Of a stretch of DNA of 64,000 nucleotides, positions 1-64,000 are shown piece after piece. The notes beneath the pieces were generated by a model. It was not told where the DNA came from. It saw only the letters and a list, made by a program, of their open reading frames with translations, and made no database searches. Location: NCBI RefSeq assembly GCF_026196735.1, contig NZ_JAPHUF010000002.1, positions 248,001 through 312,000 on the forward strand, written 5' to 3'. The stretch is from Sulfurimonas sp. GTDB taxonomy: Bacteria > Campylobacterota > Campylobacteria > Campylobacterales > Sulfurimonadaceae. The translations under genes were made by a program, and so were the position numbers. How positions within the stretch are numbered: position 1 is the stretch's first letter; each line of letters begins with the position of its first letter.

Positions 1-136
1 GTTCTCTCTGTTTGGTCCTCCCGGTACGATATTCTTTGATAAAAACAAAAAAGAGCTAAAAGCTTACCGTCTATCAGGAAACAAGGAAAAAGAAGTATTT
101 ATAGAGCATATACGAAAAGTTAAAAAAGTTTTATAG
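1..136 (+). CDS. C-terminal end of a DsbD-like thiol:disulfide interchange protein (partial)
   Basis: Only the last 44 codons are present, read from base 2 to the TAG at 134-136. The fragment contains FGPPGTIFFD followed by KNKKELKAYRL. This matches the end of the C-terminal thioredoxin-like domain of DsbD/ScsB-type proteins, where a GPPxxxFF segment precedes a Gly/Lys-Glu turn. Full-length members move electrons from cytoplasmic thioredoxin across the inner membrane to periplasmic thiol partners. The CXXC active site and membrane helices would lie upstream of the window and cannot be checked. The gene converges on recO and their ends overlap by 6 bases. A different thioredoxin-fold protein remains possible because so little is visible. 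Confidence 0.6.
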   Translation, partial: FSLFGPPGTIFFDKNKKELKAYRLSGNKEKEVFIEHIRKVKKVL

Positions 137-748
137 ACCTTCAAGTAAAATATACCAAAGTCTCTCTACCTCATTGTCGCTTAGAAATATAGTGGATTTG
201 TTTTGAAGTAACTCATGAAAAGCATCCTCTTTTATACTAAATGTATGTGTGCACTCTTTATGAGTTGGTAAAAATGCACGAATAAGCGAGACATCTTTTT
301 GGATTGGAAGGTTGCATAAAAAACACTCTAATTCAGTGTGAAGCCTACCTTCATATTCTAATAATTCTACATATGACTCTATTGCTATTCTTTTAGGATT
401 TTGTTTATCCCAGTTTAAAGAAGCACTCTGTAGAAGGTTAAAGTAAAATTCATCCAGCTCCTCAGCGTCTTTAAGATGTTTGTGAAATAATGCAACAAAA
501 TCTTGCCACACTCTGAGTAGCTTATTGTCGTTAATCCATTTATAGCCTATATGTATTACATCTTTGAGCCTAGATATAGTCGATTTTGCCGAAGCATCTT
601 GTTCGTAATCTATCTTGAATCCAAGGTTTATTACTCCGTGTCTGGCTCCATAGAATCTATAAAGAGTGTATAAGTTATCTTTTGATAGAATCGTTACTAT
701 CAAATCTTCATCTTTTACTTTGTTTAGATTTAGTATAAAACCTTGCAT
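131..748 (-). CDS. recO: DNA repair protein RecO (short epsilonproteobacterial form)
   Basis: A 205-residue protein beginning MQGFILNLNKVKDEDLIVTIL, the N-terminal OB-fold signature of RecO. RecO works with RecR to load RecA onto SSB-coated single-stranded DNA during gap repair. It is shorter than the roughly 240-residue E. coli protein, as is usual in Campylobacter and Helicobacter. Two cysteines (in ECFLC, near residues 141-144) may be the remnant of the zinc-binding region. The start is supported by an upstream AGGA, and a TATAAT on the minus strand lies at 801-806. It is transcribed divergently from gltB and converges on the DsbD-like gene. Confidence 0.85.
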   Translation of the reverse strand: MQGFILNLNKVKDEDLIVTILSKDNLYTLYRFYGARHGVINLGFKIDYEQDASAKSTISRLKDVIHIGYKWINDNKLLRVWQDFVALFHKHLKDAEELDEFYFNLLQSASLNWDKQNPKRIAIESYVELLEYEGRLHTELECFLCNLPIQKDVSLIRAFLPTHKECTHTFSIKEDAFHELLQNKSTIFLSDNEVERLWYILLEGL

Positions 749-925
749 AATTGCTTCTTTTTCCTACACTTTTATAGTTTATTTAAAATATATTACTGAT
801 ATTATACTTTTTTAAACCTTTAAATAGTAAAATACTTGACTTTGTCACTAAATAGACTAAGTTTCTTTAAAAAGTGCTTAAATTTTAAAGAAATTTTAAT
901 AAATTTGTAAATTTTAGGAGTAAAA

Positions 926-3900
926 ATGGTTGAACATCATGATTTATTAAGATCATTCAAAGATAATTGTGGATTTGGGCTTGTAGCCAATATAAAAAAC
1001 AGAGCTTCTCATAAAGTTTTAAATGATGCCGTAACGGCATTAGAGAGAATGATGCACCGTGGTGCAGTTGCAGCTGACGGCAAAACTGGGGACGGCAGCG
1101 GATTGCTTTTATCTTTGCCGGAAGAATTTCTTCGTAAAGAAGCATCTGCAAAAGGTACTGAGCTACCAAAGCAGTTTGCAGTTGCAGTTGTTTTTACTAA
1201 AGACATAAAGCATCTAAAAACTATTAAATCAATTTGTGAAAACAATGATCTTAAAGTTATACTTAGTCGTGATGTTCCGGTTGATACGAAAGCACTTGGT
1301 GAGCAAGCAATAGCATCGCTACCAAATATTGTTCAACTGTTTATAATACCTAATTCCATTATGGCAACAAGCAGATTTGATGCTCTTCTTTATTTAAGCC
1401 GTAAAGAAGCTGAGCATAAACTAGTACAAGACAAAGATTTTTATATAGCTTCTATGAGTTCAAAAGTCCTTTCTTATAAAGGTCTTGTTATGCCTACTCA
1501 TATCAAAGAATTTTACAAAGATCTTCAAGATGAAAATTTTAAAATCTCTTTTTCGCTATTTCACCAAAGATTCTCAACAAATACACTTCCGGAGTGGAGA
1601 CTAGCTCAGCCGTTTCGTGCAGTAGCGCACAATGGCGAGATTAATTCTGTAGAAGGTAACCGTTTTAATGTGGCAATCAAATCTGAGTCAATTAAAAGTG
1701 AAGTTTTTACAGATGAAGAAATACAAAGAATATTACCTATATTACAGCTAAATTCATCTGATAGCGCAAGTGCTGATAATTTTTTCGAATTTTTAATCGT
1801 TAATGGTATGGACTTTTTTAAAGCTGTTCGTGCGGTTATCCCAGGTGCATGGCAAAATGCTCCGCATATGGATCCTGAACTTCGTGCATTTTATGAATAT
1901 CACTCAACTGTGTTTGAAGCGTGGGATGGTCCGGCAGCATTTTCTGTAACCGATGGTCGTTATATAGGTTGTGTACTAGACAGAAACGGTCTTCGTCCGT
2001 CAAAATATATAGTAACTACAGATGATAATCTTTTAATTGCCAGCGAATACGGTGTTATTGATATTGCAGAAGAGGATATAAAAGAACGAGGCCGTCTGCA
2101 GTCCGGCGAGATGATAGGACTTGATCTTAAATTTGGAAAGCTTCTTAAAAACGACCATATAAACGACTACCTAAAAAGCTCAAACCCTTATATGAAGTGG
2201 TTAAATGAAAATATGATTTATCTACAAGAGCATATAGAGGGTCAGTATAAAAAAAAGTGTGTGTTTGATAAAGGAGATCTTGTTAAAAGACAGAGATACT
2301 TTAATGTCACTCAAGAGATTATTGAGCAAGTTATTGAGCCAATGATTATAGACTCTAAAGAAGCTGTTGGTTCTATGGGTGATGATACGCCTCTGGCCGC
2401 TTTTTCAAATAAGCAGAGAAATTTTACTGATTTTTTTAAGCAAAAATTTGCTCAGGTAACAAATCCTCCTATTGATCCAATCCGTGAAAAAGTTGTAATG
2501 AGTCTTAATACAGGTTTTGGAGAGATACACAATATTTTAGATGAACTTCCTACTCATGCACATAGATTAAAAGCAATCTCACCAATTATTACTTCTGAAA
2601 AACTTAATGTATTGAAATCTTTTGGAGATGTTAAATCACCTCGTTTCCAGCCTTTTTATAAAAACAAAACATTTTCTACAGCTTACGATAAAGATCTTAA
2701 AAATGCTTTAGACTCTTTGGTGGGAGATGTTGTTAAATCTGTAAAGAATGATGGTGTTAGAATAGCAATAGTTGATGACTTTGAGTTTTGTAAAGATAAA
2801 AAAGTTATGCCTATGGCTATGGTAGTCGGTAGGTTAAATACCGCTCTTTTAGAAGCAGGCATTCGCCACCTAGTATCAATAGTTGCTGTTAGCGGAGAGG
2901 TTGTTGACTCACATGGAGCTGCTGTACTTATCGGATATGGTGCAAGCGCTGTTTATCCTAACCTACTTTTTGCAACTGCTGCACAACATGTAGATAACTC
3001 TAAAGTTATATCTTTGACATGTCAAGAAGGTTTAAAGTCAGTTCATAGTGCCTTAAATGCAGGGTTGCTTAAAATTATTTCTAAAATGGGTATCTCTACT
3101 ATTGCTTCATACCGCAATGCCGGTCTGTTTGATGTGATGGGACTACATAAATCAATAGTAAAAGATTGTTTTGAATCTTCACACTCTGTTCTTAGCGGAT
3201 TAACTTACGAAGATATAGATGAAAGATTATCAAAGTACCACAATGATGCATTTGATGAGAGCGGATTCAATAAAATTTTCCCTCTAAACATAGGCGGATA
3301 TTATAAGTTTTATAACGGGCAAGAGCATCATGACTTCGGTCCGGCTGTAATTCATGCAATACATGCAGTTGCCCAGAGTGGTAGTAAAAAGGATTATGAC
3401 AGATTAAAAGATTTAGTAAACAAAAGAGGGCTTAAGTTTATCCGTGACTTCTTTGATTTAAAATCAGACAGAGAAGCTATTCCTTTATCTGAAGTTGAAT
3501 CAAAAGAAGAGATATTTAAAAGATTTGCATCTGCTGCTATGAGTCTTGGCTCAATCTCTCCTGAAGCTCATGAGACTATTGCAATCGCAATGAATAGAAT
3601 CGGTGCTCAATCTAACTCTGGCGAGGGTGGAGAAGATGCGGCAAGATTTGGTACTGAGAGACTCTCAAAAATTAAACAAGTTGCATCAGGTAGATTTGGT
3701 GTAACACCTGCTTATCTTCGTTCAGCCGAAGAAATTCAGATTAAAGTTGCGCAAGGTGCAAAACCGGGTGAGGGTGGTCAACTTCCAGGTCATAAAGTAA
3801 CTCCGCTTATCGGTAAGCTTCGTCATACGGTTCCTGGTGTTACACTTATTTCACCTCCTCCGCATCATGACATCTACTCTATTGAAGATTTAGCACAGCT

Positions 3901-5365
3901 GATTTTTGATTGTAAACAAGTTAATCCTGCTGCTCGTGTAGCTGTAAAGCTTGTATCAACTGTCGGTGTTGGTACTATTGCTGCGGGTGTTGCAAAGGCA
4001 TACGCAGATAAGATTATCATCTCTGGTGGTGATGGTGGTACCGGTGCTGCTCCACTTACTTCTATCAAGTTTGCAGGTAATCCTTGGGAACTTGGTCTTA
4101 GTGAAGCACATAATGCTTTAAAAGCAAACAATCTTAGAGGACTTGTTGAAGTTCAAGCAGATGGTGGTTTAAAGTCAGGTCTTGATGTTGTAAAAGCTGC
4201 TCTTTTAGGTGCTGAATCTTATGCATTTGGTACCGGTGTTTTGACAATTGTTGGTTGTAAAATGCTTAGAATATGTCATGTAAATAAATGTTCTGTAGGT
4301 ATCGCAACACAAAATGAAAAACTTCGCGAAGAGTTTTTTAAAGGACATGTTGACCAATTAATAAACTACTTTACTCAGCTTGCTGAAGATATTCGTTCTA
4401 TTATGGCCCAGCTTGGTTTTAAGACTATGGAGGAGATGATAGGCCGTGTTGATTTGCTTAAGGTTGTAGATGATGAATTTGCACAAAAATTTGATTTTTC
4501 TTCTGTTTTACATCAAGAAGAGGGTGTCAATACTCATCAGCAACAGTTTAATCATCCTTTTGATGACAATTCTTATGAAAAAGATGTTTTAAAAGAAGTT
4601 GCAAGCGCTATTAAATATCCCGAACATCCTATTATAATCAATAGAGAAATTAAAAATATTCACAGAAGTTTTGGTGCAATGATCAGTGGTGAAATTGCTC
4701 AATATTATGGAGACAAAGGTTTAAAATCAGATACAATTAAAATCAATTTAACAGGCATCTCAGGGCAAGCTCTTGGTGCATTTTTGATTCATGGTGTATC
4801 GATTTATCTTAATGGTGTTTCTAATGACTATATTGGCAAAGGCATGCATGGAGGCAAAATAGTCATCACTTCTAAAAATGAAGGTGAAGAATTTTCTGCC
4901 GGCGGCAATACATGTCTTTATGGTGCAACAGGCGGAAAGCTTTATATCTCCGGTAGTGTTGGAGAAAGATTTGCTGTTCGTAACTCAGGAGCACTTGCCA
5001 TAGTAGAAGGAACAGGCGATAATGCTTGTGAGTATATGACAGGCGGTGTTGTTGTAATACTTGGTCGTACCGGTATTAACTTTGGTGCAGGTATGACAGG
5101 CGGTATCAGTTTTGTATATGACAGTGATCATACTTTTATTGAAAATGTTAATCGTGAGTTAGTTGAGCCTGTTCGTATAGATACAGATGAGGGTGATGAG
5201 GCTAGACATTATCTGAAAAAACTCTTAAAAGACTATTTAATTGAAACTGGAAGTAAAAAAGCAAAAGAGTTGCTTGATAATTTTAGAGTAGAAGTTAGAA
5301 ATTTCTGGCTGGTAAAACCTAAAAACCTAACAAAACTTCCTATGAATTTAGAGATCGGAGATTAA
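926..5365 (+). CDS. gltB: Glutamate synthase (NADPH) large subunit
   Basis: A 1479-residue protein of the usual size for the bacterial large (alpha) subunit. It makes two glutamates from glutamine and 2-oxoglutarate, the second step of GS-GOGAT ammonia assimilation. The N-terminal class II glutamine amidotransferase domain begins at Cys15 (motif CGFG) after a short propeptide, so processing that exposes Cys15 is expected. The FMN-binding synthase domain occupies roughly residues 790-1180 and carries GGDGGTGAAP. The 3Fe-4S cysteines follow at about 1111, 1117 and 1122 (C-x5-C-x4-C). A glycine-rich beta-helix domain ends the protein. An AGGAG precedes the ATG. gltD starts 3 bases after the stop codon, so the two subunits are co-expressed. 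Confidence 0.97.
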   Translation: MVEHHDLLRSFKDNCGFGLVANIKNRASHKVLNDAVTALERMMHRGAVAADGKTGDGSGLLLSLPEEFLRKEASAKGTELPKQFAVAVVFTKDIKHLKTIKSICENNDLKVILSRDVPVDTKALGEQAIASLPNIVQLFIIPNSIMATSRFDALLYLSRKEAEHKLVQDKDFYIASMSSKVLSYKGLVMPTHIKEFYKDLQDENFKISFSLFHQRFSTNTLPEWRLAQPFRAVAHNGEINSVEGNRFNVAIKSESIKSEVFTDEEIQRILPILQLNSSDSASADNFFEFLIVNGMDFFKAVRAVIPGAWQNAPHMDPELRAFYEYHSTVFEAWDGPAAFSVTDGRYIGCVLDRNGLRPSKYIVTTDDNLLIASEYGVIDIAEEDIKERGRLQSGEMIGLDLKFGKLLKNDHINDYLKSSNPYMKWLNENMIYLQEHIEGQYKKKCVFDKGDLVKRQRYFNVTQEIIEQVIEPMIIDSKEAVGSMGDDTPLAAFSNKQRNFTDFFKQKFAQVTNPPIDPIREKVVMSLNTGFGEIHNILDELPTHAHRLKAISPIITSEKLNVLKSFGDVKSPRFQPFYKNKTFSTAYDKDLKNALDSLVGDVVKSVKNDGVRIAIVDDFEFCKDKKVMPMAMVVGRLNTALLEAGIRHLVSIVAVSGEVVDSHGAAVLIGYGASAVYPNLLFATAAQHVDNSKVISLTCQEGLKSVHSALNAGLLKIISKMGISTIASYRNAGLFDVMGLHKSIVKDCFESSHSVLSGLTYEDIDERLSKYHNDAFDESGFNKIFPLNIGGYYKFYNGQEHHDFGPAVIHAIHAVAQSGSKKDYDRLKDLVNKRGLKFIRDFFDLKSDREAIPLSEVESKEEIFKRFASAAMSLGSISPEAHETIAIAMNRIGAQSNSGEGGEDAARFGTERLSKIKQVASGRFGVTPAYLRSAEEIQIKVAQGAKPGEGGQLPGHKVTPLIGKLRHTVPGVTLISPPPHHDIYSIEDLAQLIFDCKQVNPAARVAVKLVSTVGVGTIAAGVAKAYADKIIISGGDGGTGAAPLTSIKFAGNPWELGLSEAHNALKANNLRGLVEVQADGGLKSGLDVVKAALLGAESYAFGTGVLTIVGCKMLRICHVNKCSVGIATQNEKLREEFFKGHVDQLINYFTQLAEDIRSIMAQLGFKTMEEMIGRVDLLKVVDDEFAQKFDFSSVLHQEEGVNTHQQQFNHPFDDNSYEKDVLKEVASAIKYPEHPIIINREIKNIHRSFGAMISGEIAQYYGDKGLKSDTIKINLTGISGQALGAFLIHGVSIYLNGVSNDYIGKGMHGGKIVITSKNEGEEFSAGGNTCLYGATGGKLYISGSVGERFAVRNSGALAIVEGTGDNACEYMTGGVVVILGRTGINFGAGMTGGISFVYDSDHTFIENVNRELVEPVRIDTDEGDEARHYLKKLLKDYLIETGSKKAKELLDNFRVEVRNFWLVKPKNLTKLPMNLEIGD

Positions 5366-5367
5366 TT

Positions 5368-6753
5368 ATGAGAGAATATTTAACAATTGATAGAGTAGAA
5401 GCTAAAAAAAGGTTAGTAGTAGAGAGAACAAAAGATTTTGACGAGATTTACGAAGTTTTTGATAGCAACGAGGCAGCAACTCAAGCAGAGAGATGTATTC
5501 AGTGCGGAGATCCATTTTGTTTAAATAAGTGCCCACTCCATAACTATGTTCCTCAGTGGCTAAAAGCTGTAAGTGAAAAAGATTTGGAATTTGCATTTAA
5601 ACTCTCAAATGAGCCTTCTCCTTTTCCTGAGGTAATGGGCAGAGTCTGTCCTCACGATAGACTTTGTGAGGGTGATTGTACCTTAAATGACGGTCACGGT
5701 GCTATAACAATTGGCTCCGTAGAGACTCATATTACTGAAGCTGGATTTAAAGCTGGATATAAGCCGGATTTTCCCGGAATTACAACTGACAAAAAAGTAG
5801 CTATTATAGGTAGCGGTCCTGCAGGTTTATCTGCTGCAACTTACTTGCTTCGTTCTGGAATAGCGGTAACAATGTATGAAAGAAGCGATAGAGCAGGTGG
5901 ACTTTTAACATACGGTATTCCAAATTTTAAACTAGATAAAAAAATAGTTGAGCGTCGTGTTAAACTGCTTCAAGAAGCAGGCTTGGAGCTTGTTCTTAAC
6001 TGTGAAGTTGGAAAAGATATTGCATTTGAAGATATAGCAAACTCTCATGATGCAATATTTATCGGTGTTGGTGCAACAAAGGCTAAAAGTGCTTCATTAT
6101 CAGGTGAAAAAGCTTCTAATGTTTATGCTGCTATGGATTATTTAACAGCAATTCAAAGAAAAAACTTTAAAACTGCATATGATAAAAAGTTTGATTTTAA
6201 AGATAAAAATGTAGTTGTAATCGGTGGTGGTGATACAGCAATGGATTGTCTTAGAACTGCAAAAAGAGAGGGTGCAAGAAGTGTTACATGTCTTTATCGT
6301 CGTGATGCTCATAATATGCCTGGAAGTCAAAAAGAGTATAAAAATGCCATGGAAGAGGGTGTAGATTTTACTTTTTTTGTATCACCTAAAGAGATTATTT
6401 TAAATGATGAAGGCAAAGCTGTTGGAGTTGAAGTTATCAAAACTAACCTTGGAGCAAAGGATGAGAGCGGCCGTCAAAAAATGGAGGAGGTAAAAGGCAG
6501 CGAATTTAGAGTAAATGCTGATGTTGTTATCATGTCTTTAGGTTTTAATCCGGAAGTTCCTTCATTTTTACATGAAAATGGTATTGAAACAAATAAGTGG
6601 GGTGAGATTATAATTAATGAAGAAACTCATGAAACTACAACAGCCGGTATTTATGCCGGAGGTGATTGCTATAGAGGTGCTGATTTAGTTGTTACGGCTG
6701 CATTTGACGGTAGAGAAGCCGCAAGAAGCATAAGTAAATCTCTACTTAAATAG
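5368..6753 (+). CDS. gltD: Glutamate synthase small subunit
   Basis: A 461-residue beta subunit. It oxidises NAD(P)H on FAD and passes electrons through two 4Fe-4S clusters to GltB. The N-terminal region carries the cluster cysteines, CIQCGDPFC with KCP, then VCPHDRLCEGDC. An FAD dinucleotide fold (IIGSGPAGLSAAT) lies near residue 147, and a second NAD(P) fold (VIGGGDTAMDC) near residue 283. It follows gltB by 2 bases and is the last gene of the operon. A perfect 14-bp hairpin lies just downstream. Related small subunits also partner with other oxidoreductases, but adjacency to gltB settles the role. Confidence 0.96.
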   Translation: MREYLTIDRVEAKKRLVVERTKDFDEIYEVFDSNEAATQAERCIQCGDPFCLNKCPLHNYVPQWLKAVSEKDLEFAFKLSNEPSPFPEVMGRVCPHDRLCEGDCTLNDGHGAITIGSVETHITEAGFKAGYKPDFPGITTDKKVAIIGSGPAGLSAATYLLRSGIAVTMYERSDRAGGLLTYGIPNFKLDKKIVERRVKLLQEAGLELVLNCEVGKDIAFEDIANSHDAIFIGVGATKAKSASLSGEKASNVYAAMDYLTAIQRKNFKTAYDKKFDFKDKNVVVIGGGDTAMDCLRTAKREGARSVTCLYRRDAHNMPGSQKEYKNAMEEGVDFTFFVSPKEIILNDEGKAVGVEVIKTNLGAKDESGRQKMEEVKGSEFRVNADVVIMSLGFNPEVPSFLHENGIETNKWGEIIINEETHETTTAGIYAGGDCYRGADLVVTAAFDGREAARSISKSLLK

Positions 6754-6762
6754 TAAAATAAA

Positions 6763-6793
6763 TTTAGTTTTCACTTCCTAAGTGAAAACTAAA
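6763..6793 (+). terminator. Hairpin terminator after gltBD
   Basis: A perfect 14-bp inverted repeat (TTTAGTTTTCACTT at 6763-6776 and its complement at 6780-6793) has a 3-base loop. It lies 10 bases after the gltD stop codon. No clean U-tract follows, so termination strength is uncertain. The position between gltD and the accD promoter fits a terminator. Confidence 0.65.
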
Positions 6794-6807
6794 AACTAAT
6801 CCTTCCT

Positions 6808-6836
6808 TTGACATAATTCTATAAAATAAGTATAAA
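6808..6836 (+). promoter_or_regulatory. Promoter of the accD operon
   Basis: TTGACA at 6808-6813 is followed after exactly 17 bases by TATAAA at 6831-6836. This is unusually complete for an epsilonproteobacterium, where the -35 box is normally not conserved. A second TATAAT lies at 6842-6847 and could be used instead. The accD start codon is at 6882. Confidence 0.55.
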
Positions 6837-6881
6837 TTAGATATAATTCGCGCCACATATATAATAATAAAAGGATAATCT

Positions 6882-7727
6882 TTGAACCTCTTAAGCATTT
6901 TTTCTAGAAACATAACAAAAAAACAACCAGCAGTCAATGAAGCATCATCTCACTGGGTCAAGTGTAAATCTTGCCAATCTTTAATGTACTATAAAGAAGT
7001 AGAAAATCAAAAACATGTATGTCCAAAGTGTGGATATCATATTAGAATAGGTGTAAAAGAGCGCATTGAACTTCTGGCTGATGAAGGTACATTTGTAGAG
7101 TATGACGCTAGTATGAAACCTGTTGATCCTCTAAACTTTTTTGATAGTAAGTCTTACAAACAAAGAATAGAAGACGCTACTGCAAAAACCGGCAAAACTT
7201 CATCGGTAGTTAGCGGTGAGATGCAAATGAACGGAGTCTCTGCACAAGTTGTTATATTTGACTTCGCATTTATGGGTGGCTCTTTGGGTTCTGTAGAAGG
7301 TGAAAAAATTGTTCGTGCAGTTGAGCGTGCCATAGAGAAAAAACTGGGTGTAGTTATTCTTAGTGCCAGCGGTGGAGCAAGAATGCAAGAGAGTACTTTT
7401 TCTCTGCTTCAAATGAGTAAAACATCTGCTGCCTTAGCAAAACTTGCAAAAGCAAATCTTCCATATATTTCAGTTTTAACTGATCCTACAATGGGTGGTG
7501 TAAGTGCTTCATTCGCAACATTGGGCGATATCATCATAGCTGAGCCTGGTGCGCTTGTCGGTTTTGCAGGCGCAAGAGTTATTGAACAAACGATTGGCTC
7601 AGCTCTTCCTGATGGTTTTCAAAGAGCAGAGTTTTTACTTGAAAAAGGTTCTATTGATATGATTGTAAATAGAAGTGATTTAAAAAATACACTTTCAGAC
7701 CTTCTAACCCTTCTAAAAGTTGCGTAA
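6882..7727 (+). CDS. accD: Acetyl-CoA carboxylase carboxyltransferase subunit beta
   Basis: A 281-residue beta subunit of the carboxyltransferase that makes malonyl-CoA, the first committed step of fatty acid synthesis. The N-terminal zinc ribbon has Cys28, Cys31, Cys47 and Cys50. The crotonase-like domain follows, with GGARMQE near residue 165 and MGGVSASFA near residue 205. Translation starts at TTG, preceded by AAAGGA. No other start upstream gives the normal N-terminus. The alpha subunit gene (accA) is not in the window. The last base of the stop codon is shared with the ATG of thiE, implying translational coupling. Confidence 0.95.
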   Translation: MNLLSIFSRNITKKQPAVNEASSHWVKCKSCQSLMYYKEVENQKHVCPKCGYHIRIGVKERIELLADEGTFVEYDASMKPVDPLNFFDSKSYKQRIEDATAKTGKTSSVVSGEMQMNGVSAQVVIFDFAFMGGSLGSVEGEKIVRAVERAIEKKLGVVILSASGGARMQESTFSLLQMSKTSAALAKLAKANLPYISVLTDPTMGGVSASFATLGDIIIAEPGALVGFAGARVIEQTIGSALPDGFQRAEFLLEKGSIDMIVNRSDLKNTLSDLLTLLKVA

Positions 7728-8290
7728 TGCGACTATATGCACTTTGTGACCAAGACCTCTTAGATAGCAGGGGTCTCTCTCTAGAAGAGTTTATAGAGAT
7801 AGCAAAGGGCCACAATGCAGAGATTATTCAATACCGCAATAAAAATGCTGATATTGCATTTATAAAACACCAGCTAATCAAAATCAGAAAAATATTTAAC
7901 GGATTTTTAATAGTTAATGATGCTTACGAACTTATAGAATTTTGTGATGGAGTACATGTTGGTCAAGAGGATTTAAAAAAGATTGATGAAGATGTATTTA
8001 AAGCTGTTAAAATCTTAAGAAGTGTTATAAAAAAAGACAAAATATTAGGTATTTCAACGCATAATGAAGAAGAAGTGCTTCAGGCTAATGAAATGGATTT
8101 GAATTACATAGGTTTAGGCGCACTTCGTAATACAAATACCAAAAATGATATCACAGCTATTCTTGGAAATAAGCTAGATGATATAGCTTCTAAATCAAAA
8201 CATTTTGTTGCTGCCATTGGTGGTGTAAAAACAGATGATGAATTTTTACATGTAAGATATCATGTTGTTGGAAGCGGACTCATTAAGTGA
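7727..8290 (+). CDS. thiE: Thiamine-phosphate synthase
   Basis: A 187-residue TIM-barrel protein that joins hydroxymethylpyrimidine diphosphate to the thiazole phosphate to form thiamine monophosphate. Recognisable elements in order are IQYRNK (the family usually has LQLRxK), [36 protein letters not shown] and an AIGGV segment before the C-terminus. The protein is somewhat shorter than typical ThiE (about 210 residues). It overlaps the accD stop by one base, and its own stop overlaps the GTG of rlmH. ThiE/TenI family members can be diverged regulators, but the intact substrate loops argue for an active enzyme. Confidence 0.85.
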
Positions 8291-8745
8291 ATATAGACAT
8301 AGTCTCAATTGCAAAAAAAGAACGATCAACTTATGATCCTCTCTATAAAGAGTTAACAAAAATGATATCTCGCTTCGCAAAAGTTCAAGATATTGAACTT
8401 TTTAATAAAGATGTAACAAAAGCACACACTATCTCACCTGAAGCCTCAAAGCAGGTGTATACAAAGCTTTTAACACCATATATATCAAGTGGTTTTTCGG
8501 TTGCTTTACATCCTGAGGGAAAATTAATTGATAGTTATGAGTTTAGTAAGCTTTTAGATGGTAAAATTGCGGTTAAATTTTATATTGGTGGAGCCTATGG
8601 CTTCGAAGATAACTTTTTAAAAAAAAGTGATGTTGTTATAAGTTTGGGAAATATCACTATGAGTCATAAAATTGCAAAAGCTGTTTTGCTTGAGCAGATT
8701 TATAGAGGCTTTTCAATACTAAGTAACCACCCATATCATAAATAA
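8287..8745 (+). CDS. rlmH: 23S rRNA pseudouridine(1915) N3-methyltransferase
   Basis: A 152-residue SPOUT-fold methyltransferase. It methylates pseudouridine 1915 in helix 69 of 23S rRNA after 70S assembly. The signature is the C-terminal knot: YIGGAYGF, then [23 protein letters not shown] and the final HPYHK. The start is GTG, overlapping the thiE stop in a GTGA arrangement. The length is normal for the family. Its place between accD/thiE and dksA matches the order I recall in Campylobacter. Confidence 0.95.
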
Positions 8746-8754
8746 GGAATATAA

Positions 8755-9105
8755 GTGCAAGACAGCGAGTTAAAATACTTTAAAGAGATTTTAGAAAGTA
8801 GACAACAACAAATCGTAAAAAATATTTCAGGCGTAAATGAAGAACTGATGCAGTTGAGTTCATTGGAGTTAAACGATGAGGGTGATCACGCCTCTGTAGA
8901 CAATAGTTCAATGGTTGAAAGTGCAATTGTTCAACAACAAGAGCAAGAGTTAAGAGAGATTAATGTAACATTAGGGAAAATTTCTGCCGGTGATTATGGT
9001 ATATGTGAAATGTGTGAAGACCCGATAGGTTTTCAGAGACTTAAAGTTAAGCCACATGCGATATACTGCATAGACTGTAGAGAGATTGTTGAAAAATCTA
9101 GCTAA
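8755..9105 (+). CDS. dksA: DksA/TraR-family zinc-finger transcription factor
   Basis: A 116-residue protein. An N-terminal helical hairpin is followed by a C4 zinc finger, with Cys84 and Cys87 in CEMC and Cys105 and Cys108 in CIDC. The acidic tip of the hairpin (NDEGDHAS, Asp41 and Asp44) corresponds to the DksA residues that reach the RNA polymerase active site through the secondary channel. The family adjusts promoter open-complex stability, usually together with ppGpp. The start is GTG behind AAGGA. The protein is shorter than E. coli DksA (151 residues) but comparable to Campylobacter DksA as I remember it. Confidence 0.85.
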   Translation: MQDSELKYFKEILESRQQQIVKNISGVNEELMQLSSLELNDEGDHASVDNSSMVESAIVQQQEQELREINVTLGKISAGDYGICEMCEDPIGFQRLKVKPHAIYCIDCREIVEKSS

Positions 9106-9115
9106 GGAGTAAAAA

Positions 9116-10132
9116 ATGCATATAAAGAGATATACAATAGCAGCATTGGCATTAATTGTATTAATTGGTTGGTATGTTTATGCTTTTGTAACACAAGAAA
9201 GTATCAGTATTGAATTGTTTGGTATAGCTTTACCATCGTTGTCTATTGCAATGTGGGTAGTTTTACCATTAATCTTACTTTATGCTGCTAGCGTTATTCA
9301 TATGTCATTTTATTCATTTCTTGGTAGCCTAAAACTTCGTAAATACGAAAAAGACTATGAAAAAATAGTTGATTCAATGGTAGATGCTTATCTAGGCAAA
9401 GAAAATCGTTCACATACTTTTAAAACTGACAGATATAAACTCTTGGGTGCTTTAGTTGATAATGCAACTATTTTTCCGGTTGGAGAGTTTGATGCAGATA
9501 TAAACAATAAAAAAATAAGTGAAGTGCTTGAACTTATAAATAAGGTTAGAGAGGGAGAAGTTGTTGATCTTAAAAAATATTCTCTTCCTTCGTTTAATCA
9601 ATTAGCCATTCAAAATGAGAGAAATCGTTATAAAAAAGGTGATTTAACTGCCGAAGATATAATAAGCCACTCTAATAAATATGATGAGAGCCTATGTAAA
9701 GATGTTTATGTAGATTTTGTTAAAGAAGCACCTTTAAATGCAATAGAAAAATATAAAAAATATTTAACAAAAGATGCTCTTTTTGAGATACTCTCAAGAG
9801 TCAATGCAGAAAAAAATACTTTAGAAGTATCAAATGATGCCTTGATATCTCTGTTTAATGAGTTAGATTTAAGTTCTAGCGATTACATAGAAGCATCTCA
9901 GAAACTTTCAAAAGGTATGATACCTGAGCAAAGAATTAAACTTTTTGAGACATTGAGTAATCAAAATGAAAATATTGTAGAAGCATACTTGTTTACTTTA
10001 TTTGATTTAGAGATGCTGGCTCCTACAAAAGAGATATTAGATAATTCTCAAGATAATGAGTATATACAATTTAAAGCATACAGCTCACTAAGAGAATGCG
10101 GCAAGCATTTTGATATTAACCTTTTTATCTAA
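9116..10132 (+). CDS. Conserved two-helix membrane protein of unknown function
   Basis: A 338-residue protein I cannot assign to a named family. Two hydrophobic segments lie at about residues 7-27 and 43-68. A long, mainly helical, charged and probably cytoplasmic region with no recognisable motif follows. An AAGGAG precedes the ATG, 10 bases after the dksA stop, so it is co-transcribed with dksA. A membrane-protein gene at this place next to dksA is, as I recall, also found in Campylobacter, which argues for a conserved role. The function is unknown. Confidence 0.75.
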   Translation: MHIKRYTIAALALIVLIGWYVYAFVTQESISIELFGIALPSLSIAMWVVLPLILLYAASVIHMSFYSFLGSLKLRKYEKDYEKIVDSMVDAYLGKENRSHTFKTDRYKLLGALVDNATIFPVGEFDADINNKKISEVLELINKVREGEVVDLKKYSLPSFNQLAIQNERNRYKKGDLTAEDIISHSNKYDESLCKDVYVDFVKEAPLNAIEKYKKYLTKDALFEILSRVNAEKNTLEVSNDALISLFNELDLSSSDYIEASQKLSKGMIPEQRIKLFETLSNQNENIVEAYLFTLFDLEMLAPTKEILDNSQDNEYIQFKAYSSLRECGKHFDINLFI

Positions 10133-10147
10133 CCATATAACGCTAAA

Positions 10148-11101
10148 ATGTTGAAAAAATTATCATTTGATAAACCTTTATATGTTTTAGCACCTCTTGC
10201 GGGTTTTACCGACCTTCCTTTTAGAAGTGTAGTTAAAAAATTTGGAGCAGACCTTACTGTAAGTGAGATGTTAAGCTCAAATGCTCTTGCACACGGCTCT
10301 GCTAAGACTCTACATATGTTAGAAAAATCTCCCAATGAAGATCCTTACTCTGTTCAAATTTCAGCTTCTGAAGTTGAGATGGCTAAAAGAGCGGTTGAAG
10401 TTTTAAATGAGCATGAGGGCATCGATATTATTGACTTGAACTGTGGTTGTCCTGTCCCAAAAGTTGTAGGTCATGGAAGTGGAAGTTCTCTACTTTTAAA
10501 CTTGCCTCTTATGGGTGAAATTATTAAAACAATCAAAGAGACTTCTAACAAAAGCTTAACCAGTGTAAAAATCAGACTTGGCTTTGAGAAAAAAAATCAT
10601 ATTGAAATAGCAAAAATAGTCGAAGATAGCGGCGCTGATTTTATAGCTGTCCATGGAAGAACTCGTGCCGGAAAGTTTAAGGCCGCTGTTGATTACGATG
10701 CAATTGCCGAGATAAAAGAAGCTGTTAATATACCGGTGATTGCAAATGGTGATATAGACTCTTACGACAAAGCAAAGTGGGTTTTAGAGCACACTAAAGC
10801 TGATGGAGTTATGATAGGTCGTGGTGCAGTTGGAGCTCCATGGATTTTTCATCAGCTTCGAACGGGAACCAAAGATATTGACAAAAATCTCAAGCATGAT
10901 ATAATCATAGAGCACTTTGACAAGATGATAGAGTTTTATGGCCAATACGGCGTTGCTATGTTTAGAAAACATACTCATACTTACTCTAAAGGTTATAGAG
11001 GTGCATCAGCACTTAGAAACAGCGTAAATAGTATATCTGATATACAAGAGTATCGCGCTGTAATAGATGACTTTTTTATTAATAGTGAGATAATTTGTTA
11101 G
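10148..11101 (+). CDS. dus: tRNA-dihydrouridine synthase (Dus family)
   Basis: A 317-residue FMN-dependent enzyme that reduces specific uridines in the tRNA D-loop. The N-terminal TIM barrel has LAPLAGFTDLPFR near residue 14. The catalytic cysteine is Cys101 in NCGCPVPKV. HGRTRAGK, IANGDI and MIGRGAVGAPWIF provide FMN phosphate and substrate contacts. A short helical C-terminal domain follows. Its assignment within the DusA/B/C subfamilies is not certain, though the sequence resembles DusB best. The stop codon overlaps the next gene by 7 bases. Confidence 0.92.
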   Translation: MLKKLSFDKPLYVLAPLAGFTDLPFRSVVKKFGADLTVSEMLSSNALAHGSAKTLHMLEKSPNEDPYSVQISASEVEMAKRAVEVLNEHEGIDIIDLNCGCPVPKVVGHGSGSSLLLNLPLMGEIIKTIKETSNKSLTSVKIRLGFEKKNHIEIAKIVEDSGADFIAVHGRTRAGKFKAAVDYDAIAEIKEAVNIPVIANGDIDSYDKAKWVLEHTKADGVMIGRGAVGAPWIFHQLRTGTKDIDKNLKHDIIIEHFDKMIEFYGQYGVAMFRKHTHTYSKGYRGASALRNSVNSISDIQEYRAVIDDFFINSEIIC

Positions 11102-12228
11102 AAATAAGCAAATCTATTAAAACTCTTGATTATAGTGATATAGGAGACAATCTTCTTCACTATGACTACAATGTTAAGCATCTGCTCTCTTTAATAAACA
11201 AGGGTGTAGATAGAGATGATCCGTTGTTTTTGAGCTCGTATCGCTCTTTTGAGGGTGAAGTGTTTGAAAACTTTGTGTATGAAAAACTTTTAAGATATGC
11301 CGCAGAGAATGATGATGTAGAGAAGTTTGTTCTAAAAGGTTATCATCAAAATAAATTTAAAGCTTATGCAAATACACTCTCAATCAGTGAAAAACAGCAA
11401 ATCGTTTACAGAACAAAAAGTAGAGAAATTAGTGAATTTGACGCTATGCTCGTCACAAAAGACAAAGAGTTATACTTTGTAGAGATGACTCTAGTTAAGT
11501 CTGTGCTTAAACTTAGAAAAAGACTTAGAAAGAAAAAAGCCCTTTTAGAGATTATATTTCCAGACTATAAGATTAAATCTTTAATCATTTTAAACGAAGG
11601 CGCTACGGGTATTAAGCAGTTTCCAGATTACTGTAAAGTATGGCTTACAGATGAGTTTTCAGCAAAGAATGTTCTTGACTACATAACAGTTGAAAATCAA
11701 AAAAAGCTTCTTTCAAAACAAAAAGTTCATTCAGATAAAATGGTGGAAGCTCATACCCTTAAAAACTATCCTTTTAGATATTACAATACAATGTCTTGGA
11801 TAACCAAAACACTTAGAAAGCATAACAAACATATATTGGATATGAATTTCTTAATGAGTGAAAAAACTCAGAGATTTATTGACTTGTATAATAAGTTTTA
11901 TGTTGGCTACATAAGTGTTGGAGAAGTCAGAGAAGAATTAGGTATAGATAGCAAATACAATGATGAGCATAGGGTTATAGTTGCTATTGAGAAGAAGCAT
12001 TCAGATGAGATTGTAGTTACTTACTATTTGCAATTAACTCGTAAGAATTTACTTTTATACTCTTATGACGATGATAAAATAACAAAAGAGAAAAAAGATC
12101 CTTACGGTATTACTGTGACAGAAGTTTATCATATTGATAAAATGATGAATGATAGCTATAAATTAAATAACTCGCAAATTAAACTGATTAAAAAGCTTTT
12201 AAGAGAGAGATTTGAAAGAGATAACTAA
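11095..12228 (+). CDS. Conserved protein of unknown function, possible PD-(D/E)XK fold
   Basis: A 377-residue protein with no family I can name. The start is TTG, overlapping the end of the dus gene by 7 bases, so it is translationally coupled to that gene. The central part (about residues 110-165) reads EFDAMLVTKDKELYFVEMT and then a very basic helix rich in KLRKR and LRKKK. An acidic residue on a strand, followed by a hydrophobic strand ending in E-x-T/K, resembles the core of PD-(D/E)XK nuclease-like domains. The final lysine of the motif is replaced by Thr, with a Lys four residues on. No signal peptide or membrane segment is seen. The nuclease-fold suggestion is inference only. Confidence 0.7.
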   Translation: MLEISKSIKTLDYSDIGDNLLHYDYNVKHLLSLINKGVDRDDPLFLSSYRSFEGEVFENFVYEKLLRYAAENDDVEKFVLKGYHQNKFKAYANTLSISEKQQIVYRTKSREISEFDAMLVTKDKELYFVEMTLVKSVLKLRKRLRKKKALLEIIFPDYKIKSLIILNEGATGIKQFPDYCKVWLTDEFSAKNVLDYITVENQKKLLSKQKVHSDKMVEAHTLKNYPFRYYNTMSWITKTLRKHNKHILDMNFLMSEKTQRFIDLYNKFYVGYISVGEVREELGIDSKYNDEHRVIVAIEKKHSDEIVVTYYLQLTRKNLLLYSYDDDKITKEKKDPYGITVTEVYHIDKMMNDSYKLNNSQIKLIKKLLRERFERDN

Positions 12229-13115
12229 TCTTCATAAGCGATAGAAGCGGCTCTCTCTTTATATGCTTGCAGCGGCTCCTTGTTGTTTTCTTTCTTATCT
12301 TGAAGAAAGTCATTTAGTTCTTTATGTCTGCTTTGTAAAATTGTGTCAAAATCATCTTGTGTCACAGGTCTATCATCTGTAAACTTATCAAGCAGTATAT
12401 TGCTTTTGCCCATAAGTACAAGATAGCTCTGTTCACCAAAATCAAGCATTACAACACTGTTTTCATTGTTAATAGATTTTTGAAATCTTATACTTACATT
12501 TGCATTCTCTGTCTTTGCCTGCGCAACAACTTCCTTTGGAGCATTTGCATTCTCTTTAAATAACCAAGAGGCTGGCTCCTTGCTATTTTGTTTTGGAGTA
12601 ACTTTTTTCTTAATAAAAAACAGCAAGATTATGCCTATGATAAGTATAGTTATTACTATGTAGTAGCTTTGAGCTATGTCATCACTTTTTTTTGTTGGAA
12701 GTAAACTGAGTGGTTCTGAATTAGTTTGTTTATTTGATACCGGAGCTGCTTGTTTTACTGTTTTGTTTGCAAACCTTAGTCTTAGACCATAGGAATCAGA
12801 TGTTTTTGAAGCTTGCAGACCAACAGACGGCGGAACAAGTGCGATTATTTTTGTGTGTCCGGACATAGGCGATATACTTAATGATTTTATGTACTTTGAG
12901 GATAGTTGCTTTATTTTTGCAGATTCTATAGTCGCATCTTCAAGCTTTATGGTAATTGTTGATTCGCTAACGCTTTGTTTTATTACACCATCATAGGGTG
13001 TATCAAAAGTTATCATGATATCCACTCTATCTGTTCTGTCGTAAATATTGTAACTTAGGATTTTAGAAGCGTACAGAGAAAATGGAAGTAAAAATAATAA
13101 CAGATATTTAATCAT
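12225..13115 (-). CDS. fliO: FliO-like flagellar export apparatus membrane protein
   Basis: A 296-residue protein with an N-terminal signal peptide (about residues 1-16) and a periplasmic beta-rich domain to about residue 115. A single transmembrane helix lies near residues 148-168, and a cytoplasmic tail follows. The tail holds VMLDFGEQSYLVLMGKSNILL, which resembles the FliO pattern of a hydrophobic strand, an E/Q turn and a second strand. FliO assists assembly of the FliPQR export gate. Epsilonproteobacterial FliO proteins carry an extra periplasmic N-terminal domain like this one. The gene is coupled to fliN by a 4-base overlap, which supports the call. The family match is weak, so the name is probable rather than certain. 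Confidence 0.65.
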   Translation of the reverse strand: MIKYLLLFLLPFSLYASKILSYNIYDRTDRVDIMITFDTPYDGVIKQSVSESTITIKLEDATIESAKIKQLSSKYIKSLSISPMSGHTKIIALVPPSVGLQASKTSDSYGLRLRFANKTVKQAAPVSNKQTNSEPLSLLPTKKSDDIAQSYYIVITILIIGIILLFFIKKKVTPKQNSKEPASWLFKENANAPKEVVAQAKTENANVSIRFQKSINNENSVVMLDFGEQSYLVLMGKSNILLDKFTDDRPVTQDDFDTILQSRHKELNDFLQDKKENNKEPLQAYKERAASIAYED

Positions 13116-13456
13116 AATCTCTCTTTGGAAAGGTGGTATAAAACTGCATTAGAATCTAAAATTTCATTTATACGAATAGCAAGATTTTTTTCATAAACCA
13201 TAACCTCACCTTTGCCTAAAATACGACCATTAACATATGACTCAACACTCTCTCCGGCAGGTTTTTTGAGGTCAATAATCGAGCCTTTCGTAAGTTTTAA
13301 TATTTCAGCTACAGAAAGCTCAGTCTCACCTAAATCGGATATAAATTCAACTTCCATATCTAGTAATCCCGAGTAGTCCATCCATGATAATTCAGTATCT
13401 TGGTCATATAGTGGACTAGGTGCTCCAAACTTATGTTTGCGTTTATTTTCTTTCAA
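13112..13456 (-). CDS. fliN: Flagellar motor switch protein FliN
   Basis: A 114-residue protein ending in a SpoA (surface presentation of antigens) domain. The segment from MEVEFISDLGETELSVAEIL through GSIIDLKKPAGESVESYVNGR to GEVMVYEKNLAIRI is the standard FliN core. FliN forms the lower C-ring of the switch complex, binds CheY-P and docks export cargo. The middle gene of a three-gene operon, it overlaps both neighbours by 4 bases. The short N-terminal extension (about 25 residues) is usual for the family. Confidence 0.93.
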   Translation of the reverse strand: MKENKRKHKFGAPSPLYDQDTELSWMDYSGLLDMEVEFISDLGETELSVAEILKLTKGSIIDLKKPAGESVESYVNGRILGKGEVMVYEKNLAIRINEILDSNAVLYHLSKERL

Positions 13457-13878
13457 CTTAGTTCCTTGATTGCTATAATCATTTCATCATTTTCTATTTT
13501 AACAACCTTGGCTTGATCATAATCAAAATCAAACTTGTCTATTTTTTCAAAGTGAGGCGTGCAAATAACAAAAGGGTTCTCATTTGATACTTCTGCAATA
13601 ACTTTAGCACTTCCAACAATTTGATTAGCTGTTTCAAGCATCATGTCTATTAGTGTCTCTTCGTCGCTCTCATCTTCTTCAAGGTAGAGTGTTGAAATTC
13701 TTTGTGCAAAACTAGGCGATGCGCACAAATAGACTCTATGGGACTTTTTATCACGGGTCTCTATGTCTATGTAAGCAATAAGTGTTCTCATTTGGGAAAT
13801 GTTTTCGTGTATCTCGTGAGGAACTCTAATTTGATGAATACAAAAATTTTGTGAAGCTTCTATTATTGTTTTTAGCAT
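13453..13878 (-). CDS. CheX/CheC-like chemotaxis phosphatase domain protein
   Basis: A 141-residue protein. Asp78, Glu82 and Asn85 in DMMLETANQIVGSAK reproduce the D/S-x3-E-x2-N active-site motif of the CheC/CheX/FliY phosphatases, with the usual N-x-IVG-x-AK continuation. These enzymes dephosphorylate CheY-P. CheX has one such motif and works as a dimer, which fits this length. The gene heads a minus-strand operon with fliN and the FliO-like gene and overlaps fliN by 4 bases. A minus-strand TATAAT at 13902-13907 is its likely promoter. Function is inferred from the motif and gene context. Confidence 0.65.
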   Translation of the reverse strand: MLKTIIEASQNFCIHQIRVPHEIHENISQMRTLIAYIDIETRDKKSHRVYLCASPSFAQRISTLYLEEDESDEETLIDMMLETANQIVGSAKVIAEVSNENPFVICTPHFEKIDKFDFDYDQAKVVKIENDEMIIAIKELS

Positions 13879-13901
13879 GATTTAAACCCTTAATTGCAAT
13901 T

Positions 13902-13907
13902 ATTATA
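13902..13907 (-). promoter_or_regulatory. -10 box of the cheX-like/fliN/fliO operon
   Basis: TATAAT on the minus strand lies 24 bases upstream of the first start codon. No -35 box is evident, as is typical for the group. No GG-N10-GC sigma-54 element is visible in this intergenic region, so the operon appears to be sigma-70 dependent. Confidence 0.5.
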
Positions 13908-13982
13908 CTTGAATGAATCTCAAAGTAAAATTAAACAATGATTTGTGATGCTATATAAAACTACTCTAAAGTGTATATTGAG

Positions 13983-13988
13983 TATAAT
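13983..13988 (+). promoter_or_regulatory. -10 box upstream of the TauE/SafE gene
   Basis: TATAAT lies 18 bases before the ATG at 14007, so the leader would be only about 10-12 bases. The gene downstream is followed without a gap by uvrA, so this promoter probably serves both. Confidence 0.5.
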
Positions 13989-14006
13989 TCGAAAAAAGTT
14001 TAAGAT

Positions 14007-14738
14007 ATGACAGAATTGATTTTTCTAGGCATTGGTGTTGGTGCACTCTCAGGCTTCTTTGGTATTGGGGGCGGGACTATTTTAATTCCGCTGCTGCTAC
14101 TTTTAGGTTATGAGACTAAGGCTGCTATAGGGATATCAGTTGTTCAAATGGTTTTTAGTTCTATTTATGGAAGCTATCTAAACAATAAAAAAGGCACGCT
14201 TGACATTTCTATGGTGATGATCATAGGAGCAGGTGGTTTTATTGGAGCAATATTTAGCGGTTTTTTAACATCAAGTTTTGATGACAGGCTACTTGAGAGT
14301 ATATTTTTAGCTTTTGCACTATTTGCTCTTTTGAGAATGTTTTTTAAGACACATAAAAACAAACCGCAAAAAGATGTAAATAGAGTTGCTCTTTTTATTA
14401 TTGGTTTACTCATAGGTGCTATAAGTATGACAATAGGTGTCGGCGGAGGTATTTTGCTTGTTCCGGTATTGGTTAGTTTTTTACATGTGGAGCTTAACAA
14501 GGCCATATCGGCAGGATTATTTTTTGTAGTCTTTTCATCTATTTCAGGTTTGATTTCTCACTCGCTAAGTCGACATATAGATTTTGAGAGTGGAATTATC
14601 ATAGGTTTGGCATCACTACTTGGTGTTTATATTGGAATAGTTTTAAAAGATAGAGTAGATAGCGTATTACAAAAAAGGCTGTTAGCGGGTTTTTATCTTC
14701 TAATAGTCGTATATTTAATAAATAGGATATTTGTATAA
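14007..14738 (+). CDS. TauE/SafE-family anion exporter
   Basis: A 243-residue integral membrane protein with about eight hydrophobic segments. The two internally homologous halves each begin with the family's glycine-rich motif: GFFGIGGGTILIPLLL near residue 16 and TIGVGGGILLVPVL near residue 137. TauE/SafE proteins move sulfite, sulfoacetate or other sulfur-containing organic anions across the inner membrane. The substrate cannot be read from sequence, though export of sulfite would suit a sulfur-oxidising relative. The uvrA ATG directly follows the stop codon, suggesting co-transcription without obvious functional linkage. Confidence 0.85.
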   Translation: MTELIFLGIGVGALSGFFGIGGGTILIPLLLLLGYETKAAIGISVVQMVFSSIYGSYLNNKKGTLDISMVMIIGAGGFIGAIFSGFLTSSFDDRLLESIFLAFALFALLRMFFKTHKNKPQKDVNRVALFIIGLLIGAISMTIGVGGGILLVPVLVSFLHVELNKAISAGLFFVVFSSISGLISHSLSRHIDFESGIIIGLASLLGVYIGIVLKDRVDSVLQKRLLAGFYLLIVVYLINRIFV

Positions 14739-17564
14739 ATGAAAAAAGATGTGATTAAAATAACCGGTGCAAGAGAAAATAACTTAAAAAATATAAATTT
14801 AACAATTCCAAAAAACGAGTTAGTAGTTTTTACCGGTCTTAGCGGCAGCGGTAAATCAACACTTGCTTTTGATACTCTTTATGCAGAGGGTCAAAGAAGA
14901 TATATGGAGTCTTTATCATCCTACGCCAGACAGTTTTTAGACCGTGTTGGAAAACCAGATGTTGATAAAATAGAAGGTCTTACACCAGCCATTGCAATAG
15001 ACCAAAAAACCACAAGTAAAAACCCTCGTTCTACCGTTGGAACAATTACAGAAATATATGATTACTTTAGACTTTTGTATGCAAGAGTAGGCGTACAGCA
15101 TTGCCACAATTGTAAAAAAGTCATCTCACAAATGAGCGCTTCGGATATTATCGGTGAAGTTGCAAAACTTCCAGAGGGTGCGAAGCTAGTTCTTTTAGCT
15201 CCTCTTGTTCGTGAGAAAAAAGGCTCATACGCTGACATGTTAGAGTCGCTTGTGCATAAAGGCTATGTAAGAGCTATGATAGACGGTGTAATGGTTAGAT
15301 TAGATGATGAGATAGAGTTGTCAAAAACTAAAAAGCATACTATTAAAGTTGTCATAGATAGAGTTGTGGTAAAAGCTGAAAATAAAGAGCGAATTGCAGC
15401 TGATGTTGAAAAAGCTTTAAAAGAGAGTTACGGTGAACTTGAGATAGATATTTTGAACCATAAAGAGCTTGGACTTAAAGAGCATCAGATACACTACAGT
15501 GAGCATAATGCTTGTTTTGACTGTAAGATAAGTTTTGATCCATTGGAGCCATTATCTTTTTCATTTAACTCACCCAAAGGTGCTTGTAGCGAATGTGATG
15601 GTTTAGGACTTCGTTATGCACTCGATCAAGATAAGATAATAGATCGTGATTTAAGCGTAGAGAATGGGGCGGTAAAGATAGTTTATGGCTTCAATAAAGG
15701 CTACTACTTTACCTTTTTAAAAGGATTTTGTGCTGCAAATGACATAGATATAACTATCCCTTACTCAGAATTGCCGGAGTATCAGAAAAAAGCTATTTTA
15801 CATGCCGGTATTGATGAAGTTTCTTTTATATGGAAAAACCATGAAGTTAAAAGAATCTGGCCCGGAATAATTAAAATAGCATATGACATGTTCAAAGATG
15901 AAAAAGAGTTAGCAGATTATATGAGCGAAAAAGTTTGTAATGTCTGTGACTCACATAGACTAAAAAGAGAATCTCTTGCAGTTAGGGTTGCAGATAAAGG
16001 CATAGCAGAGCTTTTAGATATGCCCATAGGAAAGACATATGAGTGGTTTAAAAACGAAAGTCATTTTTCTTATATGGATTCACAAGATACACAGATTGCA
16101 GCTCCTATTTTAAATGAAATTAGAGAAAGATTATATTTTTTATTTGATGTTGGACTTGGTTATATTACACTTGGAAGAGATGCTAGAAGTATTAGTGGTG
16201 GCGAGGCTCAAAGAATCAGAATTGCTTCACAAATAGGTAGTGGGTTGACGGGTGTTTTATATGTTTTAGATGAGCCAAGTATCGGTCTACACGAAAGAGA
16301 TACTTTGAAGCTTATCAGAACCCTTAGAAGTTTACAAGAAAAAGGCAACAGCGTTATCGTCGTAGAACACGACAAAGAGACAATAGAAAATGCTGATTTT
16401 ATAGTTGATATCGGTAGCGGAGCTGGAAAATTTGGTGGAGAGGTTGTGTTTAGCGGCACTTTAGATAAACTAAAAAAAGCAAAAACACTCACAGCTGATT
16501 ATCTTTATGGCAGAAAAAAGATAGAGTATTTTTACAGACGAAAACAAGATAAATATATAGAAATCAAAAATGTTACTATTAACAATATTGAAAATCTAAG
16601 CGCTAAAATCCCGCTTAACAACTTTGTGTGTATCACAGGTGTAAGCGGCAGCGGTAAAAGTTCACTTATGCTTCAGACTCTGCTTCCTACAGCAAGAGAG
16701 CTTTTAAATCATGCAAGAAAAGTAAATAAAGTTGCCGGTGTTGAGATAACCGGACTTCAACATGTAGATAAAGTTATATATCTTGACCAAAGCCCAATAG
16801 GCAGAACTCCTAGAAGTAATCCGGCTACTTATACCGGTGTAATGGATGAGATAAGAGATCTGTTTTCTAAGACAAAAGAGTCGCAAATAAGAGGTTATAC
16901 AACTTCGAGATTCAGCTTTAATGTTAAAGGCGGCAGATGTGAGAAATGTCAGGGTGAAGGGCAGATCAAGATAGAGATGCACTTTTTGCCAGATATTTTA
17001 GTTAAGTGTGATACATGTAACGGTACAAGATATAACCAGCAGACTCTAGAGGTATTTTACAAAGGAAAAACTATATCTGATGTGCTAAAAATGAGTGTAG
17101 ATGAAGCTTTTGAGTTTTTTAAACCTATTCCTAAAATACATCAAAAAATGAAGACACTTGTAGATGTTGGACTTGGCTATATTACTTTGGGTCAAAATGC
17201 TGTTACGCTCTCAGGTGGTGAAGCTCAAAGGATAAAATTAAGCAAAGAATTAAGCCGTAAAGATACCGGAAAAACTCTTTATATTTTAGATGAACCTACT
17301 ACAGGGCTTCACTTTGCAGATGTTGACAGGCTTACAAATGTTTTGCATCAGTTTGTAGAACTTGGAAACAGTGTTTTGATTATTGAGCATAATTTAGATA
17401 TGATTAAGAACGCTGATTATGTTATAGACATGGGACCAGAAGGCGGTTCTGGCGGTGGTCTGATAATAGCTGAAGGCTCACCAGAAAAGCTAGCAAAAGA
17501 GTATAAAAAAACCGGTAGTTATACCGGTGAGTACTTGAAAAAAGAGTTAGCTTTACATAAATAA
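14739..17564 (+). CDS. uvrA: Excinuclease ABC subunit A
   Basis: A 941-residue ABC ATPase that recognises DNA damage in nucleotide excision repair and loads UvrB. Two ATP-binding modules are present. Walker A motifs GLSGSGKST (about residue 33) and GVSGSGKSS (about 634) pair with ABC signatures SGGEAQRI near 487 and 826. Walker B segments read YVLDEPSIGL and YILDEPTTGL. Zinc modules include CHNCKK near residue 119, CFDC/CSECDG near 265-285 and CEKCQGEG with CDTCNG in the second half. Length is normal. It begins immediately after the TauE/SafE stop, with AGGA 11 bases upstream. Confidence 0.97.
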   Translation: MKKDVIKITGARENNLKNINLTIPKNELVVFTGLSGSGKSTLAFDTLYAEGQRRYMESLSSYARQFLDRVGKPDVDKIEGLTPAIAIDQKTTSKNPRSTVGTITEIYDYFRLLYARVGVQHCHNCKKVISQMSASDIIGEVAKLPEGAKLVLLAPLVREKKGSYADMLESLVHKGYVRAMIDGVMVRLDDEIELSKTKKHTIKVVIDRVVVKAENKERIAADVEKALKESYGELEIDILNHKELGLKEHQIHYSEHNACFDCKISFDPLEPLSFSFNSPKGACSECDGLGLRYALDQDKIIDRDLSVENGAVKIVYGFNKGYYFTFLKGFCAANDIDITIPYSELPEYQKKAILHAGIDEVSFIWKNHEVKRIWPGIIKIAYDMFKDEKELADYMSEKVCNVCDSHRLKRESLAVRVADKGIAELLDMPIGKTYEWFKNESHFSYMDSQDTQIAAPILNEIRERLYFLFDVGLGYITLGRDARSISGGEAQRIRIASQIGSGLTGVLYVLDEPSIGLHERDTLKLIRTLRSLQEKGNSVIVVEHDKETIENADFIVDIGSGAGKFGGEVVFSGTLDKLKKAKTLTADYLYGRKKIEYFYRRKQDKYIEIKNVTINNIENLSAKIPLNNFVCITGVSGSGKSSLMLQTLLPTARELLNHARKVNKVAGVEITGLQHVDKVIYLDQSPIGRTPRSNPATYTGVMDEIRDLFSKTKESQIRGYTTSRFSFNVKGGRCEKCQGEGQIKIEMHFLPDILVKCDTCNGTRYNQQTLEVFYKGKTISDVLKMSVDEAFEFFKPIPKIHQKMKTLVDVGLGYITLGQNAVTLSGGEAQRIKLSKELSRKDTGKTLYILDEPTTGLHFADVDRLTNVLHQFVELGNSVLIIEHNLDMIKNADYVIDMGPEGGSGGGLIIAEGSPEKLAKEYKKTGSYTGEYLKKELALHK

Positions 17565-17568
17565 AAGG

Positions 17569-18015
17569 ATGAATATAATGAAATATATAATATCTTTATT
17601 GGCAGCGAGCTTGCTGATATTTAGTGGTTGTTCTACAAATGTAGGACCGGAATATGATGGTCAGAATTATAAACAGATAAAAAAATATGAAATCGGTACA
17701 GTTACAAAATCTAGACCGATTGTTATAACAGATGACGGCTCAGGCAAGTTTGTTGGAACACTGGTCGGTGCAGTACTTGGTTCAATGATCGGTAGCAATA
17801 GAGGTAAAATTTTAGCAATGCTCGGCGGTGGTCTGGGTGGACACTATGTTGGAGCTGAACTAGGAAAAGCAAACGGAGAAGAACTGAGTGTTGAACTGGA
17901 CAACAAAGAAGAGGTTGTTATCGTGCTTAAGGGAAATCGTTTTTTTGCCGGTGATCGTATAAAAATAATAAGAGACGGCGATAAAGTAGCTCAAGTTGAG
18001 AAATTAACTAAATAA
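17569..18015 (+). CDS. Outer-membrane-type lipoprotein with glycine zipper 2TM domain
   Basis: A 148-residue protein with a type II signal peptide; the lipobox ends FSGC, making Cys21 the lipidated residue. Residues about 62-108 are glycine-rich (GKFVGTLVGAVLGSMIGS, then AMLGGGLGGHYVGAELG). This is the glycine zipper 2TM pattern of SlyB/Pcp-type lipoproteins. These localise to the outer membrane and affect envelope integrity; a specific role here is unknown. ATG codons at 17569 and 17578 are both possible starts, and an AAAGGA just upstream favours the later one. It lies 4 bases after uvrA. Confidence 0.82.
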   Translation: MNIMKYIISLLAASLLIFSGCSTNVGPEYDGQNYKQIKKYEIGTVTKSRPIVITDDGSGKFVGTLVGAVLGSMIGSNRGKILAMLGGGLGGHYVGAELGKANGEELSVELDNKEEVVIVLKGNRFFAGDRIKIIRDGDKVAQVEKLTK

Positions 18016-18038
18016 ATTACATTTCTAAGGAGACGAGC

Positions 18039-18668
18039 ATGAAAAAAGAGTTTATGCAGGCAATGGATTTTAGGCATGCGTGTAAAGTTTTTGATGAAAA
18101 TAAAAAAATCTCAGATGAGAACATTAAGTATATTTTAGAAGCAGGGCGTAAATCACCTTCATCATTTGGCATGGAGCCTTGGAAGTTTTTAGTTATTACA
18201 AATGAAGAACTAAAGGCAAAAATTAGACCAGCTTGTTGGAACCAAGTACAAATTACATCATGCTCTCACTTGGTCGTTGTATTGGCCGCTATAGAGTCTG
18301 TTAAAGTTGAATCTACTATACCTAAGAAGAGATTTACAAGACGAGAGATGCCACAAGAACAGCTTGATTTTTATATGAAACTCTACTCAGATCATTTAAA
18401 AGAGACTCTAAGTTCTGCTAAAAACATTTATGCATGGACTTCCAAGCAGACATATATAGCTGCCGCAAACATGATGACTGCCGCTGCCGTGATAGGCATT
18501 GACAGTTGCCCAATAGAAGGTTTTGAGAAAGAGAAAGTAGAAGAAATACTAGGTCTTGATATTAATAAATATCAATTGTCGCTAGTCCTTCCTCTTGGCT
18601 ATAGAATCAACGAACAGTCATCCCAGCTGAGACTTGAGTATAATGAAGTGGTTGAATTTATAAGATAG
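18039..18668 (+). CDS. Nitroreductase-family NAD(P)H-dependent FMN oxidoreductase
   Basis: A 209-residue protein with the nitroreductase pattern. The N-terminal FRHACKVFDENKKIS aligns with the R/K-RS-x-R-x-F region, followed by ILEAGRKSPSSFGMEPWKFLVI (FMN binding). AAANMMTAAAVIGIDSCPIEGF near residue 146 leads to a C-terminal LPLGYR. Such enzymes reduce nitro compounds, quinones or flavins. The true substrate is not predictable. An AAGGAGA precedes the ATG, 23 bases after the lipoprotein gene. It converges on the EEP-family gene. Confidence 0.87.
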   Translation: MKKEFMQAMDFRHACKVFDENKKISDENIKYILEAGRKSPSSFGMEPWKFLVITNEELKAKIRPACWNQVQITSCSHLVVVLAAIESVKVESTIPKKRFTRREMPQEQLDFYMKLYSDHLKETLSSAKNIYAWTSKQTYIAAANMMTAAAVIGIDSCPIEGFEKEKVEEILGLDINKYQLSLVLPLGYRINEQSSQLRLEYNEVVEFIR

Positions 18669-18671
18669 TTG

Positions 18672-19406
18672 TTACAAAAGCTCAAAATTGGCAATAATTG
18701 GATTATGGTCAGATATTTTTTTAGTATCAATTACCTTTGAGTATGTTAATTTCAGCTCTCTGTAGAAGATATAGTCTAAAGAGTTTGAAAATACTTTTTT
18801 TACATGCTTATCTTCGGAAAAATCTACTTTTTTTAGAGATAAGTCATGAGTAAACTCTTTTAAAAAGTTTACTCTTTTTACATTCCATGTGTTAAAGTCA
18901 CCTGCAAATATTACTGGGCCTTTGTGCAGTTTAATAATAGTTTTTATACTATTTAGCTCATTAAAAAAGTCACTGTTTTTTACAAAATTTATAGCATGTA
19001 GATTTACTACGAGCATCTGTTTGTCTTTAGATAGATTGTGTTTTGTGATAAGGGTTACTTTATGGGTGGCATAACTTAATTCTCTTTTTTTTGTAAGAAG
19101 TGAAAAATCATCTTCGCAAGATATTTTAAATGCGCTCAAAACACCAAAAACATGTCTTTTGGTTTGAATATTTGGAGATAAAATATATGAGTAATCTGAA
19201 ATATCTAATTCTGTTTTTAGACTTTTTTTAACTTCTTGCAGCAGTAAAATATCTATATTTTCATCTACAATAAGCGATTTAAGCAGCTCTTTGTAGGGGT
19301 TTTTTAGTGTTAACTTAGCACTGTTCCAGCACAAAATAGTAAACTTACTACCTGGATTGTAGTCTTGATGTTTTAATGATTTAATACTTTTAGATGGTTT
19401 TAGCAT
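18672..19406 (-). CDS. Endonuclease/exonuclease/phosphatase family protein
   Basis: A 244-residue member of the EEP (DNase I/exonuclease III-like) fold. The motifs are CWNSA (Asn), LLLQEVKK (catalytic Glu near residue 57), FAGDFNTWN (Asp/Asn, about residue 170), SLDYIFY and a final SDHNPI (Asp-His). No signal peptide is apparent. The family includes nucleases and phospho- and sphingolipid phosphodiesterases. Its neighbour upstream is the phospholipase D-type cardiolipin synthase, 20 bases away on the same strand, a pairing that recurs in bacteria and may point to lipid or nucleic-acid phosphodiester chemistry. The substrate is unknown. Confidence 0.8.
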   Translation of the reverse strand: MLKPSKSIKSLKHQDYNPGSKFTILCWNSAKLTLKNPYKELLKSLIVDENIDILLLQEVKKSLKTELDISDYSYILSPNIQTKRHVFGVLSAFKISCEDDFSLLTKKRELSYATHKVTLITKHNLSKDKQMLVVNLHAINFVKNSDFFNELNSIKTIIKLHKGPVIFAGDFNTWNVKRVNFLKEFTHDLSLKKVDFSEDKHVKKVFSNSLDYIFYRELKLTYSKVIDTKKISDHNPIIANFELL

Positions 19407-19426
19407 TTCATGTCCATTGTGAATAG

Positions 19427-20818
19427 TTACAGCTGAGGAGCCATTACTCTCATTAAATTTTCTAAAATTCTTTTTATTGTAGAGACTTCTTGGGTGCCAA
19501 TCGATGAATTTGATAATAATCTTTGCATCCAGAGTTGAATATCTTGTGTGACTTTATCAGAGTATACAAATGTAGCTACTTCATAATTTAAAAACAGACT
19601 TCTATTGTCAAGGTTTACACTTCCTAGCATTGTTGTTGAGTTATCAAACAGTATGGCTTTTGCATGTAGCATTGCACCGTTATATCGAGAAACTTCAATG
19701 CCAACTTCTTTAAGCTCTCTCATATAAGAAGCTCTTACTAGATTTACTATACGGTGATTTGTCTTTTTTGGTGTAATTAGCTTTATATCCAAGCCTTTGT
19801 GTTTAGCGATTACAAGCGCTTGAATTATAGACTTGTCGGGTACGAAGTAGGGAGTTACTATCCATATCCGTTCTTTAGCGCTGTAGATGGCACTAAGAAG
19901 TGTTTCATAAAGAGCGTCGTTACTTATATCGGGTCCTGATGGCACGACTTGAACAAAAGTATCTCCGGTATTGTTAGCTTTAGCGTCACAAGAAAACATT
20001 AATTGCTCCTCAGAAGCATAAAGCCAATCGGATGCAAAAATGTCAAAATACTGCTCTGCAGATGCACCCTCGACTAAAAAAAGCATATCCTCCCATCTTG
20101 TTTTATCAGCTGTTTCACCAAAGTAGTCATCTGATATATTCATACCTCCGCTTAAAACTTTTATGTTATCAAAAATAAATATTTTTCTATGATTTCTAAG
20201 GTTTATATAGTTTCTAAAAGGCATGCGAAAGATTGGCATAAAGAACTCTATTTTTGCACCGGCATCTCTCAACTCTTTTATCCTGTTTTGAAATAAATAC
20301 AATTCTATAGAACCCAATGAATCAATAAGTATTTTTATCTCAACACCATCTTTAGCTTTTTTAATCATGGCATCTATAATCTTTTTAGTAGTATCGTCAT
20401 AATTAAAAACATAGGTGCTTATAAATATAGATGTTTTAGCATTTTCAATACAAGAGATAAGCTCTTTATATGCAGATATCGGATCACTAAATAGTTCAAA
20501 TTTTTCGTTCAAAGTGGCATCTGGAATTCCATAATTTCTTAAAACTTCATTTAAAGGATTGATTTGAGAGTGTACATGTGTGTTTTCTTGGAGCTTGATA
20601 TTTTCTTTTTTATATCTGTTTTTACGCTTTCTAGAGCCAAATATAAAGTAGAAAATAACGGCAATATATGGGATTAGCACTATAAATAAGAGCCATGCTA
20701 TAATATTTGAAGGTGAGCGTCTTTTATAAAGCATATGCATTAGGACCAAGAGTACTACAAGCTCACCAAATATTATCAGACTATGATAAAAAATTACATT
20801 AGCAACATCTATATTCAT
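19427..20818 (-). CDS. cls: Cardiolipin synthase (phospholipase D family)
   Basis: A 463-residue protein with two N-terminal membrane helices (about residues 8-30 and 40-60) and two PLD domains. The HKD motifs are His210-Lys212-Asp217 (HRKIFIFD) and His385-Lys387-Asp392 (HAKAILFD). Cls condenses two phosphatidylglycerol molecules into cardiolipin at the inner membrane. Length and architecture match ClsA. The ATG at 20818 is the first residue of the membrane segment. It lies upstream of, and probably is co-transcribed with, the EEP-family gene. Confidence 0.92.
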   Translation of the reverse strand: MNIDVANVIFYHSLIIFGELVVLLVLMHMLYKRRSPSNIIAWLLFIVLIPYIAVIFYFIFGSRKRKNRYKKENIKLQENTHVHSQINPLNEVLRNYGIPDATLNEKFELFSDPISAYKELISCIENAKTSIFISTYVFNYDDTTKKIIDAMIKKAKDGVEIKILIDSLGSIELYLFQNRIKELRDAGAKIEFFMPIFRMPFRNYINLRNHRKIFIFDNIKVLSGGMNISDDYFGETADKTRWEDMLFLVEGASAEQYFDIFASDWLYASEEQLMFSCDAKANNTGDTFVQVVPSGPDISNDALYETLLSAIYSAKERIWIVTPYFVPDKSIIQALVIAKHKGLDIKLITPKKTNHRIVNLVRASYMRELKEVGIEVSRYNGAMLHAKAILFDNSTTMLGSVNLDNRSLFLNYEVATFVYSDKVTQDIQLWMQRLLSNSSIGTQEVSTIKRILENLMRVMAPQL

Positions 20819-20914
20819 TATTCTTTCCTCGAATAAATTATATCATCTTTGTTAAACTTTTACTTTAGAATTATATTAAGTTATCTGAATGAAATATTTA
20901 TAATAAAACTACAG

Positions 20915-20920
20915 TATAAT
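20915..20920 (+). promoter_or_regulatory. -10 box upstream of ppaC
   Basis: TATAAT lies 26 bases before the ppaC ATG, with no clear -35 box. AAAGG at 20934-20938 is the ribosome binding site. Confidence 0.5.
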
Positions 20921-20946
20921 TACGAAAAAAATTAAAGGCTTTTAAC

Positions 20947-21864
20947 ATGTCAACATATATTTTTGGACATACAAACCCTGATTCGGATTCGATTATAGGG
21001 GCTATTTCTCTTTCATATCTTAAAAATCAGTTAGGCGAAGATTGTATCCCGACTCGTCAAGGCGATATTTCTGCTGAGACACAATTTATCTTAAATAAAT
21101 TTGATGGAGAGCTGCCTGAACTTAAAACTTCTGTTGCTGGCGAGAGTGTATATATTGTAGATTTTTCAGATAAAGCCCAAGCTCCAAAAGATATTATGGA
21201 GGCGACTATTCTTGGTATAGTGGACCATCATAAGCTTGGCGATTTGACTACAGACACACCTCTGGAGTGTTGGATTCGTCCTATAGGATGTACAAATACT
21301 ATCATAAAAGAGATGTATGATTATCATGGTGTAGAGATCCCTAAAAATATAGCAGGAATGATGCTATGTGCAATTTTAAGTGATACTGTAATCTTTAAAT
21401 CGCCTACATGTACTAAAATTGACACTAAAGCTGTTAAGGAATTGGCAAAGATAGCTGGAGTAGAAGACTATAAAGCACTTGGCATGGAGATGTTTATAGT
21501 AAAATCAGCAGTAGCTGGTGCAACTGCTCGTGAACTAAACACTCGTGATTATAAAGAGTTTGAAATGGGCAGTGATAAACTTGGAGTAGGACAGCTTGAG
21601 GTTGTTGATTTAAGCGTATTTGATGATATAAAATATGATTTATTTAAAGATATGAAAAAGTTAAAAGAGGAGGGTGGTTTACACTCAGTATTGATACTTT
21701 TAACAGATATTATGAAAGAGGGTTCTCAACTTTTAGTAGTTAGTGACGATGAGAGTAAAATTGAGACAGCATTTAAATGCAAACTAGAAAACTCTCAAGT
21801 TTGGCTTGACGGAGTGTTGAGTCGTAAAAAGCAGGTTATACCTTTTCTTCAAGCACAGTTTTAA
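20947..21864 (+). CDS. ppaC: Manganese-dependent inorganic pyrophosphatase (family II)
   Basis: A 305-residue DHH-family enzyme that hydrolyses pyrophosphate to phosphate. Metal ligands are His8, Asp12 and Asp14 in GHTNPDSDS, Asp72 in VDFSD, and Asp93-His94-His95 (DHH). The C-terminal DHHA2 domain ends with the conserved SRKKQ that binds substrate. There is no CBS insert, so it is the unregulated short form. It sits divergently from cls behind its own promoter and converges on a small membrane protein gene. Confidence 0.95.
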   Translation: MSTYIFGHTNPDSDSIIGAISLSYLKNQLGEDCIPTRQGDISAETQFILNKFDGELPELKTSVAGESVYIVDFSDKAQAPKDIMEATILGIVDHHKLGDLTTDTPLECWIRPIGCTNTIIKEMYDYHGVEIPKNIAGMMLCAILSDTVIFKSPTCTKIDTKAVKELAKIAGVEDYKALGMEMFIVKSAVAGATARELNTRDYKEFEMGSDKLGVGQLEVVDLSVFDDIKYDLFKDMKKLKEEGGLHSVLILLTDIMKEGSQLLVVSDDESKIETAFKCKLENSQVWLDGVLSRKKQVIPFLQAQF

Positions 21865-21871
21865 TATCATA

Positions 21872-22351
21872 CTATTTATTGGAGTAATGTGTAGCATCTA
21901 CTATATCTCCAATGATTGACCTATGATATTCATATGGTTTTTTAATATTACTTATTATATATCTGCCGCCGCTTGTAGTTATAACTTCTAGAGTCCCTAC
22001 ATCTAAAATTTTATTTAAATATTTATTTATTGGTTTAATATAGATAGTTCTTATCTCTTGGAGATTAATCGGAAAAATCTCCTTTTTTTTATACCCTTTC
22101 AAAATAATTAGACGATTTTGTGTAAGCAGACAGTTGTATGATTCTTTTTCTTTAATTTCTTGTAGATGAACATAAAATGTTCGAATAATCAATACGATTC
22201 CAATTACGCCTATCTCATATTCGTAACCGATAAAAAGAAGTAATGCGCCAAGAGCGTAAAGCGATACTATGCCGTTGTAAAAGGTTTTTGATATTTCAGC
22301 TTTTGCCAAAATAGACTCATTTTCATGAAGTATCTTTTCAATATTACTCAT
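21872..22351 (-). CDS. Small membrane protein with PH-like (bPH) domain
   Basis: A 159-residue protein. It begins with a cytosolic stretch, then a hydrophobic region at about residues 27-57 that could form two short helices. A beta-rich part follows (LLTQNRLIILKGYKKKEIFPINLQEIRTI) with the strand-turn pattern of bacterial PH domains. Function is unknown. It lies 49 bases downstream of the acyl-CoA synthetase gene on the same strand and is probably co-transcribed with it. Confidence 0.65.
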   Translation of the reverse strand: MSNIEKILHENESILAKAEISKTFYNGIVSLYALGALLLFIGYEYEIGVIGIVLIIRTFYVHLQEIKEKESYNCLLTQNRLIILKGYKKKEIFPINLQEIRTIYIKPINKYLNKILDVGTLEVITTSGGRYIISNIKKPYEYHRSIIGDIVDATHYSNK

Positions 22352-22400
22352 AACTCTCCTTGTTTATCGGATAATATATTGACTAAAAATAATTTCTCTT

Positions 22401-24032
22401 TTATTTATTTGCATAAAGATATCTTTTTATCTTTTTTGTCGGAGTTTTAATGAAAGGTTCTTTTTGTTCTATAAATTTAGTTATTTTAGAAAATGATGAG
22501 AGTTGCGAATTGACATCTTGTCTCATTTTTTCTAAAAAATCATCTATATTTTTTACTTTGTTTATATCGAAAGTCTCATAATCTAAACAAATCATAGCAA
22601 CCAGTTTATTATTTTTTTGCATAACCAATGAGTCTAAAACAGCAGCATTTTTATTTATTATTGATTCAATCTGTTCGGGATAAATATTTTCTCCGCTAGA
22701 ACCGAGTATAAGATTTTTGCTTCTACCATTTATAAAAAGAAAACCGTCTTTATCTATATAGCCTAAATCTCCGGTTAAAAACCATCCATCTTCCATAACC
22801 TCATCTGTTTTTTCTTGATCTTTATAATATCCAATCATAATACTTGGTGATTTTACGCATATTTCACCTTCACCGGTTTTTGGGTCTTTATTTCTGATTT
22901 TTAATTCAACGCCTGCCATAGCAGTTCCGGTAGATTTAAATCTTGGCTTTTGTCCAAGAGTAGCAGCAGCAATAAGGGGAGATGTTTCTGTTGTCCCATA
23001 TCCAACTACATATGGAAATTTTGCTTCAATTAAAAACTCTTCCACATAAGGAGATAGGGGAGCCCCACCAATAGCAAAAAATCTCATTCTGCCGCCAAAA
23101 GATTCAATTATTTTTTTACCGGCAAATTGATTAATCAATTTTCTTAAAAATGAAATTTTATATAGATTTTTTCTTATAATACAATTGTTTATATTTTCTA
23201 AAACTCTTTTTTTATAAATCTTTTCTATGATAATTGGAACAGTAAGTATCATGGTCGGCTTTACAGTTTTAAATGCTTCTAATAAGACAGAGGGTGTCGG
23301 TAATTTATCTAAATAGTTGATGCTAGAACCATGAAGTATTGGTATTATTAAGCCAACTGTACACTCAAATGTATGCGCTAAAGGCAGTATTGATAAAAAG
23401 ACATCAGATGGAAGAACTTTTACTTTAGAGTATGACGATAAGGCATTTGTCACAAGATTTTTATGAGTGAGCATAACACCTTTAGAATTTTCGGTGGTTC
23501 CTGATGTATATATAATTGCAGCCATATCATCTTCATCTGGTTTGCTTAGTTTTGTCTGCTTGTCTTTTTCTTGATTTATGTAACTATTGTCACTTAAGTG
23601 TTCAATTATTTCAAGTTTATTTAAATTGATTACCAGTTTTATATCTGTATCTTTGCAAGATTCAATAACTGATAAATTTTTATCTGACACAAAAGCCGCT
23701 TTAGCTTCTGAATGTTTTATAATTGAGTTAATGTCTGATGGATGAAATTCTGTCAAAATAGGAACTATAATGGCACCGAAATATGTAGCGCCAAAATATG
23801 CAGCTCCCCAGTTTGGCATATTTTCACTAAGAAGGACTACTTTATCACCCTTTGAAATTCCATTGGCTCTAAGCAACTCTATGCTTAGCTGTACTTTTTG
23901 CATAAACTCACCATAGCTCATTGCTGTTTGTCCAACTATAGCACTCAAAGGCTCATTTTTGTATAGTTTGATAGAGCGATCAAGCAGAGAAGGAAGTGTA
24001 AAGTTTTCTAAATCTTTATATGGGTATTGCAA
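22401..24032 (-). CDS. AMP-dependent acyl-CoA/acyl-ACP synthetase
   Basis: A 543-residue ANL-superfamily enzyme that adenylates a carboxylate, most likely a fatty acid, and transfers it to CoA or a carrier protein. The P-loop is YTSGTTENSKGVMLTH near residue 175. FAIGGAPLSP and VGYGTTETSP are the A4/A5 motifs. GWFLTGDLGYIDKDGFLFINGR is the adenylate-binding and hinge region, and a C-terminal lysine is found in TPTKKIKRY. It starts close to a divergent YgiQ gene. The chain-length preference cannot be read from sequence. Confidence 0.87.
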   Translation of the reverse strand: MQYPYKDLENFTLPSLLDRSIKLYKNEPLSAIVGQTAMSYGEFMQKVQLSIELLRANGISKGDKVVLLSENMPNWGAAYFGATYFGAIIVPILTEFHPSDINSIIKHSEAKAAFVSDKNLSVIESCKDTDIKLVINLNKLEIIEHLSDNSYINQEKDKQTKLSKPDEDDMAAIIYTSGTTENSKGVMLTHKNLVTNALSSYSKVKVLPSDVFLSILPLAHTFECTVGLIIPILHGSSINYLDKLPTPSVLLEAFKTVKPTMILTVPIIIEKIYKKRVLENINNCIIRKNLYKISFLRKLINQFAGKKIIESFGGRMRFFAIGGAPLSPYVEEFLIEAKFPYVVGYGTTETSPLIAAATLGQKPRFKSTGTAMAGVELKIRNKDPKTGEGEICVKSPSIMIGYYKDQEKTDEVMEDGWFLTGDLGYIDKDGFLFINGRSKNLILGSSGENIYPEQIESIINKNAAVLDSLVMQKNNKLVAMICLDYETFDINKVKNIDDFLEKMRQDVNSQLSSFSKITKFIEQKEPFIKTPTKKIKRYLYANK

Positions 24033-24119
24033 ACATAATCTCTTATTTTAATTTCATTTAGTATCATTATACATATTAAATATAAAATATTATATATAGG
24101 AATATTAAAAGGCTAGATT

Positions 24120-25895
24120 TTGAGCAGAAGAAGTAAACAAAAGCAACCAAAAAGAGATACTGTCACATTTACAGCTAAAGATTTTCTTCCTACTACAAAA
24201 GAGGAGATGGACGCAAAAGGTTGGGATCAGTGTGATGTTATTTTAGTAAGCGGAGATGCATATATAGATTCACCGTTTATCGGGGTATCTATGGTAGGTC
24301 GTATGCTTGAGAGAATGGGCTACAGAGTAGGTATGATAGGACAGCCTGACATTAGTAGTGACATTGATATAAAAAGGCTTGGAGAGCCTCGTCTTTACTG
24401 GGGCGTTAGCGGGGGAAGCGTTGATTCTATGGTTTCAAACTATACAGCGACTAAAAAATTCCGCAATACCGATGATTATACTCCAGGTGGAAAAAACGAC
24501 AAAAGACCAGACCGCGCTTTAAGTGTTTACTGTAATCTTATTAGAAGATATTTTAAAAATACCGTTCCTTTAGTTCTTGGCGGAATAGAAGCAAGCTTGA
24601 GAAGAGTGACTCACTATGATTATTGGCAAAATAGATTAAAGAAGCCTGTAATATTTGATGCTAAAGCAGATATCCTTATCTACGGCATGGGTGAGATAGC
24701 GCTTGAACAGGTAACTCGTGCATTAGACGAGAAGAGAGACTATCGGGATATACGCGGTGTCTGTTATATCTCTAAAGAACCAAATTATGAGTTCATACAG
24801 CTTCCATCACATCAAGAGTGCGTAGATGATAAAGAGAAGTATATAGACCTCTTTGATGACTTTTATGACAATAACGACCCCATAAGCGCAAACGGACTTT
24901 GTCAGCCAGTTGATGATCGTTATCTTATTCAAAATCCTCCATGTGACTATCTTGATGAGAAAGAGATGGATGCAAACTCTAATCTTCCTTTTACAAGAGA
25001 ATTGCACCCATACTATGCAAAAATGGGTAAAGTTAAATGTTTGGAGACTATAAAGTTTTCTATTATGACTCATCATGGCTGTTGGGGTGAGTGTAATTTC
25101 TGTGCTATTGGTGTTCATCAAGGTAGAACTATACGAACTCGCACTGAGGGTAATATACTAGAAGAAGCAAAAGAGTTTAATAAATATAAAGACTACAAAG
25201 GAATTATCTCTGATGTAGGCGGACCGACTGCTAACATGTATGGATATGAGTGCGATAAAAAACTCAAAAAGGGAACATGCGATGATATACGCTGTGTAGA
25301 TGCAGAGCGCTTATGTAAAGTTATGCATGTTGATCATGGTAGAAATTTAAACTTGCTTAGAAAAGTTAGAGAGGTGGAGGGTGTTAGAAAAGCGTTTATA
25401 GCTTCCGGTGTTAGATATGACCTTATTACTGCAGATAAAAAACATGGTTATTCATACTTAAAAGAGATGGTTCAACACCATATTTCAGGACAACTAAAAG
25501 TAGCACCGGAACATACGCAGCAACATGTTTTAGAGTTAATGGGAAAACCTGGCAAAGAGACACTTGTTGACTTTAAGAAGATGTATGACAAACTAAACAA
25601 AGAAGAGGGTAAAAACCAGTTTTTAACATACTATCTTATAGCTGCACACCCTGGCTGCGAAGAGAAAGATATGCATGAGCTAAAACGCTTTACGACTGAT
25701 GAATTGCAGATGAATCCCGAACAGGCACAGGTCTTTACTCCAACACCTGGAACTTACTCTGCAGTTATGTACTACACAGAACTAGATCCAAAAACCCGCA
25801 AAAAAATATTTGTTGAAAAAGATACAAAAAGAAAAGAGAAACAAAAGAAAATAGTCGTAGAAAAGGATTGTTTTAAAAGTGGCTTTGCTTCATAA
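24120..25895 (+). CDS. YgiQ-family radical SAM protein
   Basis: A 591-residue YgiQ-type protein with a B12-binding-like N-terminal region and a central radical SAM domain. The 4Fe-4S cysteines are about Cys321, Cys325 and Cys328 (CWGECNFC, a C-x3-C-x2-C motif). The upstream SVDSMVSNYTATKK and VLGGIEASLRR segments are typical of the family. The start is TTG, preceded by AAAGG, and the first residues MSRRSKQKQPKR are strongly basic. The biochemical function of YgiQ proteins has not been established as far as I know. A hairpin follows at 25908-25935. Confidence 0.88.
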   Translation: MSRRSKQKQPKRDTVTFTAKDFLPTTKEEMDAKGWDQCDVILVSGDAYIDSPFIGVSMVGRMLERMGYRVGMIGQPDISSDIDIKRLGEPRLYWGVSGGSVDSMVSNYTATKKFRNTDDYTPGGKNDKRPDRALSVYCNLIRRYFKNTVPLVLGGIEASLRRVTHYDYWQNRLKKPVIFDAKADILIYGMGEIALEQVTRALDEKRDYRDIRGVCYISKEPNYEFIQLPSHQECVDDKEKYIDLFDDFYDNNDPISANGLCQPVDDRYLIQNPPCDYLDEKEMDANSNLPFTRELHPYYAKMGKVKCLETIKFSIMTHHGCWGECNFCAIGVHQGRTIRTRTEGNILEEAKEFNKYKDYKGIISDVGGPTANMYGYECDKKLKKGTCDDIRCVDAERLCKVMHVDHGRNLNLLRKVREVEGVRKAFIASGVRYDLITADKKHGYSYLKEMVQHHISGQLKVAPEHTQQHVLELMGKPGKETLVDFKKMYDKLNKEEGKNQFLTYYLIAAHPGCEEKDMHELKRFTTDELQMNPEQAQVFTPTPGTYSAVMYYTELDPKTRKKIFVEKDTKRKEKQKKIVVEKDCFKSGFAS

Positions 25896-25907
25896 AAAAG
25901 TAGCACT

Positions 25908-25935
25908 TTTGCATTAAGGCATTTTATAATGCAAA
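25908..25935 (+). terminator. Possible terminator hairpin after the YgiQ gene
   Basis: TTTGCATTA at 25908-25916 pairs with TAATGCAAA at 25927-25935 around a 10-base loop, 12 bases after the stop codon. No U-tract follows, so this is a weak candidate. Confidence 0.35.
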
Positions 25936-25990
25936 TAATGTTCCAACTCTTACATTCTTTTCAGTTTTAATACTCTACAATATACAAAAA

Positions 25991-25996
25991 TATAAT
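25991..25996 (+). promoter_or_regulatory. -10 box of the S4/trpD/tsaE/lptB/rpoN operon
   Basis: TATAAT lies only 12 bases before the ATG at 26009, so the transcript would have a leader of about 5 bases or none. No proper Shine-Dalgarno sequence fits in that space. Leaderless or near-leaderless initiation is therefore possible. Confidence 0.45.
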
Positions 25997-26008
25997 ATAT
26001 GAGTACTA

Positions 26009-26257
26009 ATGAGAATAGATAAATATTTAAACGCGGTAAATATAACAAAAAGACGATCAGTAGCACAAGATATGATAAGTAATAATGTCGTTTTAATAAA
26101 TGATGTAGTTGCAAAAGCCAGCAAAAATGTTGAGGTTGGAAGTATAATAACCATTAACTATTTAAATGAAGTAAAAAAATACGAAGTTATACAAATACCC
26201 ACTACAAAATCTACCCCAAAATCCATGCAAGACCAGTATATCAAGGAAATAGTATGA
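26009..26257 (+). CDS. S4-domain RNA-binding protein
   Basis: An 82-residue protein that is essentially one S4 domain: MRIDKYLNAVNITKRRSVAQDMI is the RNA-binding helix pair, followed by VVLINDVVAKASKNVEVGSII. It resembles the Hsp15/RqcH-associated (RqcP) type of free-standing S4 proteins that bind ribosomal RNA. The exact target is unknown. Its stop overlaps the trpD start by 4 bases, and it heads a run of five tightly packed genes. Confidence 0.82.
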   Translation: MRIDKYLNAVNITKRRSVAQDMISNNVVLINDVVAKASKNVEVGSIITINYLNEVKKYEVIQIPTTKSTPKSMQDQYIKEIV

Positions 26258-27240
26258 CTTATAATGAAGCAAAAAAACAGTTTACTTCACTATTTAATCA
26301 TGAAATGAATGATGAGACGATGAGAGAGTTTTTACTGAGTATGCAATTAGATGAACATACTTCAGTAGAATCGATTGCCGCCGCAGCTGATGTAATGCGC
26401 AGCAATGCGATTAGACTTCCGATTTCTGAAGAACTTAGACTAAAAGCTCTTGATGTTGTCGGCACAGGAGGAGATAAGATAGGAAGCTTTAATATATCCT
26501 CCACTGTTGCAATATTAGTTGCTTCATGCGGCAGTATCGTTGCAAAGCACGGAAGTCGTTCTGTAACTTCTAAATCTGGAAGTGCTGACATGTTTGAAGA
26601 ACTAGGTGTTAGACTAGATTTGAGCATACAAAACAGTGCCAGACTTCTAGAGGAGTCTGGTTTTACATTTATGTTTGCACAAAATCATCATCCAGCAATG
26701 AAGTTTATAATGCCTGTTAGAAAAACTATACCAGGCAAAACTATATTTAATATTTTGGGACCACTTACAAATCCGGCAGGAGTACAAAAATCTCTTCTTG
26801 GTGTTTTTGATAAGGCCTTTGTTCCCAAGATGGCTGAAGCTCTTAAAATAAATGGTTCTACCTCGACCATAGTTGTAAGCTCAAAAGAGTGTATGGATGA
26901 GATAAGCATAAGCGATATTACTTATGCTTCACAGCTTCGCGAGGGTATAGTTCATGAGTTTGAAATCGATCCTCAGGAATATGGCATAAAAAAAGCTCCT
27001 CTCAAGGCCATAATCGGTGGAAACGCAAAAGAGAATGCAAAAATTTTATATAATATTTTTGATTGTACCTCTACGGATGCCCAAAGAGATGTAGTTCTCA
27101 TAAATACAGCTTGTGCATTGATAGTAGATGGCATGGCTCGTGATATTCAAGATGGACTTGAAATAGCAAGAGAAGCCATAAAAACTTCAAAAGCCAAAGA
27201 GAAACTTAAAAAAATAGTTGAGATATCAAATAAATTATGA
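26254..27240 (+). CDS. trpD: Anthranilate phosphoribosyltransferase
   Basis: A 328-residue enzyme of the tryptophan pathway that joins anthranilate to PRPP. Signature elements are VGTGGDKIGSFNISST near residue 68, KHGSRSVTSKSGSADMFEELG near 96-116 and FMFAQNHHPAMKF with RKTIPGKTIFNILGPLTNP in the middle. It stands alone here, with no other trp gene in the window, so the pathway is split on this chromosome. It overlaps both the S4 gene and tsaE by 4 bases. Confidence 0.94.
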   Translation: MTYNEAKKQFTSLFNHEMNDETMREFLLSMQLDEHTSVESIAAAADVMRSNAIRLPISEELRLKALDVVGTGGDKIGSFNISSTVAILVASCGSIVAKHGSRSVTSKSGSADMFEELGVRLDLSIQNSARLLEESGFTFMFAQNHHPAMKFIMPVRKTIPGKTIFNILGPLTNPAGVQKSLLGVFDKAFVPKMAEALKINGSTSTIVVSSKECMDEISISDITYASQLREGIVHEFEIDPQEYGIKKAPLKAIIGGNAKENAKILYNIFDCTSTDAQRDVVLINTACALIVDGMARDIQDGLEIAREAIKTSKAKEKLKKIVEISNKL

Positions 27241-27656
27241 AAATTTATAAACTTCGTTTGAATGAACTTTCTACTTTAGCTAAGGATATAAGCGAAAATT
27301 TTGCTAGTGGAGTTATTGTTTTAAAAGGAGATTTAGCAGCAGGAAAAACGACTTTTGTCAAAGAGATTGTAAAATACTTAGGTATCGATGATGAAGTCAC
27401 TTCGCCAACATTCTCTTTGCAGCAGTGTTATGGTGACAGAGTGTTTCATTATGACATGTATAACCATGGTCTAGATCATTTTGTATCTTTAGGTATGCTA
27501 GAGGAGTTGGACAAAGATGGGCTGCATTTTGTAGAGTGGGGCAATGATGAGTTAGTAGAAATATTGAACTCAGCAGGTATAAAAACATTAATAATAAATA
27601 TAGAAAAAAATTCAGATGATATTAGACAATATGAGGTAGATTATGCATACGCTTAA
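27237..27656 (+). CDS. tsaE: tRNA threonylcarbamoyladenosine biosynthesis ATPase TsaE
   Basis: A 139-residue P-loop ATPase required with TsaB and TsaD to attach threonylcarbamoyl to A37 of ANN-decoding tRNAs. Walker A is [14 protein letters not shown] near residue 31, [12 protein letters not shown] is the switch region, and HYDMYNHG and FVEWGND are the family's conserved acidic and aromatic segments. The stop overlaps the lptB start by 14 bases. Confidence 0.93.
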
Positions 27657-28365
27657 GGCAGTTGATTTAAAGAAAAAGATAAAAGATTTAGAAATAGTAA
27701 AAGGTATGAGCCTTGAAGTTAACAGCGGAGAAGTTGTAGGACTTCTCGGTCCAAACGGAGCCGGTAAAACAACTACATTTTATATGATTTGCGGGCTTGT
27801 TGAATCTAGCGGGGGAGAGGTTTATTTTGACGATGATAATCTTTCAGGCATGCCCCTGCACAAAAGAGCTCGCAAAGGTATCGGTTATCTTCCCCAAGAA
27901 GCTTCTATATTTAAAGATTTAAGCGTAGAGGACAACCTGCTTGTAGCAGCGCAAGTCAGCATAAAAAGTAAGCAAGAGCAAGAGGAAAGAATTTTAGAGC
28001 TTTTAGATATGTTTAATATTGAGCCGATTCGCTACCGTAAGGGTGTAAGTCTTAGCGGTGGTGAGCGTCGTCGTGTGGAGATTGCCAGAGCTTTGGTAAA
28101 TAAACCAAGATTTTTACTTTTAGATGAGCCATTTGCCGGGGTTGACCCAATAGCTGTCATGGATATACAAACAGTTATCAAGCAGCTTGTATCTTACGGT
28201 ATTGGCGTACTTATTACAGATCATAATGTTCGTGAAACTTTAGATGTATGTGATAGAGCCTATGTAATCAAGTCCGGTGAACTTTTAGCCAGTGGCACCA
28301 GTGCTGAAATAGGTCAAAATGCCGATGTTCGTAAACACTATCTTGGCGAGGAATTTAAGCTTTAA
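27643..28365 (+). CDS. lptB: LPS export ABC transporter ATP-binding protein LptB
   Basis: A 240-residue ABC ATPase that powers extraction of lipopolysaccharide from the inner membrane with LptF and LptG. Walker A is GPNGAGKTT near residue 34, the Q-loop is [10 protein letters not shown], the signature [15 protein letters not shown] lies near 137, and Walker B is [12 protein letters not shown]. The DEPFAGVDP variant and the location directly before rpoN are hallmarks of lptB. It overlaps tsaE by 14 bases, and rpoN begins 9 bases downstream. Confidence 0.95.
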
Positions 28366-28374
28366 TAGGCTTTA

Positions 28375-29649
28375 TTGAATATGGCAGCATTAAGGCAGAC
28401 GCACAGCGTAGAGAATAAGCACAAACTGTCAAATACATTGCGTAATTGGCTGCCTATTTTACACTCTAGTCTGAGCGACTTAGGCGAGGCTATGACTCCT
28501 TTTGTCGAAGCCAACCCTGTTATTGAAGTTAAATCCGGTTATGAAGAAAATTTTGAGAAAAAAATTCCAAAAAAAATCATAAGCGGCTCTGTCAGTAACT
28601 CAAGAACTGAAAAAATAGAAGCCTTAACAGTTCAAAAAAAGTCTCTTTATGATGTTTTGGACGAGCAGTTGGAAGCTCCGCTTTTTCCAACACCTATTTC
28701 ACAGTCAATAGCCTCTTTTGTAGTAGCAAACCTTGATGAAAATGGCTACTATGAAGGCGATAGTGAAGCATTTTGTGAAAATAATAATATTGACATGTCA
28801 GAGTTTGAAAAAATTCGTTTGAGATTCGCACATGTAGAACCTGTTGGAATAGCTGCTAAAAATATATCAGAATCATTTATGTTTCAACTAGACAGTTCAG
28901 ATATAAGCGATGAAGCTTATGGCTTATGTACTAAAGTGATAGAAAATATTGAAGATATACATAGCTATTCTGATGAAGAGCATTTTAGTGAAGTTATGCG
29001 TGTGCTTGGTACATTTAAGAACCCTCCTGCCATTGAATATCAGGAAGAATCAGCGCAGATAGTGCCGGATTTGATGATATTTTTCAATGAAAATGAGTCT
29101 ATCGAGGTAAAGCTAAATGATGCCTATTATCCAACTATCAATATTGATACAAGCTATGGCGTTGAGCATGAATTTATAACCCAAAAACTAAAAGAAGCAA
29201 AAAGCTTGGTTGATGCTCTTGATATGAGAAAAGCCACCTTGTATAAAGTCGGATTGATGATAGTTGAATACCAGTATGAATTCTTTACGGGCGGTCAGAT
29301 TATGCCTCTTACTCTGAAAACTTTGGCGGATGAGTTTGGACATAATCCATCGACCATCTCAAGAGCAATAGCTAACAAATATATTGCATGCGACAGAGGT
29401 GTGTTTGCTATGAAAGAGTTTTTTACAACCGCAATAGATGAAGATGTTTCAAATGCTGCTATAAAAGAGTTCTTAATAGGTTTAGTAAAGCAAGAGAGCC
29501 ATTTAAAGCCTTTGAGCGACATGAAACTGCTTGATTTGATTCAAGATAAATTCAAGGTAAAAATGGTTAGGCGTACTATTGCAAAATACAGAAAACAGCT
29601 TAATATTGCAGGCTCAAGTGAGAGGAAAAAACTCTATCACTTACATTAA
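28375..29649 (+). CDS. rpoN: RNA polymerase sigma-54 factor
   Basis: A 424-residue sigma-54. Region I at the N-terminus is degenerate in glutamines compared with E. coli but has the expected leucine spacing (LRNWLPILHSSLSDL). A core-binding region with paired acidic stretches follows. The C-terminal helix-turn-helix and RpoN box VRRTIAKYRKQL lie near residues 402-413. In this group sigma-54 drives mid-class flagellar genes, and a matching promoter stands before flgL at 52654. The start is TTG at 28375; ATG at 28381 would drop only two residues. Confidence 0.94.
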   Translation: MNMAALRQTHSVENKHKLSNTLRNWLPILHSSLSDLGEAMTPFVEANPVIEVKSGYEENFEKKIPKKIISGSVSNSRTEKIEALTVQKKSLYDVLDEQLEAPLFPTPISQSIASFVVANLDENGYYEGDSEAFCENNNIDMSEFEKIRLRFAHVEPVGIAAKNISESFMFQLDSSDISDEAYGLCTKVIENIEDIHSYSDEEHFSEVMRVLGTFKNPPAIEYQEESAQIVPDLMIFFNENESIEVKLNDAYYPTINIDTSYGVEHEFITQKLKEAKSLVDALDMRKATLYKVGLMIVEYQYEFFTGGQIMPLTLKTLADEFGHNPSTISRAIANKYIACDRGVFAMKEFFTTAIDEDVSNAAIKEFLIGLVKQESHLKPLSDMKLLDLIQDKFKVKMVRRTIAKYRKQLNIAGSSERKKLYHLH

Positions 29650-30385
29650 AAAAAGACTCGATGAAGAAGTCAAAAAACGAAACAATTCAGATGAAGTATC
29701 ACAAGAGAAACTTGACCCGATTTTAGTAGCGCATCGTTATAAAGATCCTACTGTTTCACTTATCTGCGCTCTTTTTGCCTATGGAAATGTAAAGCAGATA
29801 GTTAAATTTTTAGATTCACTTGATTTTTCACTGCTGCAAAAGAGTGATGAAGAGATAAAAGAGGCTCTTAAAAATCACTACTATAGATTTCAAAAGAGTG
29901 AAGATGTTATAGCTCTTTTTATTGCGCTAAAAAGGCTGAATGAAAAGAGTAGTTTAGAAGCAGTGTTTAAGGGTGGATACAAAAATACAAATAGCGTTAT
30001 TGATGGGATTAATGAAGTTATTAAAGCCTTACATGTAGAGTACCCTCATGCCACTCAAGGATATAATTTTTTAATATCAAAAATAACTACAAAAACAAAA
30101 GGAGCAGGTGCTCTAAAGCGCTGGATGATGTTTCTTAGGTGGATGGTTAGAGATGATAATATTGATATGGGGTTATGGAGTGGTATTGATAAATGTGATT
30201 TGATTATTCCACTGGATACACATACATTTAATGTGTCAAAAAAGCTAGGACTTTTAAGCAGAAAAACATATGATTTACAAGCTGCTGTCGAACTAACTGA
30301 GACTTTAAAAACTTTTGATGAGAGTGACCCGTTGAAATATGATTTTGCACTTTACCGCATCGGACAAGAGAAAATAGATATATAA
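29579..30385 (+). CDS. TIGR02757-family protein (DUF2400)
   Basis: Up to 268 residues, matching the conserved DUF2400/TIGR02757 family: DPILVAHRYKDPTVSLICALFAYGNVKQIVKFLDSL, then GAGALKRWMMFLRWMVR, LDTHTFNVSKKLGLL and a final FALYRIGQ. The helix-rich pattern with D-x-H resembles the HhH-GPD DNA glycosylase fold. The function is not known. The longest reading frame starts inside the end of rpoN (71-base overlap). A GTG at 29618 would give a 32-base overlap and drop 13 unconserved residues, so I consider it the more likely start. Homology begins near DPILVA in either case. Confidence 0.8.
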   Translation: MQNTENSLILQAQVRGKNSITYIKKRLDEEVKKRNNSDEVSQEKLDPILVAHRYKDPTVSLICALFAYGNVKQIVKFLDSLDFSLLQKSDEEIKEALKNHYYRFQKSEDVIALFIALKRLNEKSSLEAVFKGGYKNTNSVIDGINEVIKALHVEYPHATQGYNFLISKITTKTKGAGALKRWMMFLRWMVRDDNIDMGLWSGIDKCDLIIPLDTHTFNVSKKLGLLSRKTYDLQAAVELTETLKTFDESDPLKYDFALYRIGQEKIDI

Positions 30386-30400
30386 CCACTCTTTTTTTGA

Positions 30401-30406
30401 TATAAT
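30401..30406 (+). promoter_or_regulatory. -10 box of the CoA-binding protein and ilvA genes
   Basis: TATAAT is preceded by a run of seven T residues, the layout typical of epsilonproteobacterial sigma-70 promoters. It lies 28 bases before the ATG at 30434. Confidence 0.55.
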
Positions 30407-30433
30407 CCTTTAAAATATTATTAAAGGTTTTTT

Positions 30434-30859
30434 ATGGAATGTGAATTTCCGTCAGTTAATTCAAATAAACAAGAAATCCAAGAGATTTTTAACAGTGTGA
30501 AAACAATCGCTGTTTTAGGGCTTTCACCGGATGAAACAAAACCAAGTCACAGAGTTGCAAAGTACCTTCAAGAGCAGGGATTTAAGATAATACCTGTGTA
30601 TCCTAAAGAGGATGAAATTTTAGGTGAAAAAGTATATCGTTCACTATTAGAGATACCTGTTGCTGTCGATATGGTTGATATATTTAGAAAGCCTAATGCC
30701 CTTGATGCAGTCGCTGATGCATGTATTGAGCGTGGTGATGTTAAAGTTTTTTGGGCGCAAAAAGATATTGTAAACAATAAAGCTGCAACAAAAGCTAGAA
30801 ATGCTGGTATGAGAGTTGTTCAAAACATGTGCAGTATGGTTGAACACTCACATCTTTAA
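30434..30859 (+). CDS. CoA-binding-domain protein (YccU-like)
   Basis: A 141-residue Rossmann-fold protein. VAVLGLSPDETKPSHRVAKYLQ-type sequence near residues 25-45 (here IAVLGLSPDETKPSH) is the family's nucleotide loop, followed by IIPVYPKEDEILGEKVYRSL and DMVDIFRKP. The final segment contains FWAQKDI and VVQNMCSMVEH. Members bind CoA, as the free-standing counterpart of the succinyl-CoA synthetase alpha CoA domain. No catalytic role is known. It lies 9 bases before ilvA and shares its promoter. Confidence 0.87.
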   Translation: MECEFPSVNSNKQEIQEIFNSVKTIAVLGLSPDETKPSHRVAKYLQEQGFKIIPVYPKEDEILGEKVYRSLLEIPVAVDMVDIFRKPNALDAVADACIERGDVKVFWAQKDIVNNKAATKARNAGMRVVQNMCSMVEHSHL

Positions 30860-30868
30860 GGAAGATAA

Positions 30869-32071
30869 TTGTTAGATTTAAAAAAGATATATGAGGCAAA
30901 AGAGCGCATAAAAGATGTTGTAGTTAATACACCTTTTTCTTATGCGCCATTTTTAAGTGAAAATTCTGGATGTGAAGTCTATTTAAAAAAAGAGAATCTT
31001 CAAGTTACAGGTGCTTTTAAAATCAGAGGTGCTTACAATAAGATAGCGTCTTTGAGTGATGAGCAAAGGGCTTGCGGTGTTGTAGCTGCTAGTGCCGGAA
31101 ATCATGCACAGGGAGTCGCTCTTTCGGCTTCAAAGTTCAATATAAAAGCAGTGATTGTTATGCCAGAATCAACACCTCTTACAAAAATAAATGGTGTTAA
31201 ACATTATGGTGCAGAGGTTATTCTTGCCGGTTTGAACTATGATGAAGCTTATGCTTATGCTCTAGAATATGGAAAGAAAAACTCCTTGACTTTTGTGCAT
31301 CCATTTGAAGACGAAGAAGTTATAGCCGGGCAGGGTACTTTAGCTTTAGACATTATAGATAATTGTAAAGATTTAGATGCGGTAATCATTCCTGTTGGCG
31401 GCGGCGGTCTTATTTCGGGTATGGCATGTGCCCTTAAGGGTTTAAATCCAAAGATTGAAGTAATCGGCGTGAGTGCTTCTGGTGCACCGGCACTTAAAAA
31501 CTCTTTTGAGCTAGGTCGCGCGGTAGATACTATTAGCGTAAGAACTATTGCTGATGGCATCGCTGTTCGTGATACATCTGAGATTACGCTAAAACATATG
31601 CTAGAGAGTGTAGATAGGTTTATTTGTGTTGATGACGCAGAGATAGCTAGTGCAATTTTGTTTTTATTGGAAAAGCAAAAACTTGTAGTTGAAGGTGCAG
31701 GTGCTGTTGGAGTAGCTGCATTATTGCATAATAAGCTAGAGCATTTAAAAGGCAAAAAAGTAGCAGTTGTCTTAAGTGGTGGGAACATGGATGTTACTCT
31801 GCTGTCTGTGATTATTGAAAAAGGTCTTTTAAAGTCCGGTCGAAAAATGAAACTGACGGTAACGCTTGTTGATAAACCAGGCTCTTTGATGCGTTTTACC
31901 GAGATACTTCAAGAACTAAATGCCAACATTGTTCATATAGCATATGACAGAACCTCTATCTCGCTTGATTACGGTGATGCAAATGTAACAGTACATGTAG
32001 AAACTAAAGGTGAAGAACACCAAAAAGAGATACACACAGTACTTAAAAAAGAGAACTATATAAGAGATTAA
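30869..32071 (+). CDS. ilvA: Threonine ammonia-lyase with C-terminal ACT domain
   Basis: A 400-residue PLP enzyme that deaminates threonine to 2-oxobutyrate, the entry to isoleucine synthesis. The PLP lysine is Lys51 in GAFKIRGAYN. SAGNHAQGVA binds the substrate and PVGGGGLISG the cofactor phosphate. From about residue 325 a single ACT domain (VTLVDKPGSLMRFTEIL) follows. This short architecture is found in both catabolic and biosynthetic enzymes. The start is TTG preceded by AAGGA. ilvBN lies 4 kb downstream, supporting a biosynthetic role. Confidence 0.92.
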   Translation: MLDLKKIYEAKERIKDVVVNTPFSYAPFLSENSGCEVYLKKENLQVTGAFKIRGAYNKIASLSDEQRACGVVAASAGNHAQGVALSASKFNIKAVIVMPESTPLTKINGVKHYGAEVILAGLNYDEAYAYALEYGKKNSLTFVHPFEDEEVIAGQGTLALDIIDNCKDLDAVIIPVGGGGLISGMACALKGLNPKIEVIGVSASGAPALKNSFELGRAVDTISVRTIADGIAVRDTSEITLKHMLESVDRFICVDDAEIASAILFLLEKQKLVVEGAGAVGVAALLHNKLEHLKGKKVAVVLSGGNMDVTLLSVIIEKGLLKSGRKMKLTVTLVDKPGSLMRFTEILQELNANIVHIAYDRTSISLDYGDANVTVHVETKGEEHQKEIHTVLKKENYIRD

Positions 32072-32072
32072 A

Positions 32073-32094
32073 ATAAATATACATGTATATTTAT
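32073..32094. repeat. 22-bp perfect palindrome after ilvA
   Basis: Bases 32073-32094 read the same on both strands, centred on CATG and composed otherwise of A/T steps. The palindrome starts 2 bases after the ilvA stop. It could be part of the ilvA terminator or an operator for the transcript that begins near 32180. The stem lacks G/C pairs, so it would make a weak terminator. Confidence 0.6.
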
Positions 32095-32107
32095 GTAACA
32101 TGTCTTA

Positions 32108-32135
32108 TTAAATGTAAAGAAAATTTTACATTTAA
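32108..32135. repeat. Inverted repeat upstream of the small secreted peptide gene
   Basis: TTAAATGTAAA at 32108-32118 and its complement at 32125-32135 flank a 6-base spacer. The dyad lies about 35 bases upstream of the -10 box at 32170. Its TGTAAAGAAA stretch (32113-32122) matches the unit of the direct-repeat array at 33889-33932, so it may bind the same regulator. It could also simply be an ilvA transcription stop. Confidence 0.5.
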
Positions 32136-32169
32136 ATATAATATTTATTTATATAAGAGTGAATTCTGT

Positions 32170-32175
32170 TATAAT
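32170..32175 (+). promoter_or_regulatory. -10 box of the small secreted peptide gene
   Basis: TATAAT lies 65 bases before the ATG at 32241. The base at the -35 position (ATTTAT) does not match consensus, which would be compatible with activator dependence. Confidence 0.5.
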
Positions 32176-32240
32176 TTTCTCACACTATTTCTTTATTGTA
32201 GGGGTAAAGGACTTTGTAGTTTAAAGTTTAAAGGACTCAA

Positions 32241-32375
32241 ATGAGAAAAATTATCACAGCAATGCTTATAACATTAAGTTTAGCAGCAAGCGCTAGCGCA
32301 GCAGACACTCACGATGCTGATAAAGCAACGATATTAGGATGTGACTCTGATTGTGCAACAGGTATCTTGTACTAG
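32241..32375 (+). CDS. Small secreted peptide, 44 residues, unknown function
   Basis: An ORF too short for routine calling: 44 codons from ATG at 32241 to TAG at 32373. AAGGA lies 5 bases before the ATG. The first 20 residues form a textbook Sec signal peptide: basic MRK, a hydrophobic core IITAMLITLSLAA and an A-x-A cleavage site (ASASA). The remaining 24 residues are acidic (ADTHDADK) and end with two cysteines in CDSDC, then ATGILY. A disulfide or metal site is possible after export. I recognise no family. A promoter stands upstream, and overlapping hairpins lie just downstream. Expression is not proven, but the signal peptide plus ribosome site is hard to get by chance. Confidence 0.6.
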   Translation: MRKIITAMLITLSLAASASAADTHDADKATILGCDSDCATGILY

Positions 32376-32396
32376 AAGATACTTGTCATTTCAAGC

Positions 32397-32456
32397 TATA
32401 TCAATAGGGTGACCCAGAACTCGTAGGGAGAGATTCTAGGCCACACTATTGATATA
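32397..32456. repeat. Long imperfect hairpin (arms A and B)
   Basis: TATATCAATAG at 32397-32407 pairs perfectly with 32446-32456. After one mismatch the stem continues inward (GTG/CAC, CC/GG, AGAA/TTCT, CTC/GAG) to a 5-base loop near 32423-32427, giving roughly 23 pairs. It begins 22 bases after the peptide stop codon. Its right arm is shared with the next hairpin, so both cannot form in the same molecule. Confidence 0.65.
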
Positions 32457-32496
32457 AATATACTTAACATTTCAGTTAAATATATTTATATCAATA
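32447..32496. repeat. 22-bp stem hairpin (arms B and C)
   Basis: Bases 32447-32468 are complementary to 32475-32496 with a single C-A mismatch and a 6-base loop (ATTTCA). The stem is very AT-rich. Arm B also pairs with arm A of the preceding hairpin. The structure could terminate transcripts from both sides, or protect RNA 3' ends. Confidence 0.7.
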
Positions 32497-32564
32497 CTAT
32501 ACCCGCATAAAATCTTGTAACCTAAGCCCTCAGAAGAGCTTAAGTCATACCAATTACATCAATT

Positions 32565-33827
32565 TTAAAATTTCACTGATGCAATTAAACGGATAGCATC
32601 TTGTTTAAAATCAGGATCTGTTCTCATATCTACATCTCTATGAATATATATCCCTTTTAAATCAACAAGCTTAGCAATCTTAGTTACAACAATAATATCA
32701 AGTTCTGTTCCATCTTTCATAGAGTGAGCATCTGATTGCGTATTTTGTAACAAACATGTAAGTTTCACATCGTCAAATTTGTAGTTAGCACCAAGTTTCC
32801 AAGCTTTAGTATCGCGAAAACCGACTACAGCACCATCTTGAAATACTGCTTGTGTATATACTTTTGATTTATCACCTGTCGCGGCATTTGCAATAGTTGC
32901 TGTACCTGAATTACCCTCATCTGTTACAGAATAAGAAACATCAAGTGTAAGCTTATCAACTGTATATCCAATTTTTGCAGCAGTTATCATTGCATTGTCT
33001 GCTCCTGCAGTTGCTACATCAATTCCAGAGTTTTGGATACCAAAAAACAAGCCTGACATCTTGTACTCAGCATCTGCCCAGTAAGCTGTAAAATTTGAGT
33101 TTACATCATAGTACCATAGGTTAACTGCTAAATCGTCAATCGGTTTTATCATAGCACCAAAAGCGTAAGCAGCTTTTTTACCATCTGTCACAGTGTTAGT
33201 AGCAGAGTCGTATGTACTTCCAAAACCAAAAGACTCACCATTGTGCATAGTTGTACTTGGAAAGCCCGTATCAGTACCGTTTCCTGCACTAGCTCCACCG
33301 TTATGCTGGTTTATATATGCAGCTACTAAAGTAGTATTTGGAAGATCACTGTTAATTAAAACAGCTGCATCAAAGGTATTAAACGATGTATTCCAGCGTT
33401 CTGTAAAAAGCAAAGGAGTATTCAAAGCTTGACGACCTAAAATAACTGAAGTATTATCAATTCTGTAATCAAGATATGCTTCTGTAACCCACACTTGTGT
33501 TCTATAATAGTTTCCATTTTCATATCCTGCACCTGCAGATGAGATATCCTTGATAAAACTTTTTTCTAATCCAAGAGTATCAAGAGCAATAAGACCCACT
33601 TTACCTTTTAATCCATCCATAATATCTGCTTTTGCACTAAGCTCAAATGCAGCTTGTCCTACAGCAGCTTTTTGCTGAAACATATCAACACCGGAAGGAC
33701 TCGTGTCTTTCACCCCAGTCTGGTACCACAGTTTTGCCTCACCATTTACCGTAACATTTTCAATTGCGTATGCTGATGTTGCTAACATTGAAGCTAGTAA
33801 TACAGCAGTAATTTTAGATGATTTCAT
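32565..33827 (-). CDS. Outer membrane porin (epsilonproteobacterial Opr family)
   Basis: A 420-residue protein with a Sec signal peptide (MKSSKITAVLLASMLATSAYA). Many alternating strands follow (for example NVTVNGEAKLWYQTG, AAFELSAKADIMDGLKGKVGL, TSVILGRQALNTPLL), ending in an aromatic strand IRLIASVKF. The terminal Phe is the outer-membrane barrel assembly signal. The sequence resembles the OprD-like major porins of Campylobacterota. The transported solute cannot be told. Upstream it has a consensus-like promoter (TTGACA-N17-TAATAT on the minus strand) directly next to a four-unit 11-bp repeat, implying control by the adjacent OmpR-type regulator. Confidence 0.88.
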   Translation of the reverse strand: MKSSKITAVLLASMLATSAYAIENVTVNGEAKLWYQTGVKDTSPSGVDMFQQKAAVGQAAFELSAKADIMDGLKGKVGLIALDTLGLEKSFIKDISSAGAGYENGNYYRTQVWVTEAYLDYRIDNTSVILGRQALNTPLLFTERWNTSFNTFDAAVLINSDLPNTTLVAAYINQHNGGASAGNGTDTGFPSTTMHNGESFGFGSTYDSATNTVTDGKKAAYAFGAMIKPIDDLAVNLWYYDVNSNFTAYWADAEYKMSGLFFGIQNSGIDVATAGADNAMITAAKIGYTVDKLTLDVSYSVTDEGNSGTATIANAATGDKSKVYTQAVFQDGAVVGFRDTKAWKLGANYKFDDVKLTCLLQNTQSDAHSMKDGTELDIIVVTKIAKLVDLKGIYIHRDVDMRTDPDFKQDAIRLIASVKF

Positions 33828-33856
33828 CTTATCTCCCTACATATTTGAATTTATAG

Positions 33857-33885
33857 ATATTAAAAGTATGCGCTAACATTGTCAA
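33857..33885 (-). promoter_or_regulatory. Porin promoter
   Basis: On the minus strand TTGACA (33885-33880) and TAATAT (33862-33857) are separated by exactly 17 bases. The predicted start of transcription is near 33850, with AGGGAGA as ribosome site just before the ATG. Confidence 0.6.
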
Positions 33886-33888
33886 GAT

Positions 33889-33932
33889 TGTATTTACTAT
33901 TTCTTTACAATTTCTTTACAATGTCTTTAAAT
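33889..33932. promoter_or_regulatory. Four tandem 11-bp direct repeats, probable OmpR-family regulator sites
   Basis: The two central units, 33900-33910 and 33911-33921, are identical (TTTCTTTACAA). The flanking units 33889-33899 and 33922-33932 are degenerate (8 of 11 for the first). An 11-bp direct repeat is the site architecture of OmpR/PhoB winged-helix dimers. The array starts 3 bases upstream of the porin -35 box and lies about 26 bases from the -10 box of the divergent Spy-like gene. It spans roughly -39 to -82 relative to both predicted starts. Confidence 0.6.
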
Positions 33933-33958
33933 AGTATCTCATAATATTAATATGTCAC

Positions 33959-33964
33959 TATAAT
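33959..33964 (+). promoter_or_regulatory. -10 box of the Spy-like/response regulator/kinase operon
   Basis: TATAAT lies 90 bases before the ATG at 34055. The -35 position (ATCTCA) is poor, so activation from the adjacent 11-bp repeat array is plausible. Confidence 0.5.
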
Positions 33965-34054
33965 ATATAAAAACATTAGCTCCATATCAGCTTGAACAAG
34001 GTTTATTAAATGTTAAAGATATTAGAATATATAAATTTATAAAGGATATAGAAT

Positions 34055-34423
34055 ATGAAATTTGCAATTATACTACTGTTTGTTTCTACTCTTTTTGGGG
34101 GACATGAAGTTCATCACATAAACAAAGATCTCTCGCACTTGAATTTATCAGAAAAACAAAATGCAAAAATAAAAAAGGTTTTGCAGGAGTTTAGAAAAGA
34201 TTTAAAAAAATTTAAAGATGACAAAGAAAATATTCAAGAGAGAAAAAAAGAACTTTTTACTAAAGATGTTTTGAACTTAGAACAATTAAGCAAATTAAAC
34301 TATGAGCTATATAAAAAAACAAATGAACTAGAAAATAGGCTATTAAAAGATATACATGTTATTTTAAATAAAACGCAGAGATTTGAGTTTGTACATTATT
34401 TTGATGAATGGAAAGTAAAATGA
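34055..34423 (+). CDS. Spy/CpxP-like periplasmic protein
   Basis: A 122-residue protein with a short signal peptide (MKFAIILLFVSTLFG). The rest is highly charged and almost entirely helical. It starts with a histidine-rich GHEVHHINKDLSHL, then LNLSEKQNAKIKKVLQEF, which aligns in style with the LTxxQxxxI repeats of Spy/CpxP. Spy and CpxP are periplasmic chaperone-like proteins, and CpxP damps its own sensor kinase. The histidine-rich start might bind metal. The stop codon overlaps the response regulator start (ATGA), making a three-gene operon with a two-component system. The family call is based on size, helix pattern and context. Confidence 0.6.
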   Translation: MKFAIILLFVSTLFGGHEVHHINKDLSHLNLSEKQNAKIKKVLQEFRKDLKKFKDDKENIQERKKELFTKDVLNLEQLSKLNYELYKKTNELENRLLKDIHVILNKTQRFEFVHYFDEWKVK

Positions 34424-35091
34424 CGCACAATATATTACTGATTGAAGACGACTTGGATATGCAGACTCTTATAAGTGATTATCTACACAACTATGACTTT
34501 AAAGTTGTAGCATATGATAAACCAATAGATGCGCTTGAGAACCTTAAGAATAACTCTAGTTTATACTCCTTGGTTGTGCTTGATTTAATGCTGCCTCAGA
34601 TGGATGGTTTTGATGTATGCAAAAAAATTAAAGAGATGTTAGATATTCCAATAATAATTTCTTCTGCCCGGAACGAGATAAGTGATAAAATATTGGGATT
34701 TGAGTTAGGAGCAGATGATTATTTGGCTAAACCATATGAGCCTAGAGAGCTAGTTTTACGAATAAACTCTATTTTAAAAAGAGCAACCAACAGTTCTAAA
34801 ACAATAGGCGATTTTGAAATCAATGAAAACAAACACGAGATAAAAATAGATGGTCTACTGCTTGACTTAACCAAAATAGAATACGATATATTGGATCTTT
34901 TTTTAAAAAACATATCAAAACCGCTATCAAGAGAATCAATATCTAACGCTGTTACCGGCGTAGCATATAATTCAAAAGACAGAACCATAGATATGCACAT
35001 AAGCAATTTAAGACAAAAGCTGGGTGATGACCCAAAAAATTCTCATTACATTAAGTCTGTTTGGGGAATCGGATATAAATTTATAGGATGA
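34420..35091 (+). CDS. OmpR-family response regulator
   Basis: A 223-residue regulator when read from ATG at 34420, which overlaps the previous stop and has GGAAAG 5 bases upstream. An in-frame ATG at 34408 would add four residues. The receiver domain has the acidic pair ED10-D11, phospho-acceptor Asp55 (VLDLMLPQMDG), the conserved Ser/Thr in IIISSARNE and Lys in LAKPYEP. The C-terminal winged helix is complete (LTKIEYDILDLFL, RTIDMHISNLRQKLGDDP, TVWGIGYKF-type ending SVWGIGYKF). A kinase gene follows 3 bases downstream. Likely targets are the 11-bp repeats at 33889-33932. Confidence 0.93.
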   Translation: MTHNILLIEDDLDMQTLISDYLHNYDFKVVAYDKPIDALENLKNNSSLYSLVVLDLMLPQMDGFDVCKKIKEMLDIPIIISSARNEISDKILGFELGADDYLAKPYEPRELVLRINSILKRATNSSKTIGDFEINENKHEIKIDGLLLDLTKIEYDILDLFLKNISKPLSRESISNAVTGVAYNSKDRTIDMHISNLRQKLGDDPKNSHYIKSVWGIGYKFIG

Positions 35092-35094
35092 GAC

Positions 35095-36312
35095 ATGTCA
35101 ATATTTAATAAAATCATAATTCTTTTTGTAATTAGTTTTGCATCGATGATATTTGTTGCAAACGAGACAAAAAAACTTACAATAGATACAATTGAAACAG
35201 CATTAATTGAAAAATATATTCATGTTTCAGATGATTTGTTTGTATATTTTTCAGATAATGATATAAAAAAATTAGAAAAAAAAATTACGGCATTACATCT
35301 TAAAATAATTGAAGATGAAAAGCATTACATTGAAAAATCGGATGTTGTATATGAATACAGCAATAAACTATCAAGTATTAAAATCTTAAAGCATGAAGAT
35401 GACAGATATATACTATATATGAAATACTTGGACGATGAAATTTTTCTTATAGATAAACAACAGTCTATAAATTTTGAAGAGAGAGAGTTTTTAAAATATA
35501 TGGTCATAATCAATATATTTATAGTAATAGCTCTGTTTATAATACTTTTAAAGATGACATACCCGCTAAAAGATATAAGTAAAACTATAAAAAAGTTTGG
35601 TAATGGGCAATACTGCGCAAGAATAAAAACTAAGTGCAAGGCAGAAATAGGTGAGGTTGCCAATACATTCAACTCTATGGCAGAAAATATTGAGGGCTTA
35701 ATAGTATCTAGACAAAGACTTCTTCGCGATATTGGACATGAGCTTAAAACACCGATAGCCAAGTCAAAAATAGCTATAGAGATGATAGAAGACAGTAAAT
35801 ATAAAAAAATACTAAATAAAGCTCTTTCTCAGATAGATGATATGACAAGCGAACTCTTGTATATAGAGAAACTAAATGCGCAACAAAGCAAATTAAATAT
35901 AGGAACTTTTAACACAGAAACTCTTATTAGCGAATCACTTTCAAAACTATTTATTGAAGATGAGACAAAAGTTGAAGTAATTATTGAATCAAACTTTAGT
36001 ATAAAAGCAGATATAAACTACTTATCAATTGCGCTGAAAAATCTTATAGATAACGCACTCAAATATGGTACACAGCTACCTATATATATAGTTGCCAAAG
36101 CTAAGAGCATATCTGTTAAAAGTAAAGGTAAAGAGCTTGAAAAGCCTTTAGAATTTTTCTGTGAAGCATTTACTCAGGGTGACAACTCTAGAAATCAGTC
36201 CGGTTACGGTTTAGGACTTAGTCTAGTTAAAAGAATAATAATCAAACATAATTTTGAACTTTCATATGAATATGAAAATGGATTTAATGTATTTATAATT
36301 ACTACTCGTTAA
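35095..36312 (+). CDS. Sensor histidine kinase
   Basis: A 405-residue membrane kinase. Helix 1 is at about residues 5-22. A periplasmic sensor of roughly 115 residues follows, rich in acidic and lysine residues, with helix 2 near 139-158. A HAMP linker then leads to the HisKA domain with His215 in IGHELKTPIAKSK. The ATPase domain has an N-box (LKNLIDNALKYG) and a G2 box (SGYGLGLSLVKRI). The usual G1 box D-x-G-x-G is not visible; the place reads VKSKGKELEKPLEF. This may be a group-specific variant rather than loss of function. It is the last gene of the Spy-like/regulator operon. Confidence 0.9.
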   Translation: MSIFNKIIILFVISFASMIFVANETKKLTIDTIETALIEKYIHVSDDLFVYFSDNDIKKLEKKITALHLKIIEDEKHYIEKSDVVYEYSNKLSSIKILKHEDDRYILYMKYLDDEIFLIDKQQSINFEEREFLKYMVIINIFIVIALFIILLKMTYPLKDISKTIKKFGNGQYCARIKTKCKAEIGEVANTFNSMAENIEGLIVSRQRLLRDIGHELKTPIAKSKIAIEMIEDSKYKKILNKALSQIDDMTSELLYIEKLNAQQSKLNIGTFNTETLISESLSKLFIEDETKVEVIIESNFSIKADINYLSIALKNLIDNALKYGTQLPIYIVAKAKSISVKSKGKELEKPLEFFCEAFTQGDNSRNQSGYGLGLSLVKRIIIKHNFELSYEYENGFNVFIITTR

Positions 36313-36378
36313 TTGTATTGCAAAAACCAATATTAAAATTTATGTCCCATATTTAACCTGAAATATAGAGTAGAAAGG

Positions 36379-36384
36379 TATAAT
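36379..36384 (+). promoter_or_regulatory. -10 box of the ilvBN-lpxD operon
   Basis: TATAAT lies 31 bases upstream of the ilvB ATG. AGAGGAGA at 36400-36407 is a strong ribosome binding site. No leader peptide with repeated branched-chain codons is visible, so classical attenuation is not indicated. Confidence 0.5.
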
Positions 36385-36414
36385 TAGCAAAATTTTTATT
36401 AGAGGAGACCTTTC

Positions 36415-38109
36415 ATGCAAATAAATGGCGCACAAATGGTCATTGAAGCTTTAATCGCAGAGGGTGTTGACACAGTTTTTGGTTACCCTGGCGGAGCTAT
36501 CATGAATGTCTATGATGAGATATATAAGCAAGATGACTTTCAACATATATTGACAAGGCATGAACAAGCTGCTGTACACGCTGCTGAGGGTTACTCAAAA
36601 GCAAGTGGTAAAGTTGGTGTTGCTATGATTACAAGTGGTCCAGGTTTTACTAATGCAGTTACAGGATTGGCTGACGCGTATATGGACTCTATTCCATTGG
36701 TTGTTATTAGTGGTCAGGTACCTATGAGCCTTATCGGTACAGATGCATTTCAAGAAATAGATGCTGTTGGTATCAGTCGCTCATGTACCAAACATAATTA
36801 TCTTGTAACTGATGCTAAAGACCTGCCTCGCGTACTTAAAGAAGCATTTTATATCGCTTCAAGCGGTCGTCCCGGTCCAGTACATATAGATATACCCAAA
36901 GATGTAACGGCTCAGATTGCTGAGTTTGACTACTCAATTGAACTTGAGTTAGAGACTTATAAACCTCACACAAAAGGAAACCCTCGTCAAATAAAAAAAG
37001 CGATGGAAGCTATAGCTAAAGCTAAAAGACCGCTGTTTTACCTTGGTGGCGGTATCATTAACGCAAATGCTGCTTACGAAGTAAGAGACTTGGTTCACAG
37101 AACCGGTATTCCTGCTGTTGAGACTTTTATGGCCAGAGGCACATTAAGTCATGATGATGAGTTGCTTATCTCTATGCTTGGTATGCATGGCTCTTATGCA
37201 GCAAATATGGCAATGAGTGAGACGGATTTAGTTATCGGTCTTGGTGCAAGGTTTGATGACCGTGTAACAGGTAAGATTTCAGAGTTTGCAAAAAATGCTG
37301 CTGTAATACATGTAGATATTGACCCTGCATCTATTTCTAAGCTTATAAATGCCGATTATCCTATAGTTGGCGATGTTAAAAATGTTGTTAATGAGATGCT
37401 AGGTCTTTGCGAGCAGGTTAAATCTGAGAAATACGCATCTTGGAGAGAGACTGTAAAACATTTTGATGAACTTCATCCGCTTACATACCACGAAGATACA
37501 GATAGACTTAAGCCCCAATGGGTTATTGAGAGAGTTGGTGAGCTTCTTGGTGATGATGCAAATATCTCTACAGATGTTGGACAGCATCAAATGTGGACAG
37601 CGCAGTTTTATCCATTTAGCAGACCTCGTCAATTTATAAGTTCTGGCGGACTTGGCACAATGGGATTTGGTTTTCCTGCTGCTATGGGTGTTAAAGCAGC
37701 ATCTCCAGAGAAGATTAGCATAAACTTTACCGGTGATGGCTCTATCCTTATGAATTGTCAGGAGTTAATGACAGCAGTTGAGAAGAAATTACCTGTTATT
37801 AATATCATTTTGAACAATAACTATCTTGGAATGGTAAGACAATGGCAAACACTTTTTTATGATAAAAGACATAGTGAAACTGACTTGAGTGTTCAGCCTG
37901 ATTTTGTAAAATTATCAGAAGCTTTTGGTGGAATTGGATACAGGGTTACAACAAAAGAAGAGTTTGATGCAGCTTTAAAAGATGCAGTTGAAAAAAATAT
38001 CGTTGCATTTATTGATGTAGTAGTTGAGAGATTAGAAAATGTTATGCCAATGGTTCCATCAGGCGGAAGCTTATTTAATATGATGCTATTAGAGAAGAAG
38101 GAGAAATAA
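36415..38109 (+). CDS. ilvB: Acetolactate synthase large subunit
   Basis: A 564-residue ThDP enzyme that makes acetolactate or acetohydroxybutyrate, the first common step of branched-chain amino acid synthesis. The catalytic glutamate is Glu50 in TRHEQAAVHAAEGY. The FAD-binding middle domain contains LGARFDDRVTGK. The ThDP-Mg motif is GDGSILMNCQELMTAVEKK, ending in ILNNN. It shares its last base with the ilvN start, so the subunits are coupled. Confidence 0.96.
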   Translation: MQINGAQMVIEALIAEGVDTVFGYPGGAIMNVYDEIYKQDDFQHILTRHEQAAVHAAEGYSKASGKVGVAMITSGPGFTNAVTGLADAYMDSIPLVVISGQVPMSLIGTDAFQEIDAVGISRSCTKHNYLVTDAKDLPRVLKEAFYIASSGRPGPVHIDIPKDVTAQIAEFDYSIELELETYKPHTKGNPRQIKKAMEAIAKAKRPLFYLGGGIINANAAYEVRDLVHRTGIPAVETFMARGTLSHDDELLISMLGMHGSYAANMAMSETDLVIGLGARFDDRVTGKISEFAKNAAVIHVDIDPASISKLINADYPIVGDVKNVVNEMLGLCEQVKSEKYASWRETVKHFDELHPLTYHEDTDRLKPQWVIERVGELLGDDANISTDVGQHQMWTAQFYPFSRPRQFISSGGLGTMGFGFPAAMGVKAASPEKISINFTGDGSILMNCQELMTAVEKKLPVINIILNNNYLGMVRQWQTLFYDKRHSETDLSVQPDFVKLSEAFGGIGYRVTTKEEFDAALKDAVEKNIVAFIDVVVERLENVMPMVPSGGSLFNMMLLEKKEK

Positions 38110-38582
38110 TGGAAGCAAGTGAAAGAAGAGTTATTTCCGTTATTGTAGTAAATGAAGCGAGCGTTTTATCTCGTATTACCGATCTTTTCTCCGGTCGCGG
38201 GTATAATATTACATCACTGACTGTTGCACCTATTCCAGAGAGTAAATACTCTAGACTTACTATTGTTACATCAGGTTCTGTGAGAATTATAGAGCAGATA
38301 ACAAAGCAGCTACATAAACTTATTCCGGTTCTTAAAGTTTATGAGCATGCAGATTTGGTTGAAAAGGAAATGGCATTAATCAAGTTTCCTGTATCAGAGA
38401 ATATTGCAGATATAAATACTTTATGCGAGGCTTATAATGGCAAGATAGTTAATGTCGGTGACAATGTTATTATAGCTATGGTTGCAGACGAGCCTAAGCG
38501 AGTTGAAAACTTTTTAAAGATTATAACCAGATACAATCCAAAAGAGATAGTTAGAAGTGGTGCTGTAGCACTAGAGAGATAA
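38109..38582 (+). CDS. ilvN: Acetolactate synthase small (regulatory) subunit
   Basis: A 157-residue regulatory subunit. The N-terminal ACT domain (VISVIVVNEASVLSRITDLFSGRGYNI-type sequence, here VNEASVLSRI and FSGRGYNITS) binds valine for feedback inhibition and activates the large subunit. The C-terminal domain starts near residue 80. The length matches the IlvH/IlvN form of about 160 residues. It overlaps ilvB by one base, and the first lpxD follows 3 bases after the stop. Confidence 0.95.
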   Translation: MEASERRVISVIVVNEASVLSRITDLFSGRGYNITSLTVAPIPESKYSRLTIVTSGSVRIIEQITKQLHKLIPVLKVYEHADLVEKEMALIKFPVSENIADINTLCEAYNGKIVNVGDNVIIAMVADEPKRVENFLKIITRYNPKEIVRSGAVALER

Positions 38583-38585
38583 GCT

Positions 38586-39536
38586 ATGCTCTTTAGTGAG
38601 ATAGCAAAATATTTAAACAGTGAACTAGTTGGTGATGATTTAGAAATTGACTCAATGAATGAGTTAGAATTAGCTTCATCATCACAACTTACATTTGCAG
38701 TACATAAAAAATACGCTTCGCAACTATCTTATTCAAAATCAAAAGCCTTTTTAATTGTTGAATCTTTAATAGAATCACTCCCTCAACATACATCATATAT
38801 AGTCTGTGATGATGTGTCTTTATCAATGGCATATGCTACAAAACTTTTTGCACCAAAATTAATTGAACCGCAACTTCAGTCTGCTGTAATCGGTAAAGAT
38901 TCTTATGTAGATGATATGGCTAAAGTGGAAAATGGTGCAGTTATAGGCTCCAATGTAACTATCTTAGCAGGTGCATATATTGGAACTAAAGCAGTAGTAA
39001 AAGATAATACCATTATATATCCAAATGTAACGATATACAGAGATTGTATCATAGGTAGTGGCTGTATTATTCATTCTGGAACTGTAATTGGTGCCGATGG
39101 ATTTGGTTTTTCTCATACAAAAGAGGGTGTACATGTTAAAATCTATCAAACCGGAAATACTATTATAGAAGATGATGTGGAAATTGGTGCTAACTGCGCA
39201 ATAGACAGGGCCGTTTTCAACTCTACAGTAGTGAGAAAAGGTACAAAACTGGACAATTTTATTCATATTGCACATAACTGTGACATAGGAGAGCATTGTA
39301 TATTTGTGGCGCAAACCGGAGTAGGCGGGTCCACTAAGCTTGGACGCAATTGTGTTGTAAGTGGACAGAGCGCATTTACGGATCACTTAGATATCGCTCC
39401 TTTTTCTACTTTTACAGCCAGAAGCGGTGTTACTAAAAGTATAAAAGAGAGTGGAGGAGTTTACAGCGGTTATCCTCTTATGGAGCACAGAGAGTGGAGG
39501 CGACTTCAAACAAAAATAGCTAATTTAAATAAATAG
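38586..39536 (+). CDS. lpxD: UDP-3-O-acylglucosamine N-acyltransferase, first copy
   Basis: A 316-residue left-handed beta-helix acyltransferase of the lipid A pathway. The N-terminal uridine-binding domain has LTFAVHKKY near residue 35. Hexapeptide repeats run from about residue 100. The catalytic histidine is in HIAHNCDIGEHC (equivalent to His239 of E. coli), and the second conserved histidine is in DHLDIAPF. Both are intact. The C-terminal helices end LMEHREWRRLQTKIANL. It differs most from the second copy in the N-terminal domain and around the acyl-chain groove. It lies 3 bases after ilvN. Confidence 0.9.
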   Translation: MLFSEIAKYLNSELVGDDLEIDSMNELELASSSQLTFAVHKKYASQLSYSKSKAFLIVESLIESLPQHTSYIVCDDVSLSMAYATKLFAPKLIEPQLQSAVIGKDSYVDDMAKVENGAVIGSNVTILAGAYIGTKAVVKDNTIIYPNVTIYRDCIIGSGCIIHSGTVIGADGFGFSHTKEGVHVKIYQTGNTIIEDDVEIGANCAIDRAVFNSTVVRKGTKLDNFIHIAHNCDIGEHCIFVAQTGVGGSTKLGRNCVVSGQSAFTDHLDIAPFSTFTARSGVTKSIKESGGVYSGYPLMEHREWRRLQTKIANLNK

Positions 39537-39545
39537 GAGTTAATT

Positions 39546-40496
39546 ATGAATTTAAAAGAGATAGCTAAAATAATAAATAGTAATTTCAACGGAGAGGGCT
39601 TTGAAGTTACAAAAATGAATACTTTGAAAGATGCAACAAAAACAGAAATATCGTTTGTTGCAAACTCAAAATATATTAAAGAAATACAAGATTCAAACGC
39701 CGGTGCTATAATTGTTGACAAACATACAAAAGAGTATGTGCCGGATGACTGTCTAGCATTGGTTGTGGATTCTCCATACTGGCAGATGGCAACACTTTCA
39801 AAATATTTTGCTCCTCCAATTGAAGATGAAACTCTGCCTGTGGCTGAGATAGGTGAGGGTAGTAAAATCTCTGCAAAAGCAGAGATTGCCAATGGTGCTA
39901 AAATCGGTAAAAACAGTACTATCATGGCTCATGTATACATAGGGGCAGAGGCTGTTATTGGCGATAATACAATTATATACCCCAATGTAACCGTTTATAG
40001 AGATTGTAAGATTGGCAGTGACTGCATTATTCATGCAAATACAACTATTGGAAGTGATGGTTTTGGTTTTGCTACAAATAAACTTGGGCAACATAGAAAA
40101 ATTTATCAAAACGGTAATGTTGTAATAGAAGATGATGTAGAGATAGGAAGTTCAACAACAATAGATAGAGCGGTATTTGGTTCAACGCTTATCAAAACCG
40201 GTGTTCGCATAGACAATCTTGTTCAGGTTGGACATAATTGTGTAATTGGAGAGTATTCTGTTTTAGTTGCACAAGCCGGAATATCCGGCTCTACCACTAT
40301 GGGAAGAAATGTAGTTATGGGTGGACAAAGTGCAACAGCAGGCCATTTAAGTATTGCTCCATTTACAACAATGGCTGCAAGAAGCGGGGTAACAAAAAGC
40401 ATTAAAGACAGCGGCTTAACTTTTGCAGGGTTTCCATTGATGGAACACAAGATATGGCTTAAACTTCAGGCTAAAATTGCTAGACTACTAAAGTAA
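39546..40496 (+). CDS. lpxD: UDP-3-O-acylglucosamine N-acyltransferase, second copy
   Basis: Also 316 residues, and collinear with its neighbour. ISFVANSKY replaces LTFAVHKKY in the nucleotide-binding domain. The catalytic motif reads [12 protein letters not shown], and the second histidine is in GHLSIAPF. Both active-site histidines are present, so it should be active. The C-terminal half is strongly similar to copy one ([23 protein letters not shown]) while the N-terminal third is diverged. AGGAG precedes the ATG, 9 bases after the first copy. The sequence closer to generic LpxD appears to be this copy, but that is a judgement by eye. Confidence 0.9.
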
Positions 40497-40515
40497 ATAA
40501 TAAAAGGAAAATGTA

Positions 40516-40719
40516 ATGTCAACAACAATTGCTTTAAGTGGAACAAAACATGGTGTTATTTCGGTAACAAAAATTGATAAGCCATATGGTGAAAAGAGCT
40601 CACCAGTTGCTAGTATTGGTATATCTTTAGCTGGAAATGCTGATGAACCGGAATGGAAAGTTCATATTCCTCTAGATAACTTAGGTGAAGTTATCCAAGC
40701 GCTTCAGAAGTTAAAATAA
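40516..40719 (+). CDS. Small conserved protein of unknown function
   Basis: A 67-residue acidic/basic mixed protein starting MSTTIALSGTKHGVISVTKI and ending ALQKLK. It has a strong ribosome site (AAAAGGAAAA) 20 bases after the second lpxD, so it looks translated as the last gene of that operon. The pattern suggests a small beta-sheet with one C-terminal helix. No signal peptide, membrane segment or cysteine is present. I do not recognise the family. Its last codons form one arm of a 15-bp palindrome shared with the convergent aminotransferase gene. Confidence 0.75.
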   Translation: MSTTIALSGTKHGVISVTKIDKPYGEKSSPVASIGISLAGNADEPEWKVHIPLDNLGEVIQALQKLK

Positions 40720-40739
40720 TTTTTAATTATTTTAACTTC
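40707..40739. terminator. Bidirectional terminator overlapping two stop codons
   Basis: A perfect 15-bp inverted repeat (40707-40721 and 40725-40739) with a 3-T loop spans the ends of the convergent small gene and aspB. The stem ends in a run of T on either strand, with A runs on the opposite arm. This is the layout of a bidirectional intrinsic terminator. Both stop codons lie inside it. Confidence 0.75.
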
Positions 40740-41899
40740 ATTTCCTTAACGAAATCTTCAATTCTTTTAATGCCTACACGAATACTCTCTATGTCAGTAG
40801 CAAAACTAAATCTAAAGTAACCTTCGCTTCCAAAACCGACACCTGGAACCACAGCAACACCTTTGTTAGCAAGTAACTCTTTACAAAATTCCATAGAGTC
40901 GTTACTGAGCTCTTTGATGTTAACAAATAGATAAAATGCACCATGAGGATTAAAAACGCTTAGTCCATCGATTGCATTGAGAAGCTTAACTGCTTCATCT
41001 CGACGCTCTTTAAACGCTTTTCTCATCATCTCTATCTCTTTATCAGCGCTTCCATCAAGACCGGGAATAGCAGCTTTTTGAGTAATAGAGTTGATGTTTG
41101 AAGTACTTTGGCTTTGAAGTTTTTTTGTAGCTTGTATAAGTTCAGTATTGTGAGCTGCCATATAACCAAATCTCCAGCCAGTCATAGCCACTGATTTGCT
41201 TAAACCGTTAATTGTCACAGTTCTTTTATACATGTCATCACTTACAGCAGCAGCAGAAGTGAACTCACCATCGTAGATAAGTTTTTCATACATCTCATCA
41301 CTTGCAACTATAACATCTGTGCCCTCTAAAACTTTTCCAATAGCGATCAGTTCCTCTTTTGAGTAAACAGCACCTGTAGGATTTGAAGGAGTAGTTAAAA
41401 CCAGCATTTTAGTCTTTGGCGTAAGAGCTTCTTTTAATTGTTGGGGAGTAATTTTAAACTCACTGTAGTCGTGTGTTTCTATCTCAACTACTGTTCCGCC
41501 GCAATAAAGAACTAACTCTGGATATGTAACCCAGTAAGGAGCAGGGATGATTACTTCATCACCCTTTTGTATAGTCGCTGAAAATAGATTAAATAGAGAG
41601 TGTTTAGCACCATTGTTTGTTATTATTTGATTGGGAGCATAAGTTAGCCCGTTATCTCTTTTGAGCTTATCTGCTATAGCTTTTTTAAGAGTAGCAATGC
41701 CATCAACTGCAGTATATTTTGTAAAACCTTCATTAATAGCAGCTATTGCTGCATCTTTAATAACTTGCGGTGTATCAAAATCAGGCTCACCTGCAGAGAA
41801 GCTGATTATATCCTTGCCCTGAGCTTTTAACTCTTGAGCAAGTGTTGAAATTGCAATTGTAATTGATTCAGATAGTGTGTTAATGCGATTTGTTAGCAT
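40727..41899 (-). CDS. aspB: Aspartate aminotransferase (class I/II, PLP)
   Basis: A 390-residue fold-type I aminotransferase of the aspartate aminotransferase 1b group. The N-terminal FSAGEPDFDTPQVI is the diagnostic glycine-rich motif. TNGAKHSLFNL and TTPSNPTGAVYS follow. The PLP lysine is in NGLSKSVAMTGWRFGY near residue 235. An arginine near the end (FRFSFA, in GYFRFSFATD) binds the substrate carboxylate. Bacterial members of this group can also use prephenate. It heads the minus-strand cluster as its last gene, after cysE. Confidence 0.93.
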   Translation of the reverse strand: MLTNRINTLSESITIAISTLAQELKAQGKDIISFSAGEPDFDTPQVIKDAAIAAINEGFTKYTAVDGIATLKKAIADKLKRDNGLTYAPNQIITNNGAKHSLFNLFSATIQKGDEVIIPAPYWVTYPELVLYCGGTVVEIETHDYSEFKITPQQLKEALTPKTKMLVLTTPSNPTGAVYSKEELIAIGKVLEGTDVIVASDEMYEKLIYDGEFTSAAAVSDDMYKRTVTINGLSKSVAMTGWRFGYMAAHNTELIQATKKLQSQSTSNINSITQKAAIPGLDGSADKEIEMMRKAFKERRDEAVKLLNAIDGLSVFNPHGAFYLFVNIKELSNDSMEFCKELLANKGVAVVPGVGFGSEGYFRFSFATDIESIRVGIKRIEDFVKEMKLK

Positions 41900-41947
41900 T
41901 GCAAACCCTTTAGGTGAAAATAGTGGGCATATTATACTAAAAGATTT

Positions 41948-42649
41948 CTAATTTTTCATCGCTGTAATAAAAGATTCATATATTTTTTCTAGTTCTAAGT
42001 CTTGATCGAGCAATTCTTTGTTGTCCTTAACTAAAATATGCTCTAAAACTGCAACCCTTTTTAGCATATATTCAAACATCTCTTTATTAATATCAGGAAG
42101 CATATTGTGCATAAACGGATCTTTACATCTACCTTTTTCTATAACATGAGCAGGGATACCAATAGCAGTTGCATCGTCTGGAACATCTTTTACTACAACT
42201 GAATTCGCACCAATTTTTGCATTTTTTCCTATGGTAATATTTCCAAGTATTTTAGCACCTGCACCAAGTACAGCACCGGATCTAACAGTTGGATGCCTTT
42301 TACCATGGTTCAATGAAACACCGCCAAGAGTTACCCCTTGATAAATTAATACATCATCTTCTATGATACAAGTTTCACCAATAACAACGCCTGTACCATG
42401 ATCAATAAACACTCTTTTTCCAATTTTTGCTGCTGGATGGAGGTCGATATTTGTAAGCATTTGACTCAGCCCCATAATAACACGAGAGAGTCTTTTAAAG
42501 TTTGCATTGTACAATCTGTGCGCTATTCTGTACCAAACAACAGCCCAAACACCTGGATAATTAAATAAAAAATTTATTTTTGAAGTTAGTGCTGGATCGT
42601 TTTTATAAGCATTGGAAAAATCTTCTTTGATTTCAGCATAAAGTCCCAA
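41948..42649 (-). CDS. cysE: Serine O-acetyltransferase
   Basis: A 233-residue hexapeptide acyltransferase that makes O-acetylserine for cysteine synthesis. The helical N-terminal domain precedes the left-handed beta-helix starting at DLHPAAKIGKRVFIDHGTGVVIGET. The catalytic histidine is in FIDHGTG, and the other conserved histidine in NHGKRHPTV. AIGIPAHVIEKG ends the helix. The C-terminal tail (about 45 residues) is helical and longer than in many short CysE forms. It lies 10 bases after speA. Confidence 0.94.
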   Translation of the reverse strand: MGLYAEIKEDFSNAYKNDPALTSKINFLFNYPGVWAVVWYRIAHRLYNANFKRLSRVIMGLSQMLTNIDLHPAAKIGKRVFIDHGTGVVIGETCIIEDDVLIYQGVTLGGVSLNHGKRHPTVRSGAVLGAGAKILGNITIGKNAKIGANSVVVKDVPDDATAIGIPAHVIEKGRCKDPFMHNMLPDINKEMFEYMLKRVAVLEHILVKDNKELLDQDLELEKIYESFITAMKN

Positions 42650-42659
42650 AATATCTCTC

Positions 42660-44489
42660 CTAATTTGTAGTTCTTAAATAACCATTTTGCTCTAAAAATA
42701 GTTCTAATTTTGCAAGTGTATCATTTTTTTCTTTTTCTGTGCTAAATTTTGAGCTTGACAAATCACTTATTAGTTTGTTATGTAACTCATTTGAATCGTA
42801 ACCTATTGACTCTAGTATATTAAGTATACTTTTAGACTCAACAGCATTTTTTATCTCATAAGAGTTTTCATCTATACTTACCGTATATTCACTTGGATGA
42901 GTAAAAAGATTGTGATTCATTCCCAGTGTCTCTTGATAAGCACCGACATTAAAAAAGCCTAGAAAATATTCTTCTTCATCAAGATTAACATCATGCAGAT
43001 AAAGAGGTTTTTCAGGATTAAATCCTATCTCTCCATCGCTGTCACATGTTATATCCCAAAGAGAAGCAGCTCTAAGAGGTGTTGTGTTTAGGTGGTGCAG
43101 AGGCATAACAGGAAAATGCTGACCAAGTCCCCAATAGTCCGGTAAACTTTGAAAGATAGAAGCATTTATAAGGTATCTCTCTTGTAGTTTTATTTGTAAC
43201 TGTTCTAATTCATCAGTAGGATTTGCTGATTTTAAATATAGGGCTTTTTTTATAATGTTGTGAACTAAAATTTCTGCATTTGAACGGTCTTGCAGGTCTA
43301 TGTAACCTAAATCAAACAGAGTTAAAAGTGATTCCATATGATCAAGCGCATCATGCAGATACTCTATACAGTTTGCGTTATTTAATAGCTTATTTAACTC
43401 TATAAGCTCCTTTATGAGAGGAGGATTAACGGTTTTAAAATTGAGTAATTTTTCATGATAATCTTGAGTAAAAAGCTCTAAAACCGGGGTTATAAGTACA
43501 GCATGAGAAGCTACAATAAATCTTCCTGATTCTGTAAAAATATTTGGGTGTTTAACATTTTTTGCTTTCATGATTTCGCCAAGCAAAAACACTACAGAAC
43601 TTGAAAACTCATCTATAGAGTAGTTGCGAGATGTTGAGTGAGTATGTTGGTCATACTCAACGGCCAATCCTCCACCAATATTAATATTGTCAAGTTTTAA
43701 GGCACCCATTTTTCTAAGTTCAGCATAGATATTACCTGCTTCTCTGAGTGCTTTTTTAAGAGGTGCTATGTCAGACATTTGAGAACCTATATGAAAATGA
43801 ATCATACTTAAATGCTCTAGCATATCTGCATCTCTAAGAAGAGTGATGGCTTCGATTATCTCCGTGGAAGTAAGTCCGAACTTTGCATCCATGCCACCAC
43901 TTTTTGCCCAAGCACCACTTCCTGCACTGTGCAGTCTAACTCTTATCCCTATATTTGGAATCTTTAGCTTACACTCTTGTGCTACTTCAATAATAGTTTC
44001 AAGTTCGCCTAGTCCCTCAATAGTCAGTGTGATATTATGTCCGCTTTGAGCAGCCATAAACCCTAGAGTAATCATCTCTTTATCTTTAAAACCATTGACT
44101 GTAATATTGGAACCCATAGTGATTTTGCTCATTGCTAAAATAAGCTCTGCTTTAGAACCTGCTTCAAGTCCATAGTTATACGGCTCACCTTGAGTTGTTA
44201 TAGCTTCAATAGCATGAGGAAACTGATTTACTTTTAAAGGGAAAACAGCGTTAAATTTACCTTTGTAGTTATTAGCTTGCATTGCTTTATCAAAGTATGA
44301 GTATAGAGTTTTTATCTGTCTTTTGATTAGATGAGGAAACCTAAGTAAAACAGGACCTCTTACTTCATTGGAACGAATCTCTTCAACTATTTGCAAAAGA
44401 GAAGGCATAGATTTGTAGTTTAATTTTATTTGCCCATCTTCAATAATAAAGTTTTTATTTGACCAAATATCTAGACCGAAGTTTTTCAT
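42660..44489 (-). CDS. speA: Biosynthetic arginine decarboxylase
   Basis: A 609-residue fold-type III PLP decarboxylase converting arginine to agmatine for polyamine synthesis. The PLP lysine is about Lys86 in FPLKVNQFP. The barrel has HFHIGSQMSD near residue 235 and NIGGGLAVEYD near 287, which bind the cofactor phosphate. The second active-site half includes the ITCDSDGEI cysteine region near residue 490. The size is that of SpeA from E. coli (about 630-660). It sits 10 bases after the FMN-type glutamate synthase gene and before cysE. Confidence 0.94.
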   Translation of the reverse strand: MKNFGLDIWSNKNFIIEDGQIKLNYKSMPSLLQIVEEIRSNEVRGPVLLRFPHLIKRQIKTLYSYFDKAMQANNYKGKFNAVFPLKVNQFPHAIEAITTQGEPYNYGLEAGSKAELILAMSKITMGSNITVNGFKDKEMITLGFMAAQSGHNITLTIEGLGELETIIEVAQECKLKIPNIGIRVRLHSAGSGAWAKSGGMDAKFGLTSTEIIEAITLLRDADMLEHLSMIHFHIGSQMSDIAPLKKALREAGNIYAELRKMGALKLDNINIGGGLAVEYDQHTHSTSRNYSIDEFSSSVVFLLGEIMKAKNVKHPNIFTESGRFIVASHAVLITPVLELFTQDYHEKLLNFKTVNPPLIKELIELNKLLNNANCIEYLHDALDHMESLLTLFDLGYIDLQDRSNAEILVHNIIKKALYLKSANPTDELEQLQIKLQERYLINASIFQSLPDYWGLGQHFPVMPLHHLNTTPLRAASLWDITCDSDGEIGFNPEKPLYLHDVNLDEEEYFLGFFNVGAYQETLGMNHNLFTHPSEYTVSIDENSYEIKNAVESKSILNILESIGYDSNELHNKLISDLSSSKFSTEKEKNDTLAKLELFLEQNGYLRTTN

Positions 44490-44499
44490 ATTTACCTAA

Positions 44500-46227
44500 C
44501 TATACATGTAGTTTATGATGAAAATATTTTTCTACATCAAAGTATGTTTCACCGGTTTGACTTTTAAAAGTAAGCGAACTTCTGTTTAGTTTACTTATAT
44601 GATCAATTCCAATAACTGCCAATACTACCTTCATACTCTTAATAAGATTATTGTGGTAGTTTCCTATCTCTTTACCTTCTTTGATAACTAAGTATGAAGC
44701 TCTTTTCTTTTCATCTTGCGTAGCCATTCCAACCGGACATACATGTGAGCCAAAACCAGAGCACATTCTCGCACGAATACACCCGCCACTCATCATAAAT
44801 CCTCTAGCAATGCCAACAGCGTCAGCTCCCATTGCCATTGTTATTATGGCATCATCAGGCGTCAAGATCTTTCCGCTTGCTATAATCTTTACATCATCCC
44901 TGAGGTTGTATTTACGAAGAAGGGTGTCAAGAACAAAAAGTGCATTATTTGTTGTGAGTCCAACAGATTCCATGAGCTCTAACGGCGCAGTAGCACTTCC
45001 TCCCTCTCCACTATCAATAGTTATATAATCAGGTATATTTCTTCCTGCTGATTTTCGTCCTGCTATTTCTCTAACTATTTCTTCTACGGCAGTAGAATCT
45101 GAGATAACTATTTTAAAACCTACCGGCTTTTTAGAGATCTTTTGTAGCTTTTCAACAAAATCAAGAAGATGAGCAGTTGTATCCGCATAAGGAAATCTAT
45201 TTGGTGAAAAAATATCTTTACCTTCTTCTACGCCTCTATAGTAAGCTATATCTGCAGTAACTTTTGCCGCAGCCAATTTTCCGCCTGTTTGTTTCGCACC
45301 CTGTGCAATTTTTATTTCTGTCATACGGCAAAATTTCATTAACTTTTCATATCTTAACTCATCAAACTTTCCATTTTCATCACGAACACCATAAAGCCCT
45401 GAGCTCATTTGAAAAATCATATTTGGAATATCTGAAGGAATTTCTTTTGGGAAAGCTTCCAGCGGGGCGTTCCAGTTTACACGAAAGAGAACATGTGAAG
45501 TGGTGTCATAGATATAAGTATTTTGAGTTTTTTTATTCAAGAGTATAGTTCTGTACCACTTAATAGCTATTTTACCGTTGAAAAGTAATTTGCCAACTTT
45601 ATATGCAAATTCAGAGAATGCTGTACTTTTAACTACCTCTAGGTAATCACAATTTTTAAGATCAGGCTTGTGAGTAAAAAGATGATTTGATGTAAGTCCG
45701 CCTTCACCGGTGTTAATCGTTAATTGTGTTCTTGCGCCTGCAATAGAAAATGCACGGATTGCCTCAGGAGAAAGTGCGCCATCACTCATGGCAGAGCGTA
45801 TAATAGGCGTATGAGATACAAAAGGAATTTCTCTATTTTTTCCAAAAACAACTGAAGTATCATCGCTGACTTCATCTTCATTCAATACATTGTTAGCATG
45901 TTTTAAAACAAATCTTGATCCTGAAAATGGTTGCGCAACTGAAAATGATTTATAGTTTGGAATATCTTTAGCAGCTTTATAAACCCAGTCTACTTTATCT
46001 TTTGAGTCATAAAATGTCTCTTCTGCAAAATATTGACGAAGAGGTTCCCTAAGTGCTTCAAAAACATATCTAAAACGACCAATGACAGGGTAGTTTATAA
46101 GTAAAGCATGTTTTCTTTGAACAAATTTATCATAAACAAATAACATTACAAGGTATACAATACCCGCTAGTAAAAAAAACTCGATAAAATCTATAAAAAA
46201 TCCCCATATCGCATGTATTATATCCAT
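44500..46227 (-). CDS. FMN-binding glutamate synthase-like membrane protein
   Basis: A 575-residue protein with an N-terminal membrane helix (about residues 8-30: IDFIEFFLLAGIVYLVMLFVY). A GltB-type synthase domain follows: INTGEGGLTSNH, KIAQGAKQTGGKLAAAKV, IDSGEGGSATAPLELM and ALGADAVGIARGFMMSGGC. The C-terminal cysteines in GGCIRARMC and HVCPVGMATQ match the 3Fe-4S region. There is no amidotransferase domain and no GltD-like domain, so it must receive nitrogen and electrons from elsewhere or do different chemistry. It overlaps hisS by one base. The physiological role is unknown. Confidence 0.87.
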   Translation of the reverse strand: MDIIHAIWGFFIDFIEFFLLAGIVYLVMLFVYDKFVQRKHALLINYPVIGRFRYVFEALREPLRQYFAEETFYDSKDKVDWVYKAAKDIPNYKSFSVAQPFSGSRFVLKHANNVLNEDEVSDDTSVVFGKNREIPFVSHTPIIRSAMSDGALSPEAIRAFSIAGARTQLTINTGEGGLTSNHLFTHKPDLKNCDYLEVVKSTAFSEFAYKVGKLLFNGKIAIKWYRTILLNKKTQNTYIYDTTSHVLFRVNWNAPLEAFPKEIPSDIPNMIFQMSSGLYGVRDENGKFDELRYEKLMKFCRMTEIKIAQGAKQTGGKLAAAKVTADIAYYRGVEEGKDIFSPNRFPYADTTAHLLDFVEKLQKISKKPVGFKIVISDSTAVEEIVREIAGRKSAGRNIPDYITIDSGEGGSATAPLELMESVGLTTNNALFVLDTLLRKYNLRDDVKIIASGKILTPDDAIITMAMGADAVGIARGFMMSGGCIRARMCSGFGSHVCPVGMATQDEKKRASYLVIKEGKEIGNYHNNLIKSMKVVLAVIGIDHISKLNRSSLTFKSQTGETYFDVEKYFHHKLHV

Positions 46228-47438
46228 TAAAAATCCTCCAAAGATATTGTTTCTTCTGTTTTATTTTCTAAATCTTTTACCCATATGGTAGCATCTTTTA
46301 GTTCGTTTGAACCTATCACAGCGCAATACTTAGCATTTACTTTATCGGCTGCTTTTAGATGTTTTTGTAGATTTTTTGCTTTATAGTCTATGTTTACTTT
46401 ATCGCTTTTTCTTTTTTTATGCGCAAGTTTTACAACCAAGTTTACAGCCTCTTCATCCATAGCTCCAATATAGTAACCATCTCTTGAAGCTTCTGGCATC
46501 ACGATTAGTTCCATAAGTCTCTCAATACCAATGGCAAATCCAACAGCAGGAGTAGAGCGACCATCTAAAAACTCAACAAGTCTGTCGTATCTTCCACCAC
46601 CGGCAATCGCACTCTGGCTTCCTATATCATCGCTAACAAATTCGAATGCTGTTTTTGAGTAATAATCAAGTCCGCGAACAAGGTTGGTATCTATTTCATA
46701 TTTGATGCCGTTATCCTCTAAAATCTTCTTTAAAGTATTAAAATCATCTTCGCATGCAGAACATAAATTTTGTAAAAGTTTTGGAGCATTTTCATAAAGC
46801 TCTTGGCATTTAGAGTTTTTACAATCAAGCACACGAATAGGATTTGTTTCCAGTCTTTTAACACAATCTTCACAAATATTATCTTTGCGCTCTTGTACAA
46901 ACTCAACCAGTTTATTGCGGTAATCAGGCATGCAGTTGTTATCACCAAGAGAATTTAGTTGAAGTCTATAACCGATACCTAGTTTCTTTAGTATATCACT
47001 TACCATCATTATCATAGTTGCATCTTCATATACGCTATCAACGCCGAAGCTCTCTACTCCAAATTGATGAAACTGTCTTAATCTGCCTTTTTGAGGTCTT
47101 TCATATCTAAACATAGAACCGTGATAAAAATATCTTTGTATCCCTCCGGCCTTATCAAGCTTTTTTTGTATAAATGCACGAACAACACCTGCTGTACCTT
47201 CAGGACGGAGACAAACATCGTTTTGACCTTTATCTATAAACTGATACATCTCTTTTCCGACAATATCACTAGACTCACCGACTGAGCGCTTAAAAAGAGC
47301 TGTTTCTTCCAAAAGGGGAGTCTCGATAAAATGAAAACCGTATTTTTGTGCTATATCCGTAGCAGTATTTATAAAATATGTAAATCTCTCATAGTCCTCA
47401 CTTAATATATCATTCATTCCTCTAAGTGAATTAATCAT
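46227..47438 (-). CDS. hisS: Histidyl-tRNA synthetase
   Basis: A 403-residue class II synthetase. Motif 1 lies in the N-terminal third, motif 2 reads FRYERPQKGRLRQFHQFGVE, and the histidine-specific LVRGLDYYSKTAFEFV and AGGGRYDRLVEFL follow. Motif 3 is VGFAIGIERL. A C-terminal anticodon-binding domain of about 90 residues completes it. A zinc-like four-cysteine insert (ICEDCVKR, CKNSKCQ, CSACEDD) sits in the catalytic insertion. It is the upstream gene of the hisS-FMN protein-speA-cysE-aspB run. Confidence 0.95.
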   Translation of the reverse strand: MINSLRGMNDILSEDYERFTYFINTATDIAQKYGFHFIETPLLEETALFKRSVGESSDIVGKEMYQFIDKGQNDVCLRPEGTAGVVRAFIQKKLDKAGGIQRYFYHGSMFRYERPQKGRLRQFHQFGVESFGVDSVYEDATMIMMVSDILKKLGIGYRLQLNSLGDNNCMPDYRNKLVEFVQERKDNICEDCVKRLETNPIRVLDCKNSKCQELYENAPKLLQNLCSACEDDFNTLKKILEDNGIKYEIDTNLVRGLDYYSKTAFEFVSDDIGSQSAIAGGGRYDRLVEFLDGRSTPAVGFAIGIERLMELIVMPEASRDGYYIGAMDEEAVNLVVKLAHKKRKSDKVNIDYKAKNLQKHLKAADKVNAKYCAVIGSNELKDATIWVKDLENKTEETISLEDF

Positions 47439-47656
47439 TTATGTCCTTGATTGGTTTGTATTATTATTTAGTTTATTTTATATGAAAGGATACCATTTTT
47501 TACTTATATTTGATTGACTTATGCTTGTATTTTTTGAGAAATATAGTCTAAATATTAGTTTATACAGAGCTATTAAAAGTAGATTATTTATTTTAAAACA
47601 AATTTAATAATAAAATATTATACTGAGTAACATAAAAAAATATCAAAGGATAAATT

Positions 47657-48334
47657 ATGATTAATTTACCAAACCTGCCTTTTGCTGACAATGCTCTTGA
47701 ACCTTTTATCTCAGAGGAAACTATTGGATATCACTACTATAAGCATCACGCTGCTTATGTTAACAAGTTAAATGAACTGATTAAAGGAACTGAGTTTGAT
47801 AAAATGTCACTTTCTTCAATTATTCGTGAGTCTGATGGAGCTGTTTTTAACAATGCTGCTCAGGTTTTTAATCATACCTTTTACTGGAAAAGTCTTAGCA
47901 GCACTAAGTCTGCTCCAAGCGGAAAACTTTTAAATAAAATAAATGATGATTTTGGTTCAGTCGAAGTACTAAAAGAGGAGTTTATAAAGGCAGGGAGCAC
48001 GCTTTTTGGCTCAGGTTGGGTATGGCTTGTTAGGGAGCCTAAAGGGCAACTAATGCTCAAGCAAACACAAAACGCCCACACTCCGCTTAGTTCTAACCTT
48101 GTTCCACTATTTGTCTGTGATGTATGGGAGCATGCCTATTATATTGATTATAAAAACTTACGATTAAAGTACTTAGAAGAGTTTTGGAAGCATATTAATT
48201 GGGATTTCGCCGGAGAAGCTTATGATAAAACAGATAATCATGTTTTTATTGGGACAGAAGCGTGCAATGATATTCATGACCCTTTTTGTGAGATACTTGA
48301 TGATTTACAAAACCAAGACAGAGTAACTAGCTAG
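47657..48334 (+). CDS. sodB: Iron superoxide dismutase
   Basis: A 225-residue Fe/Mn-family enzyme. Metal ligands are His26 in GYHYYKHH, His73 in FNHTFYW, Asp155 and His159 in DVWEHAYYID. The glutamine-type AAQVFNHTFYW sequence favours iron. It removes cytosolic superoxide. The C-terminus is about 20 residues longer than E. coli SodB. AAAGGA precedes the ATG. It lies on the opposite strand inside what is otherwise a continuous minus-strand cluster in relatives, so it is an insertion relative to that order. Confidence 0.95.
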   Translation: MINLPNLPFADNALEPFISEETIGYHYYKHHAAYVNKLNELIKGTEFDKMSLSSIIRESDGAVFNNAAQVFNHTFYWKSLSSTKSAPSGKLLNKINDDFGSVEVLKEEFIKAGSTLFGSGWVWLVREPKGQLMLKQTQNAHTPLSSNLVPLFVCDVWEHAYYIDYKNLRLKYLEEFWKHINWDFAGEAYDKTDNHVFIGTEACNDIHDPFCEILDDLQNQDRVTS

Positions 48335-48341
48335 ACAACAT

Positions 48342-48914
48342 TTAGTTAATATTATCTAATATCTCATTTGTTATTTCATCTATTTGTTTTGTAGCATCAA
48401 CTATTACAAGCTCCAAGTTTAGGAGCTTTGTAGCCTCTATGATAGCATCTTGAATTTTTAAAAGATACTCTACGCCTCTCAGCTCTATGCCATCTAACTC
48501 TTTTTGTGAAAGTCTGTATTCCAGTTCTTCTTTTGTAAGCTTAAGCAAAAAAACTTTCTGCGGATATACACCACCTGTTGCAAATCTATTTAAATGCACT
48601 ATAGCAGTTTCACTGATTTCATCCTGAACTAAAGCATAAGCCACACCGCTAACTACACTTCTATCGGAGATAATCATCTTGTCTAGGTTTGGTTCTATAA
48701 CTTCTTTGATATGTTCGGCTCTATCAGCTAAAAAAAGTAAAAATTCAGCTTTTTTACTTTGTGCACGAGAGCTTAGTACGATTTCTCGAATTTCTTTGCC
48801 GATGTCTGTACCACCAGGCTCTTTTGTAATTATTGCATCCGGATAACGCTTTGATATACTACTTATCTGCGTGCTTTTGCCTGCTGTATCTATTCCTTCT
48901 ATTGCAATGTACAT
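48342..48914 (-). CDS. tmk: Thymidylate kinase
   Basis: A 190-residue nucleotide kinase that phosphorylates dTMP. The P-loop is GIDTAGKST at residues 7-15, followed by TKEPGGTDIGKEIR with the conserved arginine. DRSVVSGVAYALVQ is the DRx motif. The family's lid region has RLSQKELDGIELR. It overlaps the coaD gene end by 16 bases and is the last gene of the flgA-ubiX-coaD-tmk operon. Confidence 0.94.
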   Translation of the reverse strand: MYIAIEGIDTAGKSTQISSISKRYPDAIITKEPGGTDIGKEIREIVLSSRAQSKKAEFLLFLADRAEHIKEVIEPNLDKMIISDRSVVSGVAYALVQDEISETAIVHLNRFATGGVYPQKVFLLKLTKEELEYRLSQKELDGIELRGVEYLLKIQDAIIEATKLLNLELVIVDATKQIDEITNEILDNIN

Positions 48915-49390
48915 GAAGTCATGCTCCCTATGATTTTTTGAACCTCTTTTGGAAGAAGATGCTCTGTTTTGCCATTAAATTTTAGTAGATTTCTAACAAT
49001 TGATGAGCTTATAAATGCATGTTTTAGCTTTGGCATAAGATATACGGTTTCTATTGTATCATCAAGAGAGTTGTTTAGGTATCCAAGCTGCAGTTCATAC
49101 TCAAAATCGCTCACTGCTCGTAAGCCACGGATAATTATGCTAGCGTCATGTGTCTTTGCAAGCTCAACCGTCAGGTTATCAAAACCGACAACTCTTACAT
49201 TACCCAAGTTTTTTACAGCTTCTTTGGTCATTTCTATGCGTTCATTGAGGGTAAACATAGGCTTTTTGTCATGTGAGATAGCCACCGCCACAATAACTTC
49301 ATCAAACAGTCTTAAAGCTCTCTCAATAATGTCGTAATGACCATTTGTAATAGGATCAAATGTCCCAGGATAAAGTGCAATTCTATTCAT
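48899..49390 (-). CDS. coaD: Phosphopantetheine adenylyltransferase
   Basis: Pantetheine-phosphate adenylyltransferase, the penultimate step of CoA synthesis. YPGTFDPITNGHYDIIERA is the N-terminal nucleotidyltransferase motif with the catalytic T/HxGH-type histidine. Later come VRGLRAVSDFEYELQ and ISSSIVR. I place the start at ATG 49390, whose A is shared with the ubiX stop (TAATG) and has GGGA at the right distance. The in-frame ATG at 49399 would add MGI and has no ribosome site. This gives 163 residues, the usual length. Confidence 0.94.
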   Translation of the reverse strand: MNRIALYPGTFDPITNGHYDIIERALRLFDEVIVAVAISHDKKPMFTLNERIEMTKEAVKNLGNVRVVGFDNLTVELAKTHDASIIIRGLRAVSDFEYELQLGYLNNSLDDTIETVYLMPKLKHAFISSSIVRNLLKFNGKTEHLLPKEVQKIIGSMTSCTLQ

Positions 49391-49908
49391 TATTCCCATC
49401 TTTTATATAAATTGTTTTTTATGCCAAGCAAGTCAAACCATTTGCCGATAACAAAGTTTTCCATCTCATCAAGAGTTTGTTGCTCAGAGTAGTAAGCCAT
49501 TACAGGAGGTGCAATTATCACTCCTAGTGCAGCTAGACGCTGCATATTTTCAAGGGCTATAGCAGAAAAGGGCATCTCTCTTGGAGCTAAAATAAGTTTT
49601 TTATGCTCTTTTATCATTACACTTGCACATCTTGTTACCAAGTTGTCTGAAATCCCGCATGCTATTTTTGCCAAAGTGTTCATGCTGCAAGGCGCAATTA
49701 TCATAGCATCTGTGCCGAATGAACCAGAAGCTATGCTTGCTGAAATATCTTCGTTTTCATGACATGTAACATTCATTTCTTTATCTAAAACTATCTCAGA
49801 GTTTTTTGTCATAATAAAATGTTTATCTATGTCTTTTGGAAGCAGTTTAAGTGTTTTAATACCCAAATTTACTCCGCTAGCACCACTTGTAGCTATTATC
49901 AATTTCAT
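49390..49908 (-). CDS. ubiX: UbiX-family flavin prenyltransferase
   Basis: A 172-residue flavoprotein that prenylates FMN to make the cofactor for UbiD-type decarboxylases. IATSGASGVNLGIKTLK is the FMN loop, and PCSMNTLAKIACGISDNL and LAPREMPFSAIALENMQRLAALG are the dimethylallyl-phosphate and Arg-Glu motifs. UbiD is not in the window. It overlaps flgA by 4 bases and coaD by one. In Campylobacterota this cofactor may serve quinone synthesis (futalosine route) or another decarboxylase. Confidence 0.92.
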   Translation of the reverse strand: MKLIIATSGASGVNLGIKTLKLLPKDIDKHFIMTKNSEIVLDKEMNVTCHENEDISASIASGSFGTDAMIIAPCSMNTLAKIACGISDNLVTRCASVMIKEHKKLILAPREMPFSAIALENMQRLAALGVIIAPPVMAYYSEQQTLDEMENFVIGKWFDLLGIKNNLYKRWE

Positions 49909-50774
49909 CTAATCTCCGCTCTATTTTTGCCAACAACTTTGACTTTGAGTCTTTCCCCGTTACTTTTTTCAACTCTTATTGTATCATTTACTTTACCGTC
50001 TTGAAGTGCTTTAGCACTAAAAGTAATCGCCATATTATCACTATAAATACTTACATTTATGAAAGAATTTTGTCTTATGACGCTAAGTTCTTCTACATCT
50101 CTGCGCGTTAAAATTTTGTTTTTTCTTATATTGTGCTTACTCTGCATAGAGCCTTTTTCTATATTTTGTATTGGTCTTGCTCTAAATTTATCTAGGATTA
50201 TACTCTTTTTAGAGCTATTTATAGCTGATAACTCTACATCTTTTTTAATTTTTTTTCTACTAACATATACTGAAACTACCGCATCAATATAATAATTGAA
50301 AAATATTTTTTTATTTTGTGGTGTTTTAATATTTATGATTCCATTATTTTCTAGATAGTCCTTTCTCCTAATGTTTACAGTGTATTTATCAGGCAGAGAT
50401 GTTGTATAGCTTCTCGGTTGAACTACAATACTTCTAATCTCTATTTCATCATATTCTTTTTCATAATAATTTTTTAGAGCAAGCTCTATTTTTGATGTAT
50501 CGATTGGACTTTTTAGTATGAAATTTGTATAACTGTTTTTAGATTTATAGTCTGAATAACCATGTTTTTTAAGTATTTTTAGTAAATCTTTTGTTTTGAC
50601 TCTTTTTGAATAATCACTATCGTCAATTTTAAAAAGTTTAGTGTCATTTCTTGCATCTGGAACTATGGAACTTAGATTAATTGTTTTTGAATCTACATAG
50701 TATATTTTGTTTAGTGTATTTTGAGCATTTACATTTAAAGATATTAGAATTAAAATAAAAAGTTTTATTAACAT
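49905..50774 (-). CDS. flgA: Flagellar P-ring assembly chaperone FlgA
   Basis: A periplasmic chaperone for P-ring (FlgI) assembly. The C-terminal SAF domain is recognisable: VVSVYVSRKKIKKDVELSA, then RPIQNIEKGSMQ, ILTRRDVEEL and FSAKALQDGKVNDTIRV. The start is at 50774, giving MLIKLFILILISLNVNA, a clean signal peptide with AAAGGG 6 bases upstream. Longer in-frame starts (to 50813) would put charged residues before the signal. The N-terminal half (about residues 20-110) is diverged, as in Campylobacter. It is the first gene of the flgA-ubiX-coaD-tmk operon. Confidence 0.88.
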   Translation of the reverse strand: MLIKLFILILISLNVNAQNTLNKIYYVDSKTINLSSIVPDARNDTKLFKIDDSDYSKRVKTKDLLKILKKHGYSDYKSKNSYTNFILKSPIDTSKIELALKNYYEKEYDEIEIRSIVVQPRSYTTSLPDKYTVNIRRKDYLENNGIINIKTPQNKKIFFNYYIDAVVSVYVSRKKIKKDVELSAINSSKKSIILDKFRARPIQNIEKGSMQSKHNIRKNKILTRRDVEELSVIRQNSFINVSIYSDNMAITFSAKALQDGKVNDTIRVEKSNGERLKVKVVGKNRAEIR

Positions 50775-50918
50775 TGCCATCCCTTTAAATATTTTTATCA
50801 TTTTAACATACATGTAGATAATATTAATGTCGTAGACTCAATACATTAGCATACGACACTATTATTTATTTAGGTATTTTGGTACAATGATTCATATTTC
50901 ATATATATAAATTCGGGT

Positions 50919-50948
50919 CTATGAGGCCTTGCAATAAAGGAGTCATAG
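50919..50948 (+). promoter_or_regulatory. Hairpin sequestering the putP ribosome binding site
   Basis: CTATGA at 50919-50924 pairs with TCATAG at 50943-50948, and CCTT at 50927-50930 pairs with AAGG at 50937-50940. The loop and inner stem contain the AAAGGAG ribosome site, and the outer stem ends just before the ATG at 50949. Ten pairs with a 2x2 internal loop could block initiation until melted. Confidence 0.4.
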
Positions 50949-52412
50949 ATGCAAACACCGGTTATAATATCATTTTTAATTTATATGTTAGGCATGATAG
51001 CTATTGGATTGTACTTTTATTTTAAAACAGACAATCTTAGTGATTATGTGCTAGGAGGAAGAGGGCTAGGGCCTGGAGTAACAGCCCTTAGTGCTGGAGC
51101 TTCAGACATGAGTGGTTGGCTGCTGCTTGGGCTTCCTGGCATGATGTATAGTGATGGGTTAGTTGCTAGTTGGATTGCAATTGGACTTATTATTGGCGCA
51201 TTTATAAATTGGCACTATATTGCTAAACCACTTCGTGTATATACTCATTTTCTTAATGATTCCATCACTATACCTGATTATTTTTCCAATAGATTTGAAG
51301 ATGATAAAAATATAATTCGTGTTATAACGGCAGTAGTTATATTGCTTTTTTATACACTTTACACATCTTCAGGACTTGTTGGAGGGGCAAAACTATTTGA
51401 AGCTACATTTAATTTAGATTATTCTACTGCGCTAATAGTTGGTAGTTTTATTATTGTTTCATATACATTTTTAGGCGGTTATAATGCTGTAAGTTGGACA
51501 GATTTTATTCAAGGCATACTTATGATGTTAGCCCTTGTCATAACACCTATTGTGGTTATATACGAAATCGGCGGATGGAGTGAGTCAATACGAATTATAG
51601 AACAAACCGATATAACTAAGCTCGATTTTTTAAGTGGAAGCTCCATCATTGGTGTTATCTCTTTACTCACATGGGGACTTGGATATTTTGGACAACCGCA
51701 TATACTTGTGCGATTTATGTCAATTGCAAATAAAGATGAGATGAATCGAGCAAAAACTATTGGAATGACTTGGATGACACTCTCCATTTTAGGGTCACTT
51801 TCTGTTGGATTTTTTGGATATGCATATGTAATTGCAAATGGCATTGATTTGCAAGATAGTGAAAAAATATTTATAACACTCTCCCAGCTTCTTTTTAATC
51901 CATGGATTGCAGGTTTTTTACTTGCAGCAATATTGGCTGCAATTATGAGCACTATTGATTCTCAACTTCTTGTATCATCATCTGTATTGACTAGAGATAT
52001 ATATCATGCTATATTGCACAAAAGAGCAACTAATCGTGAATTAGTATGGGTAGGTCGTTCTACTGTAATTATTATTGCACTTATTGCTTGGTATATCTCA
52101 ACCGACAGTAACTCTAGCGTGCTTAAGCTTGTATCTTACGCCTGGGCAGGTTTTGGGGCCGCATTTGGACCACTTATCATTTTGTCTTTATATAACAAAA
52201 ATATTACAAAAATAGGAGCAATTGCCGGAATGATTGTTGGTTCAATTACTGTTATTGTATATAAACAGCTCGAAGGTGGCATATTTGATATATATGAACT
52301 TCTCCCAGGTTTTATCTTTGCTTGGTTGGCAATAATAATTTTTAGTAAAGTTGGTGATGCATCTTCTTTAAAGTGTAGAGAGACTTTTAGCAAAGTACAA
52401 ACTAAGTTATAA
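50949..52412 (+). CDS. putP: Sodium/proline symporter
   Basis: A 487-residue sodium:solute symporter with about 13 hydrophobic helices. LGGRGLGPGVTALSAGASDMSGWLLLGLPG near residues 36-65 is the Na+/proline-binding signature of PutP. GLGYFGQPHILVRFMSI near residue 240 and AAILAAIMSTIDSQLLVSSS near 330-348 are further hallmarks. It imports proline coupled to sodium, as nutrient or osmoprotectant. No putA is in the window. Its ribosome site lies in a predicted hairpin. Confidence 0.93.
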   Translation: MQTPVIISFLIYMLGMIAIGLYFYFKTDNLSDYVLGGRGLGPGVTALSAGASDMSGWLLLGLPGMMYSDGLVASWIAIGLIIGAFINWHYIAKPLRVYTHFLNDSITIPDYFSNRFEDDKNIIRVITAVVILLFYTLYTSSGLVGGAKLFEATFNLDYSTALIVGSFIIVSYTFLGGYNAVSWTDFIQGILMMLALVITPIVVIYEIGGWSESIRIIEQTDITKLDFLSGSSIIGVISLLTWGLGYFGQPHILVRFMSIANKDEMNRAKTIGMTWMTLSILGSLSVGFFGYAYVIANGIDLQDSEKIFITLSQLLFNPWIAGFLLAAILAAIMSTIDSQLLVSSSVLTRDIYHAILHKRATNRELVWVGRSTVIIIALIAWYISTDSNSSVLKLVSYAWAGFGAAFGPLIILSLYNKNITKIGAIAGMIVGSITVIVYKQLEGGIFDIYELLPGFIFAWLAIIIFSKVGDASSLKCRETFSKVQTKL

Positions 52413-52487
52413 AATTAATAAAATAGGTTATTTATATTTAGAAGCAGTATGTAGAAAATATTAACATAGGTGTTAAAAAGCTATATA

Positions 52488-52571
52488 TGGTACCAGAGAG
52501 GGGATTTGAACCCCTAAGCCCGAAGGCAGCGGATTTTGAATCCGCCGTGTATACCGTTCCACCACTCTGGC
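52488..52571 (-). tRNA. tRNA-Leu (anticodon CAA)
   Basis: Read on the minus strand from 52571 to 52488. The acceptor GCCAGAG pairs with CTCTGGT (one G-U at the end), and the discriminator is followed by an encoded CCA. The anticodon arm GCGGA/TCCGC encloses the loop TTCAAAA, giving CAA. A long variable arm (TGCCTTCGGGCT) marks a class II tRNA, and the T arm is GGGGTTCAAATCCCC. It decodes UUG. Confidence 0.95.
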
Positions 52572-52653
52572 ATGAAAGAGTGAAATGATAGTGCTTTATA
52601 ACTTAAAGGTTTGTAAAATAAACAAAAAGAATATTTAGTCGATATTTAGGCAA

Positions 52654-52668
52654 TGGAACTTATATTGC
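52654..52668 (+). promoter_or_regulatory. Sigma-54 promoter of flgL
   Basis: TGGAAC at 52654-52659, five bases, then TTGC at 52665-52668 (GG-N10-GC spacing). This is a close match to the RpoN consensus. It lies 49 bases before the flgL ATG. flgL-type hook genes are RpoN-dependent in this group. Confidence 0.8.
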
Positions 52669-52716
52669 TTTATACAATATAAGAAATATAATTGAACGAG
52701 TATACGGAGGTTCATT

Positions 52717-54780
52717 ATGAGAATTACATCTAGTATGTATTATAAAGATATTTATGGTCAGAACAACTCTAAATTGAGTAAAGAACTTTTTGATGTAAAT
52801 AAGCAAATAGCATCCGGATTACAAATTCAATATGCAAAAGATGATGTTGGAATATTCGTAGAAACGATGAGACTAGATAACGAGATGGTTGTGCTTGGCC
52901 AAATCCAAAAGAGTACAGAGAGTGGCTATAAGTTTTCAAATCAATCAGATGTAGTTTTAAGTGAGTTTGAAGAATCTATAAACAAAACAAGAACTCTACT
53001 TATTCAAGCTGCAAATGGAACAAATGACGATGTATCTCTAGATGCGATTGCTCAAGAGTTAAGGGCGATAGAAAGCAATTTTAAAAACTTAGCAAATACT
53101 TCAATAAATGGTCAATACCTATTTTCCGGTTCAGCCGTGGATATAAAACCGATAAACGATGATGGAACATACAATGGTAATGATGTTGCAATGAGTGCGT
53201 TTACCGGTTCTGGAATATCACAACAATACAATATAACTGGCACAGAATTATTTTTTGGAGAAGAAACTACAAGTAAAAGACAAATAACTTCTAATGTTGT
53301 TCAATCTCCTAATGTTGGTAATGTTCTCGATGGAAATACTACTATGGCTGATTACAACGGTACTCTTCCTGGTGCTAACCAACACCACTTTTACTTAAGG
53401 GGTACGAAAAGCGATGGCACAGCATTTAAAACAGATATTCAGCTGGGTAATGCTGATACTATTGATGCTTTGCTCACTAAAATTGGTGAGGCGTACGGAA
53501 ATACCGGAAGCGTAGATGTTGTAAATGTTTCCATGAATGCTGATGGACAGATAGTAATAGAAGATAAAATGAAAGGTTCTAGTAAATTAGACTTTCATAT
53601 GGTTGGAGCAGCAGATTTTAATGCGGCAGATAATCTAGCCGCAATTACAGATATTGATGCTTTAGATGTAGAGACGACAGATTATGCTACTGCTTCAGCT
53701 GGAGCTGGAGATATTTTTGTTAGAGAGTATACTCAATCATCTCTTACTTCAGCAGGAACTGCTGCTTCAAATATAGAAGGTATAGTTTACGATAGAGCAG
53801 AGTTTTCTAAAAATGGCTCAACGATTACATCTAATGCGCCTCAAATTTTAAAAGAAACAAACACATCAACAACTCCTGTTACAAAACTAGATAAAAATGC
53901 TTTTGCAACACCATCAACAAAAATATCTGATGTTGCAGACTTATCTCAAGGCATAGCTGACACATTGGATGGAACAACTTTTAATTTAGAGGGAACAGAT
54001 ATTAATGGTGTTGCTTATAGCGCCACTGTTGATTTTACAGCAGGTGGATCTACATTTACAGTTGGAGGAAACACCTACAATATCTATAACGCAGATTCAG
54101 CAAGAACTCCTACTGAGCCGGACGATATGACATACCAACAACTAATGGATGTTATGAATATGGTTACTACAGATACTCTTCCTGCTACTGTGCCAGGCAC
54201 GGCAGCCGAATATGATACAGCTATAAAAAATTCAAGTCTCTTAGGCAATACGCATCTAACATATGACGGCAAAATTGAATTTAATGACCTTTACAACTCA
54301 AGTACTAATGTATCAATAGCCTTATATGATTCTAATAGTGATAATTTTGCCGTTGGAGCCTCATCTTCTGTTATGACCTTCAATACAAACAATGCATTGA
54401 CGGTTACAGACCCAAAAACTGATTTCTTCAAAACCTTGGATGATGTTATCAAGTCAGTTGAAGACCACAAGCTTAACCCAGATTCATCATCGGGCGATCC
54501 TAGAAATGTGGGGATACAAAACGCCATATCAATGCTTGATGATTTAAGTGATCATGTTTTTAGATCACACTCTAAAGTTGGTGCTCAGTCAAATGCTTTG
54601 ACAACTTCACTTGAGAGAACAAGTGCTCTTGAAATAAGCACAATGACACTTAGATCTTCAGTGATTGATACAGATTTAGCAGAAGCTTCTTTGGAGTTAA
54701 CTCAGCTAAATAACAATTATCAAGCTATGTTATCAACAGTAGGTCAAATTTCACAATTAAGTTTGGTTAACTACCTTTAG
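52717..54780 (+). CDS. flgL: Flagellar hook-filament junction protein FlgL
   Basis: A 687-residue hook-associated protein 3, more than twice the size of the enterobacterial one (about 317). The conserved N-terminal helices (MRITSSMYYKDIYGQNNSKL, VNKQIASGLQIQYAKDD) and C-terminal helices (LTQLNNNYQAMLSTVGQISQLSLVNYL) flank a large Ser/Thr-rich insert (about residues 145-590). Such long FlgL proteins are usual in Campylobacterota, where the insert is surface exposed. Expression is expected from the sigma-54 promoter just upstream. Confidence 0.93.
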   Translation: MRITSSMYYKDIYGQNNSKLSKELFDVNKQIASGLQIQYAKDDVGIFVETMRLDNEMVVLGQIQKSTESGYKFSNQSDVVLSEFEESINKTRTLLIQAANGTNDDVSLDAIAQELRAIESNFKNLANTSINGQYLFSGSAVDIKPINDDGTYNGNDVAMSAFTGSGISQQYNITGTELFFGEETTSKRQITSNVVQSPNVGNVLDGNTTMADYNGTLPGANQHHFYLRGTKSDGTAFKTDIQLGNADTIDALLTKIGEAYGNTGSVDVVNVSMNADGQIVIEDKMKGSSKLDFHMVGAADFNAADNLAAITDIDALDVETTDYATASAGAGDIFVREYTQSSLTSAGTAASNIEGIVYDRAEFSKNGSTITSNAPQILKETNTSTTPVTKLDKNAFATPSTKISDVADLSQGIADTLDGTTFNLEGTDINGVAYSATVDFTAGGSTFTVGGNTYNIYNADSARTPTEPDDMTYQQLMDVMNMVTTDTLPATVPGTAAEYDTAIKNSSLLGNTHLTYDGKIEFNDLYNSSTNVSIALYDSNSDNFAVGASSSVMTFNTNNALTVTDPKTDFFKTLDDVIKSVEDHKLNPDSSSGDPRNVGIQNAISMLDDLSDHVFRSHSKVGAQSNALTTSLERTSALEISTMTLRSSVIDTDLAEASLELTQLNNNYQAMLSTVGQISQLSLVNYL

Positions 54781-54853
54781 AAGCTTATTTTGGAACAGTT
54801 TTAGCTATACTTCTCTTTAATTAATTATATATATCTTTAAAGGAAGTTGTAGT

Positions 54854-57025
54854 TTGAAAGACACTATATTTATAATAACTTTTGGTTTGTTAATCTATCT
54901 GGGATTTGCAACACTTCTTGGCGGCACAGCTCTAATGGGTACATATGGTGCTACTTTTGCTTTATACAATCATAAATATTTCGGTTATATATCTTATGTA
55001 TATATCTTTGCGTCTTTAATCCCTTTATATCTTTTTTACAAAAACACTACTCTAAACATTAGAAAACTTGAATTAGCGATAACTTCGTTTTTAATTTTAT
55101 TTTCTTTTTTATTAGCGCAGGCAATGCTCGTAACAGACGAATACAGAGGCACAATTGGTGCTGATTTTGTAGATTTTTTATCTCCTTATATCGGAACATT
55201 CGGGTTGTGGGTTTTTTGGTTGATAATTACTTTAGTGTCAATAGTCATAATTATAGATAAAAATACTCATGAACTTGTTGATATGTTTTTAGCTAATCTG
55301 AAAGATTTGGTAACTAGCAAGAGCGAAAACCATAAACAAGAAAGTACTGCAGCAACATATAGCAACAGTGCTTCATATGAGCAGCAAGCCCAAGAAGAAG
55401 ATTTTGAAGATGAAATTGACAAACCTGCTTATCTCAGAAGAGAAAATCCTGTTGAATTTTCAGAACCTTTGTCAAAAGAAGTGCCAAAAACTTCTAAAGA
55501 AAAACATACTAATATTTTAGATTTAGTTCAAGATATAAAAGAGCAAAACAATACAGTTGTTGTACAAGAGCTAGAAGAAAATGCAAAGTTATTAGCAGCT
55601 ATAGAAAAAGGAAAGGTAGAAAAGCCTAAAAATTTCACTCTACCATCTATAGATTTTTTACAAAAACCAAGCTCAAAATCACATAGCGTGGATGAGAGCG
55701 AACTAGATGACAAGATAGGTTTTTTGATAGAAAAACTTGCACACTTTAAGATAGACGGCGATGTCGTAAGAACATACGCAGGGCCAGTTGTTTCTACATT
55801 TGAGTTTAAACCGGCTGCAAATGTTAAAGTAAGCAAAATTTTAAATCTTCAAGATGATTTGGCTATGGCTTTGAGTGCTGAAACTATTCGTATTCAAGCT
55901 CCCATTCCCGGAAAAGATGTAGTCGGCATAGAAATACCAAATGCTACTGTCGATACTATATACTTAAGAGATTTGCTTGATAGCAAGTTATTTAAAGAGT
56001 CCTCATCGCCTTTGACCATAGTTTTAGGTAAAGATATAGTCGGTAAACCATTTATTACAGACTTGAAGAAGCTGCCTCATCTTCTTATAGCAGGAACAAC
56101 CGGCAGCGGAAAAAGTGTCGGGATAAATGCAATGATACTGTCACTTTTATATAAAAATTCACCCGATCAGCTTAGACTTCTTATGATTGACCCAAAAATG
56201 CTCGAATTTTCTATATATAATGATATTCCGCATCTACTTACTCCGGTTATAACAAAGGCCAAGCAGGCAATCGTAGCTCTAAACAATATGGTTCATGAGA
56301 TGGAGAGACGCTACGGACTCATGAGCGAAAACAGAACTAAAAATATTGAAAACTACAATGCAAAAGTGAAAAAAGAAGGCGGAGAGCACCTCCCATACAT
56401 AGTAGTAATTATAGATGAACTAGCTGACTTGATGATGACAAGCGGAAAAGATGTAGAGCATTCCATCGCAAGATTGGCTCAAATGGCAAGAGCTTCAGGG
56501 ATACATCTAGTAGTAGCTACTCAAAGGCCATCAGTAGATGTTGTAACAGGACTTATAAAAGCAAATCTTCCATCTCGTATATCTTACAGAGTAGGGCAAA
56601 GAATTGATTCTAAGATAATTCTTGATCAGCAGGGAGCAGAATCTCTGCTTGGCAAGGGAGATATGCTGTTTACGCCTCCAGGCTCTACCGGTTTAGTGCG
56701 TTTGCATGCGCCTTGGAGTACAGAGAATGAAATAGAAAGCATTGTTAACTTTATCAAGTCTCAAAGAGAACCAAACTATGACAAAAGTTTCTTAGTAGAA
56801 GAGAGTGAGCTTAGTCAATCATCTTCAAATGAAACATATGAAGAACTAGATGAACTGTATGCAGATGCTAAAAATGTAATTTTATCCGACAGAAAAACAT
56901 CTATATCTTACCTGCAAAGAAAACTTCAAATAGGCTATAACCGTTCAGCTCGACTTATAGAGCAGCTAGAAGGAGAGGGTGTGCTTTCGGCTCCAAATAC
57001 AAGAGGTATTCGCGAGATTATTTAA
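54854..57025 (+). CDS. ftsK: DNA translocase FtsK
   Basis: A 723-residue septal DNA pump that clears the chromosome terminus at division and activates XerCD or its single-recombinase equivalent. About four N-terminal membrane helices (residues 5-140) are followed by a Lys/Glu-rich linker. The motor has Walker A GTTGSGKSVG near residue 414 and Walker B IVVIIDELADLMM near 515. The C-terminal gamma winged helix (SYLQRKLQIGYNRSARLIEQLE) recognises KOPS-like DNA. The start is TTG with AGGAAG upstream. Confidence 0.94.
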   Translation: MKDTIFIITFGLLIYLGFATLLGGTALMGTYGATFALYNHKYFGYISYVYIFASLIPLYLFYKNTTLNIRKLELAITSFLILFSFLLAQAMLVTDEYRGTIGADFVDFLSPYIGTFGLWVFWLIITLVSIVIIIDKNTHELVDMFLANLKDLVTSKSENHKQESTAATYSNSASYEQQAQEEDFEDEIDKPAYLRRENPVEFSEPLSKEVPKTSKEKHTNILDLVQDIKEQNNTVVVQELEENAKLLAAIEKGKVEKPKNFTLPSIDFLQKPSSKSHSVDESELDDKIGFLIEKLAHFKIDGDVVRTYAGPVVSTFEFKPAANVKVSKILNLQDDLAMALSAETIRIQAPIPGKDVVGIEIPNATVDTIYLRDLLDSKLFKESSSPLTIVLGKDIVGKPFITDLKKLPHLLIAGTTGSGKSVGINAMILSLLYKNSPDQLRLLMIDPKMLEFSIYNDIPHLLTPVITKAKQAIVALNNMVHEMERRYGLMSENRTKNIENYNAKVKKEGGEHLPYIVVIIDELADLMMTSGKDVEHSIARLAQMARASGIHLVVATQRPSVDVVTGLIKANLPSRISYRVGQRIDSKIILDQQGAESLLGKGDMLFTPPGSTGLVRLHAPWSTENEIESIVNFIKSQREPNYDKSFLVEESELSQSSSNETYEELDELYADAKNVILSDRKTSISYLQRKLQIGYNRSARLIEQLEGEGVLSAPNTRGIREII

Positions 57026-57417
57026 TGAAAAAAGCTCACTTTATCTTTACGAAACTTGCTAACTCGTTTAGTGTACATGTACAAAACCTTGAAGAGCTCT
57101 CTGTTGAACAAATACAAGAAATCCAAACATTTGTAAGTGCGCGAAAAGGTGTGTTTGATTTTGAGACTTATACATTCGCTATTCAAAAAAAGATTGAGTT
57201 TAGAGATTTTATTTCATTGATGAAACTTACAATTGCAAATTCTACATGTGAAGAGAATATATTAAAAACTCAGCAAAAAGAGAAGGTTGAATTTGGAAAA
57301 TATAAGGGGATGTTCTACTCAGAACTTCCAGACTCTTATCTTTTATGGCTAAAAAGTAACTATAGAGGCAAAAATAGAGATATTATCGATGCTGAAATAA
57401 GTTTTAGAACCTTATAA
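57025..57417 (+). CDS. DUF3820-like small protein
   Basis: A 130-residue protein. The C-terminal 45 residues (VEFGKYKGMFYSELPDSYLLWL) match the DUF3820 pattern of FGKYKGxxxxELPxxYLxWL. That pattern occurs in several proteins linked to nucleic-acid metabolism. The N-terminal part has no recognisable domain, though SFSVHVQNLEELSVEQIQEIQ could be helical. It shares one base with the ftsK stop (TAATG), so it is translationally coupled to ftsK. The function is unknown. Confidence 0.72.
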   Translation: MKKAHFIFTKLANSFSVHVQNLEELSVEQIQEIQTFVSARKGVFDFETYTFAIQKKIEFRDFISLMKLTIANSTCEENILKTQQKEKVEFGKYKGMFYSELPDSYLLWLKSNYRGKNRDIIDAEISFRTL

Positions 57418-57568
57418 CTCTTTTATCCAATCATCTTTTTATAGCACTGACTCGCTCCCTAAGCTCCTCTGTGTTGAAAATTTGTTTTTAAATGAGAGTT
57501 TGTTTCAATACAACAGCGATATGTGTTACAAAAATATACATCGATGAGATAAAAGCTTTATATTGTGT

Positions 57569-57580
57569 TTACTATAGTAA
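57569..57580. promoter_or_regulatory. Palindromic element upstream of acnB
   Basis: TTACTATAGTAA is a perfect 12-bp palindrome about 30 bases upstream of the likely -10 box (TATACT at 57611-57616). Flanking GTGTT and ACAC extend the symmetry with a one-base shift. It may be an operator. The rest of this 223-base intergenic region shows nothing else of note. Confidence 0.35.
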
Positions 57581-57646
57581 CACTGTTTATTTTGTGTTCA
57601 TATATTTAGATATACTCCTCTATTAAATTTATATACAGGAATGACG

Positions 57647-60214
57647 ATGGCATTTTTAGAAGACTATAAAGTACATACAGAAGAAAGAGCGGCTCTTGGT
57701 GTTCCACCATTGGCTTTAACTGCTGAGCAAACAGCAGAACTTGTTGAATTATTGAAAGCTTCACCGATTGTTGAACAAGACTATGTAATGGATATATTTG
57801 AGAACAAGATCCCTGCAGGTGTTGATGATGCTGCATATGTAAAAGCTGCATTTTTAAATGATGTCGTACAAGGAAATGTTTCTTGTGATGCTATAGACGC
57901 TGTAGAAGCATGTAGAATCTTAGGTTTAATGCTTGGTGGTTTCAATGTTACTCCACTAGTTGAAGCGCTTAAGATTGACGGTGAGGTTGCAAATGCTGCT
58001 GCAGAACAACTTAAAAACACAATCTTAGTATATGACGCATTTAATGATGTAAAAACATTAATGGATAACGGAAATGCTAAAGCTAAAGAAGTAGTAGAAT
58101 CTTGGGCGAATGCTGAATGGTTTACAAATAAACCTGAAATGGAAAAAGAGATTACTGTAACAGTATACAAAATCCCTGGTGAGACAAATACTGATGATTT
58201 ATCTCCGGCATCTGAAGCATTTACAAGAGCAGATATTCCTGTTCATGCTAATTCATTCTTAATAAATAGAATGGATAATCCATTAGATACTATGAAAAAG
58301 TTAAAAGAAAAAGGTCATCCTTTAGCATATGTTGGTGATGTAGTTGGTACTGGTTCATCAAGAAAATCAGGAATTAACTCTGTTCAATGGCACATGGGTA
58401 AAGATATTCCAGGTATTCCAAACAAAAGAACCGGCGGTATCGTAATTGGTGACATTATTGCTCCAATTTTCTTTAATACTGCAGAAGATTCTGGATGTAT
58501 CCCTATTCAAGCACCAACTGCTGAATTGGAAACCGGTGATGTTATCACTGTTAAACCATTTGAAGGTACTATAGAAAAAGATGGTAAAGTAGTTTCAACT
58601 TATACAATTGAACCAAATACTCTTCCAGATGAGATGAGAGCTGGTGGTCGTATTCCACTTATCATCGGTAAAGGTCTAACTGCAAAAGCTAGAGAAGCAT
58701 TAGGAATGGATGCTGGTGATTTATTTATGGCTCCTGCGCAACCGGCTGACAATGGTAAAGGTTTTACTTTAGCTCAAAAAATGGTTGGTAAAGCTTGTGG
58801 AATCGAAGGTGTTAAACCTGGTGTTTACTGTGAGCCAATTGCAACAACTGTTGGATCTCAAGATACAACTGGGCCAATGACTAGAGATGAAGTAAAAGAA
58901 CTTGCAGCACTTAGTTTTGGTGCCGATATGACTATGCAATCATTTTGTCATACTGCTGCCTACCCAAAACCTGCGGATATTAAGCTCCAACACACACTTC
59001 CAGAGTTTTGGACTTCTAGAAAAGGTTTCATACTTCGCCCAGGTGACGGTGTAATTCACTCATGGTTAAACAGACTATGTCTTCCAGATACAGTAGGTAC
59101 GGGTGCAGATTCACACACTAGATTCCCAATTGGTATCTCTTTCCCGGCTGGTTCAGGTCTTGTTGCATTTGCCGGTGTTACAGGCATGATGCCGCTTACT
59201 ATGCCAGAATCTGTTCTTGTAAGATTCAAAGGTGCTATGCAACCGGGTATCACACTTCGTGATATGGTAAATGCTATCCCTCATCAAGCTATTAAAGATG
59301 GTTTATTGACAGTTGCTAAAGCTGGTAAGAAAAATATCTTTGCTGGTCGTGTTCTTGAGATTGAAGGTTTAGAAGATCTTAAGTGTGAGCAAGCATTTGA
59401 ACTTTCAGATGCATCTGCTGAGCGTTCTGCAGCTGCTTGTACGGTTAAGCTTAACAAAGAGCCGATAATTGAGTATTTAAATTCAAATATTGTTCTGATT
59501 GAAGAGTTAATTGCTCAAGGTTACGAAGATGCAGCTACACTTCAAAGACGCGCTGACAAAATGAAAGCATGGGTTGCTAATCCAGAACTTTTAGAAGCTG
59601 ATAAAGATGCTGAGTATGCAGCAGTAATTGAAATAGATATGGATCAAATCAAAGAGCCGATACTTGCTTGTCCAAATGATCCAGATGATGTTAAAACATT
59701 AACAGAAATCCGTGAAGCAGGACTTAGAACTGAGATTGACGAAGTATTTGTTGGTTCTTGTATGACAAATATTGGTCTATTCCGCGCACTTGGTGAAATC
59801 TTAAAAGGCGAAGGTCCAGTTAAAAATAAATTATGGATTTGTCCTCCAACAAAAATGGATGAGAAAACTCTTACTGAAGAGGGCTATTACTCTATATTTG
59901 GTACGGCTGGTGCTAGAACTGAAATTCCTGGTTGTTCATTATGTATGGGTAACCAAGCTGCCGTTGCGCAGGGTGCATGGGTATTCTCTACATCGACTCG
60001 TAACTTTGACAACCGTCTTGGTAAAGATTCTAAAGTTTATCTTGGTTCTGCTGAGCTTGCTGCTGTTGTTGCACTTAAAGGTGCATTACCAACACCAGAG
60101 GAGTATTTAGAGATTGTTTCAGATAAAATCACACCTGAGATGACTGATACAGTATACAAATACCTTAACTTCAATACAGTAAGTCAAGAGCAACTTACTG
60201 CTATGATTAAATAA
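57647..60214 (+). CDS. acnB: Aconitate hydratase B
   Basis: An 855-residue aconitase B of the TCA or reverse TCA cycle, interconverting citrate and isocitrate. The AcnB-type order has a HEAT-like N-terminal region first, then the swivel-like domain with [13 protein letters not shown] near residue 230. The catalytic domain follows, with cluster cysteines in GSCMTNIG and [10 protein letters not shown] near residues 700-770. ATG at 57647 is preferred over 57641 because AGGA lies at the right distance and [18 protein letters not shown] aligns with AcnB N-termini. A strong hairpin terminator follows. Confidence 0.95.
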
Positions 60215-60220
60215 AGCACT

Positions 60221-60247
60221 ATAACAACGCAATTTTTGCGTTGTTAT
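60221..60247 (+). terminator. Intrinsic terminator after acnB
   Basis: A perfect 12-bp stem (ATAACAACGCAA at 60221-60232 with its complement at 60236-60247), a TTT loop and trailing T residues, 6 bases after the stop codon. Confidence 0.85.
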
Positions 60248-60327
60248 TTTACAATCACTAACTTTTTTACACCCCTTATTTAAAACTGTAAATTTATATG
60301 CTATAGTTCTTTCACAAAAGGATATTT

Positions 60328-61278
60328 ATGGCATTAGACCTCACAGATACTTTAGTTGTTGGTATATCTGCAACCGCGTTATTTGATTTAAATGAAGCAG
60401 ATGCAATTTTTCAACTAAAAAACACCCAAGATAAAGAATCAGCGATGACAGAGTATCGTGCTTATATGCTTGAGCGCGAAAATGACCCTTTAAAAGACGG
60501 TACAGCAATGCCGTTAGTCAAAGCTTTACTTGATTTAAATAAATATCAAACAGAAGGTGAACAACCTCTAATCGAAGTTGTTGTTATGTCCAGAAACTCT
60601 CCAGAGACTGGAATTCAAGTTTTTAACAATATCCGAAAACATAATTTAAATATAACAAGACATGCCTTTACCGGCGGAGAGTCTGTTGTTGACTATCTTG
60701 AAGCCTTTGATGTGGATCTATTTTTAACAACTAATGTAGAAGATGCACAGAGAGTTATCGATGGATTTGCATGCGCAGCAGCAGTTCTTAAAAAACCACC
60801 CGAAGATTTAGCAAAAATACCTCAAGGACAGGTAAGAATAGCTTTTGATGGCGATGCGGTTTTATTTGATGAGAGCAGTGAAATTGTATACAAAGCCGAA
60901 GGCTTAGGTAGTTTTTATAAAAATGAAGATTCCAAGCAAGATATACCCATGTCCGAAGGCCCCTATGCACTACTTCTTAGAAAATTAGCAAGACTTCAAG
61001 AGCGTTTGCCGTTTAGCGTTGAGTATTCACCTATCAGAATAGCAATAGTTACAGCGAGAAACGCGCCTGCTGAAATGAGAGTTATTAAAACACTAAGACA
61101 GTGGGGTGTTTATGTTGATGAAGTGTTTTTTCTTGGCGGAGTAGGGAAGTCTAAAATTTTAAAAGCTTTTAAAGCACATATCTTCTTTGATGATCAGGAT
61201 TTACACCTAGAAGAAGCATCTAGATATGTTCCATCGGGCAAAGTGCCTTATCCAAGTAATTCTAAACTTAATCTCTAA
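60328..61278 (+). CDS. Cytosolic-type 5'-nucleotidase
   Basis: A 316-residue member of the family that includes mammalian cytosolic 5'-nucleotidase I. The haloacid dehalogenase-like core has VVGISATALFDLNEAD near the N-terminus, VVVMSRNSPETGIQVF near residue 85, RIAFDGDAVLFDES near residue 170 and a final FFDDQDLH. Such enzymes dephosphorylate AMP and other nucleotides. AAAAGGA precedes the ATG. It converges on lolA, and their ends overlap by 11 bases. The substrate range is unknown. Confidence 0.82.
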   Translation: MALDLTDTLVVGISATALFDLNEADAIFQLKNTQDKESAMTEYRAYMLERENDPLKDGTAMPLVKALLDLNKYQTEGEQPLIEVVVMSRNSPETGIQVFNNIRKHNLNITRHAFTGGESVVDYLEAFDVDLFLTTNVEDAQRVIDGFACAAAVLKKPPEDLAKIPQGQVRIAFDGDAVLFDESSEIVYKAEGLGSFYKNEDSKQDIPMSEGPYALLLRKLARLQERLPFSVEYSPIRIAIVTARNAPAEMRVIKTLRQWGVYVDEVFFLGGVGKSKILKAFKAHIFFDDQDLHLEEASRYVPSGKVPYPSNSKLNL

Positions 61279-61783
61279 TAACATCAAAATATAGAGGATA
61301 ATGTGGTGTAAAAACCTCCGAATCTATTTTATGATTTTGTTTTTGGTTTTTGAACAATATTTTTACTCTGTTTTCAAACTCATCGATATACGATATTGAT
61401 TCAATTAAATCATTATTCTTCACTATTGTAAATGAAGAATTTTTATAATTTGCAACATATATATTTTTTTTAATTTGTTTTGCATTGCCGATTATCTTAA
61501 AAAAATCAAAATTGGATTCTATTTTTTTTAGTATGACTTGTTCAATTTCAGGCTCTACTATTGTAACTTTAAATTTACTTATATAAACATCTTTTTTTAC
61601 GGGCTCAAGGTAGTTCCATTTGGCATTTTGAGGCTTGGTTGCAACTACATGACCATTATAAACAAGAACTTTGTCTTTCTCATCAGTAATACTTTGTGCA
61701 AAATCTGCTTCAAAAGAGCTAATGGTGTCGATTGAAGCGTACATGTAGGTGGTTAATAGCATTGTTAAAAGTATCTGTTTCAC
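61268..61783 (-). CDS. lolA: Outer-membrane lipoprotein carrier LolA
   Basis: A 171-residue periplasmic carrier that ferries lipoproteins from LolCDE to the outer membrane. A short signal peptide (MKQILLTMLLTTYMYA) is followed by SSFEADFAQSITDEKDKVLVYNGHVVA, the family's N-terminal strands, and AKWNYLEP, with later strands to the end. Epsilonproteobacterial LolA is short like this one. It is transcribed away from secA and converges on the nucleotidase gene. Confidence 0.85.
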   Translation of the reverse strand: MKQILLTMLLTTYMYASIDTISSFEADFAQSITDEKDKVLVYNGHVVATKPQNAKWNYLEPVKKDVYISKFKVTIVEPEIEQVILKKIESNFDFFKIIGNAKQIKKNIYVANYKNSSFTIVKNNDLIESISYIDEFENRVKILFKNQKQNHKIDSEVFTPHYPLYFDVIRD

Positions 61784-61957
61784 TGTATTCCTTTAAGACA
61801 AATTATATCAAAGCGACTGTTTACATATTGTTTAATATGATGATTACGAGAAATGATTAACTCATTTATGCAAGTTATTATTATAAGTATGATAAAATAA
61901 GAGCAATTTCAAAATTACTATATAGTAAAGTATATAGTAATGCATATAAGGTTGAAG

Positions 61958-64000
61958 ATGCTACAAGCATTAATGGGTAATTTATTTGGTACATCAAATG
62001 ATCGCGAATTAAAAAGATATAATAAAATAGTCAATAGAATAAACGCTCTAGAGAGTAAGTATCAGGCTCTTAGTGACGATGAGTTAAAAGTAGCTTTTGC
62101 AGAGCTTAGAGATAGTGTTTTAAAAGAAGAAAAATCTTTGGATAAAGTTTTAGAGGACTCTTTTGCAATAACAAGAGAAGCTAGCGTTAGAACATTACAG
62201 ATGAGACACTTTGATGTCCAGCTTGTTGGTGGAATTGTACTTCACGAGGGCAGAATTGCTGAGATGAAAACAGGTGAGGGTAAAACACTTGTAGCAACTT
62301 TAGCTATTGTTCTTAACGCGATGAGCGGCAAAGGTGTTCATCTTGTAACTGTTAATGATTATCTTGCTTCTAGAGATGGTAAAGAGATGGCTCCTTTGTA
62401 TGAATTTTTAGGCTTCTCTGTTGGTGTTATTCTTGAAGACATGCATGATCCTCTCATAAAGAGAGAAGCGTACAATGCAGATATAACTTATGGTACAAAC
62501 AACGAGTTTGGTTTTGATTTTCTAAGAGACAACATGAGTTATTCATCTGAGCAGATGGTTCAAAGAGGGCATAATTTCGTAATTGTTGATGAAGTAGATA
62601 GTATTTTGATTGATGAAGCTAGAACGCCGCTGATTATCTCAGGGCCAACAAACAGAACAATGCAAGATTATGCAGATGCTAACTTAATATCTCAAAAATT
62701 GGTTAAAGATGAACACTTTACGGTAGATGAGAAAGATAAAGTAGTTTTAATCACGGAAGAGGGTATCACAAAGGCAGAAGAGCTTTTTAATGTGGAAAAC
62801 CTTTATAGCCCGGAAAATGCTTCATTGCCACACGCTCTAGACCAAGCATTAAAAGCAAACTATCTTTTTGAAAAAGATGTTGATTATGTTGTCAATGATG
62901 GTGAAGTTGTTATTGTAGATGAGTTTACGGGACGCCTTAGCGAAGGTCGTAGGTTTTCTGAAGGACTTCATCAGGCACTTGAAGCAAAAGAAAAAGTAGA
63001 AATAAAAGAAGAGACTCAAACATTGGCTGATATTACATTTCAAAATTACTTTAGAATGTATGATAAACTGGCTGGTATGACGGGTACTGCAGAGACCGAA
63101 GCAACTGAATTTACACAGATATATTCACTTGATGTTGTTTCGATACCTACAAATATACCTATCCAAAGAAAAGATTTAAATGATTTGATTTATAAAACTG
63201 AAGTTGAAAAATTTCAAGCAGTAATAAATACTGTTAAAGAACTTTCAAAAACCGGTCAACCTGTTCTAATAGGTACCGCTTCTATTGAAAAGTCTGAAGC
63301 TCTTCATGAATTTTTAAAGAAAGAAAAAATTGCACATACGGTACTTAATGCCAAAAACCATGCTCAAGAGGGTGAGATTATCAAAAATGCCGGTGCTAAA
63401 GGTGCTGTAACTATTGCTACTAATATGGCAGGTCGTGGTGTTGATATTAAGGTAAATGACGAGGTTAGAGCTCTTGGAGGTCTTTACATCATTGGAACTG
63501 AAAGACATGAAAATCGTCGTATAGACAATCAGCTTCGTGGTCGTTCAGGTCGTCAAGGTGATGCAGGTACAACACAGTTTTACCTCTCTTTAGAAGATAA
63601 TCTGCTTCGTATTTTTGGAAGCGACAAGATTAAAAGCATCATGGAGAGACTCGGTGTAGAAGATGGTGAGTATATAGAGTCTAAAATGGTAACTCGCGCA
63701 GTTGAAAAAGCTCAGAAAAAAGTTGAAAACATGCACTACGAAGGTAGAAAGCAGATTGTTGAATACGATGATGTTGCAAATGAGCAGAGAAAAATTGTTT
63801 ATAGATTCAGAAATCAGCTTCTTGATAAAGAATTTGATATCTCAAGTAAAATCGATGAAATTAGAGCTGAGTATATTGAACATGTACTTAACTCTGCAGA
63901 TATATTTGCAGGTGCCGAGAGAGAAGACTTTAATCTAGAAAAAGTATTTAAAATACTACAAGAAGAATTAAATATAGAATTAAACACACAAGACTTTGCA
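61958..64000 (+). CDS. secA: Preprotein translocase ATPase SecA (partial, runs off the window)
   Basis: The first 681 codons are present. SecA drives export of unfolded proteins through SecYEG. The start [21 protein letters not shown] is typical. Walker A is MKTGEGKT near residue 104 and Walker [18 protein letters not shown] near 208. The preprotein cross-linking domain and motifs GTASIEKSE and [12 protein letters not shown] follow, with [14 protein letters not shown] near residue 525. AAGG precedes the ATG by 6 bases. The C-terminal wing and zinc-binding tail lie beyond 64000. Confidence 0.96.

Follow-up and report, generated by a model that had tools for sequence, protein, structure and literature searches.

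Positions 33889–33932 of the window, by which we mean the whole 64,000-nucleotide stretch of Sulfurimonas sp. DNA analysed here, hold a minus-strand 11-bp direct-repeat array that is, judging from its periodicity and from the conservation of its core among relatives, a real and conserved predicted operator. The OmpR/PhoB-family response regulator encoded 0.5 kb away very probably reads this array, with an Opr-like porin gene as its target. We consider it well founded that this regulator (34420–35091) and the sensor kinase encoded next to it (35095–36312) own the array, and that the regulator binds it upstream of the porin core promoter, most likely as an activator. To our knowledge, two-component operators have been little mapped in free-living Campylobacterota, and the array with its adjoining regulator would make up a well-defined control circuit that is open to testing and of a type already familiar.

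On the plus strand, the array consists of TGTATTTACTA (33889–33899), two copies of TTTCTTTACAA (33900–33910 and 33911–33921) and TGTCTTTAAAT (33922–33932), so that the four 11-bp units of the preliminary description proved exact in position. Read on the porin strand, it runs TTGTAAAGAAA TTGTAAAGAAA TAGTAAATACA ATC TTGACA, that is, GTAAAG-N5-GTAAAG-N5-GTAAA with 7 bp from the array end to TTGACA. The genome is A/T-rich and a period of 11 bp lies near the helical repeat, which might point to a chance or purely structural repeat. However, 27 of the 33 lag-11 positions match in the array, the highest count for any stretch of 33 bp in the 64-kb window, whereas 60 Markov-1 random sequences gave a mean of 20.3 and a maximum of 24; likewise, the longest exact lag-11 run was 13, against a random mean of 8.6 and a maximum of 11. 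Sequence, spacing and downstream genes are moreover kept across genera with 0 control matches, as detailed below, and this conservation already refutes a chance or structural origin. Searches of the array's own genome, for it and for related sites, were made by patterns only. They returned the 22-bp double unit once in the source genome, and at most three mismatches added just one further place, on contig 17, the array's own overlapping registers aside.

To define the conserved parts of the element, column information was computed over 20 promoters of type A, the type of the window regulator. The half-sites at offsets 0 and 11 proved strong and a third at 22 weaker, with TTGACA following at offset 34, TATAMT at 49 and TATC at 60–63. 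In the window, all on the minus strand, the two conserved GTAAAG half-sites correspond to 33914–33919 and 33903–33908, and the third, GTAAA, which is often GTCAA among relatives, to 33893–33897. The distal outermost unit (33922–33932) is degenerate, with near-zero column information, and is not conserved among relatives; the operator is therefore better described as two GTAAAG half-sites plus a weaker third than as the four units first proposed. TTGACA (33880–33885) is nearly invariant and lies at a fixed distance from the array, either as a −35 box or as part of the regulator site. The porin promoter had previously been given as TTGACA-N17-TAATAT, a sequence that a promoter scan did find on the minus strand at 33885–33857, with TAATAT at 33857–33862. 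However, A2, A4 and T6 of TATAMT are invariant in the 20 promoters and the TAATAT alternative is without the conserved A2, so the porin −10 is probably CATACT (33870–33865), in which case TTGACA is no standard −35. Pairing of TTGACA with TAATAT as −35 and −10 is the other possible reading.

The predicted target gene (32565–33827, minus strand) is termed an Opr-like porin on the basis of matches to curated Opr subfamily models that stay below both cut-offs (47.7 bits against a cut-off of 100, and 45.7 against 150). On the plus strand, the array is followed by a gene for a putative small exported accessory protein of the CpxP/Spy/ZraP type (34055–34423). LTXXQ and Metal_resist matched in 16 of 20 members of this accessory family (best E 6e-10), the window protein itself lying below the cut-offs, and its model gave ZraP, CpxP and Spy as the top fold matches, albeit weak ones (E > 0.2). 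Then come the type-A regulator (34420–35091), taken as the array binder from its domains, recognition helix and comparison with relatives, and an ArsS-family sensor histidine kinase (35095–36312; NF038389, 287.3 bits against a cut-off of 250). Both regulator domains, the receiver (PF00072, E 4.6e-24) and Trans_reg_C (PF00486, E 4e-22), scored above cut-off, which confirmed the earlier assignment of an OmpR/PhoB-family gene at this distance. Downstream of the kinase lies an acetolactate synthase (ilvB-like) gene, judged by its sequence. The porin is directly divergent from an ilvB-like gene in five relatives (G005, G070, G045, G132 and G062); in the window the two-component operon stands between them (32565–36415). 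Elsewhere in the window, a short reading frame at 32241–32375 (plus strand) specifies a peptide of 44 residues that starts like a signal sequence, has a cysteine pair and gave no Pfam match, and two adjacent 316-codon plus-strand genes (38586–39536 and 39546–40496) look by eye like tandem LpxD-type acyltransferase paralogs.

Orthologs of the porin, 65–76% identical, were found in seven other genomes of the genus. Four of these, each from another species (G021, G017, G005 and G070), have the same element with identical spacing before the porin ortholog, and the distance from array to TTGACA is the same in all four, G017 having TTTACA. The porin orthologs of G132, G045 and G062 lack the array, and a search for a type-A regulator in these genomes found none, their best regulators being at most 58% identical (the G062 assembly is only 70% complete). 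This co-absence gave a Fisher value of 0.018. In G005, about 47 kb of a single contig separates the porin site from the regulator, so adjacency is not the reason for the site. Separately, an array was seen in G232 before a short unassigned reading frame with no porin match.

The element was then followed through the genus and the order with a strict pattern, GTMAAN6GTMAAN6GTN10TTKACA, and its reversed form as control. Of the 135 genus genomes, 12 matched it, with 15 sites in all; of the 399 genomes at the order level, 26 matched, with 28 sites. The control had 0 matches in both searches. Besides porins, such sites lie about 80–90 bp before SHP (DUF1924) genes, heading operons of the order SHP-DHC-cytochrome b/DHC-accessory protein-regulator-kinase. 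Among genus relatives, the element precedes every type-A SHP operon whose start is assembled (13 of 13); five genomes that escaped the strict pattern (G024, G144, G043, G064 and G101) have a tandem at the same place, one of them shifted by 1 bp. The type-A regulator occurs in 21 of 135 genus genomes (20, a fragment in G061 included, plus a contig-cut copy of G017), and all 12 genus genomes with a strict-pattern site carry it (hypergeometric 6e-12, uncorrected for ancestry; the genomes are related and the counts are not independent). In a second family at the order level, whose named members are Sulfurospirillum, sites again precede SHP operons. Array and regulator belong to one operon in the Sulfurospirillum and Sulfurospirillaceae loci, and also in Sulfuricurvum, where the half-site is the variant GTCAAG. 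A site shared between genera and with a named regulator would make the regulon readable directly from genomes. In G021 and G017, the gene behind a further array was an exported methionine-sulfoxide-reductase-like one, or else a chemoreceptor-like one with such a reductase gene next in line, divergent from a ribonucleotide-reductase-like gene (all by eye). These methionine-sulfoxide-reductase-like and chemoreceptor-like genes are possible further members of the regulon.

The link between regulator and porin is well supported because site and spacing are conserved and because site and regulator co-occur across genomes. The phosphorylated regulator would bind head to tail to GTAAAG-N5-GTAAAG and the weaker third half-site. 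The source genome encodes several OmpR-family paralogs, among them a type-B regulator that is 60% identical and has a similar site at its operon. Type-B operons in general carry related GTYAAG repeats at the same place, so with both paralogs in one genome the porin array might be read by another regulator, type B for instance. We regard this as quite improbable, given that the strict pattern co-occurs with type A, that in G005 and other genomes with type B the GTYAAG sites stay distinct, and that G045 and G132 have type B yet show no array at the porin. A candidate rule by which M or T in the recognition helix goes with A or C/T as third base of the half-site held within the genus and failed in Sulfuricurvum, which combines M with GTCAAG. 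As for the direction of control by the type-A regulator, OmpR-family regulators may be activators or repressors, and the array ends only 7 bp from TTGACA, which would suit repression of the porin. Nevertheless, we find repression unlikely, since activators usually bind upstream of the core promoter, as here, and since operons encoding the regulator itself are preceded by the same arrangement. Activation, read from the position of the site only, is accordingly the more probable effect on the porin. What comparison shows is the element with its spacing, kept among relatives and co-occurring with the regulator; that the regulator binds it, does so when phosphorylated, activates instead of repressing, and influences its own operon in any way is inferred.

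In relatives, and presumably in the ancestor, the system shares an operon with genes for SHP, which is an oxygen-binding cytochrome, for a diheme cytochrome and for a membrane cytochrome b, and the element precedes this operon. In the window, the SHP (DUF1924) gene that relatives have is absent from the locus, and only a relic of the 3′ end of the cytochrome b/DHC gene was found there (33991–34035, plus strand). This relic matched the intact cytochrome b/DHC genes of relatives with a tblastn E of about 6e-4 within the small region searched, and 33992–34078 aligns over 88 bp, at 86% DNA identity, with a longer relic of G017. The cytochrome genes have been deleted at this locus with a relic remaining, and their loss in the window lineage probably left the array of the porin next to the accessory-protein/regulator/kinase operon. 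Total loss of SHP from the window genome was also considered. No DUF1924 match was found in it, but the gene may lie in an assembly gap: the end of contig 12 bears a type-B site, GTCAAG-N5-GTTAAG ... TTGACA, directly before a gene start (L249:1501–1598), and contig 18 begins inside the diheme cytochrome gene of a type-B operon (L096:1–103). Contigs 12 and 18 are probably neighbours, and the gap between them would hold the SHP gene; we therefore claim loss at the window locus only. In G005 and G070, a DsbD-like gene and a peroxiredoxin-like gene take the place of the SHP genes ahead of the accessory, regulator and kinase genes, so that this two-component system also has another periplasmic redox setting.

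The preliminary description went further and had one regulator switch the porin and its own operon together from this single array between divergent promoters. Its porin half is well supported by conservation and co-occurrence; its other half is a possibility that falls slightly short of an even prospect. With the ancestral promoter gone at the locus, as the relic indicates, the operon needs a promoter within the 227 bp between the coding regions, which makes control from the same array plausible. A TATAAT at 33959–33964 (plus strand), 27 bp beyond the array, is the only candidate −10, found by eye and with no good −35, and CpxR is reported to act independently of site orientation (PMC5063474). 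On the other hand, the promoter scan found no consensus promoter for the operon on the plus strand downstream of the array, and the repeats point to the porin promoter. The equal distance of the array from both transcription starts, as first proposed, depends on that second promoter, for which the scan gave no support. Furthermore, in G021, the relative with the whole locus, porin and regulator operon each have their own array oriented to their own gene, and in G005 and G070 the regulator operon showed no array ahead of it. A dual-promoter switch is therefore only possible.

Taken together, a porin, a periplasmic repair enzyme and the SHP operon are linked through the site, and the combination suggests that the signal is one of envelope or redox stress. 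We tentatively suggest, while holding it somewhat doubtful, a Cpx-like envelope or redox regulon across Campylobacterales that is centred on SHP and extended in some lineages to the porin and the exported methionine sulfoxide reductase, the window circuit having swapped its targets and kept its operator. The locus would also be a clear case of a regulator that keeps its operator and loses its ancestral target genes.

Tandem-repeat sites are typical of OmpR/PhoB-family regulators such as PhoB and DccR of Campylobacter jejuni. The array resembles such sites in its 11-bp direct repeats near a core promoter and in the family of its predicted reader, and differs in half-site sequence. A literature search, with most subscription journals outside its scope, found no paper on this operator. 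The published CpxR site is GTAAA-N4-8-GTAAA (PMC5063474), and GTAAA-N6-GTAAA at 33919–33904 of the window fits this consensus. The recognition helix of the window regulator, DRTIDMHISNLRQKL, is nearly identical to that of CpxR, DRAIDMHISNLRRKL, and a putative CpxP/Spy-like periplasmic protein accompanies the system, as in CpxP-CpxR-CpxA of Escherichia coli. Unlike in E. coli, the regulator stays far below the cut-off of the CpxR equivalog (152.4 of 341 bits), the kinase is of the ArsS family and scores 87.0 bits against a CpxA equivalog cut-off of 486, the gene order is different, the site has three half-sites, and the targets are SHP or the porin. SHP operons with sensor-kinase genes (SK1–SK3) were described by Meyer et al. 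(2010; PMC2909971), with SK3 as a distinct type in Campylobacter fetus and Arcobacter butzleri; the accessible part of that paper describes no operator for the SHP operon. The operons of the relatives agree with this description in uniting SHP (DUF1924), DHC and cytochrome b/DHC with a regulator-kinase pair, whereas the window locus is without the cytochrome genes and it is the porin that carries the site.
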